A stretch of DNA of 64,000 nucleotides from Fuscovulum ytuae (GTDB lineage: Bacteria > Pseudomonadota > Alphaproteobacteria > Rhodobacterales > Rhodobacteraceae), in NCBI RefSeq assembly GCF_029953595.1, contig NZ_CP124535.1:1396001-1460000 (forward strand). The letters are read 5' to 3'. Of the stretch, positions 1-64,000 are shown piece by piece. The notes under the pieces are model-generated. The model saw only the letters and a list, made by a program, of their open reading frames with translations, was not told the origin of the DNA and made no database searches. Both the position numbers and the translations under genes were made by a program. Position 1 is the stretch's first letter. Every line of letters begins with the position of its first letter.

Positions 1-217
1 GCGCGCGTTTGAGTTCGGGTTTCATCTCTTCGAAAGCCGCCGCATCCATAGACGACACCGCCGCCATAAAGCGCATCACAAGCTCTTCTCGCAAACCAGA
101 ACCATCGGCCGCGTCCTTGGCCACAAGCCGCGCAACGACCTCCGCAGCAAAGCGCGAAACACCGCCCTGCGAGCCTTCGGCCAAATGCGCCGACCCCAGA
201 TGAACTTCATGCTGCAT
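1..217 (-). CDS. PpaA/AerR-like photosynthesis regulator (5' part only, runs off the left edge)
   Basis: An open minus-strand frame starts with ATG at 217, preceded by a GGGAG ribosome site, and stays open for 72 codons to the window edge. Its N-terminus begins MQHEVHLGSAHLAEGSQGG and continues as an Ala-rich helical segment. I do not recognise the domain from this fragment. The assignment rests on position: in Rhodobacter relatives the gene divergent from bchF is aerR/ppaA, a B12-binding regulator next to ppsR. The identity is therefore inferred from synteny. The diagnostic cobalamin-binding domain would lie outside the window. Confidence 0.6.
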   Translation of the reverse strand, partial: MQHEVHLGSAHLAEGSQGGVSRFAAEVVARLVAKDAADGSGLREELVMRFMAAVSSMDAAAFEEMKPELKRA

Positions 218-308
218 TTCCGGCTCCCGAACCGCAAGGCACCCCGCATCCACAGATACGAATGCTGCCCAGACGGCTCCTCTTAACTGTCCCCCTTTGG
301 TTCTAGAT

Positions 309-326
309 TGTCAAAGCAAATTGACA
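309..326. promoter_or_regulatory. PpsR/CrtJ box (TGT-N12-ACA)
   Basis: TGTCAAAGCAAATTGACA is a perfect TGT-N12-ACA palindrome with extended TGTCA/TTGACA arms. This is the operator of the redox- and light-responsive repressor PpsR (CrtJ). It lies about 90 bp upstream of the left-edge gene and 200 bp upstream of bchF, so it could serve either direction. Confidence 0.8.
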
Positions 327-452
327 CCCCCATCCGAAAGAAAAAATTCTTCCCGCGCAAAAACCAAAGGAATAACTAAAAAATCCCATTTTTCAGGCAA
401 TTTTTCCAACTTTCAGTCCATGACGCATCGACTCCATTAGCCACCGCATGTA

Positions 453-470
453 TGTAAGTTTTAGTTGACA
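453..470. promoter_or_regulatory. PpsR/CrtJ box overlapping bchF -35
   Basis: TGTAAGTTTTAGTTGACA fits TGT-N12-ACA exactly. Its right arm forms the TTGACA hexamer that is the best -35 candidate for bchF, so repressor binding would block polymerase. Its centre is 144 bp from the box at 309-326, a distance compatible with cooperative binding by looping. Confidence 0.8.
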
Positions 471-528
471 CTTCGCCCCTCCACGCTAACCTTTCCCAGC
501 GAGGAGACGAAAGGAGCGGCGTCTACCG

Positions 529-8490
<7,962 letters not shown>

Positions 8491-8492
8491 GA

Positions 8493-9161
8493 ATGCAGGA
8501 CTATTCCGCCACGCTCTCTCGCGTCGAAGACTATTTCGACCGCAGCGCCACCAAGGTGTGGGAGCGCCTGACCTCTGACGCACCCGTCAGCCGCATCCGC
8601 CAGACCGTCCGCGAAGGCCGCGACCGGATGCGCGCCATCATGCTGTCGCGCCTGCCCGCCGATCTGAAGGGCGCGCGCGTTCTGGATGCGGGCTGCGGCA
8701 CGGGGCTGATGACGGCGGAACTTGCCGCGCGCGGCGCGGATGTGGTGGCAGTGGACATCTCGCCCCAGCTCATCGCCATTGCCGAACAACGGCTGACCGA
8801 AGACCTGCGCCCCCGCGTCACCTTCGCCGCTGGCGACATGACCAGCACCGCGCATGGCCATTTCGACTTTGTCATGGCGATGGACAGCCTGATCTACTAC
8901 CGCACCCCCGATATCGCGACGGCGCTGCGCAAGCTGGCCGACCGCACGGCGGGACATATCACCTTCACCGTGGCCCCGCGCACGCCCTTCCTGATGACCT
9001 TCTTCACCATCGGCAAGGCCTTCCCGCGCGCCGACCGTTCCCCCACCATGATCCCGCAAGATTGGCGCGCCATCGCCCGCCACACGGGCGGCGCGGTGGC
9101 CCGCGTCGAACGGGTCAGCCGCGGCTTCTACATTTCCGAATGTCTGGAGTATCGCGCATGA
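8493..9161 (+). CDS. bchM: Mg-protoporphyrin IX O-methyltransferase BchM
   Basis: This 222-aa SAM-dependent enzyme methylates the C13 propionate of Mg-protoporphyrin IX, the step after BchH and before the cyclase AcsF. The SAM-binding motif VLDAGCGTGLMTAELA sits at about residues 63-78, followed by VVAVDISPQLI. Length is typical. It starts 2 bp after bchL and its stop overlaps the lhaA start (ATGA at 9158-9161). Confidence 0.96.
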   Translation: MQDYSATLSRVEDYFDRSATKVWERLTSDAPVSRIRQTVREGRDRMRAIMLSRLPADLKGARVLDAGCGTGLMTAELAARGADVVAVDISPQLIAIAEQRLTEDLRPRVTFAAGDMTSTAHGHFDFVMAMDSLIYYRTPDIATALRKLADRTAGHITFTVAPRTPFLMTFFTIGKAFPRADRSPTMIPQDWRAIARHTGGAVARVERVSRGFYISECLEYRA

Positions 9162-10603
9162 TCCTCCGCAAGAAAGACCTGCAGAAATTCACCGCCAATT
9201 GGCTGCCCTTCGCCGATGTGGCCTCGGAAAGCCTACCGCTCGCGCAGCTTTTGCGCCTGTCGCTGTTTCAGGTGTCAGTTGGCATGGCGCAGGTTCTGCT
9301 CCTTGGCACGCTGAACCGGGTGATGATCGTGGAACTGTCGGTTCCCGCCATGATCGTGGCGGCGATGATCGCCATCCCGGTCCTTGTCGCGCCCTTCCGC
9401 GCGCTTCTGGGTCACCGCTCCGACACCCACCGCTCTGCCCTTGGCTGGAAGCGGGTGCCCTATCTCTGGTTCGGCTCGCTCTGGCAGATGGGGGGGCTCG
9501 CCGTCATGCCCTTCGCCCTTTTGGTCCTATCGGGCGACCGCACCTTCGAAGTGCCCTATGCCGGCGAAATCCTTGCCGCCATCGCCTTCCTGATGACCGG
9601 CCTCGGCATGCATATGACCCAGACGGCGGGGCTTGCTTTGGCCTCTGATCGGGCGACCGATGACACCCGCCCCCGCGTCGTGGCCCTCCTCTACGTGGCA
9701 AACCTTCTGGGCATGGGGGTTTCCGCGCTGGCCATTGGCTGGCTCTTGCAGAACTTCGACCCGCTCACGCTGGTCAAGGTGGTGCAGGGCTGCGGTCTTG
9801 CCACCCTGATCCTTAACCTCATCGCGCTGTGGAAGCAGGAACGCTTCCGCCCCATGTCAAAGGCCGAGCGTGAAGAACCCCGCGCCCGCTTTTCCGACGC
9901 TTGGGCCGATCTGATGGCAGGTGGCACTGCAGGTCGTCTGCTGGTCGTGGTCGTCCTCGGCACGCTGGGCTTTGCAATGCAGGACGTGCTGCTGGAACCC
10001 TATGGCGGCGAAATCCTCGGCCTGTCCGTGTCGCAGACCACCTTCCTCACCGCCATGTCGGCGGCGGGGGCGCTCACCGGCTTCCTGCTTGCCGCCCGCT
10101 GGCTGGCGCGCAAGGTCGATCCCTACCGCCTAGCCGCACGTGGCATCCTTGCGGGCATCGCCGCCTTCTCGGCGGTGATCTTCGCGGCCCCCCTTCATTC
10201 CACCGCGCTTTTCTTTGCGGGCGCGGGCCTCATCGGCTTTGGCGGCGGCCTCTTCGCCATCGCCACCCTGACCGTCGCGATGACGATGCCGGTGGGCAGC
10301 CTCGCCGGCGCGGGCATCGCCCTTGGCGCCTGGGGCGCGGCACAGGCCACCGCGCAGGGCCTGTCGATCTTCATGGGCGGCACGATCCGCGACGTGGTGG
10401 GCCATCTGGCCACGTCCGGTGCTCTTGGTGCCGGACTGGCCGACCCGGCGATGGGCTATTCCTTCGTCTATCACCTCGAAATCGGGCTGCTCTTTGCAAC
10501 CCTTGCCGCCCTCGGACCGATGGTCCGGCTGCGCCCCCTTCTCGACCCGAACGACAAGACCTCCGGCGATACGCGCCTGCGCCTCGCCGAATTCCCAACC
10601 TGA
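9158..10603 (+). CDS. lhaA: Light-harvesting 1 assembly protein LhaA (PucC family)
   Basis: This 481-aa polytopic membrane protein of the BCD/PucC branch of the major facilitator fold aids LH1 assembly, probably by delivering bacteriochlorophyll. About twelve hydrophobic segments are visible, and the family motif LLRLSLFQVSVGMAQVLLLGTLNRVMIVEL lies near residues 27-56. The ATG at 9158 overlaps the bchM stop and gives MILRKKDLQKF, the family N-terminus. A PucC paralogue lies at 46118-47575. puhA follows 18 bp downstream. Confidence 0.94.
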   Translation: MILRKKDLQKFTANWLPFADVASESLPLAQLLRLSLFQVSVGMAQVLLLGTLNRVMIVELSVPAMIVAAMIAIPVLVAPFRALLGHRSDTHRSALGWKRVPYLWFGSLWQMGGLAVMPFALLVLSGDRTFEVPYAGEILAAIAFLMTGLGMHMTQTAGLALASDRATDDTRPRVVALLYVANLLGMGVSALAIGWLLQNFDPLTLVKVVQGCGLATLILNLIALWKQERFRPMSKAEREEPRARFSDAWADLMAGGTAGRLLVVVVLGTLGFAMQDVLLEPYGGEILGLSVSQTTFLTAMSAAGALTGFLLAARWLARKVDPYRLAARGILAGIAAFSAVIFAAPLHSTALFFAGAGLIGFGGGLFAIATLTVAMTMPVGSLAGAGIALGAWGAAQATAQGLSIFMGGTIRDVVGHLATSGALGAGLADPAMGYSFVYHLEIGLLFATLAALGPMVRLRPLLDPNDKTSGDTRLRLAEFPT

Positions 10604-10621
10604 CCCCGGAGGACCACGAAC

Positions 10622-11392
10622 ATGGTAGGTGTCAACTTCTTTGGAAACTTCGATCTGGCAAGCCTGTCGATCTGGCTCTTCTGGGCCTTCTTCGCGCTGC
10701 TGATCTACTATCTGCAAACCGAAAACATGCGTGAAGGCTACCCGCTGGAACTTGAGGACGGCTCGCCCGCCCCGAACCAAGGGCCCTTCCCGGTGCCAAA
10801 GCCCAAGACCTTCAAACTGCCGCATGGCAAGGGTGAGGTGACAGTGCCGTCCACCGCCAACGAAGCGGCCCACCGCCGCAGCGATCTGGCACTGGCCCGT
10901 ACCGCCGTCTCCGAAGGCTTCCCCCACGCCCCGACCGGCAATCCGCTGGCCGATGGCGTCGGCCCCGCCTCTTGGGTGCCGCGCCGCGACGAGCCGGAAC
11001 TTGACGGCCACGGCCATGCCAAGATCGTCCCGATGGGGCAGGCCAAGGGCTTCGTCATCAGCGCCGGGCGCGACCCGCGCGGCCTGCCGGTGCAAGCCGC
11101 CGATCTCGAAGTCGTGGGCCGCGTCTCCGACATGTGGGTCGACGCCCCCGAACAGCTCGTCCGCTATCTGGAGATCGAACTGAACGATGGTGGCAAGCGC
11201 CTTGTGCCGATGATGCTCGCGCGGATCTGGCCGGACCGCGTCCGCGTCCGCGCGCTGGCCTCGGACAGCTTTGCAGGCATCCCGCAGACCAAATCCCTCA
11301 CCACCGTGACGAAACTCGAAGAAGACAAGATCTCGGGCTACGTCGCGGGTGGCTGGATGTACGACGCAGCCAAGCGCAAGCACGGCTACTGA
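10622..11392 (+). CDS. puhA: Photosynthetic reaction centre H subunit PuhA
   Basis: This 256-aa single-pass subunit caps the cytoplasmic face of the L/M core and lines proton entry to QB. One N-terminal transmembrane helix (about 12-31, [21 protein letters not shown]) is followed by a cytoplasmic beta-rich domain with conserved [14 protein letters not shown] and the C-terminal [13 protein letters not shown]. The GGAGG ribosome site is 8 nt upstream. A strong hairpin (11401-11426) follows and may set PuhA above the assembly factors. Confidence 0.97.
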
Positions 11393-11400
11393 CGCAAAGG

Positions 11401-11426
11401 GGGGCGGCCTGCGCCCGGGCCGCCCC
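11401..11426 (+). terminator. puhA-puhB intercistronic hairpin
   Basis: GGGGCGGCC (11401-11409) pairs perfectly with GGCCGCCCC (11418-11426) across an 8-nt loop, 8 bp after the puhA stop. There is no T-run, so it looks like an mRNA-stabilising or attenuating hairpin rather than a full terminator. Confidence 0.55.
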
Positions 11427-11457
11427 GTCTTACCTCAGCTTACGGAGGGTCTGAACG

Positions 11458-12099
11458 ATGTCAGACCATGATGATTTCGCCTTCGATGTGGCCCCGGGCA
11501 TTCCCGCGCCACTCCCCAAAGGGGAAGAGGTCCTCTGGCAGGGCCGCCCCGACACCTCGGCCCTTGCGCGCGAGGCTTTTAAGATCCGCTGGATCGCCGC
11601 CTATATGGCGCTGATCGTGCTCTGGAAGGCGGGTGCCGGCTTTGTCGATGGCGGTCTCGCCCTCGCCTTGCTGCGCGGCCTGCCCTATGCCGTCCTTGCC
11701 CTTGCCGCCGTTGCGGTGGTCTGGCTTCTCGCTTGGGCACAGGCGCGGGCGACGGTCTATACCGTCACCTCGGCCCGCGTCCTTATGAAGATCGGCGCCG
11801 CGCTTTCGGTCACCTACAACATCCCCTTCGCGCAAGTTGCCACGGCGCGGCTGGACCTGAAATCCAAAGGTACCGGCACCATCGCGCTGGAAACCATGGG
11901 CGACACGCGTCTGGCCTTTCTGGCGCTCTGGCCGCATCTGCGCCCCGGCCGCCTGAAACGCACCGAACCCGCCCTGCGCTGCATCCCCGATGCCGAACGG
12001 GTGGCCAGACTACTGGCCGAGGCCGCCGAGGCCCGCCTTGCCATGCCTGTCATCACCCGTGCCGATCCGGCGATGGGCGATGCCGTGGCTGCGGAATGA
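11458..12099 (+). CDS. puhB: Reaction-centre assembly protein PuhB
   Basis: This 213-aa membrane protein with a bacterial PH-like domain assists reaction-centre assembly. After an acidic N-terminus (1-30) there are hydrophobic segments near 45-60 and 68-95, then a PH-type beta region (ATVYTVTSARVLMKIGAALSVTYNIPFAQV). ACGGAGGG lies 9 nt before the ATG. Its stop overlaps a possible puhC start at 12096. Confidence 0.92.
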   Translation: MSDHDDFAFDVAPGIPAPLPKGEEVLWQGRPDTSALAREAFKIRWIAAYMALIVLWKAGAGFVDGGLALALLRGLPYAVLALAAVAVVWLLAWAQARATVYTVTSARVLMKIGAALSVTYNIPFAQVATARLDLKSKGTGTIALETMGDTRLAFLALWPHLRPGRLKRTEPALRCIPDAERVARLLAEAAEARLAMPVITRADPAMGDAVAAE

Positions 12100-12110
12100 A
12101 AGGGACGATC

Positions 12111-12566
12111 ATGCAAACCCGTCAACCCGCCCTGCACAACCAAAAGGCCGAGATGATCCCCACCGCCCTCCTGCGCGCCATGTTCGCGCTGGCAGTGGTC
12201 ACGCTCGCCATCACCACGGCTGCCGTGGTGTCAGGTCGCCCCACCGTCGGCCAGCCCAAGGCCGCCGATGTGGTCGAAACCCGCGCGATCATCCTCGAAG
12301 GCCTTGATGCCCAGGCCGTCAAGGTTCTGAACCCTGATGGCACCCTTCTGGCCGACCTGCCGCATGGCGGCTTCATCACCGTCATCCAGAACGCCATGGC
12401 GCGCGAGCGTCTCACCCACCGGGTCGAAGGGAACCCACCCGTCAACATCGTCCGCTACGCCAATGGCCGCCTCGTCGCCGAAGACCCGACCACGGGTTGG
12501 AGCGCCGAACTTTACGCCTTTGGTGCCGACAACAAAGCCGCGTTTGAACGGCTGCTTGATCAATAA
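12111..12566 (+). CDS. puhC: Photosynthetic complex assembly protein PuhC
   Basis: This 151-aa protein has one N-terminal membrane helix (about 20-42) and a periplasmic domain. PuhC is needed for normal RC-LH1 assembly in Rhodobacter. I prefer the ATG at 12111 (MQTRQPALHNQKAEMIP) because AAAGGGA precedes it; an in-frame ATG at 12096 overlapping the puhB stop would add five residues. Conserved features include GFITVIQNAMARERLTHRV and DPTTGWSAELYAFG. Confidence 0.9.
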   Translation: MQTRQPALHNQKAEMIPTALLRAMFALAVVTLAITTAAVVSGRPTVGQPKAADVVETRAIILEGLDAQAVKVLNPDGTLLADLPHGGFITVIQNAMARERLTHRVEGNPPVNIVRYANGRLVAEDPTTGWSAELYAFGADNKAAFERLLDQ

Positions 12567-12578
12567 GGGAACCGAAAA

Positions 12579-12875
12579 ATGGGACTTCTAACACGCCAGA
12601 AAGAACAGGTGCCTTGCACCGTCGAAGTAAGTCATCGTTTCGAAAGCCTGCACGCCCACGTGCGTTTCAACAACGGCGCCGTGGTCCACCCCGGTGACGA
12701 GGTTCTTGTCCACGGCACGCCCGTCATGGCGGCCTATGGCGAGGTCGTCATCGAAGACCGCACCGCCACGATCACCCGCGCAAGCTGGCTAGAACGCCAA
12801 TGGACCCGTCTGACGGGCGACTTGGAATTCATGGAGCTTTGCGAATTTTCCTTCTCCGAAGAGGTGACGCTGTGA
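12579..12875 (+). CDS. Small conserved protein between puhC and acsF
   Basis: This 98-aa soluble protein (MGLLTRQKEQVPCTVEVSHRF) has no membrane segment and a predicted mostly beta composition (VHPGDEVLVHG, GEVVIEDRTATITRA). It sits 12 bp after puhC with AAGGGA as ribosome site, and its stop overlaps the acsF GTG start, so it is part of the puh-acsF operon. Photosynthetic Rhodobacteraceae carry small genes here, but I do not know an assigned function. Tight coupling to acsF suggests a role in the cyclase step or in RC assembly. Confidence 0.85.
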   Translation: MGLLTRQKEQVPCTVEVSHRFESLHAHVRFNNGAVVHPGDEVLVHGTPVMAAYGEVVIEDRTATITRASWLERQWTRLTGDLEFMELCEFSFSEEVTL

Positions 12876-13981
12876 ACGCCCATACCCAACCGCAGCACGA
12901 CACCACCCACGGCGAGCTGCACGCCGAAATGGCCGATGCCTTCGACACCACCGCGATGGCGACCGAAACCACGCTTCTCAACCCGCGCTTTTACACCACC
13001 GATTTCGACGAGATGGACCGCATCGACGTCACGCCTGTCCGCGCGGAATGGGACAAGCTTCTGGGTCAGATGAAATCCGACCCGAACAAGGGACACTTCA
13101 AGAAGAACGCTGATTGGGACACGGTCGATTGGCAGGGCATGGACCCCGCCCTTCGCGCCGAATTCATCGACTTCCTTGTCTCCTCCTGCACCGCCGAATT
13201 CTCCGGCTGCGTGCTTTACAAGGAAATGAAACGCCGCGGCTCCAACCCCGATATCTGCGAGCTGTTCAGCTATATGTCCCGCGACGAGGCCCGTCATGCA
13301 GGCTTTATCAACGATGCCCTGCGCGAGGCCGGCGTGGCCGTCAACTTGGGCTTTCTGACCAAGGCCAAGAAATACACCTACTTCCGGCCCAAGTTCATCT
13401 ACTACGCCACCTACCTTTCGGAAAAGATCGGCTACGCCCGCTACATCACCATCTATCGGCACCTCGAGGCGCATCCCGAACAGCGCTTCCATCCGATCTT
13501 CAAGTGGTTCAAGGAATGGTGCAACGACGAGTTCAGCCATGGTGAGGCCTTCGCGCTTCTGATGCGCACCGACCCCGCGCTGACCCAGTCCTTCGCGAAC
13601 AAGCTCTGGATCCGCTTCTTCCTGACCGCCGTCTATTCCACCATGTGGGTGCGCGATCATGCCCGCGTCGATTTCCACAACGCCCTCGGCGTCGATATCG
13701 ACTGGTATGACCAAGAGGTCTACCGCAAGACCTCCATCATCGCGCGGCAGGTCTTCCCGGTAGAGCTTGACATCGACCACCCGCGCTGGATCCCAGGCCT
13801 GCGCCGCATGGATCAGGCCATGCGCGACATGGACGCGGCAAAGCGCAAGGGCGGCATCGCCGGATGGATCGGGCACAAGACCGCCTCCGCCCGCGCGGCG
13901 CTGGCCTTCGCGGGCCTCTACCTGATCCCGGTCAAACACATGACGCCCCCGGCCAATGTCCGGCTGGAGCCGTCCTTTTGA
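12872..13981 (+). CDS. acsF: Aerobic Mg-protoporphyrin IX monomethyl ester cyclase AcsF
   Basis: This 369-aa diiron enzyme uses O2 to form the isocyclic ring E of (bacterio)chlorophyll. The two metal-binding helices show DEARHAGF (about residues 142-149) and DEFSHGEAF (about 219-227). I chose the GTG at 12872, which overlaps the preceding stop (GTGA) and has GAGG upstream; ATG at 12930 (MADAFDTT) is an alternative. Its presence means bacteriochlorophyll can be made in air; the anaerobic enzyme BchE is not in the window. Confidence 0.96.
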   Translation: MNAHTQPQHDTTHGELHAEMADAFDTTAMATETTLLNPRFYTTDFDEMDRIDVTPVRAEWDKLLGQMKSDPNKGHFKKNADWDTVDWQGMDPALRAEFIDFLVSSCTAEFSGCVLYKEMKRRGSNPDICELFSYMSRDEARHAGFINDALREAGVAVNLGFLTKAKKYTYFRPKFIYYATYLSEKIGYARYITIYRHLEAHPEQRFHPIFKWFKEWCNDEFSHGEAFALLMRTDPALTQSFANKLWIRFFLTAVYSTMWVRDHARVDFHNALGVDIDWYDQEVYRKTSIIARQVFPVELDIDHPRWIPGLRRMDQAMRDMDAAKRKGGIAGWIGHKTASARAALAFAGLYLIPVKHMTPPANVRLEPSF

Positions 13982-14049
13982 CCCCTAATCTTGCATATCG
14001 CTGCGAAAGCGGCGGTTGCGGCGGCGGGATGGGCGCGTCCCACCGCCCG

Positions 14050-14081
14050 GCGCGGTCCCCCTCAGAAGGGGGGGGCCGCGC
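14050..14081 (+). promoter_or_regulatory. Hairpin enclosing the puhE ribosome binding site
   Basis: GCGCGG-T-CCCCCT (14050-14062) can pair with AGGGGG-GG-CCGCGC (14067-14081), leaving a CAGA loop and a small bulge. The right arm contains the only Shine-Dalgarno-like sequence of puhE (AAGGGGGGGG) and ends directly at its ATG, so the structure would hide the ribosome site. Confidence 0.5.
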
Positions 14082-14918
14082 ATGAATACCCCGTGGATCG
14101 CAGCCGTCGCGGCCCTGTTCCTATGGTGGTTTTCCACTGGCATCATCCTGTGGCGCGTCAAACGCGCCGATCAGGAAGGCCGCGACGCCCATTTGTGGAG
14201 TGTGATCCTCGGCCTGCCCCTTCTCCTCGGCGGCTTCGTCGCGCTGCGCCACACGCTTCAAGATGATACCGCCATCGGGGCCTTCACCGCCTTCGTGGCC
14301 GCGCTCGCGATCTGGGGCTGGCTGGAGCTGGCCTTCCTGTCAGGCATCATCGCAGGGCCGAATACGGCCCCCTGCCCGCCCTATGCGCCCCTGTGGGAAC
14401 GGTTCATCCGCGCCGTGGGCACGATCCTGTGGCACGAGCTTGCCCTTATGGGCACCCTCGGCGTCATCGCCCAGATCAGCGAAGGCGCCACCAACCGCTT
14501 CGCCCTTTGGACCTTCGCCATCCTCTTCTTCGCGCGCATCTCGGCCAAGCTGAACCTCTTCTTCGGCGTCCCGCGCATCCATACCGAATTTCTGCCTCGG
14601 CCTCTCGCGCATCTGGCCAGCCATTTCCGCCGGGCCTCGATGAACGCATTCTTCCCGGCCTCAATCACCGCGCTCTCCTTCGCCGTGGCCTGTTTCCTTG
14701 AACGGCTCTGGTCCGCCCAGACCGAAGGTCAGGTGATCGGCTATACCCTTCTCTCCGCCCTGACCCTGCTCGCCCTCCTTGAACACTGGTTCATGGTGGT
14801 GCCGCTGCCCGATCAGAAACTCTGGCGCTGGATGCTTCCTGCCCAGCGCCCCGACCTGACCACCGCTAAGACAACGGGCCTCACAAGACCCGACCAGCCA
14901 CTGACAGTGAGGAAATAA
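14082..14918 (+). CDS. puhE: PuhE, photosynthetic complex assembly protein 2
   Basis: This 278-aa integral membrane protein has about seven hydrophobic helices. PuhE is a member of the puh operon that affects bacteriochlorophyll production in Rhodobacter. The ATG at 14082 yields [19 protein letters not shown], starting directly in the first helix. Characteristic later segments are [28 protein letters not shown] and MNAFFPASI. It is 100 bp from acsF and 5 bp from hemA. Confidence 0.92.
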
Positions 14919-14923
14919 TCCCC

Positions 14924-16135
14924 ATGGACTTCGACGCAATCTTCCAAGACCAGCTCGACACGCTCAAGGCCGAAGGCAATTACCGCGTTTTCGCCGATCT
15001 CGAACGTCGCTGCGGGTCTTTCCCCAAGGCCGCCAACCACAAGGACGGCAAGGTGCGCGATGTCACCGTCTGGTGCTCGAATGACTATCTCGGCATGGGG
15101 CAGAACGAAACCGTGGTGAAGGCAATGGTCGAGGCGGTGCAAACCTGCGGCACAGGTGCAGGCGGTACGCGCAACATCTCGGGCACCAACCACCACCACC
15201 TGCTTCTCGAACACGAACTCGCCGACCTGCACGGCAAAGAGGCCGCCCTTCTCTTCACCTCGGGCTATGTCTCCAACTGGGCCGCGCTCTCCACCCTCGG
15301 CGCACGCATCCCCAACGCGGTCATCCTGTCGGATGAAAAGAACCACGCCTCCATGATCGAAGGCATCCGCCATTCCCGCGCCGACAAGGTGCTGTGGAAG
15401 CACAACGATTGGCGCGACCTTGACCGCAAGCTGCATGCCGTGGGTGACCGACCCAAGGTCGTGGCCTTTGAGTCCGTCTATTCCATGGATGGCGACATCG
15501 CACCCATCCGCGAGATCGTCGAGGTCTGCGAAGCCCATGGCGCGCTGTCCTATATCGACGAGGTGCATGCCGTGGGCATGTACGGCCCCCATGGCGGCGG
15601 CGTGACGGAAGAGTTGGGCCTCGCCCATCGCATCGATCTGATCGAAGGCACGCTGGGCAAGGCCTTCGGCTGCGTCGGCGGCTATATCACAGGCTCTGCC
15701 GCGCTGTGCGACTTTGTCCGCAGCTTTGCCTCCGGCTTCATCTTCACCACCGCCCTGCCCCCTGCCGTGGCCGCCGCTGCCGCCGCCTCCATCCGCCACC
15801 TGAAACAATCCGATGAAGAACGGCGCATGCAAAAGGCCAATGTCGCCAAACTCCGCGCGCGGCTGGATCGGGCGGGCATCCCGCACATGGCCAATGACAG
15901 CCACATCATCCCCGTGATGATCGGCGATCCGGTGAAATGCCGGATGGTGTCGAACATCCTGATGGATGACTGGGGCATCTATGTGCAGCCGATCAACTAC
16001 CCCACGGTTCCGAAAGGAACCGAACGGCTCCGCATCACCCCCGGCCCGCTGCATTCCGACGCCGATATCGACCATCTGGTGACGGCGCTTTCGTCTCTTT
16101 GGCAGCGCTGCGCCGTGGCGCATGCCGTGGCATAG
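14924..16135 (+). CDS. hemA: 5-aminolevulinate synthase HemA
   Basis: This 403-aa PLP enzyme condenses glycine with succinyl-CoA, the first step of tetrapyrrole synthesis in alphaproteobacteria. The N-terminus [28 protein letters not shown], the glycine-rich [12 protein letters not shown] segment and the PLP-lysine region [10 protein letters not shown] (about residue 248) are all present. GAGGAAA lies 7 nt before the ATG. Position directly behind puhE ties precursor supply to photosystem assembly. Confidence 0.97.
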
Positions 16136-16224
16136 GCGGAAATCATCACAACTTCTTCACGAACACTTGCCAGACAATGCGACCGAACCATCTTAGGATG
16201 CGCCAAGAAACCGGGAGGATCCCC

Positions 16225-16698
16225 ATGAAGACCAAACTGACTGCCCTTGCCGTGCTCTCCACTGTCCTCGCAGCGCCTGCCTTCGCGGCCGGCGATGCCG
16301 AAGCGGGCGCCAAGGTATTCAACAAGTGCCAGACCTGCCACGTCGTCGCCAATGAGGCCGGCGAAGTGCTGGCTGGCCGCAATGCCAAGACCGGGCCGAA
16401 CCTCTATGGCGTTATCGGTCGTGCAGCAGGGACCTACCCCGAGTTCAAATATGGTGAATCGATCGTCGCACTTGGCGCTGGCGGCTTCACCTGGACCGAG
16501 GCCGACCTTGCGGTCTACCTTGCCGACCCGGCCAAGTTCCTGAAGGAAAAGCTGGGTGACGACAAAGCGAAGTCGAAGATGTCCTTCAAGCTCAACAACG
16601 AAACCGAAGCGGCCAATGTGGCGGCTTTCCTCGCCTCTTTCTCGGCCGCTCCGGCTGAAGGCGAGGCAGCGCCTGCCGAAGGCGAAGCGACCAACTGA
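16225..16698 (+). CDS. cycA: Cytochrome c2 (periplasmic electron carrier)
   Basis: This 157-aa class I cytochrome c shuttles electrons from the bc1 complex to the reaction centre. A Sec signal peptide (about 1-21, ending APAFA-AGDAE) precedes the haem motif C35-QT-C38-H39. The methionine ligand lies in KSKMSFKL. The start is set by GGGAGGAT 5 nt upstream of the ATG. Unusual is an acidic C-terminal tail of about 16 residues with a repeated PAEGEA unit. It has its own 5' gap of 90 bp and a strong terminator behind it. Confidence 0.95.
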   Translation: MKTKLTALAVLSTVLAAPAFAAGDAEAGAKVFNKCQTCHVVANEAGEVLAGRNAKTGPNLYGVIGRAAGTYPEFKYGESIVALGAGGFTWTEADLAVYLADPAKFLKEKLGDDKAKSKMSFKLNNETEAANVAAFLASFSAAPAEGEAAPAEGEATN

Positions 16699-16717
16699 TC
16701 CCGGCTTCCGGGTAAGG

Positions 16718-16755
16718 AAAGGCCCGTCTGCCACCCGGCAGACGGGCCTTTTCCT
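16718..16755 (+). terminator. Rho-independent terminator after cycA
   Basis: AAAGGCCCGTCTGCC (16718-16732) pairs with GGCAGACGGGCCTTT (16737-16751) around a 4-nt loop and runs into TTTTCC. It begins 20 bp after the cycA stop and closes the photosynthesis cluster. Confidence 0.92.
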
Positions 16756-16806
16756 TTGTGGCCTCCCAGTCCTGCCGGGCTTCGAAAGCGTTTTTGCCCC
16801 GTTACC

Positions 16807-16880
16807 CCACCGCGCGCTCTGTGCCCACAGTTTGCTGCACAAATCCCTGCACAAAACAGGGCACAACCGATGCAGGGGCA
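16807..16880 (-). repeat. TGTG 12-mer element, copy 1
   Basis: On the minus strand this 74-bp unit reads TGTGCCCTGTTT, TGTGCAGGGATT, TGTGCAGCAAAC, TGTGGGCACAGA: four 12-bp units each opening with TGTG. The ends TGTGCCC and GGGCACA are inverted. It differs at two positions from copy 2 at 16923-16996. Confidence 0.85.
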
Positions 16881-16922
16881 GAACCGCCCCTCCACCGCGC
16901 CAAGTTTTTCCAAAGCGTCATT

Positions 16923-16996
16923 CCACCGCGCGCTCTGTGCCCACAGTTTGCTGCACAAAATCCTGCACAAAACAGGGCACAACCGATGCAGGGGCA
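16923..16996 (-). repeat. TGTG 12-mer element, copy 2
   Basis: This is a direct repeat of 16807-16880 (72 of 74 bases equal), placed 116 bp further on between the cycA terminator and the urtE stop. The four TGTG units keep exact 12-bp spacing. Confidence 0.85.
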
Positions 16997-17002
16997 AGGC
17001 AA

Positions 17003-17698
17003 CTAGACAGACACCGTCGCCCGCAGCGTGTCCTGCGACAGTTCGGCCTTCGTCCCCTGCAAGGCCACCGCCCCCCGTTTCAGGACATAAAACCGATCCG
17101 CCAGCCCATAGGCGAAGTCAAAATACTGTTCCACCAATATGATAGCCATGTCGCCCTTCTCCCGCAGATAGGCAATCACCCGCCCGATCTGCTGGATGAT
17201 ATTGGGCTGGATGCCCTCGGTCGGCTCATCCAAAAGCAACACGCGGGGACGCATGATCATCGCCCGCGCAATCGCCAGTTGCTGCTGCTGCCCGCCCGAA
17301 AGATCCCCCCCCCGGCGATGGCCCATATCCTTAAGCACATGGAAAAGCTCATAAATTTCGTCTGGAATCCGATGCTCCGCCTTGGGCAGCAGCGCGAATG
17401 CCGTCTCCATATTCTCCTTCACCGTCAACAGGGGAAAGATCATCCGCCCCTGCGGCACCACCGCCAACCCCCGCTTCGCCATCCCCTGCGGCGGCAGTTT
17501 CGGAACCTCTTCCCCGCCCAGAAACACCCGCCCGCCGGACCGTGGGTGTGTTCCCGCCAAGGCCTTGAGAAGTGAGGTTTTTCCCACCCCATTCGTCCCC
17601 ATCACACAGGTCACCTCGCCCGCCTTCGCCTCCATGTCGATGCCATAAAGGATCTGCGACCCGCCGTAATGCAGTGTCAGCCCTTCGGTCCTGATCAT
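17003..17698 (-). CDS. urtE: Urea ABC transporter ATPase UrtE
   Basis: This 231-aa LivF-type ATPase is one of two that energise urea uptake. Walker A is GTNGVGKTS (about 33-41), the signature is [14 protein letters not shown] and Walker B is [14 protein letters not shown]. The ATG overlaps the urtD stop, so the two ATPases are coupled. It is the last gene of the urtABCDE run and abuts a pair of repeats at its 3' side. Confidence 0.95.
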
Positions 17699-18441
17699 CA
17701 GCCGCGCCCCAGATAGACTTCGATAACCTGTTGATTTTTCGTGACATGTTCCAGCGACCCCTCGGCCAGAACCGCCCCTTCATGCAGCACCGTCACCTTG
17801 CAATTCAGCCGCCGCACAAACTCCATATCATGCTCCACCACCACCACCGCCCGGGTCTTTGCCATCTCCACCAGCAGCGCGGTCGTATGCTCCCGCTCCG
17901 CCAGCGTCATGCCCGCGGCGGGTTCGTCCACAAGCAAAAGCCGCGGCCCCTGCGCCAACAGCATACCGATCTCTAGCCACTGCTTCTGCCCATGGCTCAA
18001 CTCGCCCGCCTTTCGCGGCAAATGTTCTGCCAAACCAACCTCTTGCGCCAATTCTTCTACCTTGGCACGGTCATTCGGCCCCTCGTTCCAGAACAACACG
18101 CGCCACGGCGCGCGATGCGCCTTCAGCGCCATGGTCAGGTTTTCGGCGACCGTCTGATCTTCAAACACCGTCGGTCGCTGGAATTTACGCCCTACCCCGA
18201 CCCGCGCAATCTCGGCCTCGGACAAGGATAGCAAGGAAATCGAACGTTCCCCGAAGGTTACCGTCCCAGCATCGGGCCGCGTCTTTCCCGTGACGATGTC
18301 CATAAACGTGGTCTTGCCCGCCCCGTTCGGCCCGATGATGGCCCGCAATTCCTGCGCGCCAATGGAAAAGGACAGGTTGTTGATGGCGCGGAACCCATCA
18401 AAGGTGACAGACACGCCCGATACTTCCAGAAGCGCAGTCAT
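17698..18441 (-). CDS. urtD: Urea ABC transporter ATPase UrtD
   Basis: This 247-aa LivG-type ATPase has Walker [10 protein letters not shown] (about 37-45), Walker [14 protein letters not shown] and the signature [14 protein letters not shown]. The LSHGQ form of the signature is usual for UrtD. It overlaps urtC upstream by 4 bp and urtE downstream by 1 bp, typical of a coupled cassette. Confidence 0.95.
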
Positions 18442-19688
18442 TTCAACGCCTCCTTCTCTTGCAAAGCCCCGTCATCCGGCCCCAAGGCGGCCCCCTTGCG
18501 ATCTGGGCTCTTGCGCCCCTGCCACAGGTCGAACAGCCCACCAATCCCCTTCGGCGCGAACAGCGTTACAGCGACAAAAGACAACCCCAGCAGAACCAGC
18601 CACCAATCCACCCAGTTGATCGTGTAGAAGCCCAAGGGGATCGAAGGCGCCCGCCCCCCAGTGAACCAAGATGACAGCAGCGAAACGAAGGCAGCCCCGA
18701 TCACCGCCCCGTAAAGCCGCCCACGCCCACCAATCGCCACCCAGACCGCCAGATAAATCGACGCGATGGGGGCCAGCTCCGCCGGGTTGATGATCCCGGC
18801 CTGCGGATAATAAAGCGCCCCAGCAATCGCCGCGATCACCGCCGTGAGGGTAAAGACGAAAAGCTTATATCCTTCAACGGAATAGCCAAGGAAGCGCACC
18901 CGTTGTTCGTCATCGCGGATGGCCCGGATCACCGATCCGAACTTGCCCGAAACGACCCAGGCCAGCAGCACATAGCCCGCCCCCAAGGCAAAAGCCGAGG
19001 CCCAGAAGAACCAGACCGACAGGTCATCCTGCGATACATCCGAAAGACCTGGCAGGTTCTGCAACCCCGACAGCCCGTTATTGCCGCGCAATCCGCTGTC
19101 ATTTTGAAAGAGATACAGAGCAAGGGCCAGCGTCATCGCCTGTGTCAGAATCGACAGATAGACCCCCGTCACCCTGCTACGAAAGGCCAACCAGCCAAAG
19201 ATCAGGGCCAACACTCCCGGCACCGCCACAACAAGAAAGAGCTGCGCCCAGAAACTATGGGCAAAGGCCCAGATCGGCGGGAATTCCGACGCGCCGACCA
19301 CTCCGAAGATCTGTACAGCGATACCCTGCCGGATCTCTTCCGCCGTAGCGGGCAGCCCCCCCTGCGCCAGTGCCGCGACCACGATCTCCTCGGTCCGCGC
19401 ATACATCAGCCACATGCCAAGCATGTAGCCGCCAATGGCGAAAAAGGCCATGTGACCAAGGGAAAGGATGCCCGCATAGCCCCAGATTAAGTCCATCGCC
19501 AAAGCGACGAGGCAAAGGCAAAGCGTCTTGCCCAGCGTCTTGATGAAGGAGGTGGAAAGGAAGGCCACCCCATAGGCCTCGGACAGGACCGTTACGCCCA
19601 GCGTGAAGATCGCAAGGATCAGGATGAACCACAGGACCGAGGGGTTCTTGGCCAAAAAGGACCGCTCTACAAAGGTTTGGCGCGTCAT
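18438..19688 (-). CDS. urtC: Urea ABC transporter permease UrtC
   Basis: This 416-aa LivM-type inner-membrane permease has about ten hydrophobic segments, with the branched-chain permease hallmark AFRSRVTGVYLSILTQAM. The C-terminal tail is charged and cytoplasmic. It lies 95 bp after urtB and overlaps urtD by 4 bp. Confidence 0.94.
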   Translation of the reverse strand: MTRQTFVERSFLAKNPSVLWFILILAIFTLGVTVLSEAYGVAFLSTSFIKTLGKTLCLCLVALAMDLIWGYAGILSLGHMAFFAIGGYMLGMWLMYARTEEIVVAALAQGGLPATAEEIRQGIAVQIFGVVGASEFPPIWAFAHSFWAQLFLVVAVPGVLALIFGWLAFRSRVTGVYLSILTQAMTLALALYLFQNDSGLRGNNGLSGLQNLPGLSDVSQDDLSVWFFWASAFALGAGYVLLAWVVSGKFGSVIRAIRDDEQRVRFLGYSVEGYKLFVFTLTAVIAAIAGALYYPQAGIINPAELAPIASIYLAVWVAIGGRGRLYGAVIGAAFVSLLSSWFTGGRAPSIPLGFYTINWVDWWLVLLGLSFVAVTLFAPKGIGGLFDLWQGRKSPDRKGAALGPDDGALQEKEALK

Positions 19689-19783
19689 GTCAGCCTCGCG
19701 CTGGTATCGCTGCCAGGACCGAGGGTGTCACCCCTAGGACCAAAGCTGGATATTTGAAGACAGAAAATAGCAGTCCCACTGGC

Positions 19784-21733
19784 TCAATCCCCCGCCGCGC
19801 GGCCCTTGAGGGCGATGATCCCCCGCGGACGGAATTGGATGAAAAGGATGATAAACAGGATCATATATGTCTGCGCCGCCAATGTGTTGGACGGGTTCAA
19901 CCATTCGATCCCCTTTTGCAAAGCCCCGATCAGTGCAGCCCCGGCAAGCGTGCCCCAGATATTGCCCACGCCCCCCACAACCACGGTCATGAAGCTTTGC
20001 ACGATGTAATCGGACCCAAGCTCCGAAGTGACCTTGGCGAAAAGGCCGATGGCCACGCCTGCGATTCCCGCGATACCGGACCCGATCCCGAAGGTCAGCA
20101 TGTTGATCCGGTCAGGGTTGATGCCCATGCTGGCGGCCATAGACGGGTTTTGCGTCACCGCCCGCACCTCTAGCCCCAGTCGCGTGCGCTTCATAAGCCA
20201 AAGGAAGAACAGCAGGAACACCATCGCCAGAACGAAGATCGCGATACGGATATAGCTGATCGACACCACGTCGTTGAAGGTCAGCGCGCCGTCCAGCCAA
20301 CCGGGCGCGGTCAGAGGGCGGGCTTGCGTGCCGAAGATGTTTTTGGCGATCTGCTGCAATGCGATGGAAATGCCGAAGGTCGCTAGCAGCGTCTCAAGCG
20401 GTCGCTTGTACAGGTGGCGGATCACCAACCTTTCCATTGCCACGCCCGCCGCAAAGGTCACGGCAAACGCCAATGGCAATGCGATCAGGATGGAAAGGGT
20501 ATAATTCGTGATGAACAGCTGGACGACATAGCCCGTATAAGCCCCCATCATGATGAATTCGCCATGCGCCATATTGATGACGCGCATCACGCCGAAGGTG
20601 ATGGCAAGGCCGATGGCCGCAAGGAAATAGATCGAGGCGAGCGAGATCGCATCAAGGGCAAGGTCTGCCGCCTGCATCGCGCCGACCTTGGTGCCGATCT
20701 TGTCTAGGGCGGCCTTTGCAGCCGTCGTCACGGCAGGGTCAGGTTCCGCATAGACTTCGGCAAAGCGATGGGCGGCTATTGCAGCTTCCACCTCTGCGTC
20801 GGTTGCGGCCGCAGGCACGCTGCCTGCCGCTTCAAGGGCGGTATAGGCGCGGTCGCGGGCCTCTTGGGTGCCCAGGTCAGCCACAGGGATGCCAGCCACT
20901 GCCCCATCAACGATGTTGGCCAGAAGTGCCGTCCGCGCCTCTTCCACTGTCAGCCGCGCCGGGGCCATGCCTGCGGCAACCAGCAGGTCGTAGGCTTCAA
21001 CCTCGGACAGGTCTTTCCCCGGCTCCAGCTCTCGCGCGAGGTTGCTGCCGTCAGACAGATCACCCGTAAAGGCGATGCGCGAAGTGGCAAGCAATGGGTT
21101 CAACGCACCACGCAGATCAAGGCCGAGATCGGCGCCAAAGCCTTCAATCGCGGCCACTCGCTCCGCGCTATCAGGGTCGAAGCGCAGGGTCAGCAGGCGC
21201 TCCAGCCGCTCTTTCCTTGCCTTCAAGGCCGGGTCCGTCTCGCCCGGAATGGCCGCGCGCAAAGGGTCCAGATGCGACTCCTCCGGGTCGCGCGCGATAG
21301 AGGTCAGCGCTTCGGCCCGCTTTGCCGGATCGGGGTCAGACAGGGTGAATTGCACAAGCGCGGTTGCGATCAAACCCCGCACCCCCGCATTAGGGCGCAA
21401 CTCCACCACGTCGGATTTCGGGGCCGTTCCCGCATCGGCCCCGGTGATATCCCGCAAGAGCCACGTATCGCCGCTGGCCTCGATCAGGAAGAACGTGCCG
21501 TCGGACTTGCGTAAGCCCAAGCCCTTTTCGGCCCAAGCGGCCAGCACTGTTGCCGCCACAGGGTCGCCGCTGGCTGCCAAAGCCTCGATCACCGGGGCGA
21601 TTTTGGCCCGTGTCGGCTTTTCGACCAAATCACTGTTTTCATTCAGGATTTCGGTCGCCGAACTCTGCGCTTGCGCCAACCCCGGAAAGGCCAGCAGCAG
21701 CGCCGTGGCTAGGGAAAGAAGGAAATGTCGCAT
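19784..21733 (-). CDS. urtB: Urea ABC transporter permease UrtB with long N-terminal domain
   Basis: This 649-aa protein carries a LivH-type permease in its C-terminal half (from about 350; MRVINMAHGEFIMMGAY). A signal peptide (MRHFLLSLATALLLAFPGLAQA) and about 320 soluble, Ala/Asp-rich residues come first; such an extension is usual in proteobacterial UrtB and would be periplasmic. I chose the ATG at 21733; an in-frame GTG lies one codon upstream. A terminator-like hairpin separates it from urtA, so permease expression is probably below that of the binding protein. Confidence 0.93.
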   Translation of the reverse strand: MRHFLLSLATALLLAFPGLAQAQSSATEILNENSDLVEKPTRAKIAPVIEALAASGDPVAATVLAAWAEKGLGLRKSDGTFFLIEASGDTWLLRDITGADAGTAPKSDVVELRPNAGVRGLIATALVQFTLSDPDPAKRAEALTSIARDPEESHLDPLRAAIPGETDPALKARKERLERLLTLRFDPDSAERVAAIEGFGADLGLDLRGALNPLLATSRIAFTGDLSDGSNLARELEPGKDLSEVEAYDLLVAAGMAPARLTVEEARTALLANIVDGAVAGIPVADLGTQEARDRAYTALEAAGSVPAAATDAEVEAAIAAHRFAEVYAEPDPAVTTAAKAALDKIGTKVGAMQAADLALDAISLASIYFLAAIGLAITFGVMRVINMAHGEFIMMGAYTGYVVQLFITNYTLSILIALPLAFAVTFAAGVAMERLVIRHLYKRPLETLLATFGISIALQQIAKNIFGTQARPLTAPGWLDGALTFNDVVSISYIRIAIFVLAMVFLLFFLWLMKRTRLGLEVRAVTQNPSMAASMGINPDRINMLTFGIGSGIAGIAGVAIGLFAKVTSELGSDYIVQSFMTVVVGGVGNIWGTLAGAALIGALQKGIEWLNPSNTLAAQTYMILFIILFIQFRPRGIIALKGRAAGD

Positions 21734-21748
21734 CACACCCTGCGGCAG

Positions 21749-21780
21749 AAAAAAGGGGGGGCCGGGTCATCCGGCCCCCC
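21749..21780 (-). terminator. Attenuating terminator between urtA and urtB
   Basis: On the minus strand GGGGGGCCGG (complement of 21771-21780) pairs with CCGGCCCCCC (complement of 21756-21765) around 5 nt and is followed by C and six T residues. It lies 16 bp after the urtA stop and fits partial termination that favours the binding-protein mRNA. Confidence 0.85.
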
Positions 21781-21796
21781 GCATGTCGCACTTGGA

Positions 21797-23077
21797 TCAG
21801 TAGTTCGACTTGATCTGAACGCAGGTCTTCGTCTGCGTATTGTACATCCCGCAGTCCAGGGTCTGCCAATCCGCCTCAAGCACCGCCGATTCCGGCAGGA
21901 AGTCGGTCCAAGCGTCACCCGCAACAGGTTCGGTTTGGCTGATGATGTCAAACTGACCATCCGCCCGAATCTCGCCGATCAGAACCGGCTTGGTCAGGTG
22001 GTGGTTCGGCAGCATCTTGGCGATACCACCGGTCAGGTTCGGCACTTCAAGGCCGTACATCGCTTCGCGCACCGCATCCACATCCGTGGTCCCGGCCTTT
22101 TCAACAGCCTGTACCCACATGTTGAAGCCGATGACATGGGCTTCCATCGGGTCGTTGGTCACACGATCAGCACCTGCGAAAGCCTTCCACTTTTCGATGA
22201 AGGCCGCATTTGCAGGGGTATCTGCGGATTGGAAGTAGTTCCACGCGGCAAGGTGGCCGGCGAGGTTCGAAGTATCCAGACCCGACAGTTCCTCTTCCCC
22301 GACCGAGAAGGCCACGACAGGGATTTCATCCGCCGAAACGCCAGCGGCAGCCAGTTCCTTGTAGAAGCCGATATTGGCATCCCCGTTGATGGTGGAGATC
22401 ACGCCAACCTTCTTGCCATCCGCGCCCAGCGCCACGACATCGGCCACGATCTTGGACCAGTCGGAATGGCCAAAGGGCGTGTAGTTCACGAAGATGTCTT
22501 CCTTCGGAATACCCTTGGAGATCAGGTAAGATTCCAGAATGTTGTTCGTGGTGCGCGGATAGACATAGTCCGTGCCCAGCAGGGCGAATTTCTCAACGCC
22601 AAGTTCTTCAAGGAAATAGTCGGTGGCCGGGATCGCCTGCTGGTTCGGCGCGGCGCCGGTGTAGAAGACGTTCTTCGAGGATTCTTCGCCCTCATACTGC
22701 ACCGGATAGAACAGAAGCCCGTTCAGTTCCTCGATCACCGGCAAAACCGACTTGCGGCTGACGGAGGTCCAGCAGCCAAACATCACATCCACATTGGACA
22801 CGGTCAGCAACTCGCGCGCCTTTTCCGCGAAAAGCGGCCAATCCGAGGCCGGGTCGACAACGACCGCCTCAAGCTGCTTGCCCAAGAGCCCGCCCTTGGC
22901 GTTCTGCTCCTCGATCAGCATCAGCATCGTGTCTTTCAGCGTCGTCTCGGAAATCGCCATCGTGCCCGACAGCGAGTGCAGGACGCCGACCTTGATCGTC
23001 TCATCTTGTGCCAGCGCGGTGGTTGCAAGGGCCATGCCCATCGCACCGCCCAGCATCATCCCCTTGATCCCGTTCAT
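21797..23077 (-). CDS. urtA: Urea-binding periplasmic protein UrtA
   Basis: This 426-aa solute-binding protein captures urea for UrtBCDE. A Sec signal peptide (MNGIKGMMLGGAMGMALATTALA) is followed by the family start DETIKVGVLHSLSGTMAISE. Later motifs are FYPVQYEGEESSKNVFYTGAAPNQQ and a C-terminal CGMYNTQTKTCVQ with two cysteines. The ATG at 23077 follows GAGAGGAT. It heads the transporter operon and is separated from ureG by about 400 bp. Confidence 0.95.
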   Translation of the reverse strand: MNGIKGMMLGGAMGMALATTALAQDETIKVGVLHSLSGTMAISETTLKDTMLMLIEEQNAKGGLLGKQLEAVVVDPASDWPLFAEKARELLTVSNVDVMFGCWTSVSRKSVLPVIEELNGLLFYPVQYEGEESSKNVFYTGAAPNQQAIPATDYFLEELGVEKFALLGTDYVYPRTTNNILESYLISKGIPKEDIFVNYTPFGHSDWSKIVADVVALGADGKKVGVISTINGDANIGFYKELAAAGVSADEIPVVAFSVGEEELSGLDTSNLAGHLAAWNYFQSADTPANAAFIEKWKAFAGADRVTNDPMEAHVIGFNMWVQAVEKAGTTDVDAVREAMYGLEVPNLTGGIAKMLPNHHLTKPVLIGEIRADGQFDIISQTEPVAGDAWTDFLPESAVLEADWQTLDCGMYNTQTKTCVQIKSNY

Positions 23078-23432
23078 GGATAATCCTCTCTCGAGGCCAC
23101 CCGAAGGCACCCTTCCCTTTCTGGGATGGGGTGACTATCTTCGAGAGGCAACTCTGGTTGCACCCCGTGCGGCGGGGGCGGACTTCCACATCATGTCCCC
23201 TGCCGCACATCTTTTCTTTCACGGTTGTCGCAGCGACCCCGCAGGTGAAAGAAGACCGCCTTCGCCGCGCTGCGGCAACCATCGCCTTACGAACAGGCAA
23301 GGCAGAATTTGAAACCGGGGCTTTCCGCACAAAGCTTGCGCATATCCAGCGGTTGCGCTGCCTTTTTGGGCATTAACTATGGCTCAAAGTAGCGACTCAG
23401 GTCAAAGGTGGCCGATAAAGGGCCAGAAATGC
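23078..23432. promoter_or_regulatory. urtA upstream region
   Basis: About 355 bp without a convincing gene lie between urtA and the ureG terminator. The urtA promoter must lie here. I looked for a sigma-54 GG-N10-GC element and a symmetrical NtrC site and found no clear one, so nitrogen control cannot be read from the sequence. Confidence 0.4.
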
Positions 23433-23460
23433 AAAAGGCCGACCCGATCCGGGCCGACCC
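23433..23460 (-). terminator. Terminator after ureG
   Basis: On the minus strand GGGTCGGCCCG and CGGGTCGGCCT form an 11-bp stem (three G-U pairs) around GAT, followed by TTTTGC. It begins about 20 bp after the ureG stop and separates the urease operon from urtA. Confidence 0.6.
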
Positions 23461-23480
23461 TTGCGCGCCCTGCCTGCAAA

Positions 23481-24101
23481 TCAGGCAGCCAGCACCAACC
23501 CACCTTCGCGGCAGAGGAAATCCACCACCTCTGGCACACCTAGGCCCTGCCGCAGACGCGCCATGACATAGGGCCGTTGCCCCCGCGCGCGCTTTGTATC
23601 CTCTTCCAGCAAAACCGGGTCGACGCCCACATAGGGCGCAAGGTCTGTCTTGTTCACGACCAGAAGGTCCGACCGCGTGACGCCCGGCCCGCGCTTGCGG
23701 GGGATATCCTGCCCCGCCGCCGTGTCGATCACGTAGATGGTTAGGTCCGCCAATTCCGGGCTATAGGTCGCGGCCAAGTTATCCCCGCCGCTTTCGATAA
23801 GGATCAAGTCAAGATCCGGAAAAGCCCCACGCAGATCGGCCACCGCAGCAAGGTTGATCGAGGCGTCTTCGCGGATCGCCGTATGGGGGCACCCCCCCGT
23901 TTCGACCCCCCGGATGCGTTCCACGGGCAGGACCTGCGCGCGCATCAGATATTCAGCATCCTCGCGCGTGTAGATGTCATTGGTGATCACAGCCATGGAA
24001 CAGCGATGCGCCAAGGCACGGCACAACTGCTCTGTCAGGGTCGTCTTGCCCACGCCGACCGGCCCACCGATCCCCACGCGCAAGGGTCCGTTCGCTTTCA
24101 T
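23481..24101 (-). CDS. ureG: Urease accessory GTPase UreG
   Basis: This 206-aa SIMIBI-class GTPase drives nickel delivery to urease with UreD, UreF and UreE. The P-loop [11 protein letters not shown] starts near residue 12, the metal-binding motif [10 protein letters not shown] follows near 68, ESGGDN near 101 and NKTD near 150. It overlaps ureF by 4 bp (ATGA). Confidence 0.97.
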
Positions 24102-24733
24102 GTTTTGAAGATCCTCACATCCATGCCTTCATGCCGCATCGCGGCCAGATCGGCGCCCAAGGCCGCGCTCGATATATCATCGACGCTCAAAAGCGCCGCC
24201 TCTTCTGCAAGCTGCGCAATAAGAGGATGCAGGCGCGACAGCGCCGCCTGCCCGTCATTCTGACCCAAAGGAACGAAACGAACCGCCGCCGAGACAAGGT
24301 TCGAAGCAAAGGCATGCAGGTAAAGCGCGATCACTTCGTGCTTTTGCAGCCCCAGTCCCGCGGCTGCGGCACCAACCGCTACGGGCAGGGGGCGTTCAGG
24401 CACGACGGTATGTGTAAGGGCGGCCACAGTATGAGCGAAAGCCGCGCCCTGTTCGGCCACCTCACGCAGCCGTTCCGCCGAAGGTTGAAGGGCGATGCAA
24501 AGCGTGGCCAACGCATCCCAATCCGCCCCGTTTTCCAGCGCGGCAGAAAGGAGGATGGCATCCTGCTTGCCCGCCCCGAACCGAAGTACATCCGACAGCC
24601 AGCTTTCCAGATCGACGCCAGATCGGATGCCACCGTCGGCGATCACCTGCTCCATCCCGTGCGAATAGGCAAAGGCTCCCGTCGGAAAAGCAGGGGATAG
24701 CCATTGCACCAGTGTCATCAGGGCGGCGGTCAC
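24098..24733 (-). CDS. ureF: Urease accessory protein UreF
   Basis: This 211-aa all-helical chaperone bridges UreD-urease and UreG. The family start [24 protein letters not shown] is clear. The frame begins with GTG at 24733, overlapping the ureE stop (GTGA); ATG at 24718 (MTLVQWL) is an alternative that leaves the conserved part intact. The 3' end overlaps ureG. Confidence 0.94.
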
Positions 24734-25362
24734 TCTTCTGCTGGCTCCGGCTCATCTTCGACACGGCGAAAGGCATGGGTCTGCACATTCAGGGGGCCAT
24801 GGCCATGCGAGAGAGAAAAGACATGCGGCACATGCCCGTGGCCATGGTCATGGCCCATCGTGCGCCCGTGCCCATAGGCCCCGCCTTCAGGCCGGAAGGG
24901 GGCCATCGCATGGGTCACCTGTGCGCCCAACTGCAAAAGCATGGCCTTCAGCACATGGTCGTCGCGGATCACCAGATGGTCAGTCGCGATCTCGCACGGC
25001 GTGTGACGGTTACCGATGTGCCAGGCAAGACGGGGAAGATCACCTCGCACTTCCAGCACCGGCTCTGCAGCCGCTTCAATCAGGATCAGCCGCCCATCCA
25101 ACAATTCAAAGGCATCGCCGGCCTCGGCACTTACCGTTTCCGCAAGGTTCACCAGAACCCCCTGCCCGCCTTCGGTCATCAGCCGCTTGCGCCGCAGGAA
25201 ACGATCTTCGTAGCCAAGCACCACCTGATCCACCACAGCACGACCGGCCCGTTCCGCCGCCCGCACAAGGGCCATCGCGTTGGGGTAATCTGCCACAGCC
25301 GCCTCCTTTTCCACTGCCGTTTCAGTTGCCGTTACCGCGGATGCTAGCACCGCTTGCTGCAT
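24730..25362 (-). CDS. ureE: Urease nickel metallochaperone UreE
   Basis: This 210-aa protein binds Ni2+ and hands it to the UreDFG complex. The peptide-binding N-terminal domain (to about 105) and the metal-binding domain (WHIGNRHTPCEI, about 115-126) are followed by a His-rich tail (GHGRTMGHDHGHGHVPH and HGHG). The ATG at 25362 has TAAGGAC upstream; it gives about 30 residues more than the core domain needs, so ATG at 25275 remains possible. Confidence 0.9.
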   Translation of the reverse strand: MQQAVLASAVTATETAVEKEAAVADYPNAMALVRAAERAGRAVVDQVVLGYEDRFLRRKRLMTEGGQGVLVNLAETVSAEAGDAFELLDGRLILIEAAAEPVLEVRGDLPRLAWHIGNRHTPCEIATDHLVIRDDHVLKAMLLQLGAQVTHAMAPFRPEGGAYGHGRTMGHDHGHGHVPHVFSLSHGHGPLNVQTHAFRRVEDEPEPAEE

Positions 25363-25424
25363 GCGTCCTTACGGCTTGTTAATTCATGCCTGCGACGCTT
25401 CCGCCACCCAGAATGGAGTCGCCC

Positions 25425-25757
25425 ATGCATCCCATCGCCGCCGCCGACGAACTTGCCGAAATCCGCGCCGAAATCGCCCGCCTGCAATCGCGCGAGGCGG
25501 AGTTGCGGGCCAGCCTTCTGGCCGCCCCTGCCGACATGCTGACCGGGCGTTGGCACCGGGCCGAGGTGACAGAGCAGCGGGTCCGCCAATTTGATGCCGC
25601 GCTTCTGCCGCGCGAGATAAGGGAAAACCCGGCCTTCTGGCGGGAAAGCTTTCGGATGGTTGTCCGCACCCTGCCCGTGCAAGCACGCGGGCCTCGTCCA
25701 GGTTGGCCGATCCGGCGATCCGGACAAGGCGCGGGTGCCGACAGGTCTATGCATTGA
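25425..25757 (+). CDS. Small conserved hypothetical protein on the opposite strand between ureE and ureC
   Basis: This 110-aa protein starts at ATG 25425 with GGAG 6 nt upstream. An N-terminal amphipathic helix (DELAEIRAEIARLQSREAELRASLL, about 7-31) looks like a short coiled coil. A compact part, MLTGRWHRAEVTEQR and ALLPREIRENPAFW, follows, and the tail is basic. I do not know a function. It is transcribed against the urease operon and splits ureC from ureEFG. Coding is supported by the ribosome site and its conserved-looking core. Confidence 0.65.
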   Translation: MHPIAAADELAEIRAEIARLQSREAELRASLLAAPADMLTGRWHRAEVTEQRVRQFDAALLPREIRENPAFWRESFRMVVRTLPVQARGPRPGWPIRRSGQGAGADRSMH

Positions 25758-25787
25758 CGTGCTAGGCCGCACTGAACCGCCCCGCGA

Positions 25788-27530
25788 TCAGAACAGGAAA
25801 TAGCGCTGTGCCAAGGGCAATTCGCGCGCCGGTTCGCAGGTCAGAAGAACGCCATCAGCCCGCACCTCGTAGGTTTCGGGATGAACCTCGATCGTTGGCG
25901 TGGCATCGTTCAGCCGCATGTCGCGCTTGCCGATGCCACGGCAGCCTTCCACCGCCAGCACATCCTTTGCAAGGCCAAGCGCGCCCTTCACATCCGCCTC
26001 TAACCCCGCCTTCGAAACAAATGTCACGGCATTCCGTTCCACGCTGCGCCCATAGGCACCGAACATTGGGCGCGTGTGCACCGGCTGCGGTGTGGGGATC
26101 GATGCGTTAGGATCACCCATCTGCGCCACCACGATGCAGCCACCGATCAGCACCATTTCCGGCTTTGCGCCAAAGAAGGCAGGCGACCACAGGACGAGGT
26201 CGGCACGTTTGCCTTCCTCGACGCTGCCGATATGGGCGGAAAGCCCATGCGCGATCGCCGGGTTGATCGTATATTTCGCGATATAGCGGCGGGCCCGCAG
26301 GTTGTCATTCGCACCCTGCTCCCCTTCCAGTCGGCCACGCTGCACCTTCATTTTATGCGCGGTCTGCCATGTGCGGGTGATGACCTCGCCCACCCGCCCC
26401 ATGGCCTGACTGTCGGATGAGATGACCGAAAAGGCCCCGATGTCGTGCAGAATGTCCTCGGCCGCGATCGTCTCGCGCCGGATGCGGCTTTCGGCGAAAG
26501 CCACATCCTCGGGCACCTTCCGATCAAGGTGGTGGCAAACCATGAGCATGTCGAGATGCTCTTCGATCGTGTTCACCGTATAGGGCATGGTGGGATTGGT
26601 CGACGATGGCAGCACGTTTTGCGACGACACCACCTTAATAATGTCGGGTGCGTGGCCACCCCCAGCCCCTTCCGTGTGAAACGCATGGATCGTGCGCCCC
26701 CGGATTGCGGCAAGCGTGTTTTCGACAAAGCCGCTTTCGTTCAATGTGTCGGTATGGATCATCACCTGCACATCCATCGCATCGGCCACTGTCAGGCAGC
26801 AGTCGATTGCGGCGGGGGTCGTGCCCCAATCCTCGTGCAGTTTCAGGCAAGACGCCCCGGCGCGGATCTGTTCTTCCAAAGCGTCCGGCAGCGAAGCATT
26901 GCCTTTGCCTGCGAAGGCAAGGTTCATCGGAAAAGCATCAGCGGCCATCAACATGCGCCCGATATGCCATGGCCCCGGCGTGCAGGTCGTGGCGAGTGTG
27001 CCATGCGCAGGTCCCGTCCCGCCACCTAGCATGGTGGTGATCCCCGAATGCAGCGCGTCATCGATCTGCTGGGGGCAAATGAAATGGATATGCGCATCCA
27101 TCCCGCCTGCGGTCAGGATGCGCCCTTCGCCAGCGATGATCTCGGTCCCCGGGCCAACGATCACATCCACCCCCGGTTGGGTATCAGGGTTGCCCGCCTT
27201 GCCGATCTTGGCGATACGTCCATCCCGCAGCCCGACATCGGCCTTGTAGATGCCCGTCCAATCAAGGATCAGCGCATTGGTGATGACCGTATCCATCGCC
27301 CCACCTGCGCGGGTGATCTGGCTTTGGCCCATCCCGTCACGGATGACCTTGCCGCCACCGAACTTCACCTCTTCCCCATACCGCAGCGCGTTGGCCCCTG
27401 ACGAAGACCGTTCGGCGATGAGATCCCGCTCCACCTCAACAATAAGGTCGGTATCGCCCAGACGGACCCGATCACCGACGGTGGGACCATACATATCAGC
27501 ATAGGCTGCGCGCGGGATGGCGAAGGGCAT
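25788..27530 (-). CDS. ureC: Urease alpha subunit UreC (catalytic)
   Basis: This 580-aa amidohydrolase-fold subunit carries the dinickel site that hydrolyses urea to ammonia and carbamate. The carbamylated-lysine segment [12 protein letters not shown], the histidine clusters [14 protein letters not shown] and [12 protein letters not shown], and the active-site flap segment [22 protein letters not shown] are all present. Length is about ten residues above the common form. The operon order ureB then ureC is interrupted by three other genes. Confidence 0.97.
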
Positions 27531-27580
27531 TTCAGGACTCCTAGGTCAAGGAAGAATGGGCTGAGCGATTGGAAGGGCGA

Positions 27581-27766
27581 TCAGGTCTTTGCCCGCCGAC
27601 GCCCAGCCGGTGCGCAGATATTGCCCGCACCCGGAGCCGCCGCCGCTGCAGCACCCGGCAGCCACCAAAGTGCCATCTGCCAAGCGCCACTGACCATTTT
27701 TTGCTGCATATCCAGCATGCCAAAGGCCATCGCCATCTGCATGCGTACCAGATCGACCGGCATCAT
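27581..27766 (-). CDS. Methionine-rich 61-aa protein upstream of ureC
   Basis: An ATG pair at 27766/27763 overlaps the stop of the preceding gene (ATGA) and follows GAGGAGAGAGG, an excellent ribosome site. The N-terminal half is very Met-rich (nine Met in the first 31 residues, MQMAMAFGMLDMQQKMV), followed by WQMALWWLPG, an Ala run and a basic end. It could be an amphipathic membrane-associated helix. I do not recognise a family. Translational coupling to the AhpD-like gene supports it as real. Confidence 0.55.
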   Translation of the reverse strand: MMPVDLVRMQMAMAFGMLDMQQKMVSGAWQMALWWLPGAAAAAAPGAGNICAPAGRRRAKT

Positions 27767-28173
27767 CCTCTCTCCTCCTCTGCCAAAAAGCGCGAGTCCA
27801 CAGGCACCTGAAGTGCGGTGGCAAGGGCATTGGTTTGCGATGCCATGGCGATCACCGCCATCAGCTCTCCGTGCTGGGCCGCCGTCATTCCCTTGGCCTT
27901 TGCCGCAGCGGTGTGGGAATGGATGCAGTAGCTGCAGCCGTTGGTGACCGAGACGGCGATATAGATCATCTCTTTCACCAGCGGGTCGAGGCTGCCTGGA
28001 CCCATCACCACCTGCAAACGATCCCACGTCGCCTTCAGAAGGGCCGGGTCCGCCGCCAGCGCGCGCCAGAAATTGTTCACATAATCGGTCTGCCGCTTGG
28101 CACGGATATCGTCGAAGACGGCGAGGGCCTCCGCCCCCGCCGCATCGTCCGAAAGGATCGGCGCGACCGCCAT
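27763..28173 (-). CDS. AhpD / carboxymuconolactone-decarboxylase-family protein
   Basis: This 136-aa all-helical protein has the family redox motif NGCSYCIHSHTAAAKAKGM (about residues 78-96), a CxxC with the downstream histidine of AhpD-type peroxidases. No signal peptide is seen. It overlaps the upstream cyclase-family gene by 1 bp and the downstream Met-rich gene by 4 bp, so the three are one unit inserted between ureB and ureC. The substrate is unknown; a thiol-dependent peroxidase or disulfide function is the family expectation. Confidence 0.85.
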   Translation of the reverse strand: MAVAPILSDDAAGAEALAVFDDIRAKRQTDYVNNFWRALAADPALLKATWDRLQVVMGPGSLDPLVKEMIYIAVSVTNGCSYCIHSHTAAAKAKGMTAAQHGELMAVIAMASQTNALATALQVPVDSRFLAEEERG

Positions 28174-28988
28174 CAGACCACTGCCATGACACGGGCCGGT
28201 CCGCCTGTGCCGCCCTTATGTTTCGGCGCCCCGACAAAGACCGTGGCACCTGCTGCGGGCAAGCCATCCAACCCAGCAAGGTTTTCGATGCCAAAACGCC
28301 CGCCCGGAAGCCAGCTGAAATGCACCGCGAAGTCGGCGGAATTGCCGGGGTCGAGCGAGAGCGTATCCACCCCAATACAGGCCACATCCATACCCGCCAA
28401 CATATCTGTCGCGGCCTTGGAAAATCCGGGGAAAGCAAATTTGCCTTCCGCGTCATTGCGATAGGAGGGGTCGCCCACTTTCGCCGCCCAGCCCGAATTC
28501 ATGGCGACACAGGCCCCGGCAGGGATCGCGCCATTGGCGGTCACAAAGGCCTCGATATCTTCGGGTTCGACCATTGCGTTCGGTTCTTCTGCCGCCTTGG
28601 CCTTGATATCGATGATGCAGAGTGGGCAAACCAGCCGATCCGGCGGCAGGTCAGCGACCGATGTTCCGTCTTTGGTGAAGTGAAGCGGCGCGTCGATATG
28701 CGTTCCGGTATGTTCGAAGATCGTCAGTTTCCACAGCTGGTAACCGGAATCCGCGAATTTCACGGCAGGTTCGTAGAGGATGCCGGGATTGCCGTCGAAG
28801 GTGGGGAAAGCGCCGTCATAGGCGTGCGTCAGGTCAACGACCTTGCCCGTTGACTGCGCCAAGGCGGGCCTTGCCGTCGTCAGGCCAGAGGCCATGACAG
28901 CCGCCGTCGTCGCCGCCGCCCCGGTAAAAAGCGCGCGGCGCGACAGCATGGATTTCTTCACGGATTCGATCAGACAGGCATCACACAT
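28173..28988 (-). CDS. Tat-exported cyclase-family metal hydrolase (kynurenine-formamidase-like fold)
   Basis: This 271-aa protein belongs to the cyclase/formamidase family by its HTGTHIDAPLHF metal motif (about residues 94-105). A twin-arginine-like leader (SRRALFTGAAATTAAVMASGL, near 16-36, ending RPALAQS) predicts periplasmic export. An N-terminal MCDACLI with two cysteines precedes it. The start follows AGAGAGGAT. Family members hydrolyse amides or isatin-type rings; which substrate is used here, and why it sits in a urease operon, is not evident. Confidence 0.85.
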   Translation of the reverse strand: MCDACLIESVKKSMLSRRALFTGAAATTAAVMASGLTTARPALAQSTGKVVDLTHAYDGAFPTFDGNPGILYEPAVKFADSGYQLWKLTIFEHTGTHIDAPLHFTKDGTSVADLPPDRLVCPLCIIDIKAKAAEEPNAMVEPEDIEAFVTANGAIPAGACVAMNSGWAAKVGDPSYRNDAEGKFAFPGFSKAATDMLAGMDVACIGVDTLSLDPGNSADFAVHFSWLPGGRFGIENLAGLDGLPAAGATVFVGAPKHKGGTGGPARVMAVV

Positions 28989-29088
28989 CGGTCAATCCTC
29001 TCTCTGCTGCTGGGAACCGGCGAAACGCCTTTGGCGTTCCTCCGGCACTATCAGCGTTCCACCCGCCTTGCCCTTGCGTCAAGCGAAG

Positions 29089-29394
29089 TCACAACTGCCC
29101 CATCACCTTGGCATTGAACCCATAGACCCTGCGCCCACCGGACAGGGGCACAAGTCGCACTTCGCGGCTTTGCCCCGGTTCAAAACGCACCGCTGTTCCG
29201 GCGGGAATATCCAGCCGCTTGCCCATCGCCGCGTCACGATCGAAGTCCAGGCCCGCATTGGTTTCGGCAAAGTGGTAGTGGCTGCCCACCTGAACCGGGC
29301 GGTCCCCGGTATTGGCCACCATCAGAACGGTCACTTCGGCCCCGTCGTTCAGGATGATCTCGCCCTCGGCTGGAAAAACCTCACCGGGGATCAT
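29089..29394 (-). CDS. ureB: Urease beta subunit UreB
   Basis: This 101-aa structural subunit begins [18 protein letters not shown] and contains the family segments [34 protein letters not shown] and GFNAKVMG. The ATG at 29394 overlaps the stop of the small upstream gene (ATGA), so it is translationally coupled. A longer open frame upstream is that gene's shadow. Confidence 0.96.
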
Positions 29395-29555
29395 TTCCGC
29401 CCCCGCAGCCAAGCGATGGTCAGACCGCCCGCAAGGCCGACCAAGGCGGCGATTACCCAACCATATTCGATGCCATGCGGATGCGGGTGAAACCCGTCAT
29501 GGGCCATCGCGGGCAGTGCGGCAAAGGTCAGGATTGGGGCAAGGATACGGGCCAT
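29391..29555 (-). CDS. 54-aa His-rich membrane microprotein between ureA and ureB
   Basis: The minus strand encodes [18 protein letters not shown], a Sec-type signal, then [10 protein letters not shown], then one hydrophobic helix ([18 protein letters not shown]) and RGRK. The stop overlaps the ureB ATG and the start lies 9 bp after the ureA stop. The layout (signal, short His-rich segment facing the periplasm, membrane anchor) suggests nickel handling, perhaps a minimal relative of HupE/UreJ; this is inference. No other reading of this gap is open. Confidence 0.8.
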
Positions 29556-29564
29556 AGGAACCTC

Positions 29565-29867
29565 TCAGCGGATTGGGTGGTGAACGGTGACAAGCTTCGT
29601 GCCGTCGGGGAAAGTCGCCTCCACCTGCACGGAGTGGATCATCTCGGCGATCCCTTCCATGCATTGATCGCGGGTGATGACATGGGCGCCCGCCTCCATC
29701 AGATCGGCAACAGTGCGGCCATCGCGGGCCCCTTCGACGACATAGTCTGTAATAAGCGCCACCGCCTCGGGATGGTTAAGCTTGACGCCACGTTCTAATC
29801 GGTTGCGGGCCACCATGGCGGCAAGGCTGACAAGCAGCTTGTCCTTTTCGCGGGGGGTAAGGTTCAT
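29565..29867 (-). CDS. ureA: Urease gamma subunit UreA
   Basis: This 100-aa subunit starts [20 protein letters not shown] and has the conserved core [21 protein letters not shown] and the ending [15 protein letters not shown]. Length is exactly typical. It overlaps the ureD stop by 4 bp, so it is translated from the ureD message. Confidence 0.97.
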
Positions 29868-30703
29868 CGACCATTCTCCTGAAACTGCCAGACGCGCGGC
29901 AAGACCGCCCCACGCCGCAAGACCGAAAGCGCCCGCGCGATCTGACGGCGCAGCGGCCAGCCATCTGTTGCCATCACCCGAAGGACAAGGCGTCCATCAA
30001 AAGCCGAGGCGGCGGCACTGACACCCGGTTCAGAAAGCACCTGTCGCAGAGGAGCAAGGGCATCGGCCACGCCGGGCGCGATCATCACGAGGCTGGCAAA
30101 GCAGCGCGCGCCGCCCAGAACGGCCTGCCCGGCATCTAGGGCCGCGTGGTTTAGTGCAAGGGGTTCAAGATGCAGGATCTTGCCTGCACGGCGAAACTCG
30201 CGGCGGTCGCGAAACGCAATGCTGCGGACGGTTTCGCCCATCGCATGTCGACCAAGAACCACCGCCTCAAGCGCAAGGCAGCCTGCGTCTGGCCCCAGAC
30301 TGATCTGCGTTCGACGATCGAGAGAAGAGGCATCGAATAGGATCGTTTCCTGAGGCAGCCAGTCGATCCAGCCGCCTGCGCCCACCTCGATGCCCACATC
30401 GACGCGTGCCGCCCCCGAAACCGAGCGATAGGCGCGTTCGGCGGTCTGGGTTGTTGCAACTGCCTGCACCCCCTCTTCCAGCGCGACCGCATAGGACAGC
30501 CGATCTCCACCGGTAAGCCCGCCGGATGTGTTCAGAAAGACCACCTCGGGCACAGCCGAGACACGGGGCAGGATCGCCTTGGCCGACCCCTGCTGACGCA
30601 AGCCGACCAGCTGTATTCGCGATCCGTCGCGACGCAGGCGCACCGATGCCTCGCCAGAACTGCGCTGCATAGGGGAAGACGGTATGGCGGAAATCAGAGT
30701 CAT
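29864..30703 (-). CDS. ureD: Urease accessory protein UreD
   Basis: This 279-aa scaffold binds apo-urease and recruits UreF and UreG for nickel insertion. Family motifs are [20 protein letters not shown] (about 52-71), [11 protein letters not shown] (about 83-93) and [10 protein letters not shown] (about 113-122). It is the first gene of the urease run and faces a gap of about 400 bp upstream. Confidence 0.93.
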
Positions 30704-31100
30704 GCGCCGTTTGCTGGTTGCTGAACCCCATCCAAGGCCCGCCCCGCATCGCGTTCAACGCGCTCGCAATCGAAGACAGGGAAAGGAACGGGACCACGCC
30801 GCATGCTGCCGCTTTTCTGTTCAAAACGCCCATTTCATAGGCGCTGCGCAAACCTATCCGCCTGACAGTGCCATCCCAGATGCCTTTTCCACAGGCGCGA
30901 CGGCACAAAGCATTGGGTTGCCCGACGATTTGGCAATAAATGCTAACCGGGAGTAGAAATCGCCTTATTTTTGTGGATAACTGCCGTTCACGGGTGGATA
31001 ACCGGGTCGCATACTCATTCGGTTTATCGCCGTTGTTTTCCATCCCTGTACTTTAAGCTGCAGCTTTAATGTCTGTATGCAGCACAGGGACAATTCGAGA
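30704..31100. promoter_or_regulatory. ureD / antitoxin intergenic region with DnaA-like boxes
   Basis: This 397-bp divergent region contains a perfect DnaA box in reverse (TGTGGATAA, 30972-30980), a one-mismatch copy (GGTGGATAA, 30993-31001) and another (TTTTCCACA, 30885-30893). The perfect palindrome AAGCTGCAGCTT (31055-31066) sits just before the antitoxin gene and is a candidate autoregulatory operator. No ORF here looks genuine. Confidence 0.5.
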
Positions 31101-31403
31101 ATGAACCGCATGAGCATGAGGGAATTTCCGAAGACCGCTATGAACCGGAAGGCCAGCGACGTCTATGAGGCGGCGACGGTTGGGCCTGTGAGTCTGTCGG
31201 AACACGGCACGTCGCGCTTTGTCATCATGTCGCGACGTTACTATGACGAACATTTCGGCAGGGGGGATCCGCCTCTCCCGACAGAGATAACCAAGCACGG
31301 CATCGATCAGGTCAAGATCGAAAATGTCGATCTTTCCGACGAAGAGGCGCAGCCCCTTGTCGAAGAGCTGGAACGCCTCATCGGCGCGCGGGAATGGGGT
31401 TAG
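31101..31403 (+). CDS. Phd/YefM-family antitoxin-like protein (orphan)
   Basis: This 100-aa protein has the Phd-type N-terminus MREFPKTAMNRKASDVYEAATVGPVSLSEHG, matching the DNA-binding antitoxin fold (start helix, TRFVIMS strand, RRYYDEHF helix). An acidic C-terminus (DLSDEEAQPLVEELERL) would be the toxin-binding tail. No toxin gene (Doc, RelE or PIN) is adjacent on either side. ATG at 31101, 31110 or 31116 are all possible. A perfect 12-bp palindrome about 35 bp upstream could be its operator, and a terminator follows. Confidence 0.75.
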   Translation: MNRMSMREFPKTAMNRKASDVYEAATVGPVSLSEHGTSRFVIMSRRYYDEHFGRGDPPLPTEITKHGIDQVKIENVDLSDEEAQPLVEELERLIGAREWG

Positions 31404-31426
31404 GTTATTTGACCTAAGGGCGATGC

Positions 31427-31453
31427 AGGCCCGGAAGTGTTCCGGGCCTTTTC
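31427..31453 (+). terminator. Terminator after the antitoxin gene
   Basis: AGGCCCGGAA (31427-31436) and TTCCGGGCCT (31440-31449) form a perfect 10-bp stem with a GTG loop, followed by TTTT on the plus strand. It also separates this gene from the convergent mtlK. Confidence 0.88.
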
Positions 31454-31457
31454 TGCG

Positions 31458-32909
31458 TCATCCGGCAAGGTAATCCGCAAGCACGGCACGCACACCACGC
31501 GCCCCAAGATCGTTGAGGTAGCCTGCAAAAGCCTCTTGCAGATGCGGGTCCCGTCCGACATCGCCGTAGATATCTTCCATCCCAAGCCATGCCATCGGAT
31601 CCGCCGAGGCTGCGCGGGCAGCCCTTTGCAGCCTGTCCCAGTTGGGATCATTCGGCTCGATAACCGCGCCACCATCCGTCATGCCCATGCAATAGCGGCA
31701 CCAAAGCGCGGATTCGAGGATAAGCCCGCGTGGCAGATGCCCCCGTGCCAGATTGTCGGCGATGGAGGGGATGATGAATTTTGGTTGTCGGTTCGATCCA
31801 TCAAGGCAAAGGCGGCGTTCGGTATCGGCCACTTCGGGGTTCGAGAATCGATCACGGATGAGGGTGTAATAGGCGGCTAGGTCCGTGTTTGGCACGGGTG
31901 GCACGATTGGGATGATCTCTTCGCGTTCCACCTTGTCGAGGAAACCGGAGATCAGCGGTTCGGCCATGGCCTCATGCACATATTCGATGTCGAGCAACCC
32001 GCCCGGATAGGCGATGATCGCGTGACCGCCGTTCAGGATGCGAATCTTCATCGCCTCGAAGGCGTGGACATGGTCGGTAAAGGTGACGCCGACCTGTTCG
32101 AGCGGCGGGCGACCGGAAGGGAAGTGATCCTCCAGCACCCATTGGCGGAAGGGTTCGCAGGTGACAGGGACGGGATCGTCGCCCAGCCCAAAGGCCGCCG
32201 CCATGGCGCGTTCGCGCGGGCCAGTGGCGGGGGTAATGCGGTCCACCATGCCGTTGGGGAAGGCGACATGGGTTTCCACCCAGTCAGCGAGCGCGGGATC
32301 GGACAGGCGGGCAACACCAGCCACAGCGGCGCGGGTCACGTGGCCATTGCCGGGAAGGTTGTCGCAGGACATGACGGTGAAGGGGGCCACACCAGCCGCA
32401 CGGCGGGCCTGGAGCGCGGCGAGGATCGCGCCGAAGGCGGTGGCGGGGCGGTCAAGCTGTGCCGCGTCGGCGCGGATGTCGGGATGGGTTGGATCAAAGC
32501 GGCCTGTGGCCGGATCGACGTAATAGCCGCCCTCCGTGACAGTCAGAGAAACGATGCGAATCTCGGGCCGCGTCATGGCGGCGATGAGGGCGGCGTTGTC
32601 AGGCTGCACCTCGATGAAATCCACCATGGCGCCGATGCGGCGGGCGGTTTTTCCGGCAGGGTCCAGTTCGATGACGGTGGAGAGGCAATCCTGCGCCCGA
32701 AGCGCGTCGCGCATCCGAGAATCAGGGGCGCGCACCCCCGCGCCGAGGATCGCCCAATCCATCGCAAGGCCCTTGGCGAAGAGGTCGTCCAGATAGACGG
32801 CCATATGCGCGCGGTGGAAATTGCCAAGGCCGATATGAACGATGCCAGGGGTCAGACGGCTGCGGTCATAGGCGGGGTGCGCGACGGGAAGGGGGTCATG
32901 CGTGGTCAT
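31458..32909 (-). CDS. mtlK: Mannitol 2-dehydrogenase (MtlK-type)
   Basis: This 483-aa polyol-specific long-chain dehydrogenase oxidises D-mannitol (and related hexitols) to D-fructose with NAD+. The N-terminus shows the Rossmann entry GIVHIGLGNFHRAHMAVYLDDL (about 22-43); DNLPGNGHVTRAAV lies near 182 and the catalytic region KIRILNGGHAIIAYPG near 290. The ATG at 32909 follows GAGG. It is the last gene of the smo operon, as in Cereibacter sphaeroides. Confidence 0.92.
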   Translation of the reverse strand: MTTHDPLPVAHPAYDRSRLTPGIVHIGLGNFHRAHMAVYLDDLFAKGLAMDWAILGAGVRAPDSRMRDALRAQDCLSTVIELDPAGKTARRIGAMVDFIEVQPDNAALIAAMTRPEIRIVSLTVTEGGYYVDPATGRFDPTHPDIRADAAQLDRPATAFGAILAALQARRAAGVAPFTVMSCDNLPGNGHVTRAAVAGVARLSDPALADWVETHVAFPNGMVDRITPATGPRERAMAAAFGLGDDPVPVTCEPFRQWVLEDHFPSGRPPLEQVGVTFTDHVHAFEAMKIRILNGGHAIIAYPGGLLDIEYVHEAMAEPLISGFLDKVEREEIIPIVPPVPNTDLAAYYTLIRDRFSNPEVADTERRLCLDGSNRQPKFIIPSIADNLARGHLPRGLILESALWCRYCMGMTDGGAVIEPNDPNWDRLQRAARAASADPMAWLGMEDIYGDVGRDPHLQEAFAGYLNDLGARGVRAVLADYLAG

Positions 32910-32996
32910 GGGAAACCTCGGTCGGTATGGCCCGCGATGGGCAGCGCAGGCCGTGACCTGCAAGGGGAAGATCGGGGGTCGGGTGCGTGACGTTCA

Positions 32997-33758
32997 TCAT
33001 GACATCCAGTTCCCCCCATCGACGCCGTAGCATTGCGCCACGACGTAATCGGCCTCGGGCGAGGCAAGAAAGACAGCCATTCCCGCCACCTCGTCCGGTG
33101 TCCCAAAGCGACCGAAGGGGACGGCTTGGCCCACGATGCGCTTCTTTTCGCCAATGGGCAGGCCCTCGGCCTTGGCGAACAGGGCATCCACATGATCCCA
33201 CATGTCGCTTTCGATGACGCCGGGGGCGATGGCGTTGACGTTGATCCCGTGACGGATGAGGTTCAGCCCCGCCGATTGGGTGAGCGAGATGACGGCGGCC
33301 TTCGTGGCGCAATAGATCGCACCCAACGGTTCGCCCCGGCGTCCGGCTTGCGAGGCCATGTTGATGATCTTGCCACCCTGTCCTCGCGCGATCATATGCC
33401 GTGCGACGGCCTGCAGGGTGAACAGCGTTCCGGCCACGTTGACGGCAAAAAGGCGGTCGTAACTGTCGCGGGTGATATCGGCGATGGGGGCAAGGTCGTA
33501 GACCCCGGCATTGTTCACGAGGATGTCGATATGGCCCATCTCGGCGATTGTCTGGGCGACGCCTGCCTCGATGCTGTCTTGCCGGGTGACATCCATGACA
33601 ATGGCCTTCGCCCCCATGCCGGCGGCGGCGGCATAGACGCTGTCGGTCAGGTCGGCCACCGTCACCATCGCCCCTTCGCGCAGGAAGGCGCGGGCGAAGG
33701 CGGCACCGATGCCGCGCGCGCCGCCTGTGATCAATGCCGTTTTGCCCTGAAGCCGCAT
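32997..33758 (-). CDS. SmoS-like short-chain dehydrogenase (second copy)
   Basis: This 253-aa classical SDR has the NAD-binding TGGARGIG motif (about 11-18), NNAG and the active site S-YCATK. It shares with its neighbour the start [12 protein letters not shown], the core [27 protein letters not shown] and the end GVDGGNWMS, so it arose by tandem duplication. The substrate loop differs (IESDMWDHVDALFAKAEGLP instead of [19 protein letters not shown]), suggesting a shifted polyol preference. One base separates it from the first copy. Confidence 0.9.
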   Translation of the reverse strand: MRLQGKTALITGGARGIGAAFARAFLREGAMVTVADLTDSVYAAAAGMGAKAIVMDVTRQDSIEAGVAQTIAEMGHIDILVNNAGVYDLAPIADITRDSYDRLFAVNVAGTLFTLQAVARHMIARGQGGKIINMASQAGRRGEPLGAIYCATKAAVISLTQSAGLNLIRHGINVNAIAPGVIESDMWDHVDALFAKAEGLPIGEKKRIVGQAVPFGRFGTPDEVAGMAVFLASPEADYVVAQCYGVDGGNWMS

Positions 33759-33759
33759 G

Positions 33760-34526
33760 TCAGGCCATCCAGTTCCCGCCATCGACGCCAAAGCATTGCG
33801 CGACGATGTATTTCGCCTCGGGCGTGGCGAGGAAGATCGCCATCCCGGTCAGATCGGTGGCAGTGCCCATGCGGCCGAAGGGAACAGCGGCACCCACTTC
33901 GCGCTTTTTCTGACCCGGCGCTTTGCCTTCGTATTTCGCAAAGAAGGCATCGACCCCGTCCCAATGTTCGCCATCCACCACACCGGGGGCGATGGCATTG
34001 ACGTTGATGCCATGGGAAATGAGGTTCAGCCCCGCCGACTGAGTAAAGCTGATGACCGCGGCCTTGGTGGCGCAATAGACAGCAACAAGGCTTTCGCCGC
34101 GACGGCCCGCCTGCGACGCCATATTGATGATGGTGCCACCCTGCCCCCGGTCGATCATGTGCCGGGCAGCGGCCTGCGTGCAGAAGATGGTGCCCGCCAC
34201 GTTCACCGCGAAAAGGCGGTCGTAATCGGCGCGCGTGATTTCCGCGATGGGGGCGGCGGAGAAGAGAGCGGCGTTGTTGATCAGGATATCCAGATGGCCA
34301 AGCGCCGCGATGGCCGAGGCAAAGCCTGCGTCGATGCTGTCTTGCTGCGTGACATCCATCTGCACCGCACTGGCCTGAGGGCCAAGGGATTGCGCTGCCT
34401 TTTCAACGGCTTCGGCATTGATATCGGCCAGCGCCACGCGCGCGCCTTCGGCGATATAGGCGCGGGCAAATTCCAGACCGATGCCGCGTGCGGCCCCAGT
34501 GATGAGCGCGGTCTTGCCTTGCAACC

Positions 34527-34530
<4 letters not shown>
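33760..34530 (-). CDS. smoS: Sorbitol dehydrogenase SmoS (SDR)
   Basis: This 256-aa SDR oxidises D-glucitol (and galactitol) to ketoses. It has [14 protein letters not shown], the catalytic S-YCATK motif and the substrate segment [13 protein letters not shown], which matches what I recall of the Cereibacter sphaeroides sorbitol dehydrogenase. The start overlaps the smoK stop (ATGA). Gene order with smoK upstream and mtlK downstream supports the call. Confidence 0.92.
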
Positions 34531-35525
<995 letters not shown>

Positions 35526-35532
35526 TATGTCC

Positions 35533-36363
35533 TCACTTCACCGCGCCGAAGGTCAGGCCGCGGACGAGTTGCTTTTGGCTGAACCAGCCAAGGATCAGGA
35601 TCGGCAGGATCGCCATCGCGCTGGCTGCCGAAAGTTTTGCGTAAAACAGGCCCTGCGGGGCCGAAAAACTGGCGATGAAAGCAGACAGGGGCGCCGCCTT
35701 GGTGGTGGTCAGGGTGATGGTCCAGAACGCCTCGTTCCACGCCAGAATGATGTTCAGAAGCATGGTGGAGGCGATGCCCGGCAGCGCCATGGGCGTCAGG
35801 ACATAGACGATTTCGTTCCAGAGGCTGGCACCATCCATGCGAGCGGCTTCGAGGATTTCGCCGGGGATTTCCTTGAAATAGGTGTAGAGCATCCAGATGA
35901 TGATCGGCAGGTTCATCAGCATCAGCGCAAGGATGAGGCCAAGTTTGGTGTCGAACAAACCGATGCGCTGGAACACCAGATAAAGCGGGATCAGCACCGC
36001 GACGGCAGGCATCATCTTGGTGGACAGCATCCACATCAGAAGGTCCTTCGTCCGCTTGCCGGGGACAAAGGCCATAGACCATGCCGCCGGGATCGCGATG
36101 GCAAGGCCAAGCAGCGTGGAACCCACGGAAATGATGACGGAATTCCAGAAGAAGCGCGGGTAGTCGGAGCGCTGCCAGACCTCGGCGTAATTCTCGAGCG
36201 TCCAGTCGGCGGTAAAGAGTTGCGGCGGCATGGCGACGGCTGAGGCTTCGGTCTTGAAGCTGGTCAGGATCATCCAGAGGACGGGGAAGAAGATCGTCAG
36301 CGCCACACCCCAAGCGGCGAGCGTGGTGATCAGGCGACGGCGGGGGGATTGGGCGCGGGCCAT
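35533..36363 (-). CDS. smoG: Polyol ABC transporter permease SmoG
   Basis: This 276-aa MalG-type permease has six membrane segments. The EAA loop [29 protein letters not shown] (about 165-193) contacts the ATPase. It lies 14 bp after smoF in the coupled smoEFGK order. Confidence 0.94.
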
Positions 36364-36377
36364 GGTCGGGTTCCCCT

Positions 36378-37250
36378 TCAGTTGTCCAGATGCCGCCCGA
36401 TGCCGCGCATCAGGAAATAGGCCACGATATTGGCAAGGATGACGGCGATGATCCCACCCGCAGCCGCGCGGCCTATATCCTTGGCGACGATGGCCTGTTT
36501 GAAGATCATGTAGGGCAGCGTGGTGGAGGCAGAGCCGGGGCCGCCTTGGGTGGTGGTGAAAATCTCACCGAAAATGCCCAGCAGGAAGATGGTCTGGATC
36601 AGGATCACCACCGTGATTGCCCGCGTCAGATGCGGCAGGATGATATAGCGAAAGCGGTTGACGGGGGTCGCGCCGTCCATCTCGGCGGCTTCAAGCTGTT
36701 CTGAAGACAGCGATTGCAGCGCCGTGATGAAGATCAGCGTGGCAAAGGGCAGCCATTCCCAGCTGACGATGCCGATGACGGACCAGAGCGGGTATTGTTC
36801 CAGAAACAGGATCGGCTGCGCCCCGAAACCCCGGGCGATGGCCGAGAAAAGCCCGTTCTGCGGATGCATGAAGAGGTTTTCCCAGATCGAGGCCGCCACC
36901 GGGGGCATGACGAAGAAAGGCGCGATGACGAGGATGCGCAGCATCCCCTGCCCTTTCACGGGCTGGTCGATCAAGAGCGCGATAAGCACACCGAGAACCA
37001 CGGTAATGACAAGAACCCCTCCGACAAGGGCCAGCGTGTTGAAGATCGCGAGCCAGAAATCGGGCGAGTTGAAGAACCACAGATAATTGTTGAACCCCAC
37101 CCATCCGGACCGATCCGGGGTCAGTAGGCGGTAGAAGCGGAACGAGAAGTAGAGCGTCATGGCAAGTGGCACGATCATCCAGATCAGAAGGACGATCACC
37201 GAAGGCGCCACCATCAGGCGCGCGGCGAGACGGGTGGACTGCGTGGACAT
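36378..37250 (-). CDS. smoF: Polyol ABC transporter permease SmoF
   Basis: This 290-aa MalF-type permease has six membrane segments and the EAA loop EQLEAAEMDGATPVNRFRYIILPHL (about 190-214). I chose the ATG at 37250 (MSTQSTRLAARLMVAPSV); the frame is open a little upstream but without family similarity. A terminator-like hairpin lies between it and smoE. Confidence 0.93.
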   Translation of the reverse strand: MSTQSTRLAARLMVAPSVIVLLIWMIVPLAMTLYFSFRFYRLLTPDRSGWVGFNNYLWFFNSPDFWLAIFNTLALVGGVLVITVVLGVLIALLIDQPVKGQGMLRILVIAPFFVMPPVAASIWENLFMHPQNGLFSAIARGFGAQPILFLEQYPLWSVIGIVSWEWLPFATLIFITALQSLSSEQLEAAEMDGATPVNRFRYIILPHLTRAITVVILIQTIFLLGIFGEIFTTTQGGPGSASTTLPYMIFKQAIVAKDIGRAAAGGIIAVILANIVAYFLMRGIGRHLDN

Positions 37251-37373
37251 GGGCGGTCTCCGATTTCGGGGCGCGAAGGGACGGCCGGGCACAGGGGCGC
37301 GCGAGCCGCAGGGGGATTACGTTAATCCCCGCTTAACCAATTGGGCAAGCAACTGAAATATATCGGAAAACAC

Positions 37374-37397
37374 GGGGCCGGCCCGAAGGCCGACCCC
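37374..37397 (-). terminator. smoE-smoF attenuating hairpin with UUCG loop
   Basis: On the minus strand GGGGTCGGCC pairs with GGCCGGCCCC (one G-U) closed by a C(UUCG)G tetraloop, then GTGTTTTCC. It lies just after the smoE stop and fits the usual strategy of making more binding protein than permease. Confidence 0.75.
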
Positions 37398-37408
37398 GGT
37401 TGGGAGGA

Positions 37409-38719
37409 TTACTGGATGTAGCCCGATGCTTTCATTTCATCGGTCACAGCAGCCTGCGCTTCGGCAAGCGCCTCATCCGCCGTCTTCTGGCCAGCCAGCG
37501 CCGCCGAGAAGATTTCGCCCACGCTCGTGCCAAGCCCTTGGAATTCCGGGATGGCGACAAACTGCACGCCGACATAAGGCACAGGCTTGACCGTCGGATT
37601 GTTCGGGTCAGCCGAATTGATGCTGTCGAGCGTCATCTTGGCAAAAGGAACCGAGGCGTATTCCGGGTTCTCGTAAAGCGAGGTCCGGGTGCCCGGAGGC
37701 ACGTTCGCCCAGCCTTCCTTCGAGGCGACGAGAGCGAGGTAATCCTTGCTGGTCGCCCAGTTGATGAAGGCCTTTGCAGCATCCTGAGAGTCCGACGAGG
37801 ACGGGATCGCGAGCGACCAAGCCCAGAGCCAGTTGCCGCGCTTGCCCAGACCGTTGTCGGGAGCCAGCGCGAAGCCGACCTTGTCGGCCACGGTGGAATC
37901 GGCACCCGTCACGAAAGAGGCCGCAACGGTCGCGTCAATCCACATGCCGCACTTGCCCTGTTGGAACAGGGTCAGGTTTTCGTTGAACCCGTTGTTCGAG
38001 GCACCGGCGGGACCGTAGCTGTTCATCAGGTTCAGGTAGAAGTCGAGCGTGGCCTTCCATTCCGGCTGATCGAACTGGGGGTTCCAGTTTTCATCGAACC
38101 AGCGCGCGCCGAAGGAGTTCGACATCGCGGTGAGGAAGGCCATGTTTTCGCCCCAGCCCGCCTTGCCGCGCAAGCAGACGCCGTTGATTTCGGCATCGCG
38201 GTTGGTCATCGCGGCGGCGGCCTTTTCGATATCGGCCCAGGTCGGCGCGTCGGGCATCGTCAGGCCTGCGGCTTCCATCAGGTCCTTGCGATACATGACC
38301 ATGGAGCTTTCGCCATAGAAGGGCGCGGCGAAGAGGTTGCCGTCAATCGTCAGACCGCCGCGGATGGCGGGCAGCAGGTCATCCACGTCATATTCGGCGG
38401 GCAGATCGTTCAGCGAGACGAGCCAGCCCTGCTTGCCCCAGATCGGAACCTCGTAGGTGCCGATGGTCAGCACGTCATACTGACCGCCGCCGGTGGCGAT
38501 ATCGGTGGTGACGTTCTGGCGCAGGACGTTCTCTTCCAGCGTGACCCATTCGACCTTGATGTCGGGATGCTTGGCATAGAAGTCATCCATCAGGCCCTGC
38601 ATGCGGATCATGTCGCCGTTGTTCACGGTGGCCACGGTGATGGTGGTTTCGGCCATGGCCGCCCCGGTCAGGGCAAGCGCGGCCGTCGCGCCAAGAAGCG
38701 CGCGCAGCGAAAGTGTCAT
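37409..38719 (-). CDS. smoE: Polyol-binding periplasmic protein SmoE
   Basis: This 436-aa family 1 extracellular solute-binding protein has a Sec signal peptide (MTLSLRALLGATAALALTGAAMA) followed by ETTITVATVNNGDMIRMQGLMDDF. It captures sorbitol/mannitol-type hexitols for SmoFGK. The ATG at 38719 follows GGGAGGGAACC. It lies behind an operator-like palindrome and the SorC-type regulator gene. Confidence 0.93.
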   Translation of the reverse strand: MTLSLRALLGATAALALTGAAMAETTITVATVNNGDMIRMQGLMDDFYAKHPDIKVEWVTLEENVLRQNVTTDIATGGGQYDVLTIGTYEVPIWGKQGWLVSLNDLPAEYDVDDLLPAIRGGLTIDGNLFAAPFYGESSMVMYRKDLMEAAGLTMPDAPTWADIEKAAAAMTNRDAEINGVCLRGKAGWGENMAFLTAMSNSFGARWFDENWNPQFDQPEWKATLDFYLNLMNSYGPAGASNNGFNENLTLFQQGKCGMWIDATVAASFVTGADSTVADKVGFALAPDNGLGKRGNWLWAWSLAIPSSSDSQDAAKAFINWATSKDYLALVASKEGWANVPPGTRTSLYENPEYASVPFAKMTLDSINSADPNNPTVKPVPYVGVQFVAIPEFQGLGTSVGEIFSAALAGQKTADEALAEAQAAVTDEMKASGYIQ

Positions 38720-38735
38720 TGGTTCCCTCCCATAG

Positions 38736-38759
38736 AAGCGATTGAGCATTTCATCGCTT
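38736..38759. promoter_or_regulatory. Candidate operator of the SorC-type regulator upstream of smoE
   Basis: AAGCGAT-N10-ATCGCTT is a perfect 7-bp inverted repeat 17 bp before the smoE start. A further half-site ATCGCTT lies at 38851-38857, and TGAGCA is repeated at 38743, 38762 and 38806. It is in the only long gap of the operon, between the regulator gene and smoE. Confidence 0.55.
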
Positions 38760-38931
38760 AATGAGCAATTACCCACACATTGCCCCCCTGCGTCAAGTCT
38801 GTTCGTGAGCAAAATTGCATCCAGCGGGCATAAATTCCGCTTGAAACGTCATCGCTTCGGGAAAGGACAGGGTGAACCAGCCGGATTGACGGCAAGTTAA
38901 TGCAGCGGTTGGCCTATGCCGCACTGCGGTA

Positions 38932-39888
38932 TTAGCGGTGCAGCAGAATCGCCCGGGCCGAGGCTTCGTCGGTGACGATGCCGTTCAGAAGGCCGCCTTT
39001 CAGGGCGGCGTGGATCGCGGGCACTTTGGACTGGCCTGCCGCCACGCCGATGGCTGGGCGGGGCAAATGCGGCGCGATGCGGACGCCGCCATTGCGGGTG
39101 CTTTCGGGTTTTTCCAGATAGGTGCCTTCGGCGTCGAAGACCCAACCCGCCACCTCGCCCACCGCTCCGCGCGCCTGAAGCGAAGTCAGTTCGGCGCGCG
39201 TGATGAAGCCGTCGGCCAGGAGCGGCGCATCATCACCCATTTGGCCCACGCCCACGAAGACCACGTCGGCGCGGGTGGCCAATTCCCGCACGCGCGCGAT
39301 GGGCGCAAGCGCGGTGAAGGCGGCAAACTCTTGCAATGTCGAGGAAATCACCGGCATCGGCATGGGGTAATGCGGCGCGCGGACCTTGTCAGCGATGCGC
39401 ATGATGACATCGAAGAAAGAGGCAGAGCCGTCGGGTGCGATATTGCCGATCATTGACACGAGGCTGTGCTGGGGCGCGTCCATCGTTGTCATGGCATCCA
39501 CCATGCCGCGCAGGGCGCGCCCTGTCCCCAAAGCGATGACCAAGGGATCGGGCATGGACAGGAAGCGTTCCAATTCCTGCGCGGCAGAGGGTGCGATGGC
39601 GCGGACGGCATCGGCACCCGGGCCAAGGCCGGGGGCGACGCGGGCGCGGATCAGGCCGAAACGATCGCTCAGGGCTTGTTCCAGTTCAAGACAGGCGGCG
39701 ATGGGATGTTCGATGCGGACATGGATGAGGCCTTCGGCCATGGCGCGACTGACGAGGCGTTGGGCGCGTTGGCGGCTGACGCCGAGTTCGCGGGCGATCT
39801 GGTCCTGCGTCATGCCCGCGACGTAGTACAGCCAGCCCGCGCGGGCGGCATCGTCGCTTTGGCTGGGTTCGGCATCGTGCAGGGTCAT
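38932..39888 (-). CDS. SorC-family sugar-sensing transcriptional regulator of the smo operon
   Basis: This 318-aa regulator has an N-terminal helix-turn-helix (GMTQDQIARELGVSRQRAQRLVSRAM, about 25-50) and a NagB-like sugar-binding domain (from about 60; LGTGRALRGMVDAM, VVFVGVGQMGDDAPLL). It would control smo genes in response to a hexitol or hexitol phosphate. It overlaps the HAD gene by 4 bp and lies about 210 bp upstream of smoE. Confidence 0.9.
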   Translation of the reverse strand: MTLHDAEPSQSDDAARAGWLYYVAGMTQDQIARELGVSRQRAQRLVSRAMAEGLIHVRIEHPIAACLELEQALSDRFGLIRARVAPGLGPGADAVRAIAPSAAQELERFLSMPDPLVIALGTGRALRGMVDAMTTMDAPQHSLVSMIGNIAPDGSASFFDVIMRIADKVRAPHYPMPMPVISSTLQEFAAFTALAPIARVRELATRADVVFVGVGQMGDDAPLLADGFITRAELTSLQARGAVGEVAGWVFDAEGTYLEKPESTRNGGVRIAPHLPRPAIGVAAGQSKVPAIHAALKGGLLNGIVTDEASARAILLHR

Positions 39889-40571
39889 GGCGTCACTCTT
39901 TCCGCCGCGAACAGGGCCGGATGCGCAGCGCGCAAGGCGGCGAAACTGTCGAAGCTTGCCTCAGGAATGGCATCTTCGGGCGGGGTCAGGTCAAGCCCTT
40001 TCAGATGGCTGCCCCCGGTAAAGCGCCAGACGCGCATGCCCGCAGCAAGACCTGCGCGCAGGCCGTTCAGGCTGTCTTCCAGCACGATGCAGGCTGTGGG
40101 GTCGGCGCCCATGCGGGCGGCGGCATGCAAGAAAAGATCGGGTGCGGGCTTGCCGCGCGCCACTTCCGAGGCGGTGAAGGCAAGGCCGTCAAACAGGGCG
40201 GAAAGTCCCGTGATTTCAAGGGATTTCCGCATGCGTTCGGGGCTGGAGGAGGTGGCGAGACAATAGGGGATGGCAAGGGCGCGGAGGGTTTCAACGACGC
40301 CCGGCATCACCGTCAACTCGCGTTCGAAAGCGGCAAGGAGGCGGGCGCGGTAGTCGGCTTCGAACCGGTCGGGAAGCTGCACACCCCAGCGGTCGCGCAC
40401 CTCTTTCAGGACGACGGGATAGGAACGACCGAGGAAATGGCGGCTCACGAACGCCATGTCCATGTCGACCCCGTAGCCCTTGAGTTCGGCGATGAGCTGG
40501 CGGGCAGAGATGACCTCGGAATCGATCAAAACGCCGTCGCAATCGAAGATGAGAAGCTGGGGAATGGTCAT
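39885..40571 (-). CDS. HAD-family sugar-phosphate phosphatase / phosphoglucomutase-like
   Basis: This 228-aa HAD subfamily IA hydrolase has motif I DCDGVLIDSE (about 9-18), motif II TSSS (about 110), the motif III lysine in ARGKPAPDLF and motif IV LEDSLNG. It resembles hexitol-phosphate phosphatases and beta-phosphoglucomutases. It heads the regulator-smo run, with its stop overlapping the regulator start. A likely role is clearing sugar phosphates during hexitol growth; the substrate is unknown. Confidence 0.85.
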   Translation of the reverse strand: MTIPQLLIFDCDGVLIDSEVISARQLIAELKGYGVDMDMAFVSRHFLGRSYPVVLKEVRDRWGVQLPDRFEADYRARLLAAFERELTVMPGVVETLRALAIPYCLATSSSPERMRKSLEITGLSALFDGLAFTASEVARGKPAPDLFLHAAARMGADPTACIVLEDSLNGLRAGLAAGMRVWRFTGGSHLKGLDLTPPEDAIPEASFDSFAALRAAHPALFAAERVTP

Positions 40572-40676
40572 GCGGGGGAGAGTGCGGCGGGGGGGAGGGG
40601 CTGTCAACGGGGGGTATTGGAATGAGGAGGTAAGGTGTTGGCAGAAAAGGATTAATCCTTTTGGGAGGGCGAAAAT

Positions 40677-40733
40677 GGCTGTGCCCTGTTTTGTGCCGCC
40701 TTTTGTGCCGCCACCTGTGGCCACGCACGGTGG
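40677..40733 (+). repeat. TGTG 12-mer element, copy 3
   Basis: TGTGCCCTGTTT, TGTGCCGCCTTT, TGTGCCGCCACC and TGTGGCCACGCA follow one another with 12-bp spacing. The first 32 bases (40677-40708) are identical to 60807-60838. It lies in the gap between the HAD gene and the ribokinase gene, in opposite orientation to copies 1 and 2. Confidence 0.85.
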
Positions 40734-40826
40734 GAAAAGGTCGCGTTAACCATCTATTCGGGTCGGGATTCGGGCCGGGGTCATGGATTTGGGTTATGGC
40801 TTTGCGTCCCGGTCATTAGGGCGGCT

Positions 40827-40940
40827 GCGGAATTTGACGCAAATTCCGCGTCGGTTTCTGACGCAGAAACCGGGCGGGGAGCGACGGCGGGGGACGGAAT
40901 TTGCGTCAAATTCCGTCGCGGTTCCTGCGTCAGGAACCGC
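40827..40940. repeat. Array of four perfect hairpins with TGACGCA/TGCGTCA cores
   Basis: There are four perfect inverted repeats with 3-nt loops: 40827-40849 (10-bp arms, loop ACG), 40852-40872 (9-bp, ACG), 40893-40917 (11-bp, CGT) and 40918-40940 (10-bp, CGT). Hairpins 1 and 3 share CGGAATTTG/CAAATTCCG arms. Hairpins 2 and 4 share a CGGTT-C-CTG type of arm. The last hairpin straddles the ribokinase stop codon at 40930-40932. Confidence 0.92.
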
Positions 40941-41853
40941 AGGCCAGAAGGGCGTCGATTTCTGCCCGTGACGGCATGGCCGGGGCCGTGCCGGGGCGGG
41001 TGACGGAAATGCCTGCGGTCGCGCAGCCGAAGCGTACGGCATCGATCACGTCGCGGCCTTCGGTAAGCGCCACAGCGAAGCCGCCATTGAAGGCATCCCC
41101 TGCCCCGGTCGTATCCAGCACCTTGCCCGCGCTGATGACCGGCACATGGACCGAACGGGTGCGGTCGCGGTAGAGCGCGCCTCTTTCGCCCAAGGTGATG
41201 AGGCAGGCCCCGACCCCGCGCGCGAGAAGCGCGTCGGCGGCAAGCTCTGCCTCGGCCAAGGTGGTGACGGGCAGGCCTGTCAGGCTTTCGGTTTCGGATT
41301 CGTTCGGGGTGACGATGTCGCACAGGGCGAGAAGGTCATCATCCAGCGGCGCAGCGGGCGCTGGGTTGAGGATGGTGCGCACGCCGGCGGCGCGGGCAAT
41401 CTCGAGCGCCCGGCGCGCAGCGGGGATGGGCTGTTCCAACTGGGTGATGAAGACCTTGGCGCCTTCGATCAGGGCGCGGTTCGCCTCGACATCCTCAACC
41501 GAGATGCGCCCTGCGGCGCCTGCGGCCACGATGATGGCGTTGTTGCCGGTGGCATTCTCAATGAAGATATAGGCGGCGCCCGTGTAGCTTTCGGCATCCT
41601 CGGTGACATGGGGCGTCACGCCCGCCTTGGCCCAAGTGGCCCGCGCGATATCGGCAAAGGCATCCTTGCCGAGACGGGTGATGATGCTGGTCTTGCCGCC
41701 CGCCATGGCGGCGGCCACGGATTGGTTCGAGCCCTTGCCACCGGGGCCGAGGACGAAGGAGGTGCCGAGGATGGTTTCGCCCATCTTGGGCTGGCGGTCG
41801 GCGCGATAGGCGGTGTCGGCCACGAAGATGCCAAGGATGACGATATCGGACAT
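40930..41853 (-). CDS. rbsK: Ribokinase-family (PfkB) sugar kinase
   Basis: This 307-aa PfkB-fold kinase has the N-terminal GGKGSNQSVAAAMAGG motif (about 38-53) and the catalytic DTTGAGDAFNGGFAVAL signature (about 245-261, catalytic Asp in GAGD). It is closest to ribokinase. In context, beside a FucU mutarotase and a sugar ABC transporter, it may phosphorylate a ketodeoxy-sugar or a pentose. The ATG is 18 bp from the fucU-like gene; its 3' end lies in the hairpin array. Confidence 0.88.
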   Translation of the reverse strand: MSDIVILGIFVADTAYRADRQPKMGETILGTSFVLGPGGKGSNQSVAAAMAGGKTSIITRLGKDAFADIARATWAKAGVTPHVTEDAESYTGAAYIFIENATGNNAIIVAAGAAGRISVEDVEANRALIEGAKVFITQLEQPIPAARRALEIARAAGVRTILNPAPAAPLDDDLLALCDIVTPNESETESLTGLPVTTLAEAELAADALLARGVGACLITLGERGALYRDRTRSVHVPVISAGKVLDTTGAGDAFNGGFAVALTEGRDVIDAVRFGCATAGISVTRPGTAPAMPSRAEIDALLACGS

Positions 41854-41871
41854 GGATCTGGTTCCCTGAGA

Positions 41872-42324
41872 TCAGGCGTCGGGCGGGATCACGCCCTTGC
41901 GGAACATGAAGCAGCCGTAGAAGCGACGCTCGCCCGTCTGGATGACGGCATAGGATTGGCGGGCCATGTCGTAGAAGGCGAAGCGTTCAATTCCGATCAT
42001 GGGGCGGGGGCGGCCTTCGGCGCGGTCAATCTCGGCCTGCACCTCTTGCTGGACGGGGGGGATTTCGGCGGGGTTGCCCACCACCTCCATCCGGCCTGCA
42101 AAATCATCGACAAAGGTGTCGAGCGGCAGGACGGAGAGGATGGCCTGCACGGCTTCGGCGCAGGTGAGGTTTTCCATCCGCAGCAGTTCCCCGGTGACGG
42201 TGGCGCGGGCCACGCTGTCGGAGGGGAAATTGGTGTCGGCCACGATCAGCACGTCGCCGTGCCCCATGGCGCGCAGGACGCGCAGCACATCGGCGTTGAG
42301 CCGGTTGTCGATACCCTTGAGCAT
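41872..42324 (-). CDS. RbsD/FucU-family sugar mutarotase (copy 1)
   Basis: This 150-aa protein starts MLKGIDNRLNADVLRVLRAMGHGDVLIVADTNFP, the FucU signature with the catalytic histidine in GHGD. It ends with the characteristic FAFYDMARQSYAVIQTGERRFYGCFMFRKG. It interconverts sugar anomers, as for L-fucose. A paralogue at 50661-51116 lies in the other half of the cluster. It sits between the transporter ATPase and the kinase. Confidence 0.92.
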   Translation of the reverse strand: MLKGIDNRLNADVLRVLRAMGHGDVLIVADTNFPSDSVARATVTGELLRMENLTCAEAVQAILSVLPLDTFVDDFAGRMEVVGNPAEIPPVQQEVQAEIDRAEGRPRPMIGIERFAFYDMARQSYAVIQTGERRFYGCFMFRKGVIPPDA

Positions 42325-42394
42325 GTGATCCTCCCTTGGCGGCGGAGCGTGGCGCGCGGCGCGGGCGGGGTCAAGCCGCCTGCCCGCGCGGGGT

Positions 42395-43447
42395 TCAGAA
42401 GCGGGTGCCGCTGGCGCGGTCAAAAAGATGGACAGAGGCCGGATCGACGGGGGCCAGCGTGATGGCATCGCCGGGGCGATGGCTGACGCGGTCACGGAAG
42501 ACGGCGGTCAGGTCGCGGCCTTCGATGCGGATAACGACATGGGTTTCCGCGCCTGTCGGTTCGACCACGGCCACGGTGCCGGAGATGCCCGATGCAGCGG
42601 GGCCGAGGTTTTCGGGGCGGATGCCATAGGTGACTTCGCGCCCATCGGCGACTTTCATCCCCGGCGGCAGGGGAAGGGTCGCGCCGCCCGCGCGGACGGC
42701 ACCGCCCTGCACCACGCCTTCGATCATGTTCATGGACGGCGAGCCAATGAAGGAGGCCACGAAGGTATTGGCCGGGCGGTCGTAAAGTTCCAGCGGGGCC
42801 CCGACCTGTTCGATCCGGCCGCCCTGCATGACGACGATCTTGTCGGCCATGGTCATGGCTTCGATCTGGTCATGGGTGACGTAGACGGTGGTGGTTTTCA
42901 GGCGCTGGTGGAGTTCGCGAATCTCGGTCCGCATCTGGACGCGGAGTTTCGCGTCGAGGTTGGAGAGCGGTTCATCGAAGAGAAAGACCTGCGGGTCGCG
43001 CACGATGGCGCGGCCCATGGCGACGCGCTGGCGCTGACCGCCCGAAAGGGCGCGGGGATATCGGTCGAGATAGGGGGTGAGGCCGAGGACTTCGGCCGCG
43101 CGTTTGACGCGGCTGTCGATCTCGGCCTTGTCCATCCCGCGCATTTTCAGCGCGAAGCCCATATTGGCGGCCACGGTTTTGTGGGGATAGAGCGCGTAGT
43201 TCTGGAACACCATCGCGATGTCGCGTTCCGACGGGGGAAGGTTGTTCACCCGCCGCTCGCCGATGCGGATATCGCCAGAGGTGACCTCTTCCAAACCTGC
43301 GATCATGCGCAAAAGGGTGGATTTGCCGCAGCCCGAGGGGCCGACCAGCACCACGAATTCGCCATCCGTGATATCCAGGTCCAGCCCGTGGACGACCTGC
43401 AACCCGCCATAGGACTTTTTCAGCGCGCGGATCGTGACTTCGGCCAT
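42395..43447 (-). CDS. Sugar ABC transporter ATPase (UgpC/MalK type)
   Basis: This 350-aa ATPase has Walker [12 protein letters not shown] (about 37-47), signature [14 protein letters not shown], Walker [16 protein letters not shown] and a C-terminal regulatory domain. It is divergent from the binding-protein gene at 43716, and the shared gap carries a CTAACATGTTAG operator. It is the expected partner of the permeases at 48636-50659, since no other ATPase is nearby. Confidence 0.93.
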
Positions 43448-43514
43448 GCACCCCTCCCAAGGTTCTTAGTGATAGGTAACGGGTAGGTGGGGGCCTGTCC
43501 ACGGACTAATCATA

Positions 43515-43526
43515 CTAACATGTTAG
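43515..43526. promoter_or_regulatory. GntR-type operator, site 1
   Basis: CTAACATGTTAG is a perfect 12-bp palindrome in the divergent gap between the ATPase gene and the binding-protein gene. The same sequence occurs at the GntR gene (59236-59247). Confidence 0.75.
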
Positions 43527-43715
43527 AAACTTGACAGGGGGCCGGGGGCGCGCCAAGGTTTGCAACAGGGAGTGCTGCCGCACGGGGTTGGGAGGCCCCA
43601 TCTTCCTTTGAGCCGCGCCGGGGCGCGCGCGGGAGTGGCATTCCGAGGGTCACGATCAATCATGAAAAACCGGGGCGTTATCGCATCCGGAGATCATCCT
43701 AGGGAGGATAAAGAC

Positions 43716-45347
43716 GTGAAGGTTGGAGCGTATGAGATCATGCAGGCGCGGATGAGCCGCCGCCGCATGTTGCAGGGGGCGACGGCGATGACCGCCGTGG
43801 CGGCGATGGGGCCTCTGGGCGGGCTGCGCGCGGCTTCGGCGCAGGAAAACCTGCGGGCCGAAATCCTGAAGATCCCGGGCGTTGGGATGGGGTCCCCGAC
43901 CGATGCCGATTGGCAGAAGGTGGGCGAGATGTGCCTTGGCGCGACCAAGGCCAGCGTCGCGGAAGGCGAATTCGCCGGGGTTGAGCTGACCTTCATGGGT
44001 CTGAACAACCAGAACCTGCACAACTTCCTGTTCCGTGGCTTCCTCAAGCCGTGGGAGGCCTATACGGGTGCCAAGATCAACTGGATCGACCTTGCGCAGG
44101 CCGATTACAATGCGCGTCTGCAGCAGTCGATCGCGACCGGTACGGTCGATTTCGACATTCTGGAAATGGGCGCGCCCTTCGAGGGGGACACCGCGGGCAA
44201 GGGCCTGCTGGATGAGATGCCCGATTGGGTGAAGACGCAGATCGAGGCGGATGACCTTGTGGGTTACCTGCAACCGCCGGTCGGCACCTGGGATGGCAAG
44301 TCCTACCGGATCACCATCGACGGCGACTGCCACACCTTCGCCTACCGGACCGATTACTTCGGCGAGGGCGCGATTGGCGGGGCCACCGTGCCCACGACAT
44401 GGCAAGAGGTGAATGCGGTGACCAAGGCGCTGGTCGGGCAGACCGACCCGCTGACGGGGCAACCGGCGCATGGCTATCTGGACCCGCTGAAGGGCTGGGG
44501 TGGCTTTGGCATGTACTTCATCGCCAACCGCGCAGCGGCCTATGTGAAGCATCCGGACGATCCGGCATGGCTGTTCGACCCCGACACGATGAAGCCGCGC
44601 GTCAACAATCCGGGCTGGGTGCAGGCCATTCAGGATGTGATGGACCTGATCGCGACGCCGGGTGCCTATCCGGCCGACCAGATCAACGCCGACCCCGGCA
44701 CGACCGGCTTCAGCCAGTTCCTGGCGGGTACGGGTTCGATGCTGATGTGGTGGGGCGATATCGGGTCTTCGGCGCGGACATCCGACACCTCGGTCGTGGG
44801 GGATGTGGTGGGCTTCGGGATCAACCCCGGTTCGACCCGCCGCTACAACTCGGCCGCGGGCGCGTGGGAAGAAACCGCGAACGAGGCACCGCTGATGGCC
44901 TATATCGGCTGGGGCATCTACGTCACCTCCCGCGTGTCGGGCGACGAGAAGAAGCGCAAAGCGGCATGGTCGGCGGCGGCCCATCTGGGCGGCAAGGACC
45001 TGTCGCTGTGGACGGCGGCCTATCCGTCGGGCTTCCAGCCCTATCGCAACTCGCACTTCAACTATGAAGAGTGGGAAGCGGCAGGCTATGACCGCGCCTT
45101 CGTCGAGGATTACCTTGGGTCGAACGCGGACAGCTACAACCACCCGAACGCCGCGATCGAACCGCGTATCCCGGGCATCTTCCAGTACTATTCGGTGGCC
45201 GAGGACGAATTGTCCAAGGGCTTTGCCGGCCAGTATGCCAGCGCGCAGGAGACGGCGGATGCCATCGCTGCTGCGTGGGAGAAGATCACCGACCAGATCG
45301 GGCGGGAGAGCCAGATCGCGCTGTACAAGGCGTCTTTGGGGATGTGA
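43716..45347 (+). CDS. Tat-exported sugar-binding protein of an ABC transporter
   Basis: This 543-aa family 1 extracellular solute-binding protein has a twin-arginine signal (MSRRRMLQGATAMTAVAAMG, near residues 13-32, ending RAASAQ). I chose the GTG at 43716 because AGGGAGGA lies 7 nt upstream; ATG at 43740 and 43662 are alternatives. The mature part shows LTFMGLNNQNLHNFLFRGFL and LAQADYNARLQQSIATGTVDFDILE. It is the binding component for the permeases beyond the puc insert, and it ends at a strong terminator. Confidence 0.88.
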   Translation: MKVGAYEIMQARMSRRRMLQGATAMTAVAAMGPLGGLRAASAQENLRAEILKIPGVGMGSPTDADWQKVGEMCLGATKASVAEGEFAGVELTFMGLNNQNLHNFLFRGFLKPWEAYTGAKINWIDLAQADYNARLQQSIATGTVDFDILEMGAPFEGDTAGKGLLDEMPDWVKTQIEADDLVGYLQPPVGTWDGKSYRITIDGDCHTFAYRTDYFGEGAIGGATVPTTWQEVNAVTKALVGQTDPLTGQPAHGYLDPLKGWGGFGMYFIANRAAAYVKHPDDPAWLFDPDTMKPRVNNPGWVQAIQDVMDLIATPGAYPADQINADPGTTGFSQFLAGTGSMLMWWGDIGSSARTSDTSVVGDVVGFGINPGSTRRYNSAAGAWEETANEAPLMAYIGWGIYVTSRVSGDEKKRKAAWSAAAHLGGKDLSLWTAAYPSGFQPYRNSHFNYEEWEAAGYDRAFVEDYLGSNADSYNHPNAAIEPRIPGIFQYYSVAEDELSKGFAGQYASAQETADAIAAAWEKITDQIGRESQIALYKASLGM

Positions 45348-45394
45348 CCCATCGGTGGCGCGCAGTTTGCTGCGCGCCCCTTCCACACCAAAGC

Positions 45395-45430
45395 GAACGG
45401 CGCGCGGTTGCCCGCGCGCCGTTCTTTTTT
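45395..45430 (+). terminator. Strong terminator after the binding-protein gene
   Basis: GAACGGCGCGCGG (45395-45407) pairs perfectly with CCGCGCGCCGTTC (45412-45424) around TTGC, followed by six T residues. It ends plus-strand transcription before the puc operon. Confidence 0.95.
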
Positions 45431-45445
45431 GCGGAGGTTGGGGGG

Positions 45446-46075
45446 TTAGATCTTGGTATAGAGGTCGCGCGAGGGCCATTCGCGGATGGTTGTGGGCAGG
45501 CCGAAAAGGGAGGAGGCCAGCCAGCCACCCCGGATGACCGAATCCCGCGCCTTGGGGGCCGAAAGCAGCTTGCCCGGCCAGAATTTCGTGGACATGTAGG
45601 CCCCGCCCCGGATCGCCGATGTGCGCGGCTTGCTGGGCGAGATCGGGTTGTTGCCGAAGATGTGGCCATGGCCCATCGGGCGGTAGGGGTTGGACATGAA
45701 GAAGGTCTTGCCCGAGTAAATCTTGCCCGACAGATCGACCTTCGGGTCTTCGCGGATATAGACATCCTCATTCGCCAGCCCGACGGAGAGGGCCGGGAAG
45801 CGGTTTACCGTCTTGATGGCATGGCGCGCCGTCCCCATCGGGGCGAAGGGGGCGTTGACCACCAGAAGGGCACGGCCTTCGGCGATGGCCGAGGCATAAG
45901 CCGCCGCCGAAGCAGAGGGCACGCGGGCCGCGCGCATCCGGTCTGTGGCAGCGGTTGGTCCGTCCCGCGTGATCACCTCGATCGTTGCAGGGTTGTGCCC
46001 ACTGCCCGTGAGGGCCGCGACCACCGCCTGTGCAGCGGTCACGTCAGGGTAAAGTCTGGTGATGATCGTCGTCAT
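45446..46075 (-). CDS. Protein of unknown function downstream of pucC
   Basis: This 209-aa protein lies 42 bp after pucC on the same strand, with AGGAA before the ATG. The first about 85 residues (MTTIITRLYPDVTAAQAVVAAL, then AIAEGRALLVVNAPFAPMGTARHAI) look like a small alpha/beta domain of the kind seen in stress proteins. The rest is Gly/Pro/Ser-rich and basic, with two similar segments (PRTSAIRGGAYMSTKFWPGKL and ARDSVIRGGWLASSLFGLP). No membrane helix is seen. Operon position suggests a role with LH2, as for PucD/PucE in relatives, but I see no clear match to those. Confidence 0.75.
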   Translation of the reverse strand: MTTIITRLYPDVTAAQAVVAALTGSGHNPATIEVITRDGPTAATDRMRAARVPSASAAAYASAIAEGRALLVVNAPFAPMGTARHAIKTVNRFPALSVGLANEDVYIREDPKVDLSGKIYSGKTFFMSNPYRPMGHGHIFGNNPISPSKPRTSAIRGGAYMSTKFWPGKLLSAPKARDSVIRGGWLASSLFGLPTTIREWPSRDLYTKI

Positions 46076-46117
46076 TTCCTGTCCCTTTTGCTGAACGGCC
46101 GGTATGTGCCTGTCACG

Positions 46118-47575
46118 TCATTGTAGGGGCTCAGCCAAGCCGTTTTGCGCGGTGGCACTGCCTTTGGAGGGGGAAGTAGCACTGCCCTGCCCCGTGTCGA
46201 CATCCTGCCGTCGCAATGGCAGCGCCAGAGCGAGGGCAAGGAGGAGAAGCCCCGCCTCCAGCCCGAAGACGGGCATGTAGGGTGATGCTGCGGCACCATG
46301 TGCAGCATCTGGGGCAAGAAGCATCACGTCGCGGATCACGCCGCCGAGGGCGACGGCGGCACCGGCGGCGGTGGTCTGCACCGCGCCCCAAGCGCCAAGC
46401 GAGAGGCCGATCTGTTCACGCGGCGCGGCGCGCATCGTGGCCGTCAATGTGCCATGTCCGAAGAGGCCTGCGCCGAAACCCGCGATCAGCGTGGCCGCAA
46501 TCAGGAGCGGTACGGTCAGCAGGGCCGCCGAGACCATGACCATCAGGAAAGCCGGAATGCCGATCAGGGCACCGAGGGAGGCCACGGTCATCGGCTGCCA
46601 GCCGTCGCGACCCAGCCACCGCGATGCCAGCGCAAAGCCCACAAGGCTGCCGCAGGCCAGAACCACGGTGAGGCGGGTGGTCTGTGCCACAGTCATGCCG
46701 AGAACCTGCCCACCGAAGGGTTCAAGCAAGACATCAGCCATGCCAAAGCCAGCCGTGCCGAGTGCGATGACGGCGAGCAGGCGCAGCATGCCGGGCTGTG
46801 CAGAGAGTTGCTTCATGGCCTTTGTGAAGGCGATCTCGCGCCGAGGTGCGTTGGCACGGTTGCGGTTGCGCGCTTCCTGCTGCCACATCGCGAGACCGTT
46901 AAGAACGATCGTGACGACGGCTGTGCCTTGGATCACCTGAATCAGACGGCCAGGCGTGTAGGTCGAGAGCAGCGCACCGTAGACGAGAGCGGCGAGGATC
47001 ATGCCGATGAGAAGCATGACATACATCAGGCCAACGACCTTTGGCTGATCCTCTTGCGGGACCAAGTCGGTGGCGAGCGCGAGGCCGACCGTCTGCACGA
47101 TGTGCATCCCTGCCCCGACCAGCAGGAAGGAGAGCGCCGCCGCGGAAAGCCCGATCCAGCGCGGGGCATCGACAGCCTCGCCATAGCCCGACAGAACCAG
47201 AAGGGCGAAGGGCATGATCGCGAAACCGCCAAACTGATACATCGTGCCCTTGAAAATCCATGGCAGGCGGCGCAGGCCGAGGGCTGATTTGAACGTATCG
47301 GATTTGAAGCCGATGAAGGCGCGGAAGGGCGCGAAGACCAGCGGCAAGGCCAGCATCAGCGCGACCAGCGTGGCCGGCACCTGCAGTTCGACGATCATCA
47401 CCCGATTCAGCGTGCCGACCATCAGGACAAGCGCCATGCCGACGGTCATCTGGAAGAGCGACAGGCGCAAGAGACGGGAAAGTGGCACTTCATCCGAGGC
47501 CGCATCGGCAAAGGGCAGGTATTGCGGTGCCATGGCCGCGAGACGCCCGAGTGCGAACCGTTTGTAGTCAAACAT
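46118..47575 (-). CDS. pucC: LH2 assembly protein PucC
   Basis: This 485-aa membrane protein has about twelve helices and is a paralogue of LhaA: LLRLSLFQMTVGMALVLMVGTLNRVMIVEL matches the LhaA segment closely. It is required for LH2 assembly. I took the ATG at 47575 (MFDYKRFALGRLAAMAPQYLPFADAAS); ATG at 47590 would add five residues, and neither has a strong ribosome site. A 10-bp hairpin separates it from pucA, so pucC should be expressed well below pucBA. Confidence 0.93.
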   Translation of the reverse strand: MFDYKRFALGRLAAMAPQYLPFADAASDEVPLSRLLRLSLFQMTVGMALVLMVGTLNRVMIVELQVPATLVALMLALPLVFAPFRAFIGFKSDTFKSALGLRRLPWIFKGTMYQFGGFAIMPFALLVLSGYGEAVDAPRWIGLSAAALSFLLVGAGMHIVQTVGLALATDLVPQEDQPKVVGLMYVMLLIGMILAALVYGALLSTYTPGRLIQVIQGTAVVTIVLNGLAMWQQEARNRNRANAPRREIAFTKAMKQLSAQPGMLRLLAVIALGTAGFGMADVLLEPFGGQVLGMTVAQTTRLTVVLACGSLVGFALASRWLGRDGWQPMTVASLGALIGIPAFLMVMVSAALLTVPLLIAATLIAGFGAGLFGHGTLTATMRAAPREQIGLSLGAWGAVQTTAAGAAVALGGVIRDVMLLAPDAAHGAAASPYMPVFGLEAGLLLLALALALPLRRQDVDTGQGSATSPSKGSATAQNGLAEPLQ

Positions 47576-47677
47576 CGCCGACACACCCATGTTGTGATCC
47601 GGCCGTCGTTCGCGTGCCGGGTGCGGGGGCAGGGTGAGGTCCGCCTGCCGGAGGACAGGGAACCCCACGCCTGATTG

Positions 47678-47713
47678 CGTCGCGCGCAAGCCCTGTCGGA
47701 CCCGCGCGCGACG
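47678..47713 (-). terminator. pucA-pucC intercistronic hairpin
   Basis: CGTCGCGCGC (47678-47687) and GCGCGCGACG (47704-47713) are perfect inverted arms around 16 nt, beginning 3 bp after the pucA stop on the minus strand. There is no T-run; as in other puc operons it probably stabilises the short pucBA message. Confidence 0.7.
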
Positions 47714-47716
47714 GTG

Positions 47717-48028
47717 TCAGTCGAGAGCCGCCATTATTTCGGATGTCTGCAAAACGGCGTGGGCCGTCGTGCCATCCGGCATGGTGATCAGCACCTCTTG
47801 CGCACCACCGGGTATGTAGGCCGCTTTGGCGACCCCATCTTCCGGCAGCACGAGCGCGGCGGCAGCCGTGCCCGTCCCAAGGGGTTTGCCCGAAAGGAAA
47901 TCCGCCACCCATGACGTGTTGCTTAGGACGGCAACATGGACAGCGAAGGACCCAACGGCGACAGCTGAAAGGAACAGCGGAACTCCAACGGTCGGCTTGA
48001 CGACAAGCCACATCTTTGCGTTGTTCAT
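47717..48028 (-). CDS. pucA: LH2 antenna alpha polypeptide PucA with C-terminal extension and Phe44-Leu45
   Basis: This 103-aa protein has the LH2 alpha form MNNAKMWLVVKPTVGVPLF, a membrane helix and His31, which binds B850 bacteriochlorophyll (FAVHVAVLSNTSW). At 44-45 it has Phe-Leu (VADFLSGK) where the B850 type of C. sphaeroides has Tyr-Tyr. After residue 48 a 55-residue tail follows (PLGTGTAAAALVLPEDGVAKAAY and on), about twice the usual length; alpha extensions are known from puc2A of C. sphaeroides. It lies 10 bp behind pucB. Confidence 0.95.
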   Translation of the reverse strand: MNNAKMWLVVKPTVGVPLFLSAVAVGSFAVHVAVLSNTSWVADFLSGKPLGTGTAAAALVLPEDGVAKAAYIPGGAQEVLITMPDGTTAHAVLQTSEIMAALD

Positions 48029-48038
48029 TCTGTTCTCC

Positions 48039-48194
48039 TCAGCCGAGCCAAGGCGTTGTGACGGCGACGAGTATATGCGCGAGCAGGGCGATCGCCCCAA
48101 ACACGCGCGTGCCGTCGATGAGGTAACTGTGGACTTCTTCAGCTTCTCTCAAGGTGAGGCCAGTCGGCCATACCTTGTCAGGATCGTTGGACAT
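48039..48194 (-). CDS. pucB: LH2 antenna beta polypeptide PucB
   Basis: This 51-aa protein, read directly from the minus strand, starts MSNDPDKVWPTGLTLREAEE. It has a histidine before the membrane helix (EEVHSYL) and the B850-ligating histidine in IALLAHILVAVTTPWLG. GGAGGAGCAGCA precedes the ATG at 48194. It is the first gene of pucBAC and lies about 120 bp downstream of tandem PpsR boxes. Confidence 0.95.
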   Translation of the reverse strand: MSNDPDKVWPTGLTLREAEEVHSYLIDGTRVFGAIALLAHILVAVTTPWLG

Positions 48195-48312
48195 TGCTGC
48201 TCCTCCGTGCCCTCGTCGTCGTGGGTGCAGTGGTGGGTTGACGACATTCCGCCCACCTCGGCCTTGCCGCCAGCGAATTGCTTTCTGTCAGCATCAGGTC
48301 CCAGCCTGAGAC

Positions 48313-48356
48313 TGTCATTTTTGAATTACATTTTCAACTGTAACAAAAACTTTACA
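48313..48356 (-). promoter_or_regulatory. Tandem PpsR/CrtJ boxes of the puc promoter
   Basis: TGTCATTTTTGAATTACA (48313-48330) and TGTAACAAAAACTTTACA (48339-48356) both fit TGT-N12-ACA. The 8-bp gap between them is the spacing known for cooperative CrtJ/PpsR binding. They lie 119-162 bp before the pucB start, in the AT-richest part of the region. Confidence 0.9.
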
Positions 48357-48622
48357 CATGCGAGTGGCGCCGCTGATACGGCCTGCTAGGGCAGCATCGA
48401 TACCAAATTCATATTCTTGATTTTTTTCTCGTCGGAGGGGGTGCAGGACCGCAGTGCGTCGCCACAGCGCAGGCGCGGATCGGGCAACCTTTGCTGCATG
48501 AAGAATGATTTCCGGGTGACAAATGGGCCCGCGCCCAAGGCCGTGACAGACCGTGATTCGATGCCCGAGTCGGTTGCACGCCGTGAAGCGGGGAAAGCAC
48601 TTTCCAGACGGGAAAGGGCAAG
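48357..48622. other. Gap between the puc promoter and the permease genes
   Basis: About 265 bp hold no convincing gene. A short open frame at 48417-48626 lacks a ribosome site and looks random. Upstream elements of the puc promoter (minus strand) and the permease promoter (plus strand) must be here; apart from the operator at 48623 I cannot assign them. Confidence 0.4.
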
Positions 48623-48634
48623 CTAACATGCTAG
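48623..48634. promoter_or_regulatory. GntR-type operator, site 2
   Basis: CTAACATGCTAG differs in one base from the perfect palindrome at 43515 and 59236. It ends 1 bp before the annotated ATG of the permease gene, so that message is either leaderless or begins translation further in. Confidence 0.7.
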
Positions 48635-48635
48635 C

Positions 48636-49739
48636 ATGAGCAACGGTGACCTTCTTCACGTCGTCACGAACGACAACATCTCGGACGGGCGCAAGCGGTT
48701 CGGGCGCGCGATGATCTGGGGCACGGCGGCGCTGACCGTGCTGGTTGCCGCTTTGCAGGTGATGCAGGCCACGGGGAATGGCGATTTCGGCTTCACCAAT
48801 TGGCGGCCCACCCTTTATGCCTTTTGCACATGGGCGGTCGCGCTGTGCTGGGGGCAGGTTCTGATCCGTGGGGAGCATGGGAAGCGGACGCTGTTCGTGC
48901 TGCCTGCCGCGATCTTTGTGGCGGCGCTGACGATCTTTCCGCTGCTTTTCGGTCTGATCATCGCATTCAGCGACTGGAACCTTTCCAGCCCGACGGGGCG
49001 GCAGTTCAATGGGCTGGACAATATCCGGCAGATGTGGGGCGACCCGTTCTTCTGGAACGCGCTGGGGAATATGGGTCTTTATAGCGCGGCGATCCTTGTG
49101 GAATATGCCATCGCCTTTGGGTTGGCGCTGCTGCTGAACGCGCAGATCCGGGCGCGGAAGTTCTTTCGGGTGGTCTTCCTGCTGCCCTTGATGCTGTCGC
49201 CTGTCGCCGTGTCTTGGATGATCGGGAAGTCGATGCTGGAGGCGCGGTTCGGGCCGCTTTCGCGGCTGGCGCGGTTCTTCGGGGTGGAGAACCCGTCCTT
49301 CTTCGGGTCGCCTGAGATTGCGCGGGCGACGATCATGGTGATGGACGCCTGGACCTATATCCCCTTCATGATGATCATGATCCTTGCGGGGCTTCAGGCC
49401 ATCCCCAAGGAGTTGAACGAGGCGGCCAAGGTTGACGGTGCGAATGGCTGGCGGAATTTCTGGGAGGTGACATTCCCCCTGATGCTGCCTGTGTCGATCA
49501 CCGCGATCCTGATCCGCATCATATTCAAGCTGAAGCTGGCGGATGTGGTGATCAACGTCACTTCGGGCGGGCCGGGCGGCGCGACGGATACGGTCACCAG
49601 CTTTATCTTCCGGGAATATAGAGAACGTTCGAATGTGGGTTACGGCACCCTGCTGGCCTTCGTCTATCTGGTGATCATCGTCATCGCGATGACCATCCTG
49701 ATGAAACTTGCCGACCGCTGGATGAGGCCCCGGACATGA
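48636..49739 (+). CDS. Sugar ABC transporter permease (MalF type)
   Basis: This 367-aa permease has eight hydrophobic segments; the first two (near 26-45 and 58-77) precede the usual six-helix core. The EAA loop KELNEAAKVDGANGWRNFWEVTFPLML lies near 257-283. No Shine-Dalgarno precedes the ATG at 48636, which abuts an operator, so the true start could be internal (for instance ATG 48711). It overlaps the next permease by 4 bp. With the ATPase at 42395 and the binding protein at 43716 it completes one transporter. Confidence 0.88.
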   Translation: MSNGDLLHVVTNDNISDGRKRFGRAMIWGTAALTVLVAALQVMQATGNGDFGFTNWRPTLYAFCTWAVALCWGQVLIRGEHGKRTLFVLPAAIFVAALTIFPLLFGLIIAFSDWNLSSPTGRQFNGLDNIRQMWGDPFFWNALGNMGLYSAAILVEYAIAFGLALLLNAQIRARKFFRVVFLLPLMLSPVAVSWMIGKSMLEARFGPLSRLARFFGVENPSFFGSPEIARATIMVMDAWTYIPFMMIMILAGLQAIPKELNEAAKVDGANGWRNFWEVTFPLMLPVSITAILIRIIFKLKLADVVINVTSGGPGGATDTVTSFIFREYRERSNVGYGTLLAFVYLVIIVIAMTILMKLADRWMRPRT

Positions 49740-50659
49740 CTGCGAGCGCGCAAATTTTCCGGGACAGCGAGGCCGACCGTCGCCACCGCGCGAAATGGTG
49801 GACAAGCCGGGTGGCCATCTATGGCGTGCTGATCCTGTGGGCGATCATCTGCATGTTCCCGATCTATTGGACGATCACCACCAGCTTTAAGATGGCGCCC
49901 AATGTGATGAAGGGGAACATGATCCCTTGGGTGGATTATCAGCCCGCATGGCTGGGTTGGCGGTCCTTGGGCCTGTCGCCCGACACGATCTGGAACGAAA
50001 GCACGGTGCGGGCGGAGTTCATGAAGCGTTTCATGAATTCGGCGGTGATCTCGGTCACCTCATCCGGATTGGCCGTGGTTCTGGGCAGTCTTGCGGCCTA
50101 TGGCCTGTCGCGGTTCAATTATCGCTTCGGCTTTATGAAGAATTCCGACATCAGCTTTTTCTTCCTGAGCCAGTTGATCCTGCCGCCCGTTGTCTTGGCC
50201 CTGCCCTTCCTTGTGCTTTACAAGGAGTTGGCGCTTCTGGACACGCGGGTGGGGTTGATCCTGCTTTATACGCTCTCGGTGCTGCCCATCGTCATCTGGA
50301 TCATGCGCGACCAGTTCGGATCGATCCCGACCGAGTTGGAGGAGGCGGCGTTGGTCGATGGGCTGTCGGTTTGGGGGGCATTCGCCACGATCATCCTGCC
50401 GATTGCCCTGCCGGGGATGGTGGCGGCCTTCATCCTGTCCTTGGTCTTGACATGGAACGAGTATTTCTTCGCGGCGCTGCTGACATCGACGCATGCCAAT
50501 ACGCTGCCCGTGATGGTGGCGAGCCAGACCGGGAGCCAAGGGATTTCATGGTGGTCGATGGCGGCGCTGTCTTTCGCGGCGATCCTGCCATTGATCGTGA
50601 TTGGGGTCGTCTTGGAGAAATACATCATCAAGGGCATGGCGGCGGGCGCGGTGAAGTGA
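49736..50659 (+). CDS. Sugar ABC transporter permease (MalG type)
   Basis: This 307-aa permease has six membrane segments and the EAA loop TELEEAALVDGLSVWGAFATIILPIALPGM (about 200-229). The ATG overlaps the preceding stop (ATGA). A FucU-type mutarotase starts 1 bp after its stop codon, so import and anomer conversion are co-expressed. Confidence 0.93.
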   Translation: MTASAQIFRDSEADRRHRAKWWTSRVAIYGVLILWAIICMFPIYWTITTSFKMAPNVMKGNMIPWVDYQPAWLGWRSLGLSPDTIWNESTVRAEFMKRFMNSAVISVTSSGLAVVLGSLAAYGLSRFNYRFGFMKNSDISFFFLSQLILPPVVLALPFLVLYKELALLDTRVGLILLYTLSVLPIVIWIMRDQFGSIPTELEEAALVDGLSVWGAFATIILPIALPGMVAAFILSLVLTWNEYFFAALLTSTHANTLPVMVASQTGSQGISWWSMAALSFAAILPLIVIGVVLEKYIIKGMAAGAVK

Positions 50660-50660
50660 C

Positions 50661-51116
50661 GTGCTGAAGGGGATCGACCAGCGGCTGTCGGCAGAGGTGG
50701 TGCATGTCCTCATGCTGATGGGGCATGGCGACGATCTGGTGATCTGCGATGTGAACCATCCGGCGGCGACGATTGCTGCGGAAACGACCTATGGGCGGTT
50801 GGTGGATATGGCGGGTTGCGATATCCCGACGGCGGCGCGGGCGATATTGTCGTTGATGCCATTGGATACGTTCGTTCCTGCCCCCGTGCGTCGGATGCAG
50901 GTGGTGGGGAATCCTGAGGGCGTGGTGCCGATCTTTGGCCGGATGCAGGCAGTGGTCGATGCCGCCGAGGGACGGCGGGTGGAGATAGAGGCGCTGGAGC
51001 GGTTTGCCTTTTACGAGGCGGCGAAGCGGGCCTTTGCCATCATCCGCACCAGTGACAGCGGGCCTTACGGCTGTTTCATCCTGAAGAAGGGCGTGGTGGA
51101 TTTGGCTGAACTGTAG
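50661..51116 (+). CDS. RbsD/FucU-family sugar mutarotase (copy 2)
   Basis: This 151-aa paralogue of 41872-42324 has the same start MLKGID-RL and core MGHGDDLVICDVNHP, and ends ERFAFYEAAKRAFAIIRTSDSGPYGCFILKKG. It begins with GTG at 50661, 1 bp after the permease stop. Two diverged mutarotases in one cluster suggest two sugars, or two steps with different anomeric substrates. Confidence 0.9.
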   Translation: MLKGIDQRLSAEVVHVLMLMGHGDDLVICDVNHPAATIAAETTYGRLVDMAGCDIPTAARAILSLMPLDTFVPAPVRRMQVVGNPEGVVPIFGRMQAVVDAAEGRRVEIEALERFAFYEAAKRAFAIIRTSDSGPYGCFILKKGVVDLAEL

Positions 51117-51136
51117 GATGGGCAATATTGCCCTGC

Positions 51137-51874
51137 CTACGGGGTCAGCCCCAGAACCTGCCGCAGATGCGCCAGCGCAAGGGCGATGCCCTCTTCCCCT
51201 TTTGCTGCCGTTGCACGGGGGGCGGTTTCGGTCCACCACGGGTGCCCTTCTGCCACCCGGTCCATCGCCACGGTGTCGGGCGCAAGCGCCAGCATGAGGG
51301 CGGTTTCGCCCTCACCGGCGTGATCGAAGGGGAAAACATCGTTTTTCGGGAAAAGCGGATGGAGACGGATCCAGTTGAACGGGTCTGACCCTTCGGCGTG
51401 CTGGGCGTAGTAATCGGCCATGTCCCGCCTGCCCCACCAGCCTGCGCCCCGCTCCGCCTCGAGATGCCGGAAGATCGCGTTGCGGGCGGCAAGGCGGAAG
51501 GACAGGTCGGTGGGCATCCCTTGGGCGATGTTTTCCGACTGGTGATGGATCACGGCATGGATGTTGCGAAAGCCCGCCTTGAGGAGCGATGCGCAAAGCG
51601 CCTCGAAAAACGGGGTCAGGGCTGTGGCGTCGATATGCAGCGTGGTGCCATGCTCTGGCCCTGCAACGGCGTGACTGGCCGCGCCATAGGCGAAGGGGGG
51701 AAGGGTGATGACCTCATCCCCAAGCCGATCAAGAATTTCGGTCACGGCAAGCAGATCCACCCCGGCGGGAAGGTGGCCGCCGTGATGTTCCATCACGCCC
51801 AATGGCAGAATGACGGGCGTTCCCGCAGCGATGGCCGCCTGCACCTGATGGGGGCGCATCCGGTCATAGCGCAT
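51137..51874 (-). CDS. Creatininase-family amidohydrolase
   Basis: This 245-aa protein has the metal-binding motif LPLGVMEHHGGHLPAGVDLL (about 23-42) and later GEGETALMLAL, the creatininase/MftE fold. In this family some members open cyclic amides and others cleave cyclic keto-sugars such as dehydro-inosose. Beside a sugar kinase and a BtpA protein, a sugar-ring hydrolase is likelier than creatininase; this is inference. It overlaps the kinase stop by 1 bp (TGATG). Confidence 0.85.
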   Translation of the reverse strand: MRYDRMRPHQVQAAIAAGTPVILPLGVMEHHGGHLPAGVDLLAVTEILDRLGDEVITLPPFAYGAASHAVAGPEHGTTLHIDATALTPFFEALCASLLKAGFRNIHAVIHHQSENIAQGMPTDLSFRLAARNAIFRHLEAERGAGWWGRRDMADYYAQHAEGSDPFNWIRLHPLFPKNDVFPFDHAGEGETALMLALAPDTVAMDRVAEGHPWWTETAPRATAAKGEEGIALALAHLRQVLGLTP

Positions 51875-53355
51875 CAGGCGCGCCCCAATTCATGCGCGAT
51901 CTGACGCGTCTGCGTGTAGAGATGCTTGAACAACGGATATTGCCGCGCATAGGCCGCCACCGTTTCGGGCCGCACGGTGCGGGCGACGGGATTCCATTCG
52001 ACGATCTCATCCGGCATGGCCATGCCAACGGCGGTGGCGGCAAGGAAGGCGTCGCCATAGCTGGCCCCCACCGTCTTTTCGCAGACGATCTGCCCTGCCC
52101 CGCCGATATCCGACGTGGCCTGCATCCAGACGGCGTTCTTCGTCCCGCCACCCACGGCAAGGATGCGCTGGGGAAAGGCATCCAATTCGCGATAGGTGTC
52201 AAGGACATGGGCGGTCCCCGAAGCGATGCCTTCCAAGACGGCACGGAACATGTCGCCGCGCGTATGGGTCAGATCTAGGCCGAAGAAGGCCCCCTTGGCC
52301 AAGGGGTCGTGGATCGGCGTCCGCTCTCCGCTGAAATAGGGCAGGCAGATGAGGCCCTTGGCGCCCTTGGGGCTGGCTGCTGCCTCGGCTGCGAGGTCGC
52401 CAAAGCTGGTATCGCGGGCGAATTGATCGCGAAACCAATGGGTCAGCGTGCCGGATGTCGCCAGCCCCGCCATGGAGGCATGCATCCCGGGCCAGAGCCA
52501 TGGCGCATACCACAGGCGCGGGTCGCGAACGGGGTCCGACGTGACCTGAATGATGAAGATGGTAGAGCCATACATCATCATCATCTCGCCGGGGCGCTGC
52601 ACGCCCACGCTGACGGCCTCGGCCGCCGCATCGATCGTGCCGCAGGTGACGGGGGTGCCTTCGGCAAGACCCGTCTCGGCGGCGGCCTGCGCTGTCACAT
52701 GGCCTGCGATCTCGGTGGACCACATCAGCTTTGGCAACTTGTCCAAGGGCAGGATGTCGGGTGCCAGCGCATCGGTCCAGTTCAGCGTGTTGACGTCATA
52801 AAGGGGCGAGAAATTGGCCGCCGTGTAATGGTCGATGGCGTAAACGCCCGTCAGTTTCCACGTGATGTAAGAGGTGGAGGTCAGAACCTTCGCCGTCCGG
52901 GCATAAAGGTCGGGGTGGTGGTTCTTGAGCCAGAGGATCTTTGGCCCCACCGATTGCGAGGTGAGCGCGTTGCCGCAGGCGGCCATGATGCGGTCTGCCC
53001 CGATGGTGGCGGTGAGGTGGTCAATCTCGACCGCCGCGCGGGTATCGACGCCGTACAGGACGCCATTCATCAGGGGTGCGCCTGTCGCATCCACGGGCAG
53101 CATGCAGGGCCCGATGGCAGAGGCGGCAATGCAGGCGATATCCTTTGGGTTCACGCCGGACTCGGCCAAAAGCGCACGGGTGATGTGGACGAAATCGCCC
53201 CACCAATCCTCATCCGCGCGGTGTTCGGCCCAGCCGGGGCGCGGGACGAGCATCTTGTGGGGCCTTGTGGCGGTGGCGACGATGCGCCCCGCGCCATCCA
53301 CCAGAACGCCCTTGGATTCAAACGTGCCGATGTCGATGCCAAGTGTGTGGGTCAT
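51874..53355 (-). CDS. FGGY-family carbohydrate kinase
   Basis: This 493-aa kinase has the N-terminal phosphate loop LGIDIGTFESKGVLVDGAG (about 5-23) and the C-terminal ATP-site motif RILAVGGGTKNAVWMQATSDI (about 394-414), as in xylulokinase and fuculokinase. I took the ATG at 53355; a GTG three codons earlier overlaps the stop of the M42 gene. The gene is coupled on both sides, giving a unit M42 - kinase - creatininase-like. Confidence 0.9.
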   Translation of the reverse strand: MTHTLGIDIGTFESKGVLVDGAGRIVATATRPHKMLVPRPGWAEHRADEDWWGDFVHITRALLAESGVNPKDIACIAASAIGPCMLPVDATGAPLMNGVLYGVDTRAAVEIDHLTATIGADRIMAACGNALTSQSVGPKILWLKNHHPDLYARTAKVLTSTSYITWKLTGVYAIDHYTAANFSPLYDVNTLNWTDALAPDILPLDKLPKLMWSTEIAGHVTAQAAAETGLAEGTPVTCGTIDAAAEAVSVGVQRPGEMMMMYGSTIFIIQVTSDPVRDPRLWYAPWLWPGMHASMAGLATSGTLTHWFRDQFARDTSFGDLAAEAAASPKGAKGLICLPYFSGERTPIHDPLAKGAFFGLDLTHTRGDMFRAVLEGIASGTAHVLDTYRELDAFPQRILAVGGGTKNAVWMQATSDIGGAGQIVCEKTVGASYGDAFLAATAVGMAMPDEIVEWNPVARTVRPETVAAYARQYPLFKHLYTQTRQIAHELGRA

Positions 53356-53360
53356 GGGGA

Positions 53361-54443
53361 TCACCGGATCAGATTGAAGCCGGGGGTGATGCGGGTCAGC
53401 GCCGCCTCAAGCAGCGTGACCATCTGCGCCACATCGGCGGGGTCCACCACCTCGAGCGCGGAATGGGTATAGCGCATGGGGAAGCCGACATCGAGGCAGG
53501 CCACCCCCTCCTCCCCCATGAACTGGATATAGCTGAGATCGGTGAGCGCCCCGGTATGAGCAGAGCGTTGCAGGGGCAGGCCTTCGGCGGCGGCCACCTC
53601 TTCCATCAGCGCAACAAGGGCGGGATGCGGGATCACCCCGTTCAGCGTGCCGCGCCCGTGGAAGGAATACAGGCTGATGCCGGGGCCGCCGCCCAAGGTG
53701 ACATCCCCGCGCGATGCCATATCCGGCGTATCGCAGGCCAAGAGCAGATCGATCTGGAACGCGATGTCGGGTCTTGCGGCGGCGGCGGCGGGCAGGACGC
53801 CGCGCAGGTTGTATTCCTCTTGCACCGACCAGACGAGGTGAACCGTCGGCCCGGTATTGCGGTCCTTCAGACGTGCGGCAAGGTCCACCAAAGCGGCGCA
53901 TCCCGCGCGGTCATCGGCGCTGGTTCCAGCCAAGCGGCCATTCGCTAGCGCGATCACATTGGGGCGATAGACGACCGGGTCACCGATGCGCAGGCCTGCC
54001 GCCTCGGCCTCGGCCTTTGAGGTGAAACCGGCATCGACGTAAAGCTCGGCATAGGGGAGGACGCGGTATTTTTCTTCCGGCGTGGTGGCATGATGGCTTT
54101 TATTGGCGATCAGCCCCGGCACATCGCCCGCCCGCGTACAGATCACAACGGCCTGCGCCGCCAGCGCGCGTTCGGGCACGCCGCCCAGCCGTTCCAGCCG
54201 GATCAGGCCATTGGCTTCGATCTTGCGCAGGATGAACCCCAACTGGTCCATATGGGTAAAGACCAGAACCGAGGGCGCGGCGGGGTCGCCGTCCAGCGTG
54301 GCGGAAAGGTTGCCCAACCGGTCGGTGCGATGGGCGATCCCCAACCCATCGAGATCGGCCTTGATCCGGGCGCGGATGCGATCCTCATGCCCGGCAAGGC
54401 CGGGGATCAGCATGTAATCACGGATCAGATCATGCAGTGCCAT
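53361..54443 (-). CDS. M42-family metallopeptidase-like protein (FrvX/SgcX type)
   Basis: This 360-aa protein has all dinuclear-metal positions of the family: THMD (about 70-73), GTSADDRAG, the catalytic VQEEYNLRG, LLACDTPD and the final RYTHS histidine. The start MALHDLIRDYMLIPGLAGHE at 54443 fits the family. An upstream extension would be coded by a repeat element. M42 homologues occur in E. coli sugar operons (sgcX, frvX) without known peptide role; here too the context is sugar catabolism. Confidence 0.9.
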   Translation of the reverse strand: MALHDLIRDYMLIPGLAGHEDRIRARIKADLDGLGIAHRTDRLGNLSATLDGDPAAPSVLVFTHMDQLGFILRKIEANGLIRLERLGGVPERALAAQAVVICTRAGDVPGLIANKSHHATTPEEKYRVLPYAELYVDAGFTSKAEAEAAGLRIGDPVVYRPNVIALANGRLAGTSADDRAGCAALVDLAARLKDRNTGPTVHLVWSVQEEYNLRGVLPAAAAARPDIAFQIDLLLACDTPDMASRGDVTLGGGPGISLYSFHGRGTLNGVIPHPALVALMEEVAAAEGLPLQRSAHTGALTDLSYIQFMGEEGVACLDVGFPMRYTHSALEVVDPADVAQMVTLLEAALTRITPGFNLIR

Positions 54444-54455
54444 TGCAGCCCCCTG

Positions 54456-54528
54456 CCCTTTCATCTTGGCCCAAATACTCACAGGGGGTGAATTGGCCGC
54501 AGGCCAAGAGGGGGCGTGTGCGCCCCCT
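54456..54528 (-). repeat. AAGATGAAG repeat upstream of the M42 gene
   Basis: On the minus strand GGGGGCGCACACGCCCCC, a TTGGCCTGCGGCCAA hairpin and CACCCCCTGTGAGTATTTGGGCCAAGATGAAAGG follow one another. The copy at 60999-61075 has the same two-hairpin layout. Its 3' end gives the purine-rich ribosome region of the M42 gene. Confidence 0.8.
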
Positions 54529-54602
54529 GAACGCGGAGCCGGAGCGCGCCAGCGCGGAGGCGACAGGAAAGGCTTGCGCGTCAGCGCTCCGTTTAGGTCG
54601 CA

Positions 54603-55415
54603 TCAATAGCCCCTCGCAGCGCGGGCGCGGTCCATGAAATCCTTCGCGCGGTCCGGGTCGACGGCGGCCCAGGTGTCGCCTCCGATCTTCAGGGCAGACC
54701 CCACGATGCAGCCATCGGCCACGCGCAGGACATCGGCGATGGTTGCGTGTTTCACGCCCGTATTGGCAAGGACGGGCGTCTTCGGCAGGACGCGCTTGAC
54801 GCCTTCGAGATCGCGCATCTCTGCCGCTTCGCCGGTGATGGCGCCAGAGACAAGCACCGCATCGGGGATCGAAGAAAACACCGCTGATCGCGCCCGATCC
54901 GGCAAGGAGCGTGGGTCGAGGCTGCCCGCGAATTCCGCCGAGACGTTGTAAAGCAGCGCGCAATCGGAATTGCCCAGCCGATGCTGATAGCGCTGTGCCG
55001 CGCCTGCATCGGGGGCCCAGATGCCCATATCCGACGCATAAGTTCCCGTGAAAATCTCGCGCAGAAAAGCCGCCCCGGTGGCGGCGGCAAGGGCGACCGA
55101 GGCCATAGGGTCCCAAAGGACATTGACGCCGAAGGGCACGGTGATGCGGTCGCGCAGGCGGCCGATCACATAGGCCATGGTCGCGGTCGAAGCAGTGTCG
55201 ACCTTCAGCTCATAGGGGCGGTCGTTTTCGTTGCCGAACATCACGGCATCCACGCCCGCTGCCTGCAGGGCGGCAAGGTCGCGCGCGGCACCGTCCAGGA
55301 TCGCCTCCACCCCACCTGCCTTGTCATGCAGCGGCGTGCCGGGCAGCGCGCCCAGATGCACCATGGCGATGACGGGCTTGCGTCCGGCACCGAAGACTTT
55401 CTCGAAACGCGACAT
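54603..55415 (-). CDS. BtpA/SgcQ-family TIM-barrel protein
   Basis: This 270-aa protein starts MSRFEKVFGAGRKPVIAMVHLGALPGTP and contains AGVDAVMFGNENDRPY and the phosphate-binding-like end VADGCIVGSALKIGGDTW. BtpA was named from a cyanobacterial photosystem I phenotype, but the family is mostly found with sugar genes, as sgcQ in E. coli. GAGGAGGA precedes the ATG at 55415. Together with the M42 protein it recalls the sgc gene pair. An aldolase-like or epimerase-like role is a guess. Confidence 0.88.
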   Translation of the reverse strand: MSRFEKVFGAGRKPVIAMVHLGALPGTPLHDKAGGVEAILDGAARDLAALQAAGVDAVMFGNENDRPYELKVDTASTATMAYVIGRLRDRITVPFGVNVLWDPMASVALAAATGAAFLREIFTGTYASDMGIWAPDAGAAQRYQHRLGNSDCALLYNVSAEFAGSLDPRSLPDRARSAVFSSIPDAVLVSGAITGEAAEMRDLEGVKRVLPKTPVLANTGVKHATIADVLRVADGCIVGSALKIGGDTWAAVDPDRAKDFMDRARAARGY

Positions 55416-55477
55416 TGCATCCTCCTCGACTGGGCGAAGGCTAGACGGAAAGGGATTTGACCGGAAGGGGGAACATA

Positions 55478-55489
55478 CTAGCATGTCAG
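55478..55489. promoter_or_regulatory. GntR-type operator, site 3 (degenerate)
   Basis: CTAGCATGTCAG matches CTAACATGTTAG at 10 of 12 positions and lies in the 93-bp divergent gap between the BtpA-like gene and the aldo/keto reductase gene, as expected for a shared regulator. Confidence 0.55.
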
Positions 55490-55508
55490 TGTCTTTCGGG
55501 GGGGGAAC

Positions 55509-56531
55509 ATGCAGGAACGGCGACACTGGGACAGGCTGGGGAATGGCGGCCTTGACTTTACCACGCTGGGCTTTGGGTCCGCCCCGATCGGAAACCTGTT
55601 CCGGGCAATTTCGGATGACGACGCGCATGCGGTGCTGGAGCGCGCTTGGATAGGGGGCATCCGCTATTTCGACACGGCGCCGCTTTATGGCCTTGGCCTG
55701 TCGGAGACCCGGCTGAACCGGTTTTTGCGGGGCAAGCCGCGCGAGGCCTATGTCATCTCGACCAAGATCGGGCGGCTGTTCCGGGCCACGACACCGGACA
55801 AGCGGGACGGGTTCGGCAAATGGTTCGACGTGCCATCGCGCAATGAAATCTATGATTACGGCTATGATGCCGTGTTCCGATCCGTCGAATTTTCCTTGGA
55901 GCGGTTGGGGATAGACCGGATCGACATTCTTTATGCGCATGATCTGGACATCTTCAATCACGGGTCGCAGACAGCGCTGGATGCGCGGTTGGCCGAGTTC
56001 ATGGCAGGCGGATACCGCGCCTTGGTCAAGCTGCGGGATGAGGGCGTCATCCGCGCCTTCGGGGCCGGGGTGAATGAATGGGAGCCCTGTCGCTGGCTGC
56101 TGGATCGAGGGGATTTCGACATCTTCCTTTTGGCGGGGGAGTATTCGCTGCTGCGGACCGACTCGCTTGAGGGGTTCATGGACCCGGCGGCGGCACGGGG
56201 GGTGGGGGTGGTCGTCGGGGGCCCGTATAATTCCGGCATCCTTGCCACGGGGCCGCGTCCGGGGGCGCAGTATCGCTATGAGGATGCGCCGGATTGGGCG
56301 ATGGAAATGGCGGGGCGGTTGCAGGCGCTGTGTCAGGCGCATGGGGTGCGGCTGGTGGATGCGGCCTTTCAGTTCTGCGCGCGGCATCCGGCGGTCCTGT
56401 CGGTGATCCCCGGCGGGCAAAGCCTGACCGAGATGGAAAGCAATCTTCAGGCTGCGGCAGCCGATATTCCGGCGGCGCTGTGGGGTGCGATGAAGGCCGA
56501 GGGGTTGATCCACCCCGACGCGCCAGTGTGA
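55509..56531 (+). CDS. Aldo/keto reductase (aldose 1-dehydrogenase type)
   Basis: This 340-aa AKR has the catalytic tetrad in place: Asp and Tyr in FDTAPLYGLG (about 50-59), Lys in STKIGR (about 80) and His in YAHDLD. It resembles D-threo-aldose (L-fucose) 1-dehydrogenases, which oxidise an aldose to its lactone with NAD(P)+. The lactonase gene starts 11 bp downstream, so the pair forms steps one and two of an oxidative aldose pathway. Confidence 0.9.
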   Translation: MQERRHWDRLGNGGLDFTTLGFGSAPIGNLFRAISDDDAHAVLERAWIGGIRYFDTAPLYGLGLSETRLNRFLRGKPREAYVISTKIGRLFRATTPDKRDGFGKWFDVPSRNEIYDYGYDAVFRSVEFSLERLGIDRIDILYAHDLDIFNHGSQTALDARLAEFMAGGYRALVKLRDEGVIRAFGAGVNEWEPCRWLLDRGDFDIFLLAGEYSLLRTDSLEGFMDPAAARGVGVVVGGPYNSGILATGPRPGAQYRYEDAPDWAMEMAGRLQALCQAHGVRLVDAAFQFCARHPAVLSVIPGGQSLTEMESNLQAAAADIPAALWGAMKAEGLIHPDAPV

Positions 56532-56542
56532 GAGGGCGGCAT

Positions 56543-57376
56543 ATGCAGATCGATGCGCATCAACATTTCTGGCACCCCGCGCGGGGGGATTACGGCTGGA
56601 TGCCGAAGGATGACCCGGTGCTGTCGCGACCCTATGGTCCGGCGGAGCTTTGGCCGCAGTTGCAGGCGGCGGGGGTGCAGGGGACGATCCTTGTGCAGGC
56701 GGCACCGACGGTGGCCGAGACGGAATATATGCTGGGCATCGCGGATGCGACGCCTTGGGTTCTGGGCGTGGTGGGTTGGGTGGATTTCGAACGCCCCGCC
56801 GATCTGGCCGAGATGCGGCGGCTGGCACAGCATCCGAAGATGAAGGGTCTGCGGCCCATGATCCAGGACATTCCCGATGATGGCTGGATGCTGCGGGAGG
56901 ATGTGCAATGGGCCTTTCGCGCCATGTGCGATCTGGGGCTGCGCTTTGACGCGCTTGGCTTTCCGCGCCATCTGGCGAATTTCCTGACGATCTTGAAGCG
57001 TTATCCCCGGCTTGAAGTGGTGGTGGATCACTGCATGAAGCCGCAAATCCGTGAGAAATCAGAGGCGCATTTCCGGCATTGGGCCGAAGGGATGAGCCGG
57101 ATCGCGGGCGAGACGGCGGCGGTGGTGAAATTCTCGGCCCTGATCACGGAGGCCGATGCCGATTGGACGGTTGAGGATTTGAAGCCCTATGTCGATCACG
57201 TCTTTGCCGTCTTTGGCCCCGAGCGGGTGATGTGGGGGTCTGATTGGCCAGTCTGCCGGTTGCGTGGGGAATATGCCGATTGGCGCGCGGCGGCGGAACG
57301 TTTGACCGAGGGGCTGACGGATGTGGACCGGGCGCTGATCTATGGCGGGACGGCGGTCGGGTTTTACGGGTTGTGA
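56543..57376 (+). CDS. Sugar lactone hydrolase (amidohydrolase 2 family, fuconolactonase-like)
   Basis: This 277-aa TIM-barrel metal hydrolase has the N-terminal DAHQHFWHP (about 4-12), VVVDHCMKP (about 159-167) and WGSDWPVCR (about 233-241), the metal and acid/base positions of L-fucono- and related 1,5-lactonases. The ATG at 56543 follows GAGGGCGG. It opens the lactone made by the aldo/keto reductase upstream. Confidence 0.9.
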   Translation: MQIDAHQHFWHPARGDYGWMPKDDPVLSRPYGPAELWPQLQAAGVQGTILVQAAPTVAETEYMLGIADATPWVLGVVGWVDFERPADLAEMRRLAQHPKMKGLRPMIQDIPDDGWMLREDVQWAFRAMCDLGLRFDALGFPRHLANFLTILKRYPRLEVVVDHCMKPQIREKSEAHFRHWAEGMSRIAGETAAVVKFSALITEADADWTVEDLKPYVDHVFAVFGPERVMWGSDWPVCRLRGEYADWRAAAERLTEGLTDVDRALIYGGTAVGFYGL

Positions 57377-57450
57377 ATGCGGAGCGCCGCGCGAAGGGCG
57401 CGGCGCAAGCCTTTTGCCTCGCCTGCGCGGCTGCGCCGCTTCGGCTCAGG

Positions 57451-57505
57451 CCGGGGGTTTCACACCCCCGGACCCCCGTGGAGTATTTTCCCCAAGATGA
57501 AGGGG
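57451..57505 (+). repeat. AAGATGAAG repeat with GC hairpin
   Basis: CCGGGGGTTTCACACCCCCGG forms a hairpin, followed by ACCCCCGTGGAGTATTTTCCCCAAGATGAAGGGG. This is the intergenic copy that matches the segment inside bchB. It lies in the convergent gap behind the lactonase gene. Confidence 0.8.
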
Positions 57506-57530
57506 CTATGTTTTACGTAATTTACGTAAA

Positions 57531-58496
57531 TCAGGCGCCATAGAGGGCTTTGGCGATGCGGCGGGTGGCGGCGGCGGCGTCCTGTCGGGACATCGCGTCT
57601 AGAAGGTCGGGGTCATCGCGCAGGCCTGCCGCGATGGCGCGGAGCCGTTCCGTAAGGGCAAGGTTGGCGCGGGATTCCTGAACCGGGTCCATGCCGCCGT
57701 GATCGGGGAAGGTGTCGAAATAGATCACACCGTCATAGCCCAGACGGTCAAGCAGCCAGAAGAGTTCCACTGTCTGGACCGGGTGGACGGTGCCCGCGAT
57801 CAGGCCATCATCGCGCTTGGCATAACCGTCATTCAGATGGACACCCATGATCCGGCAATGGCGGGCGGCGAGGGCGGCGGATTTGGCTGGCATCTCGCCC
57901 GCGAAAAGCATGTGGCAGAAATCGAGCGTGACGCCGAGGTTCGGGCGGGCGAGGTCGCGGATGGCATGGAGGGTGGTGGCCATGTCAGGCAGGACAGACC
58001 ACGAGCGGGGTTCGTTGGGTTTGTATTCGATGGAGATGTCGAGGGCGGGGTTGTGGTCGCAAACCTCGGCCAAGGCGGAGAGGGTGTCATCCCACATCCG
58101 GGTGTAATCGCCCTGAAAGCTGTAATCGAAACCGTCTTGGCCGAGCCAGACGGTCATGACTGTGCCGCCCATCTGGGCCAAGGCGTCAAGGCCGCGCTTG
58201 GTGATGTCGATCGCAGCGCGGCGGATGGTTTGGTCGGGATGGGTGAAGGCCCCAAGGCGGAAGCCCGGATCGGTGTAGTAGCGCATGGCAAGGCCATTCA
58301 GGGCCATACCGTTTTGTTGCAAGATTTCGGTCAGTTCTGCCGGGGTGTGATGGTCGAAATGGTCGGGAAAGTTCAAGTCGGCGGCATCGATGCCGCCCAC
58401 CTGTCCGGCCTTTGCCAGCATGTCGGCCACCGTGTCGCCCTTTGTCTTGAAGGCGTTCAGGCGCGCGGCATAGCGCGGGCGGTTTGCAAGGATCAT
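57531..58496 (-). CDS. Xylose-isomerase-like TIM-barrel sugar isomerase/epimerase
   Basis: This 321-aa protein has metal-ligand segments typical of the AP-endonuclease-2/xylose isomerase superfamily: SIEYKPNEPRSW (about 155-166), GVTLDFCHMLFAGE (about 188-201), GVHLNDGYAKRDDG (about 220-233) and VIYFDTFPDHGG. It would isomerise or epimerise a keto-sugar or sugar acid. It lies directly behind the GntR gene (9-bp gap) and so shares its promoter. Confidence 0.88.
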   Translation of the reverse strand: MILANRPRYAARLNAFKTKGDTVADMLAKAGQVGGIDAADLNFPDHFDHHTPAELTEILQQNGMALNGLAMRYYTDPGFRLGAFTHPDQTIRRAAIDITKRGLDALAQMGGTVMTVWLGQDGFDYSFQGDYTRMWDDTLSALAEVCDHNPALDISIEYKPNEPRSWSVLPDMATTLHAIRDLARPNLGVTLDFCHMLFAGEMPAKSAALAARHCRIMGVHLNDGYAKRDDGLIAGTVHPVQTVELFWLLDRLGYDGVIYFDTFPDHGGMDPVQESRANLALTERLRAIAAGLRDDPDLLDAMSRQDAAAATRRIAKALYGA

Positions 58497-58505
58497 GGCT
58501 GCCTT

Positions 58506-59234
58506 TCAGGTCGGATCGAAGAGATCGGGCCGGTCGCGTTCAAGCGGTTCAAGATAGGTGATGAGCTGGCGCAGATGCGCGCGCGTGACCAAGCGGGAGG
58601 CATCTGGATCGCGCGCTTCGAGCGCCGCAAGGATGGCGCGGTGTTCGTCCAGCGTGGCTTCGATCCGGCCGGGGACGGGCAGGATCAACTGCCGCGCGCG
58701 GTTGACATGGAGCCATGCCGTTTCGCTGACCTGTGCGAGTTTGCGAAAACCGGTGAAGGACAGGATCAACTCATGCATCGCGGCATCGGTTTGGTAGAAG
58801 CCCGGCACATCGCCATCGGCGATCAACGCGGCCTGCACGGTGAGGTTGCGGCGGAGCTGGGTCAGCTGATCTTCGGTGATCGTCTGGGCCACGCGTTCGA
58901 TGGCGGCGACTTCGATCGCCTCGCGCAGGAAGGCGCCTTCGCGGATTTCCTCCATGGAAAAGCGGGCGACGAAGGTGCCTGCCTGCGGCACCACATCGAC
59001 AAGGCCCTCGGCGGCAAGGCGGGCGACGGCATCGGCGACGGGGCTGCGCGAGACGCCGAGCGCATCGCAAATCTCTGGTTTCCTTAGGATTTCGCCGGGG
59101 CGGTAGGTGAGGGATAGGATCGCCTCACGCAGGGTTTGATAGACACGCTGGCCGAGAGAGCCCGTGAAACGGTCCAGAGGCGCAAGACGCATCTCGGAAG
59201 GCACTTGTGAAGGGGGTTCGGGGGGCTGTAACAT
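58506..59234 (-). CDS. GntR-family (FadR subfamily) regulator of the sugar cluster
   Basis: This 242-aa protein has a winged helix (about 27-93; LREAILSLTYRPGEILRK, then LGVSRSPVADAVARLAAEGLV) and an all-helical ligand domain with the FadR/FCD histidines (TDAAMHEL, DEHRAILAAL, RAHLRQLI). The ATG at 59234 has no ribosome site and lies 1 bp from a perfect CTAACATGTTAG; an internal ATG at 59192 (MRLAPLDRF) is possible. It probably represses itself and the other promoters carrying this palindrome. Confidence 0.92.
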   Translation of the reverse strand: MLQPPEPPSQVPSEMRLAPLDRFTGSLGQRVYQTLREAILSLTYRPGEILRKPEICDALGVSRSPVADAVARLAAEGLVDVVPQAGTFVARFSMEEIREGAFLREAIEVAAIERVAQTITEDQLTQLRRNLTVQAALIADGDVPGFYQTDAAMHELILSFTGFRKLAQVSETAWLHVNRARQLILPVPGRIEATLDEHRAILAALEARDPDASRLVTRAHLRQLITYLEPLERDRPDLFDPT

Positions 59235-59247
59235 GCTAACATGTTAG
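59229..59247. promoter_or_regulatory. GntR-type operator, site 4 (autoregulatory)
   Basis: The perfect palindrome CTAACATGTTAG (59236-59247) is overlapped on its left by a second TAACATG 8 bp away. It sits in the divergent gap between the GntR gene and the UxaA-type dehydratase gene. Confidence 0.75.
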
Positions 59248-59293
59248 ACATGCGCGGCCCCCTGTCAAGGAAGGGCTGGAAGCGGGGGATGTG

Positions 59294-60805
59294 ATGGAAA
59301 CGGGCAGCGTGATCCGGTTGCACGGGGCGGATAATGTTGTGATCGCGCTGGCCGATCTGGGCAAGGGGACGCTGGTTGAGGGGGTGGCCCTGCCGGGGGC
59401 CGTGCCGCGCGGCCACAAGATCGCGGCGCGGGCGATTGCGCGGGGCGAGAATGTGCTGCGCTATGGCCAGATCATCGGGCAGGCGACCGAGGATATCGCG
59501 GCCGGAGCGCATGTGCATTCGCATAATCTGGGGATGGCACCGCATACGGACGATTACGCCATCGGGACGGAATGTCGGCCCCTGCCCACGCTTCAACCCC
59601 TTGAATTCATGGGATACCATCGCGCCGACGGGCAGGTGGGAACGCGCAATTACATCGGCATCCTGACAAGCGTGAACTGTTCCGGATCGGTCGCGCGCTT
59701 CATCGCGGAGGCGGCAGAAAAGGACCCGGTGCTGAATGCCATGCCCAATGTGGATGGCATCGTGCCCATCGTGCATCAGACGGGCTGCGGCATGTCGGGG
59801 ACGAATGAGGGCTATCAGACCCTGATGCGAACCTTGAAGGGCTATGCCCGGAATGCAAATTTCGGGGGCATCCTGCTGGTGGGGCTGGGATGCGAGGTGA
59901 TGCAGGTGCCGGACCTTGTGGGGCAAGGGCGGCTGCGACCGGACGGGAATTTCCGCTACATGACGATCCAAGGCACCGGGGGCACCCGGGCGACGATTGC
60001 CAAGTCCTTGGAGATATTGCGAGAAATGGCAGAGGTCGCGTCGAAGGTGGCGCGACGTCCGGCGCCTGTGTCCAAGCTGATCATCGGGCTGCAATGCGGG
60101 GGGTCGGACGGGTATTCCGGGATCACGGCGAACCCGGCTTTGGGCCATGCGAGCGATCTGCTGGTCAGAATGGGGGGAACGACGATCCTGTCGGAGACGC
60201 CCGAAATCTATGGGGCGGAGCATCTGCTGACGCGCCGCGCGGTCAAGGCCGAGGTGGGCGAGAAGCTGATAGACCGCATCCGGTGGTGGGAGGATTATAC
60301 CGCGCGGAACGAGGGGGAGATGGACAACAACCCAAGCCCCGGCAACAAGAAGGGCGGGCTGACCACGATCCTTGAAAAGTCGCTGGGGGCGGTGGCAAAG
60401 GGCGGGACGGCGCCATTGGCGGGCGTCTATAAATTCGCGGAACCCATTGATACAAATGGCTTTGTCTATATGGACAGCCCCGGCTATGACCCCTGTTCGG
60501 TGACCGGGCAGATTGCATCGGGGGCGACGATGATCGTCTTTACCACGGGGCGGGGGTCGGTGTCGGGCTATAAGCCCAGCCCTTGCATCAAGCTGGCCAC
60601 GAATTCCGAGATGTATGCGCGGATGGCCGAGGATATGGACATCAATTGCGGGGATATCCTGACCGACGGGGTCAGCATCGAGGCCAAGGGGGAAGAGATC
60701 CTGCGGCGGATCGTCGAGGTGGCGTCGGGGCGCAAGACGCTGTCGGAAGAGTTGGGATTTGGCGGGGCGGAGTTCGTGCCGTGGCAGATCGGAGCGGTGA
60801 TGTAA
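59294..60805 (+). CDS. UxaA-family altronate/sugar-acid dehydratase
   Basis: This 503-aa protein has an N-terminal SAF domain (about 1-75; LHGADNVVIAL, RGHKIAARAI) and the large altronase domain (from about 105; RADGQVGTRNYIGILTSVNCSG, IVHQTGCGMS, MDNNPSPGNKKGGLTTILEKSLGA). It dehydrates an aldonate to a 2-keto-3-deoxy acid. It is the natural third step after the aldo/keto reductase and lactonase. The ATG at 59294 follows a GTG one codon earlier. Confidence 0.92.
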   Translation: METGSVIRLHGADNVVIALADLGKGTLVEGVALPGAVPRGHKIAARAIARGENVLRYGQIIGQATEDIAAGAHVHSHNLGMAPHTDDYAIGTECRPLPTLQPLEFMGYHRADGQVGTRNYIGILTSVNCSGSVARFIAEAAEKDPVLNAMPNVDGIVPIVHQTGCGMSGTNEGYQTLMRTLKGYARNANFGGILLVGLGCEVMQVPDLVGQGRLRPDGNFRYMTIQGTGGTRATIAKSLEILREMAEVASKVARRPAPVSKLIIGLQCGGSDGYSGITANPALGHASDLLVRMGGTTILSETPEIYGAEHLLTRRAVKAEVGEKLIDRIRWWEDYTARNEGEMDNNPSPGNKKGGLTTILEKSLGAVAKGGTAPLAGVYKFAEPIDTNGFVYMDSPGYDPCSVTGQIASGATMIVFTTGRGSVSGYKPSPCIKLATNSEMYARMAEDMDINCGDILTDGVSIEAKGEEILRRIVEVASGRKTLSEELGFGGAEFVPWQIGAVM

Positions 60806-60806
60806 C

Positions 60807-60868
60807 GGCTGTGCCCTGTTTTGTGCCGCCTTTTGTGCAGCAATTTGTGGGCACGCAGCGGGCGCTGG
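60807..60868 (+). repeat. TGTG 12-mer element, copy 4
   Basis: TGTGCCCTGTTT, TGTGCCGCCTTT, TGTGCAGCAATT and TGTGGGCACGCA start at 60810, 60822, 60834 and 60846, an exact 12-bp period. It starts 2 bp after the dehydratase stop. The palindrome GCGTTAA-GG-TTAACGC follows at 60878-60893. Confidence 0.85.
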
Positions 60869-60998
60869 GTTGATGGGGCGTTAAGGTTAACGCGGGGCGC
60901 GGCGGGGGACGGTGATCCGGCGGAGCGCGCCCCCCTGTCGGGGGACGCGCGAGCCTTTTGGGTCGCGGGCCGCGCGGGGGCGCGTCCCGCTCCGCGTC

Positions 60999-61075
60999 AA
61001 GGGGCGTGCCGCCCCCTCTGGCCGCAGACGCGGCCATTCACCCCCTGCGAGTATTTTTCGCCAAGATGAAGGGGG
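60999..61075 (+). repeat. AAGATGAAG repeat, two-hairpin form
   Basis: AAGGGGCG-TGC-CGCCCCCT, then TGGCCGCAGACGCGGCCA, then TTCACCCCCTGCGAGTATTTTTCGCCAAGATGAAGGGGG. The layout equals the minus-strand copy at 54456-54528. The stretch between this and copy 4 of the TGTG element is very GC-rich and non-coding. Confidence 0.8.
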
Positions 61076-61187
61076 CTGGTTCGCGGCGGGTTCCGGGCGG
61101 GGATGCGGGAGCCGAGCGAAGGGGCCGCGCTTGACGGGTCGTCTGGCTATCCCTAGCCTTTCCACAACCAGAGGGTTGTGTGTGACG

Positions 61188-61823
61188 ATGTGCTTGCGTG
61201 CTGTGTTGGGGTTTCTGGTCGGGTTTTCCGCTGCGCTGGCAGGCAGCCTGGCGATGGCGGATGAGAGTGGGGCGGATACGGTTGATCCCGTCCGCTTCCA
61301 GCGCCTGAGCGACCAGAAGACCTATCCGGTTCAGGTGCGCGGTAAGCAGATCCTGCCCGGAACGCGCCAGATCTACCTTTCCGGTCGGGTCAACGCGGTG
61401 CCGGCGTTGATGGCACGGCCGGGCATTCTGGATTGCCTGAAACCGGGATATCCGGTGGAGCCCTCTTCCTTTGACTGGGAAGGGATGCGCGACGATGCGG
61501 AACTCACCGTCTGCCTGCACCATGCCTTCGCCTCCATCGGGTCCGCCGAAGGGATAGCGGCATGGTTGAGCGAGGCTGGCCTGGAAATGGGGAAGGATGG
61601 TGGCGACGGCTCAGGAGGGGTGCGTTATGGCCGACAGGGCATGTCGGTCTACGACTATTCTTTCGTTTGGAAGACGAAAGGGAAAGGACCGCTCTATGGT
61701 CCGCACCGCGGTAATCCCGTGGCAGGTCAGAACGTCCGGTCCACCACCATCGACTATGCGCTGGATCCGAATGAGATGCCGATAGACGTGGGTGTGTCTC
61801 ATCAGGGAACTTGGGTGAAGTAG
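61188..61823 (+). CDS. Secreted protein of unknown function
   Basis: This 211-aa protein has a Sec signal peptide (MCLRAVLGFLVGFSAALAGSLAMA). The mature part has two cysteines (ILDCLKPGYP, LTVCLHHAF) that may form a disulfide, and ends in a Gly- and Tyr-rich segment (VYDYSFVWKTKGKGPLYGP). I do not recognise a domain. GAGGG precedes the ATG. Neighbours (repeat elements and a convergent phosphomannomutase) do not suggest a role. Confidence 0.75.
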   Translation: MCLRAVLGFLVGFSAALAGSLAMADESGADTVDPVRFQRLSDQKTYPVQVRGKQILPGTRQIYLSGRVNAVPALMARPGILDCLKPGYPVEPSSFDWEGMRDDAELTVCLHHAFASIGSAEGIAAWLSEAGLEMGKDGGDGSGGVRYGRQGMSVYDYSFVWKTKGKGPLYGPHRGNPVAGQNVRSTTIDYALDPNEMPIDVGVSHQGTWVK

Positions 61824-61937
61824 CGAGTGGAGGGGTTGCTGGACCGGGCGACCGGCTGGGGGTGGCGGGAGGGTCTATGGGCGCGAGGCATTACGCCCTA
61901 CGCGTGGTTCGGCGGGGATGACGCGCCACGGAATTGG

Positions 61938-61960
61938 TCTTCATCTTGGCCCAAATACTC
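61938..61960 (-). repeat. AAGATGAAG repeat core (short copy)
   Basis: On the minus strand GAGTATTTGGGCCAAGATGAAGA equals the core of the 54456-54528 copy over 21 bases, but without the GC hairpins. It lies downstream of the phosphomannomutase gene in a convergent gap. Confidence 0.75.
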
Positions 61961-61989
61961 ATCTTGCGACGGCGGGGCCGGGCGCGCGG

Positions 61990-63357
61990 TCAGGGGAGGA
62001 GGGCGGTGATCTCGGCCACCGCTGCCTCTACCAGATCGGGGCGGGCGCGGGATTCGACGTTGAGGCGGAGGAGCGGTTCGGTGTTCGAGCCGCGCAGGTT
62101 CATCCGCCATGTGCCGAAATCGAGCGAGAGGCCGTCGGTCAGGTCGCGGCTTTCGGCGCGGGGGGTGTAGAGCGCGTCGATGCGGGCGATGGCGGCGGGG
62201 ACGTCGGCCACGCGGAAGTTGATCTCGCCCGAGGACGGAAAGGCGGCACGGCGGTCGGCCAGCAGCGTGGCGAGGGGTTGGCCCGTGCGGCCGATGAGTT
62301 CGGCGAGGAGAAGCCACGGGATCATGCCGCTGTCGCAGGCGTAGAAGTCGCGGAAGTAGTGATGGGCCGACATTTCGCCGCCATAAACGGCACCGGTGTC
62401 GCGGAGCGCCTGTTTGAGGAAGGCGTGTCCCGTCCGGGCCATGACGGCGCGGCCCCCGGCAGTGGCGATGGCGGCTTGGGTGGCAAGGATCACGCGGGGG
62501 TCGTGGATGATGGTGGACCCCGGTTCCTTGGCGCAGAACACCTCGGCCAGAAGGCCCACGACATATTCGCCGGGGACGAAGCGGCCTTCGTGATCGAAGA
62601 AGAAGCAGCGGTCGAAATCGCCGTCGAAGGCGACGCCCAGATCGGCGCGGGCCGCGATTACCGCCTGGGCGGTGGCGGGCTGGTTTTCGGGCAGGAGCGG
62701 GTTTGGGATACCGTTGGGGAAGCTGCCATCGGGCGCGTGATGCATCCGGGTGAAGCGGAGGGGGGCACCTTTGGCCATGAGCGCTGTGGCGAGTGCGTCG
62801 AAGGTGGGGCCTGCGGCACCGTTGCCGCAATTGACGAGGATGTGGAGGGGGCGGAGTGCGGCGATATCCACGAAGGAAAGGACGCGGTCCACGTAAGCCG
62901 CGCGGGTGGCGCCGGCGTCGGTGAGGGTGCCGCCGGGTTGGGCCGGCGCGAAGGCTTGCGTTTCGGCCAAGGCCCGGATCGCGGCCATTGTGGTGGCGGG
63001 GTCGAGGGGGGCGGCCCCGGCCTGCACCAGTTTCATCCCGTTGTAATCCATCGGGTTATGCGAGGCGGTGACGCAGATGCCGCCATCGGCCGCCAGATGC
63101 CCGGTGGCGAAATAGACCTCTTCCGTGCCGCAGAGGCCGAGGTCCAGCACCTCGACCCCCGCTTGCATCAGGCCTTGGGCGACGGCGGCGGCGAGGCTTT
63201 CGGAGGAGGCGCGGATGTCGCGGCCCAGCACGACGCGGCGCGCGGCGAGCGTTTCCCCATAGGCGCGGCCAATGCGGCGCGCGATGCCTTCGTCAAGGTC
63301 AATCCCGAGGCGGCCGCGGATGTCATAGGCTTTGAAGCAGGTCAGCGGTTCGGACAT
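61990..63357 (-). CDS. Phosphomannomutase/phosphoglucomutase
   Basis: This 455-aa alpha-D-phosphohexomutase has FKAYDIRGRLG (about 8-18), the phosphoserine loop TASHNPMDYNGMK (about 98-110), the metal loop DGDFDRCFFFD (about 242-252) and the sugar-binding GEMSAHHYFRDFYACDSG (about 322-339). It interconverts hexose 6- and 1-phosphates for nucleotide-sugar and polysaccharide synthesis. AGGAGG precedes the ATG at 63357. Confidence 0.94.
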   Translation of the reverse strand: MSEPLTCFKAYDIRGRLGIDLDEGIARRIGRAYGETLAARRVVLGRDIRASSESLAAAVAQGLMQAGVEVLDLGLCGTEEVYFATGHLAADGGICVTASHNPMDYNGMKLVQAGAAPLDPATTMAAIRALAETQAFAPAQPGGTLTDAGATRAAYVDRVLSFVDIAALRPLHILVNCGNGAAGPTFDALATALMAKGAPLRFTRMHHAPDGSFPNGIPNPLLPENQPATAQAVIAARADLGVAFDGDFDRCFFFDHEGRFVPGEYVVGLLAEVFCAKEPGSTIIHDPRVILATQAAIATAGGRAVMARTGHAFLKQALRDTGAVYGGEMSAHHYFRDFYACDSGMIPWLLLAELIGRTGQPLATLLADRRAAFPSSGEINFRVADVPAAIARIDALYTPRAESRDLTDGLSLDFGTWRMNLRGSNTEPLLRLNVESRARPDLVEAAVAEITALLP

Positions 63358-63548
63358 TGGGGCCTCCTGATGCACTCGGACAGGTTTGGGTGGTAGCAGG
63401 CGGCATCGGTGACGGGAAGGGGGCGATATGGTGCGTAAAAGAATCGGCTTTACATTTCTGACTGTTTCAATAAGGTAATTGGCAGACGCTTAGCCAACCC
63501 CTGTGGTCAGCCCGGTGCCCTTCCCCTTTTCACAAAGAGGCCGGTCCC

Positions 63549-63692
63549 ATGATCCGATCCCCAGACTCCCCACCTGCCCCTGCCCTGCCCGATTGGCTGG
63601 AATGGATGCGCCTTGCCCTTTGCGATGGATTGCCGATGAGTGGCGGGCTGTCGCTGGAAGTGCTGTTTGATCGGTTGGAGGGGCGGGCATGA
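63549..63692 (+). CDS. 47-aa protein translationally coupled to hemP
   Basis: ATG at 63549 (AAAGAGG upstream) opens a 47-codon frame starting MIRSPDSPPAPALPDWLEWM and ending LSLEVLFDRLEGRA, whose TGA overlaps the hemP ATG. It has a Pro-rich start and an amphipathic helical second half. I do not recognise it; coupling to hemP suggests an iron or haem link. Confidence 0.6.
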   Translation: MIRSPDSPPAPALPDWLEWMRLALCDGLPMSGGLSLEVLFDRLEGRA

Positions 63693-63904
63693 CACTGCAT
63701 TCCGATCCGAGGCGGTTGACGGGGGATGCGATGTGTCCGGTTCCGGCGGGTGCGGTGGCGCCGCTGCGGTCGGGGCTGGAGGTGGCCCCTTTGCATGATG
63801 CGCGGGTCTTGACGCGCGGCGGGGTACAGGCGCGGATCGTGCTGGATGGGCAGGTCTATGCGCTGCGGATCACGCGGGCGGGCAAGTTGATCCTGACCAA
63901 GTAA
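63689..63904 (+). CDS. hemP: Hemin uptake protein HemP
   Basis: This 71-aa protein ends with the HemP consensus GGVQARIVLDGQVYALRITRAGKLILTK (about 44-71). HemP is a small protein encoded with hemin uptake genes and regulated by iron. Its start overlaps the stop of the 47-aa gene. Hemin receptor or transporter genes would be expected beyond the right edge. I found no clear Fur or Irr box in 63358-63548. Confidence 0.88.
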   Translation: MTLHSDPRRLTGDAMCPVPAGAVAPLRSGLEVAPLHDARVLTRGGVQARIVLDGQVYALRITRAGKLILTK

Positions 63905-63959
63905 AGGGCCGCCGCGACAGCGCCGTGACAGGCTGGGGATGGCGGTGTAAGGGTCGGGC

Positions 63960-64000
63960 ATGACTGATCCCGCCCCCCTGCCCCCGTCATCGCCGCCTGA
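63960..64000 (+). CDS. Possible start of a gene cut by the right edge
   Basis: ATG at 63960 opens a frame of 13 codons (MTDPAPLPPSSPP) that runs off the window. GGGTCGG just upstream is a weak ribosome site. A Pro-rich start cannot be assigned. Confidence 0.3.
   Translation, partial: MTDPAPLPPSSPP

Follow-up and report, generated by a model that had tools for sequence, protein, structure and literature searches.

We looked at the LH2 genes of Fuscovulum ytuae within the window, that is, the whole stretch of 64,000 nucleotides that was analysed. The genes follow the order pucB-pucA-pucC, with pucB upstream of pucA and pucC downstream, and a further gene comes after pucC (Table 1). They are located about 36 kb beyond the bch genes at the window start (bchF, bchN, bchB, bchH and bchM, the last one ending at 9161). 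PucA, whose translation begins MNNAKMWLVVKPTVGVPLFLSAVAVGSFAVHVAVLSNTSWVADFLSGKP, is an LH2 alpha chain, as it carries the antenna domain (PF00556) with the axial His31 and Trp40. The host is a Rhodobacteraceae/Paracoccaceae phototroph, probably with an aerobic anoxygenic lifestyle.

Table 1. Features of the puc locus, in window positions.
Feature	Positions	Strand	Basis
Uncharacterised puc-linked gene, 209 aa	45446..46075	-	Alpha/beta domain at the N-terminus; repeats with serines at the C-terminus
pucC, LH2 assembly protein, start codon provisional	46118..47593	-	PF03209, 470.9 bits
pucA, LH2 alpha chain, 103 aa	47717..48028	-	ORF; PF00556, 49.9 bits (cut-off 23); alignment with structurally solved LH2 alpha chains
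PucA residues 46-103, mostly extension: linker and possible beta hairpin around PDG	47720..47893	-	Conserved; AlphaFold2
Phe44-Leu45 codons, where B850 complexes have acetyl hydrogen-bond donors	47894..47899	-	Direct codon reading: Phe44, 47899-47897 (TTC); Leu45, 47896-47894 (CTT)
Val41 codon, site of the hydrogen-bonding Tyr41 in LH3	47906..47908	-	Translation and alignment
pucB, LH2 beta chain, 51 aa	48039..48194	-	ORF; PF00556, 41.6 bits
TGTN12ACA, PpsR/CrtJ-like operator, proximal copy	48313..48330		Pattern scan
TGTN12ACA, PpsR/CrtJ-like operator, distal copy	48339..48356		Pattern scan

Residues 1-48 of PucA were aligned without gaps to the LH2 alpha chain of C. sphaeroides (7pbw), in which His31 and Trp40 (numbering from Met1) coincide and Ser27 is also shared. 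The C. sphaeroides chain differs in having Tyr44-Tyr45, Leu41 and a short C-terminus, whereas residues 41-45 of PucA are Val-Ala-Asp-Phe-Leu. The first-pass annotation had placed Phe44-Leu45 in a gap-free alignment anchored by H31 and W40, and this was borne out by the translation, the codons and the 7pbw alignment; it was silent on Ser27, on Val41 and on the extension of about 50 residues. When PucA was aligned with B850 and B820 alpha chains, F44-L45 was found as in the B800-820 LH3 of Rhodoblastus acidophilus 7050 (1ijd). However, that chain reads Tyr41-Ala-Ala-Phe44-Leu45, so PucA has the F44-L45 of an LH3 but Val in place of its Tyr41. Moreover, LH3 is a low-light alternative in Rhodoblastus acidophilus, whereas the window's LH2 is the only one. 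The nearest solved chain by sequence is that of PucD-LH2 from Rps. palustris (7ze3, 803 nm). It reads W40-V41-A42-K43-F44-M45 and shares with PucA V41, F44 and a residue 45 without donor, while differing by M45, K43 and a short C-terminus; PucD-LH2 is also one of several puc pairs in Rps. palustris and has a gamma ribbon. In the cryo-EM study of PucD-LH2, the two residues appear once as Phe44/Met45 and once in reversed order (PMC9618040); the chain itself reads F44-M45. Finally, the High-800/LH4-like LH2 of Roseobacter and Dinoroseobacter has V41, F44, L45 and a long tail like PucA (within a set of 80 named loci, all nine with Roseobacter in their title and the single Dinoroseobacter MAG). The alpha chains of these loci are 63-68% identical to PucA, with differences mostly in the tail, and in this comparison the spectra come from Roseobacter/Dinoroseobacter species while the window's LH2 is known here from its genes.

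How these residues relate to the absorption band has been described in a 2022 cryo-EM study, in which two hydrogen bonds to the C3-acetyl groups go with a band at about 850 nm, one with about 825 nm and none with about 800 nm (PMC9618040). In the same study, the LH3 of Rbl. acidophilus, at about 820 nm, retains one hydrogen bond via Tyr41, and PucD-LH2, whose B850 pigments have none, shows one peak at 803 nm. The Tyr41 of LH3 and the Val of PucD are noted in a modelling study as well (PMC6988754). The claim that Phe44-Leu45 makes the antenna blue-shifted is therefore supported, since both acetyl hydrogen-bond donors (Tyr44 and Tyr/Trp45) are gone. With Val41, Phe44 and Leu45, PucA would have no donor left for the C3-acetyl groups of the B850 bacteriochlorophylls, so that the paired-pigment band should move up to the B800 band and give one peak at about 804-806 nm. 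According to a 2025 review, F44L45 is common to those aerobic phototrophs whose LH2 has one peak at about 800 nm, and its table places D. shibae at 804 nm and both R. litoralis and Roseicyclus mahoneyensis at 806 nm (PMC12654162). The same table has Roseicyclus elongatum at 802 nm with an 850 shoulder, which may count against such a single peak. The bands of D. shibae are given elsewhere as 804 and 868 nm (PMC10890935). For R. denitrificans, R. litoralis and D. shibae, residues and wavelength are tied at the genus level and through the review's statement. From the published rule and the spectra of the relatives' genera, we therefore predict a single near-infrared LH2 band at about 804-806 nm, of the 'High-800' or LH4-like type and without C3-acetyl donors at 41/44/45, with a probability of roughly 0.83. 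The link between F44L45 and a monomodal antenna is already in print (PMC12654162), and the V41/F44/L45 LH2 of this organism is an already known type. What changes is the predicted wavelength, which is hereby corrected: residue 41 must be considered together with 44-45 before a complex is named LH3.

The wavelength first proposed was that of an LH3-like B800-820/830 antenna, in which two bonds are lost and the band shifts only partially. This agrees with the 826-nm absorption of the C. sphaeroides double mutant Tyr44Phe/Tyr45Leu, in which Ser27 is retained and whose parent has Leu41, and with the natural F44-L45 LH3 at about 820 nm (PMC9618040). However, the one bond left in LH3 stems from Tyr41 (PMC9618040, PMC6988754), which is missing in PucA, and the genera whose loci have V41/F44/L45 include species at 804-806 nm (PMC12654162, PMC10890935). 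Since PucA has Val41 and not Tyr41, and both the rule, at about 800 nm, and the relatives' genera point to shorter wavelengths, we consider an LH3-like antenna unlikely. Ser27 nevertheless counts against a band at 804-806 nm, as it is present in PucA as well as in the 826-nm C. sphaeroides F44-L45 mutant. For the LH2 of R. denitrificans, Duquesne et al. in 2011 reportedly held the surroundings of the C13 keto group and an alpha-chain serine responsible. In C. sphaeroides, Ser27 bonds the C13 keto group (PMC9618040).

The band could instead be set mainly by such a bond between Ser27 and the C13 keto group, by Asp43 or by the C-terminal tail, and not by residues 41/44/45. The hydrogen-bond mutant of C. 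sphaeroides indeed shifts less than natural complexes (PMC9618040, PMC6988754), and in the family sample described below, 41 of the 42 chains with F44-L45 also have the tail and D43. This association, however, is that of one clade and not of independent events, and PucD-LH2 absorbs at 803 nm despite a 59-residue chain and Lys43 (PMC9618040); we regard such a control of the band as quite unlikely. It is very improbable, finally, that the LH2 genes are expressed too weakly for a visible band, leaving cells that look LH1-only. Such a case is reminiscent of Stagnihabitans lacustris, a Paracoccaceae phototroph with LH1 at 866 nm and without an LH2 peak, puc being unmentioned in the main text of the source, and two PpsR-like operators are present upstream of pucB. 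On the other hand, pucB, pucA and pucC are intact, and the alpha core has no amino-acid change relative to the three nearest relatives, at 0.30-0.39 synonymous differences per site, which argues for use.

The first-pass annotation also described this LH2 as the only one visible here. PF00556 gave four matches in the 4.19-Mb genome, which is rated 100% complete. These are the puc pair and the LH1 pair, the latter adjoining the two reaction-centre genes, and four matches were likewise obtained in 16 of 16 further genomes picked from the 80 named loci. No PucA relative was detected by tblastn (E up to 0.01) in a plasmid collection from which records near the window's genome were possibly excluded. 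The search for further puc copies thus returned none in the genome besides this pair, and the claim stands. PucA carries the F44-L45 motif and no second puc pair was found in the genome, so that this LH2 is probably an exclusive peripheral antenna of the High-800/LH4-like kind; the 2025 review describes the F44L45 LH4 of AAP as an exclusive peripheral antenna as well (PMC12654162).

The antenna had further been called constitutive. This is right for the spectral type, which is fixed as there is no second puc copy, but probably not for expression. Two TGTN12ACA sites, which we take to be bound by PpsR, start 136 and 162 bases upstream of pucB. In the window, 12 matches to this pattern were counted against 5.0 expected, a number reached in 1 of 100 shuffles. 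Upstream sequence of sufficient length was available for 77 tailed puc operons, counting that of the window; one or more sites are present in 72 of them and two or more in 63, whereas shuffling gives an expectation of 4.6 and 0.2, respectively. Since the 77 operons are related, these counts measure conservation and not independent events. Judging from the double PpsR-like operator, puc expression is probably repressible. Two more TGTN12ACA sites, at 309-326 and 453-470 on the plus strand, are located directly before bchF (529-1050), where the window's bch genes start.

To place the 41/44/45 state among relatives, we used a profile from nine relatives, which matched 55 of 394 family genomes; 60 places were read, and all of them except L172 and L184 yielded an alpha chain, 58 in total. 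F44-L45 was found in 42 of these 58 chains, always with Val41 (42/42), which indicates that it does not occur by chance. Tyr44-Leu45 was found in three chains, all with Tyr41, and the remaining 13 have YY, YH or FY at 44-45. In a second set, the 80 named loci, there were 69 with V41/F44-L45, five with F44-Ala45 and Phe41, and six with Tyr44-Leu45, although this set is biased because one of the two DNA patterns used for fetching includes D43-F44. The frequency of V41/F44-L45 in these samples makes the window an ordinary member of a large clade. Phe41 and Phe44-Ala45 replace Val41 and Phe44-Leu45 in the MAGs L087, L090, L091, L093 and L121.

A quick tree of 82 PucBAC sets requires at least nine changes of the 44-45 state and, counted separately, eight of Tyr44; as 31 of its 78 inner branches are open and two long branches meet, the exact number of changes is unsure. 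Because several changes of state are required, natural changes to Tyr44 seem, from the tree, to recur inside the F44-L45 clade. The Tyr44-Leu45 members within this clade are L081, L082, L089, L098, L104, L122 and L219. Tyr41 is present in four of these seven tree rows, and an independent-pairs test of the coupling of Tyr41 and Tyr44 was underpowered. The Tyr44 variants of the V41/F44/L45 clade provide a natural series with which the hydrogen-bond model of antenna tuning can be tested. Thetidibacter halocola (Tyr41, Tyr44) and Tateyamaria pelophila (Val41, Tyr44) are examples of such variants in cultivation.

The second unusual trait of PucA is its C-terminus, which makes it about 50 residues longer than a 54-residue chain of the C. 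sphaeroides type. In the family sample, a long tail with a PDG-like turn was found in 41 of 42 chains with F44-L45 and in 3 of 3 with Tyr44-Leu45, but in none of the 13 others, and Asp85-Gly86 is invariant in an alignment of 43 rows. Relative to the three nearest relatives, the tail shows 0.04-0.06 nonsynonymous versus 0.23-0.36 synonymous differences per site, and the nonsynonymous/synonymous ratio across 16 sequences reaches 0.44 in the tail against 0.05 in the core. By these substitution figures, the tail is constrained, though much less than the core. In the AlphaFold2 prediction, a transmembrane helix is followed by a loose linker and, at low confidence, by a hairpin (strands 77-82 and 88-93); as the pTM of the model is 0.27, we speak of a possible hairpin. 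In a profile search of structures (E up to 0.01), no solved chain covered the tail, the matches ending by profile position 59 of 115. Our guess is that the tail is a periplasmic element aiding packing or assembly. An origin from DUF6476 was considered and rejected: the tail alone matched PF20082 at E 0.18, below the cut-off, and when a profile of 43 tails was compared with one of 11 of 12 DUF6476 proteins, the probability came out at 6.9. Tails of another sort, made of Ala/Glu/Pro repeats and up to 195 residues long, unlike the PDG tail, were seen in the Tyr44-type relatives L178, L181, L182, L183 and L187.

We then considered the gene that follows pucC. Its protein has no match in Pfam or NCBIfam at E up to 1, and hence none to the YflT domain (PF11181). 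Three relatives compared with PF11181 gave 26.3 bits versus a cut-off of 26.2, an E of 0.27 and no match, respectively, and the one just over the cut-off is not beside LH2 genes. In the family sample (apparently the same draw of 394 genomes as for PucA), the gene was found in 44 of 45 genomes with a tailed PucA, the single miss being G353, whose alpha chain is split over two frames. It was also found in 2 of 10 genomes with an untailed PucA and, weakly, in 2 of 339 without PucA match. The profile of the gene matched 17 of 385 genomes sampled from the class, and in nine of them the match lay within 2.5 kb of a light-harvesting gene. Twelve class genomes gave four or more LHC matches or, in G524, two including an LH2-like chain, and 9 of these 12 have the gene; G516 and G553 had no match to the profile. 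In G087, outside the 17 matches, a similar protein adjoins pucBA, with a weak score (E 3e-4 in a small set, 0.011 for the best stretch).

The eight profile matches away from light-harvesting genes cover the first half of the profile only, but this is also true of several adjacent matches. On visual inspection, C-terminal stretches of the 'PLSS.FG...LS' kind were recognized in 7 of 7 adjacent proteins read besides the window's (repeated in six, single in L223) and were absent from the four non-adjacent proteins read. The repeats of the window family recur at a spacing of 26 residues and contain conserved serines, and at least two matches to the serine motif were found in 46 of 53 proteins, some of them outside the repeat region. 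AlphaFold2 predicted an alpha/beta domain for residues 1-110, as a block with pLDDT 85-97, and an unstructured region beyond residue 110 (pLDDT about 48).

Serine-bearing repeats are also found in the LH2 gamma polypeptide of Rps. palustris, an extended ribbon with six repeats whose serines ligate bacteriochlorophyll, and which is reported only from Rhodopseudomonas. The repeats measure 26 aa in the window family versus 16 aa in gamma, and the sequence differs too. Among solved structures, the gamma chain 7zcu_S was not found at E up to 10 by profiles of the family or of seven class-wide C-termini. When gamma was compared with 6466 ORFs, 95 of which belong to the pucC-downstream family, the family member L233 came first at E 0.0015 and the next, a non-family ORF, at 0.47. 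In three controls with unit-shuffled gamma, the only family member in any top five was at E 13. The likeness of the two proteins is, from these comparisons, suggestive but unproven. The pucC-downstream protein could be an accessory LH2 subunit across alphaproteobacterial families, with a folded N-terminal domain and a gamma-like serine-repeat ribbon that would wrap the ring and bind extra 800-nm bacteriochlorophylls or brace it, a proposal that we consider rather unlikely. If it were true, gamma-like ribbons would be common and not confined to Rhodopseudomonas, and they may supply part of the '800' in High-800 antennas. In any case, a protein family without Pfam or NCBIfam model that sits beside LH2 genes in several bacterial families may hold a missing antenna component. 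In L223 (genome G521), which belongs to another family, a V41/F44-L45 alpha chain with a PDG tail has a divergently oriented copy of this gene alongside.
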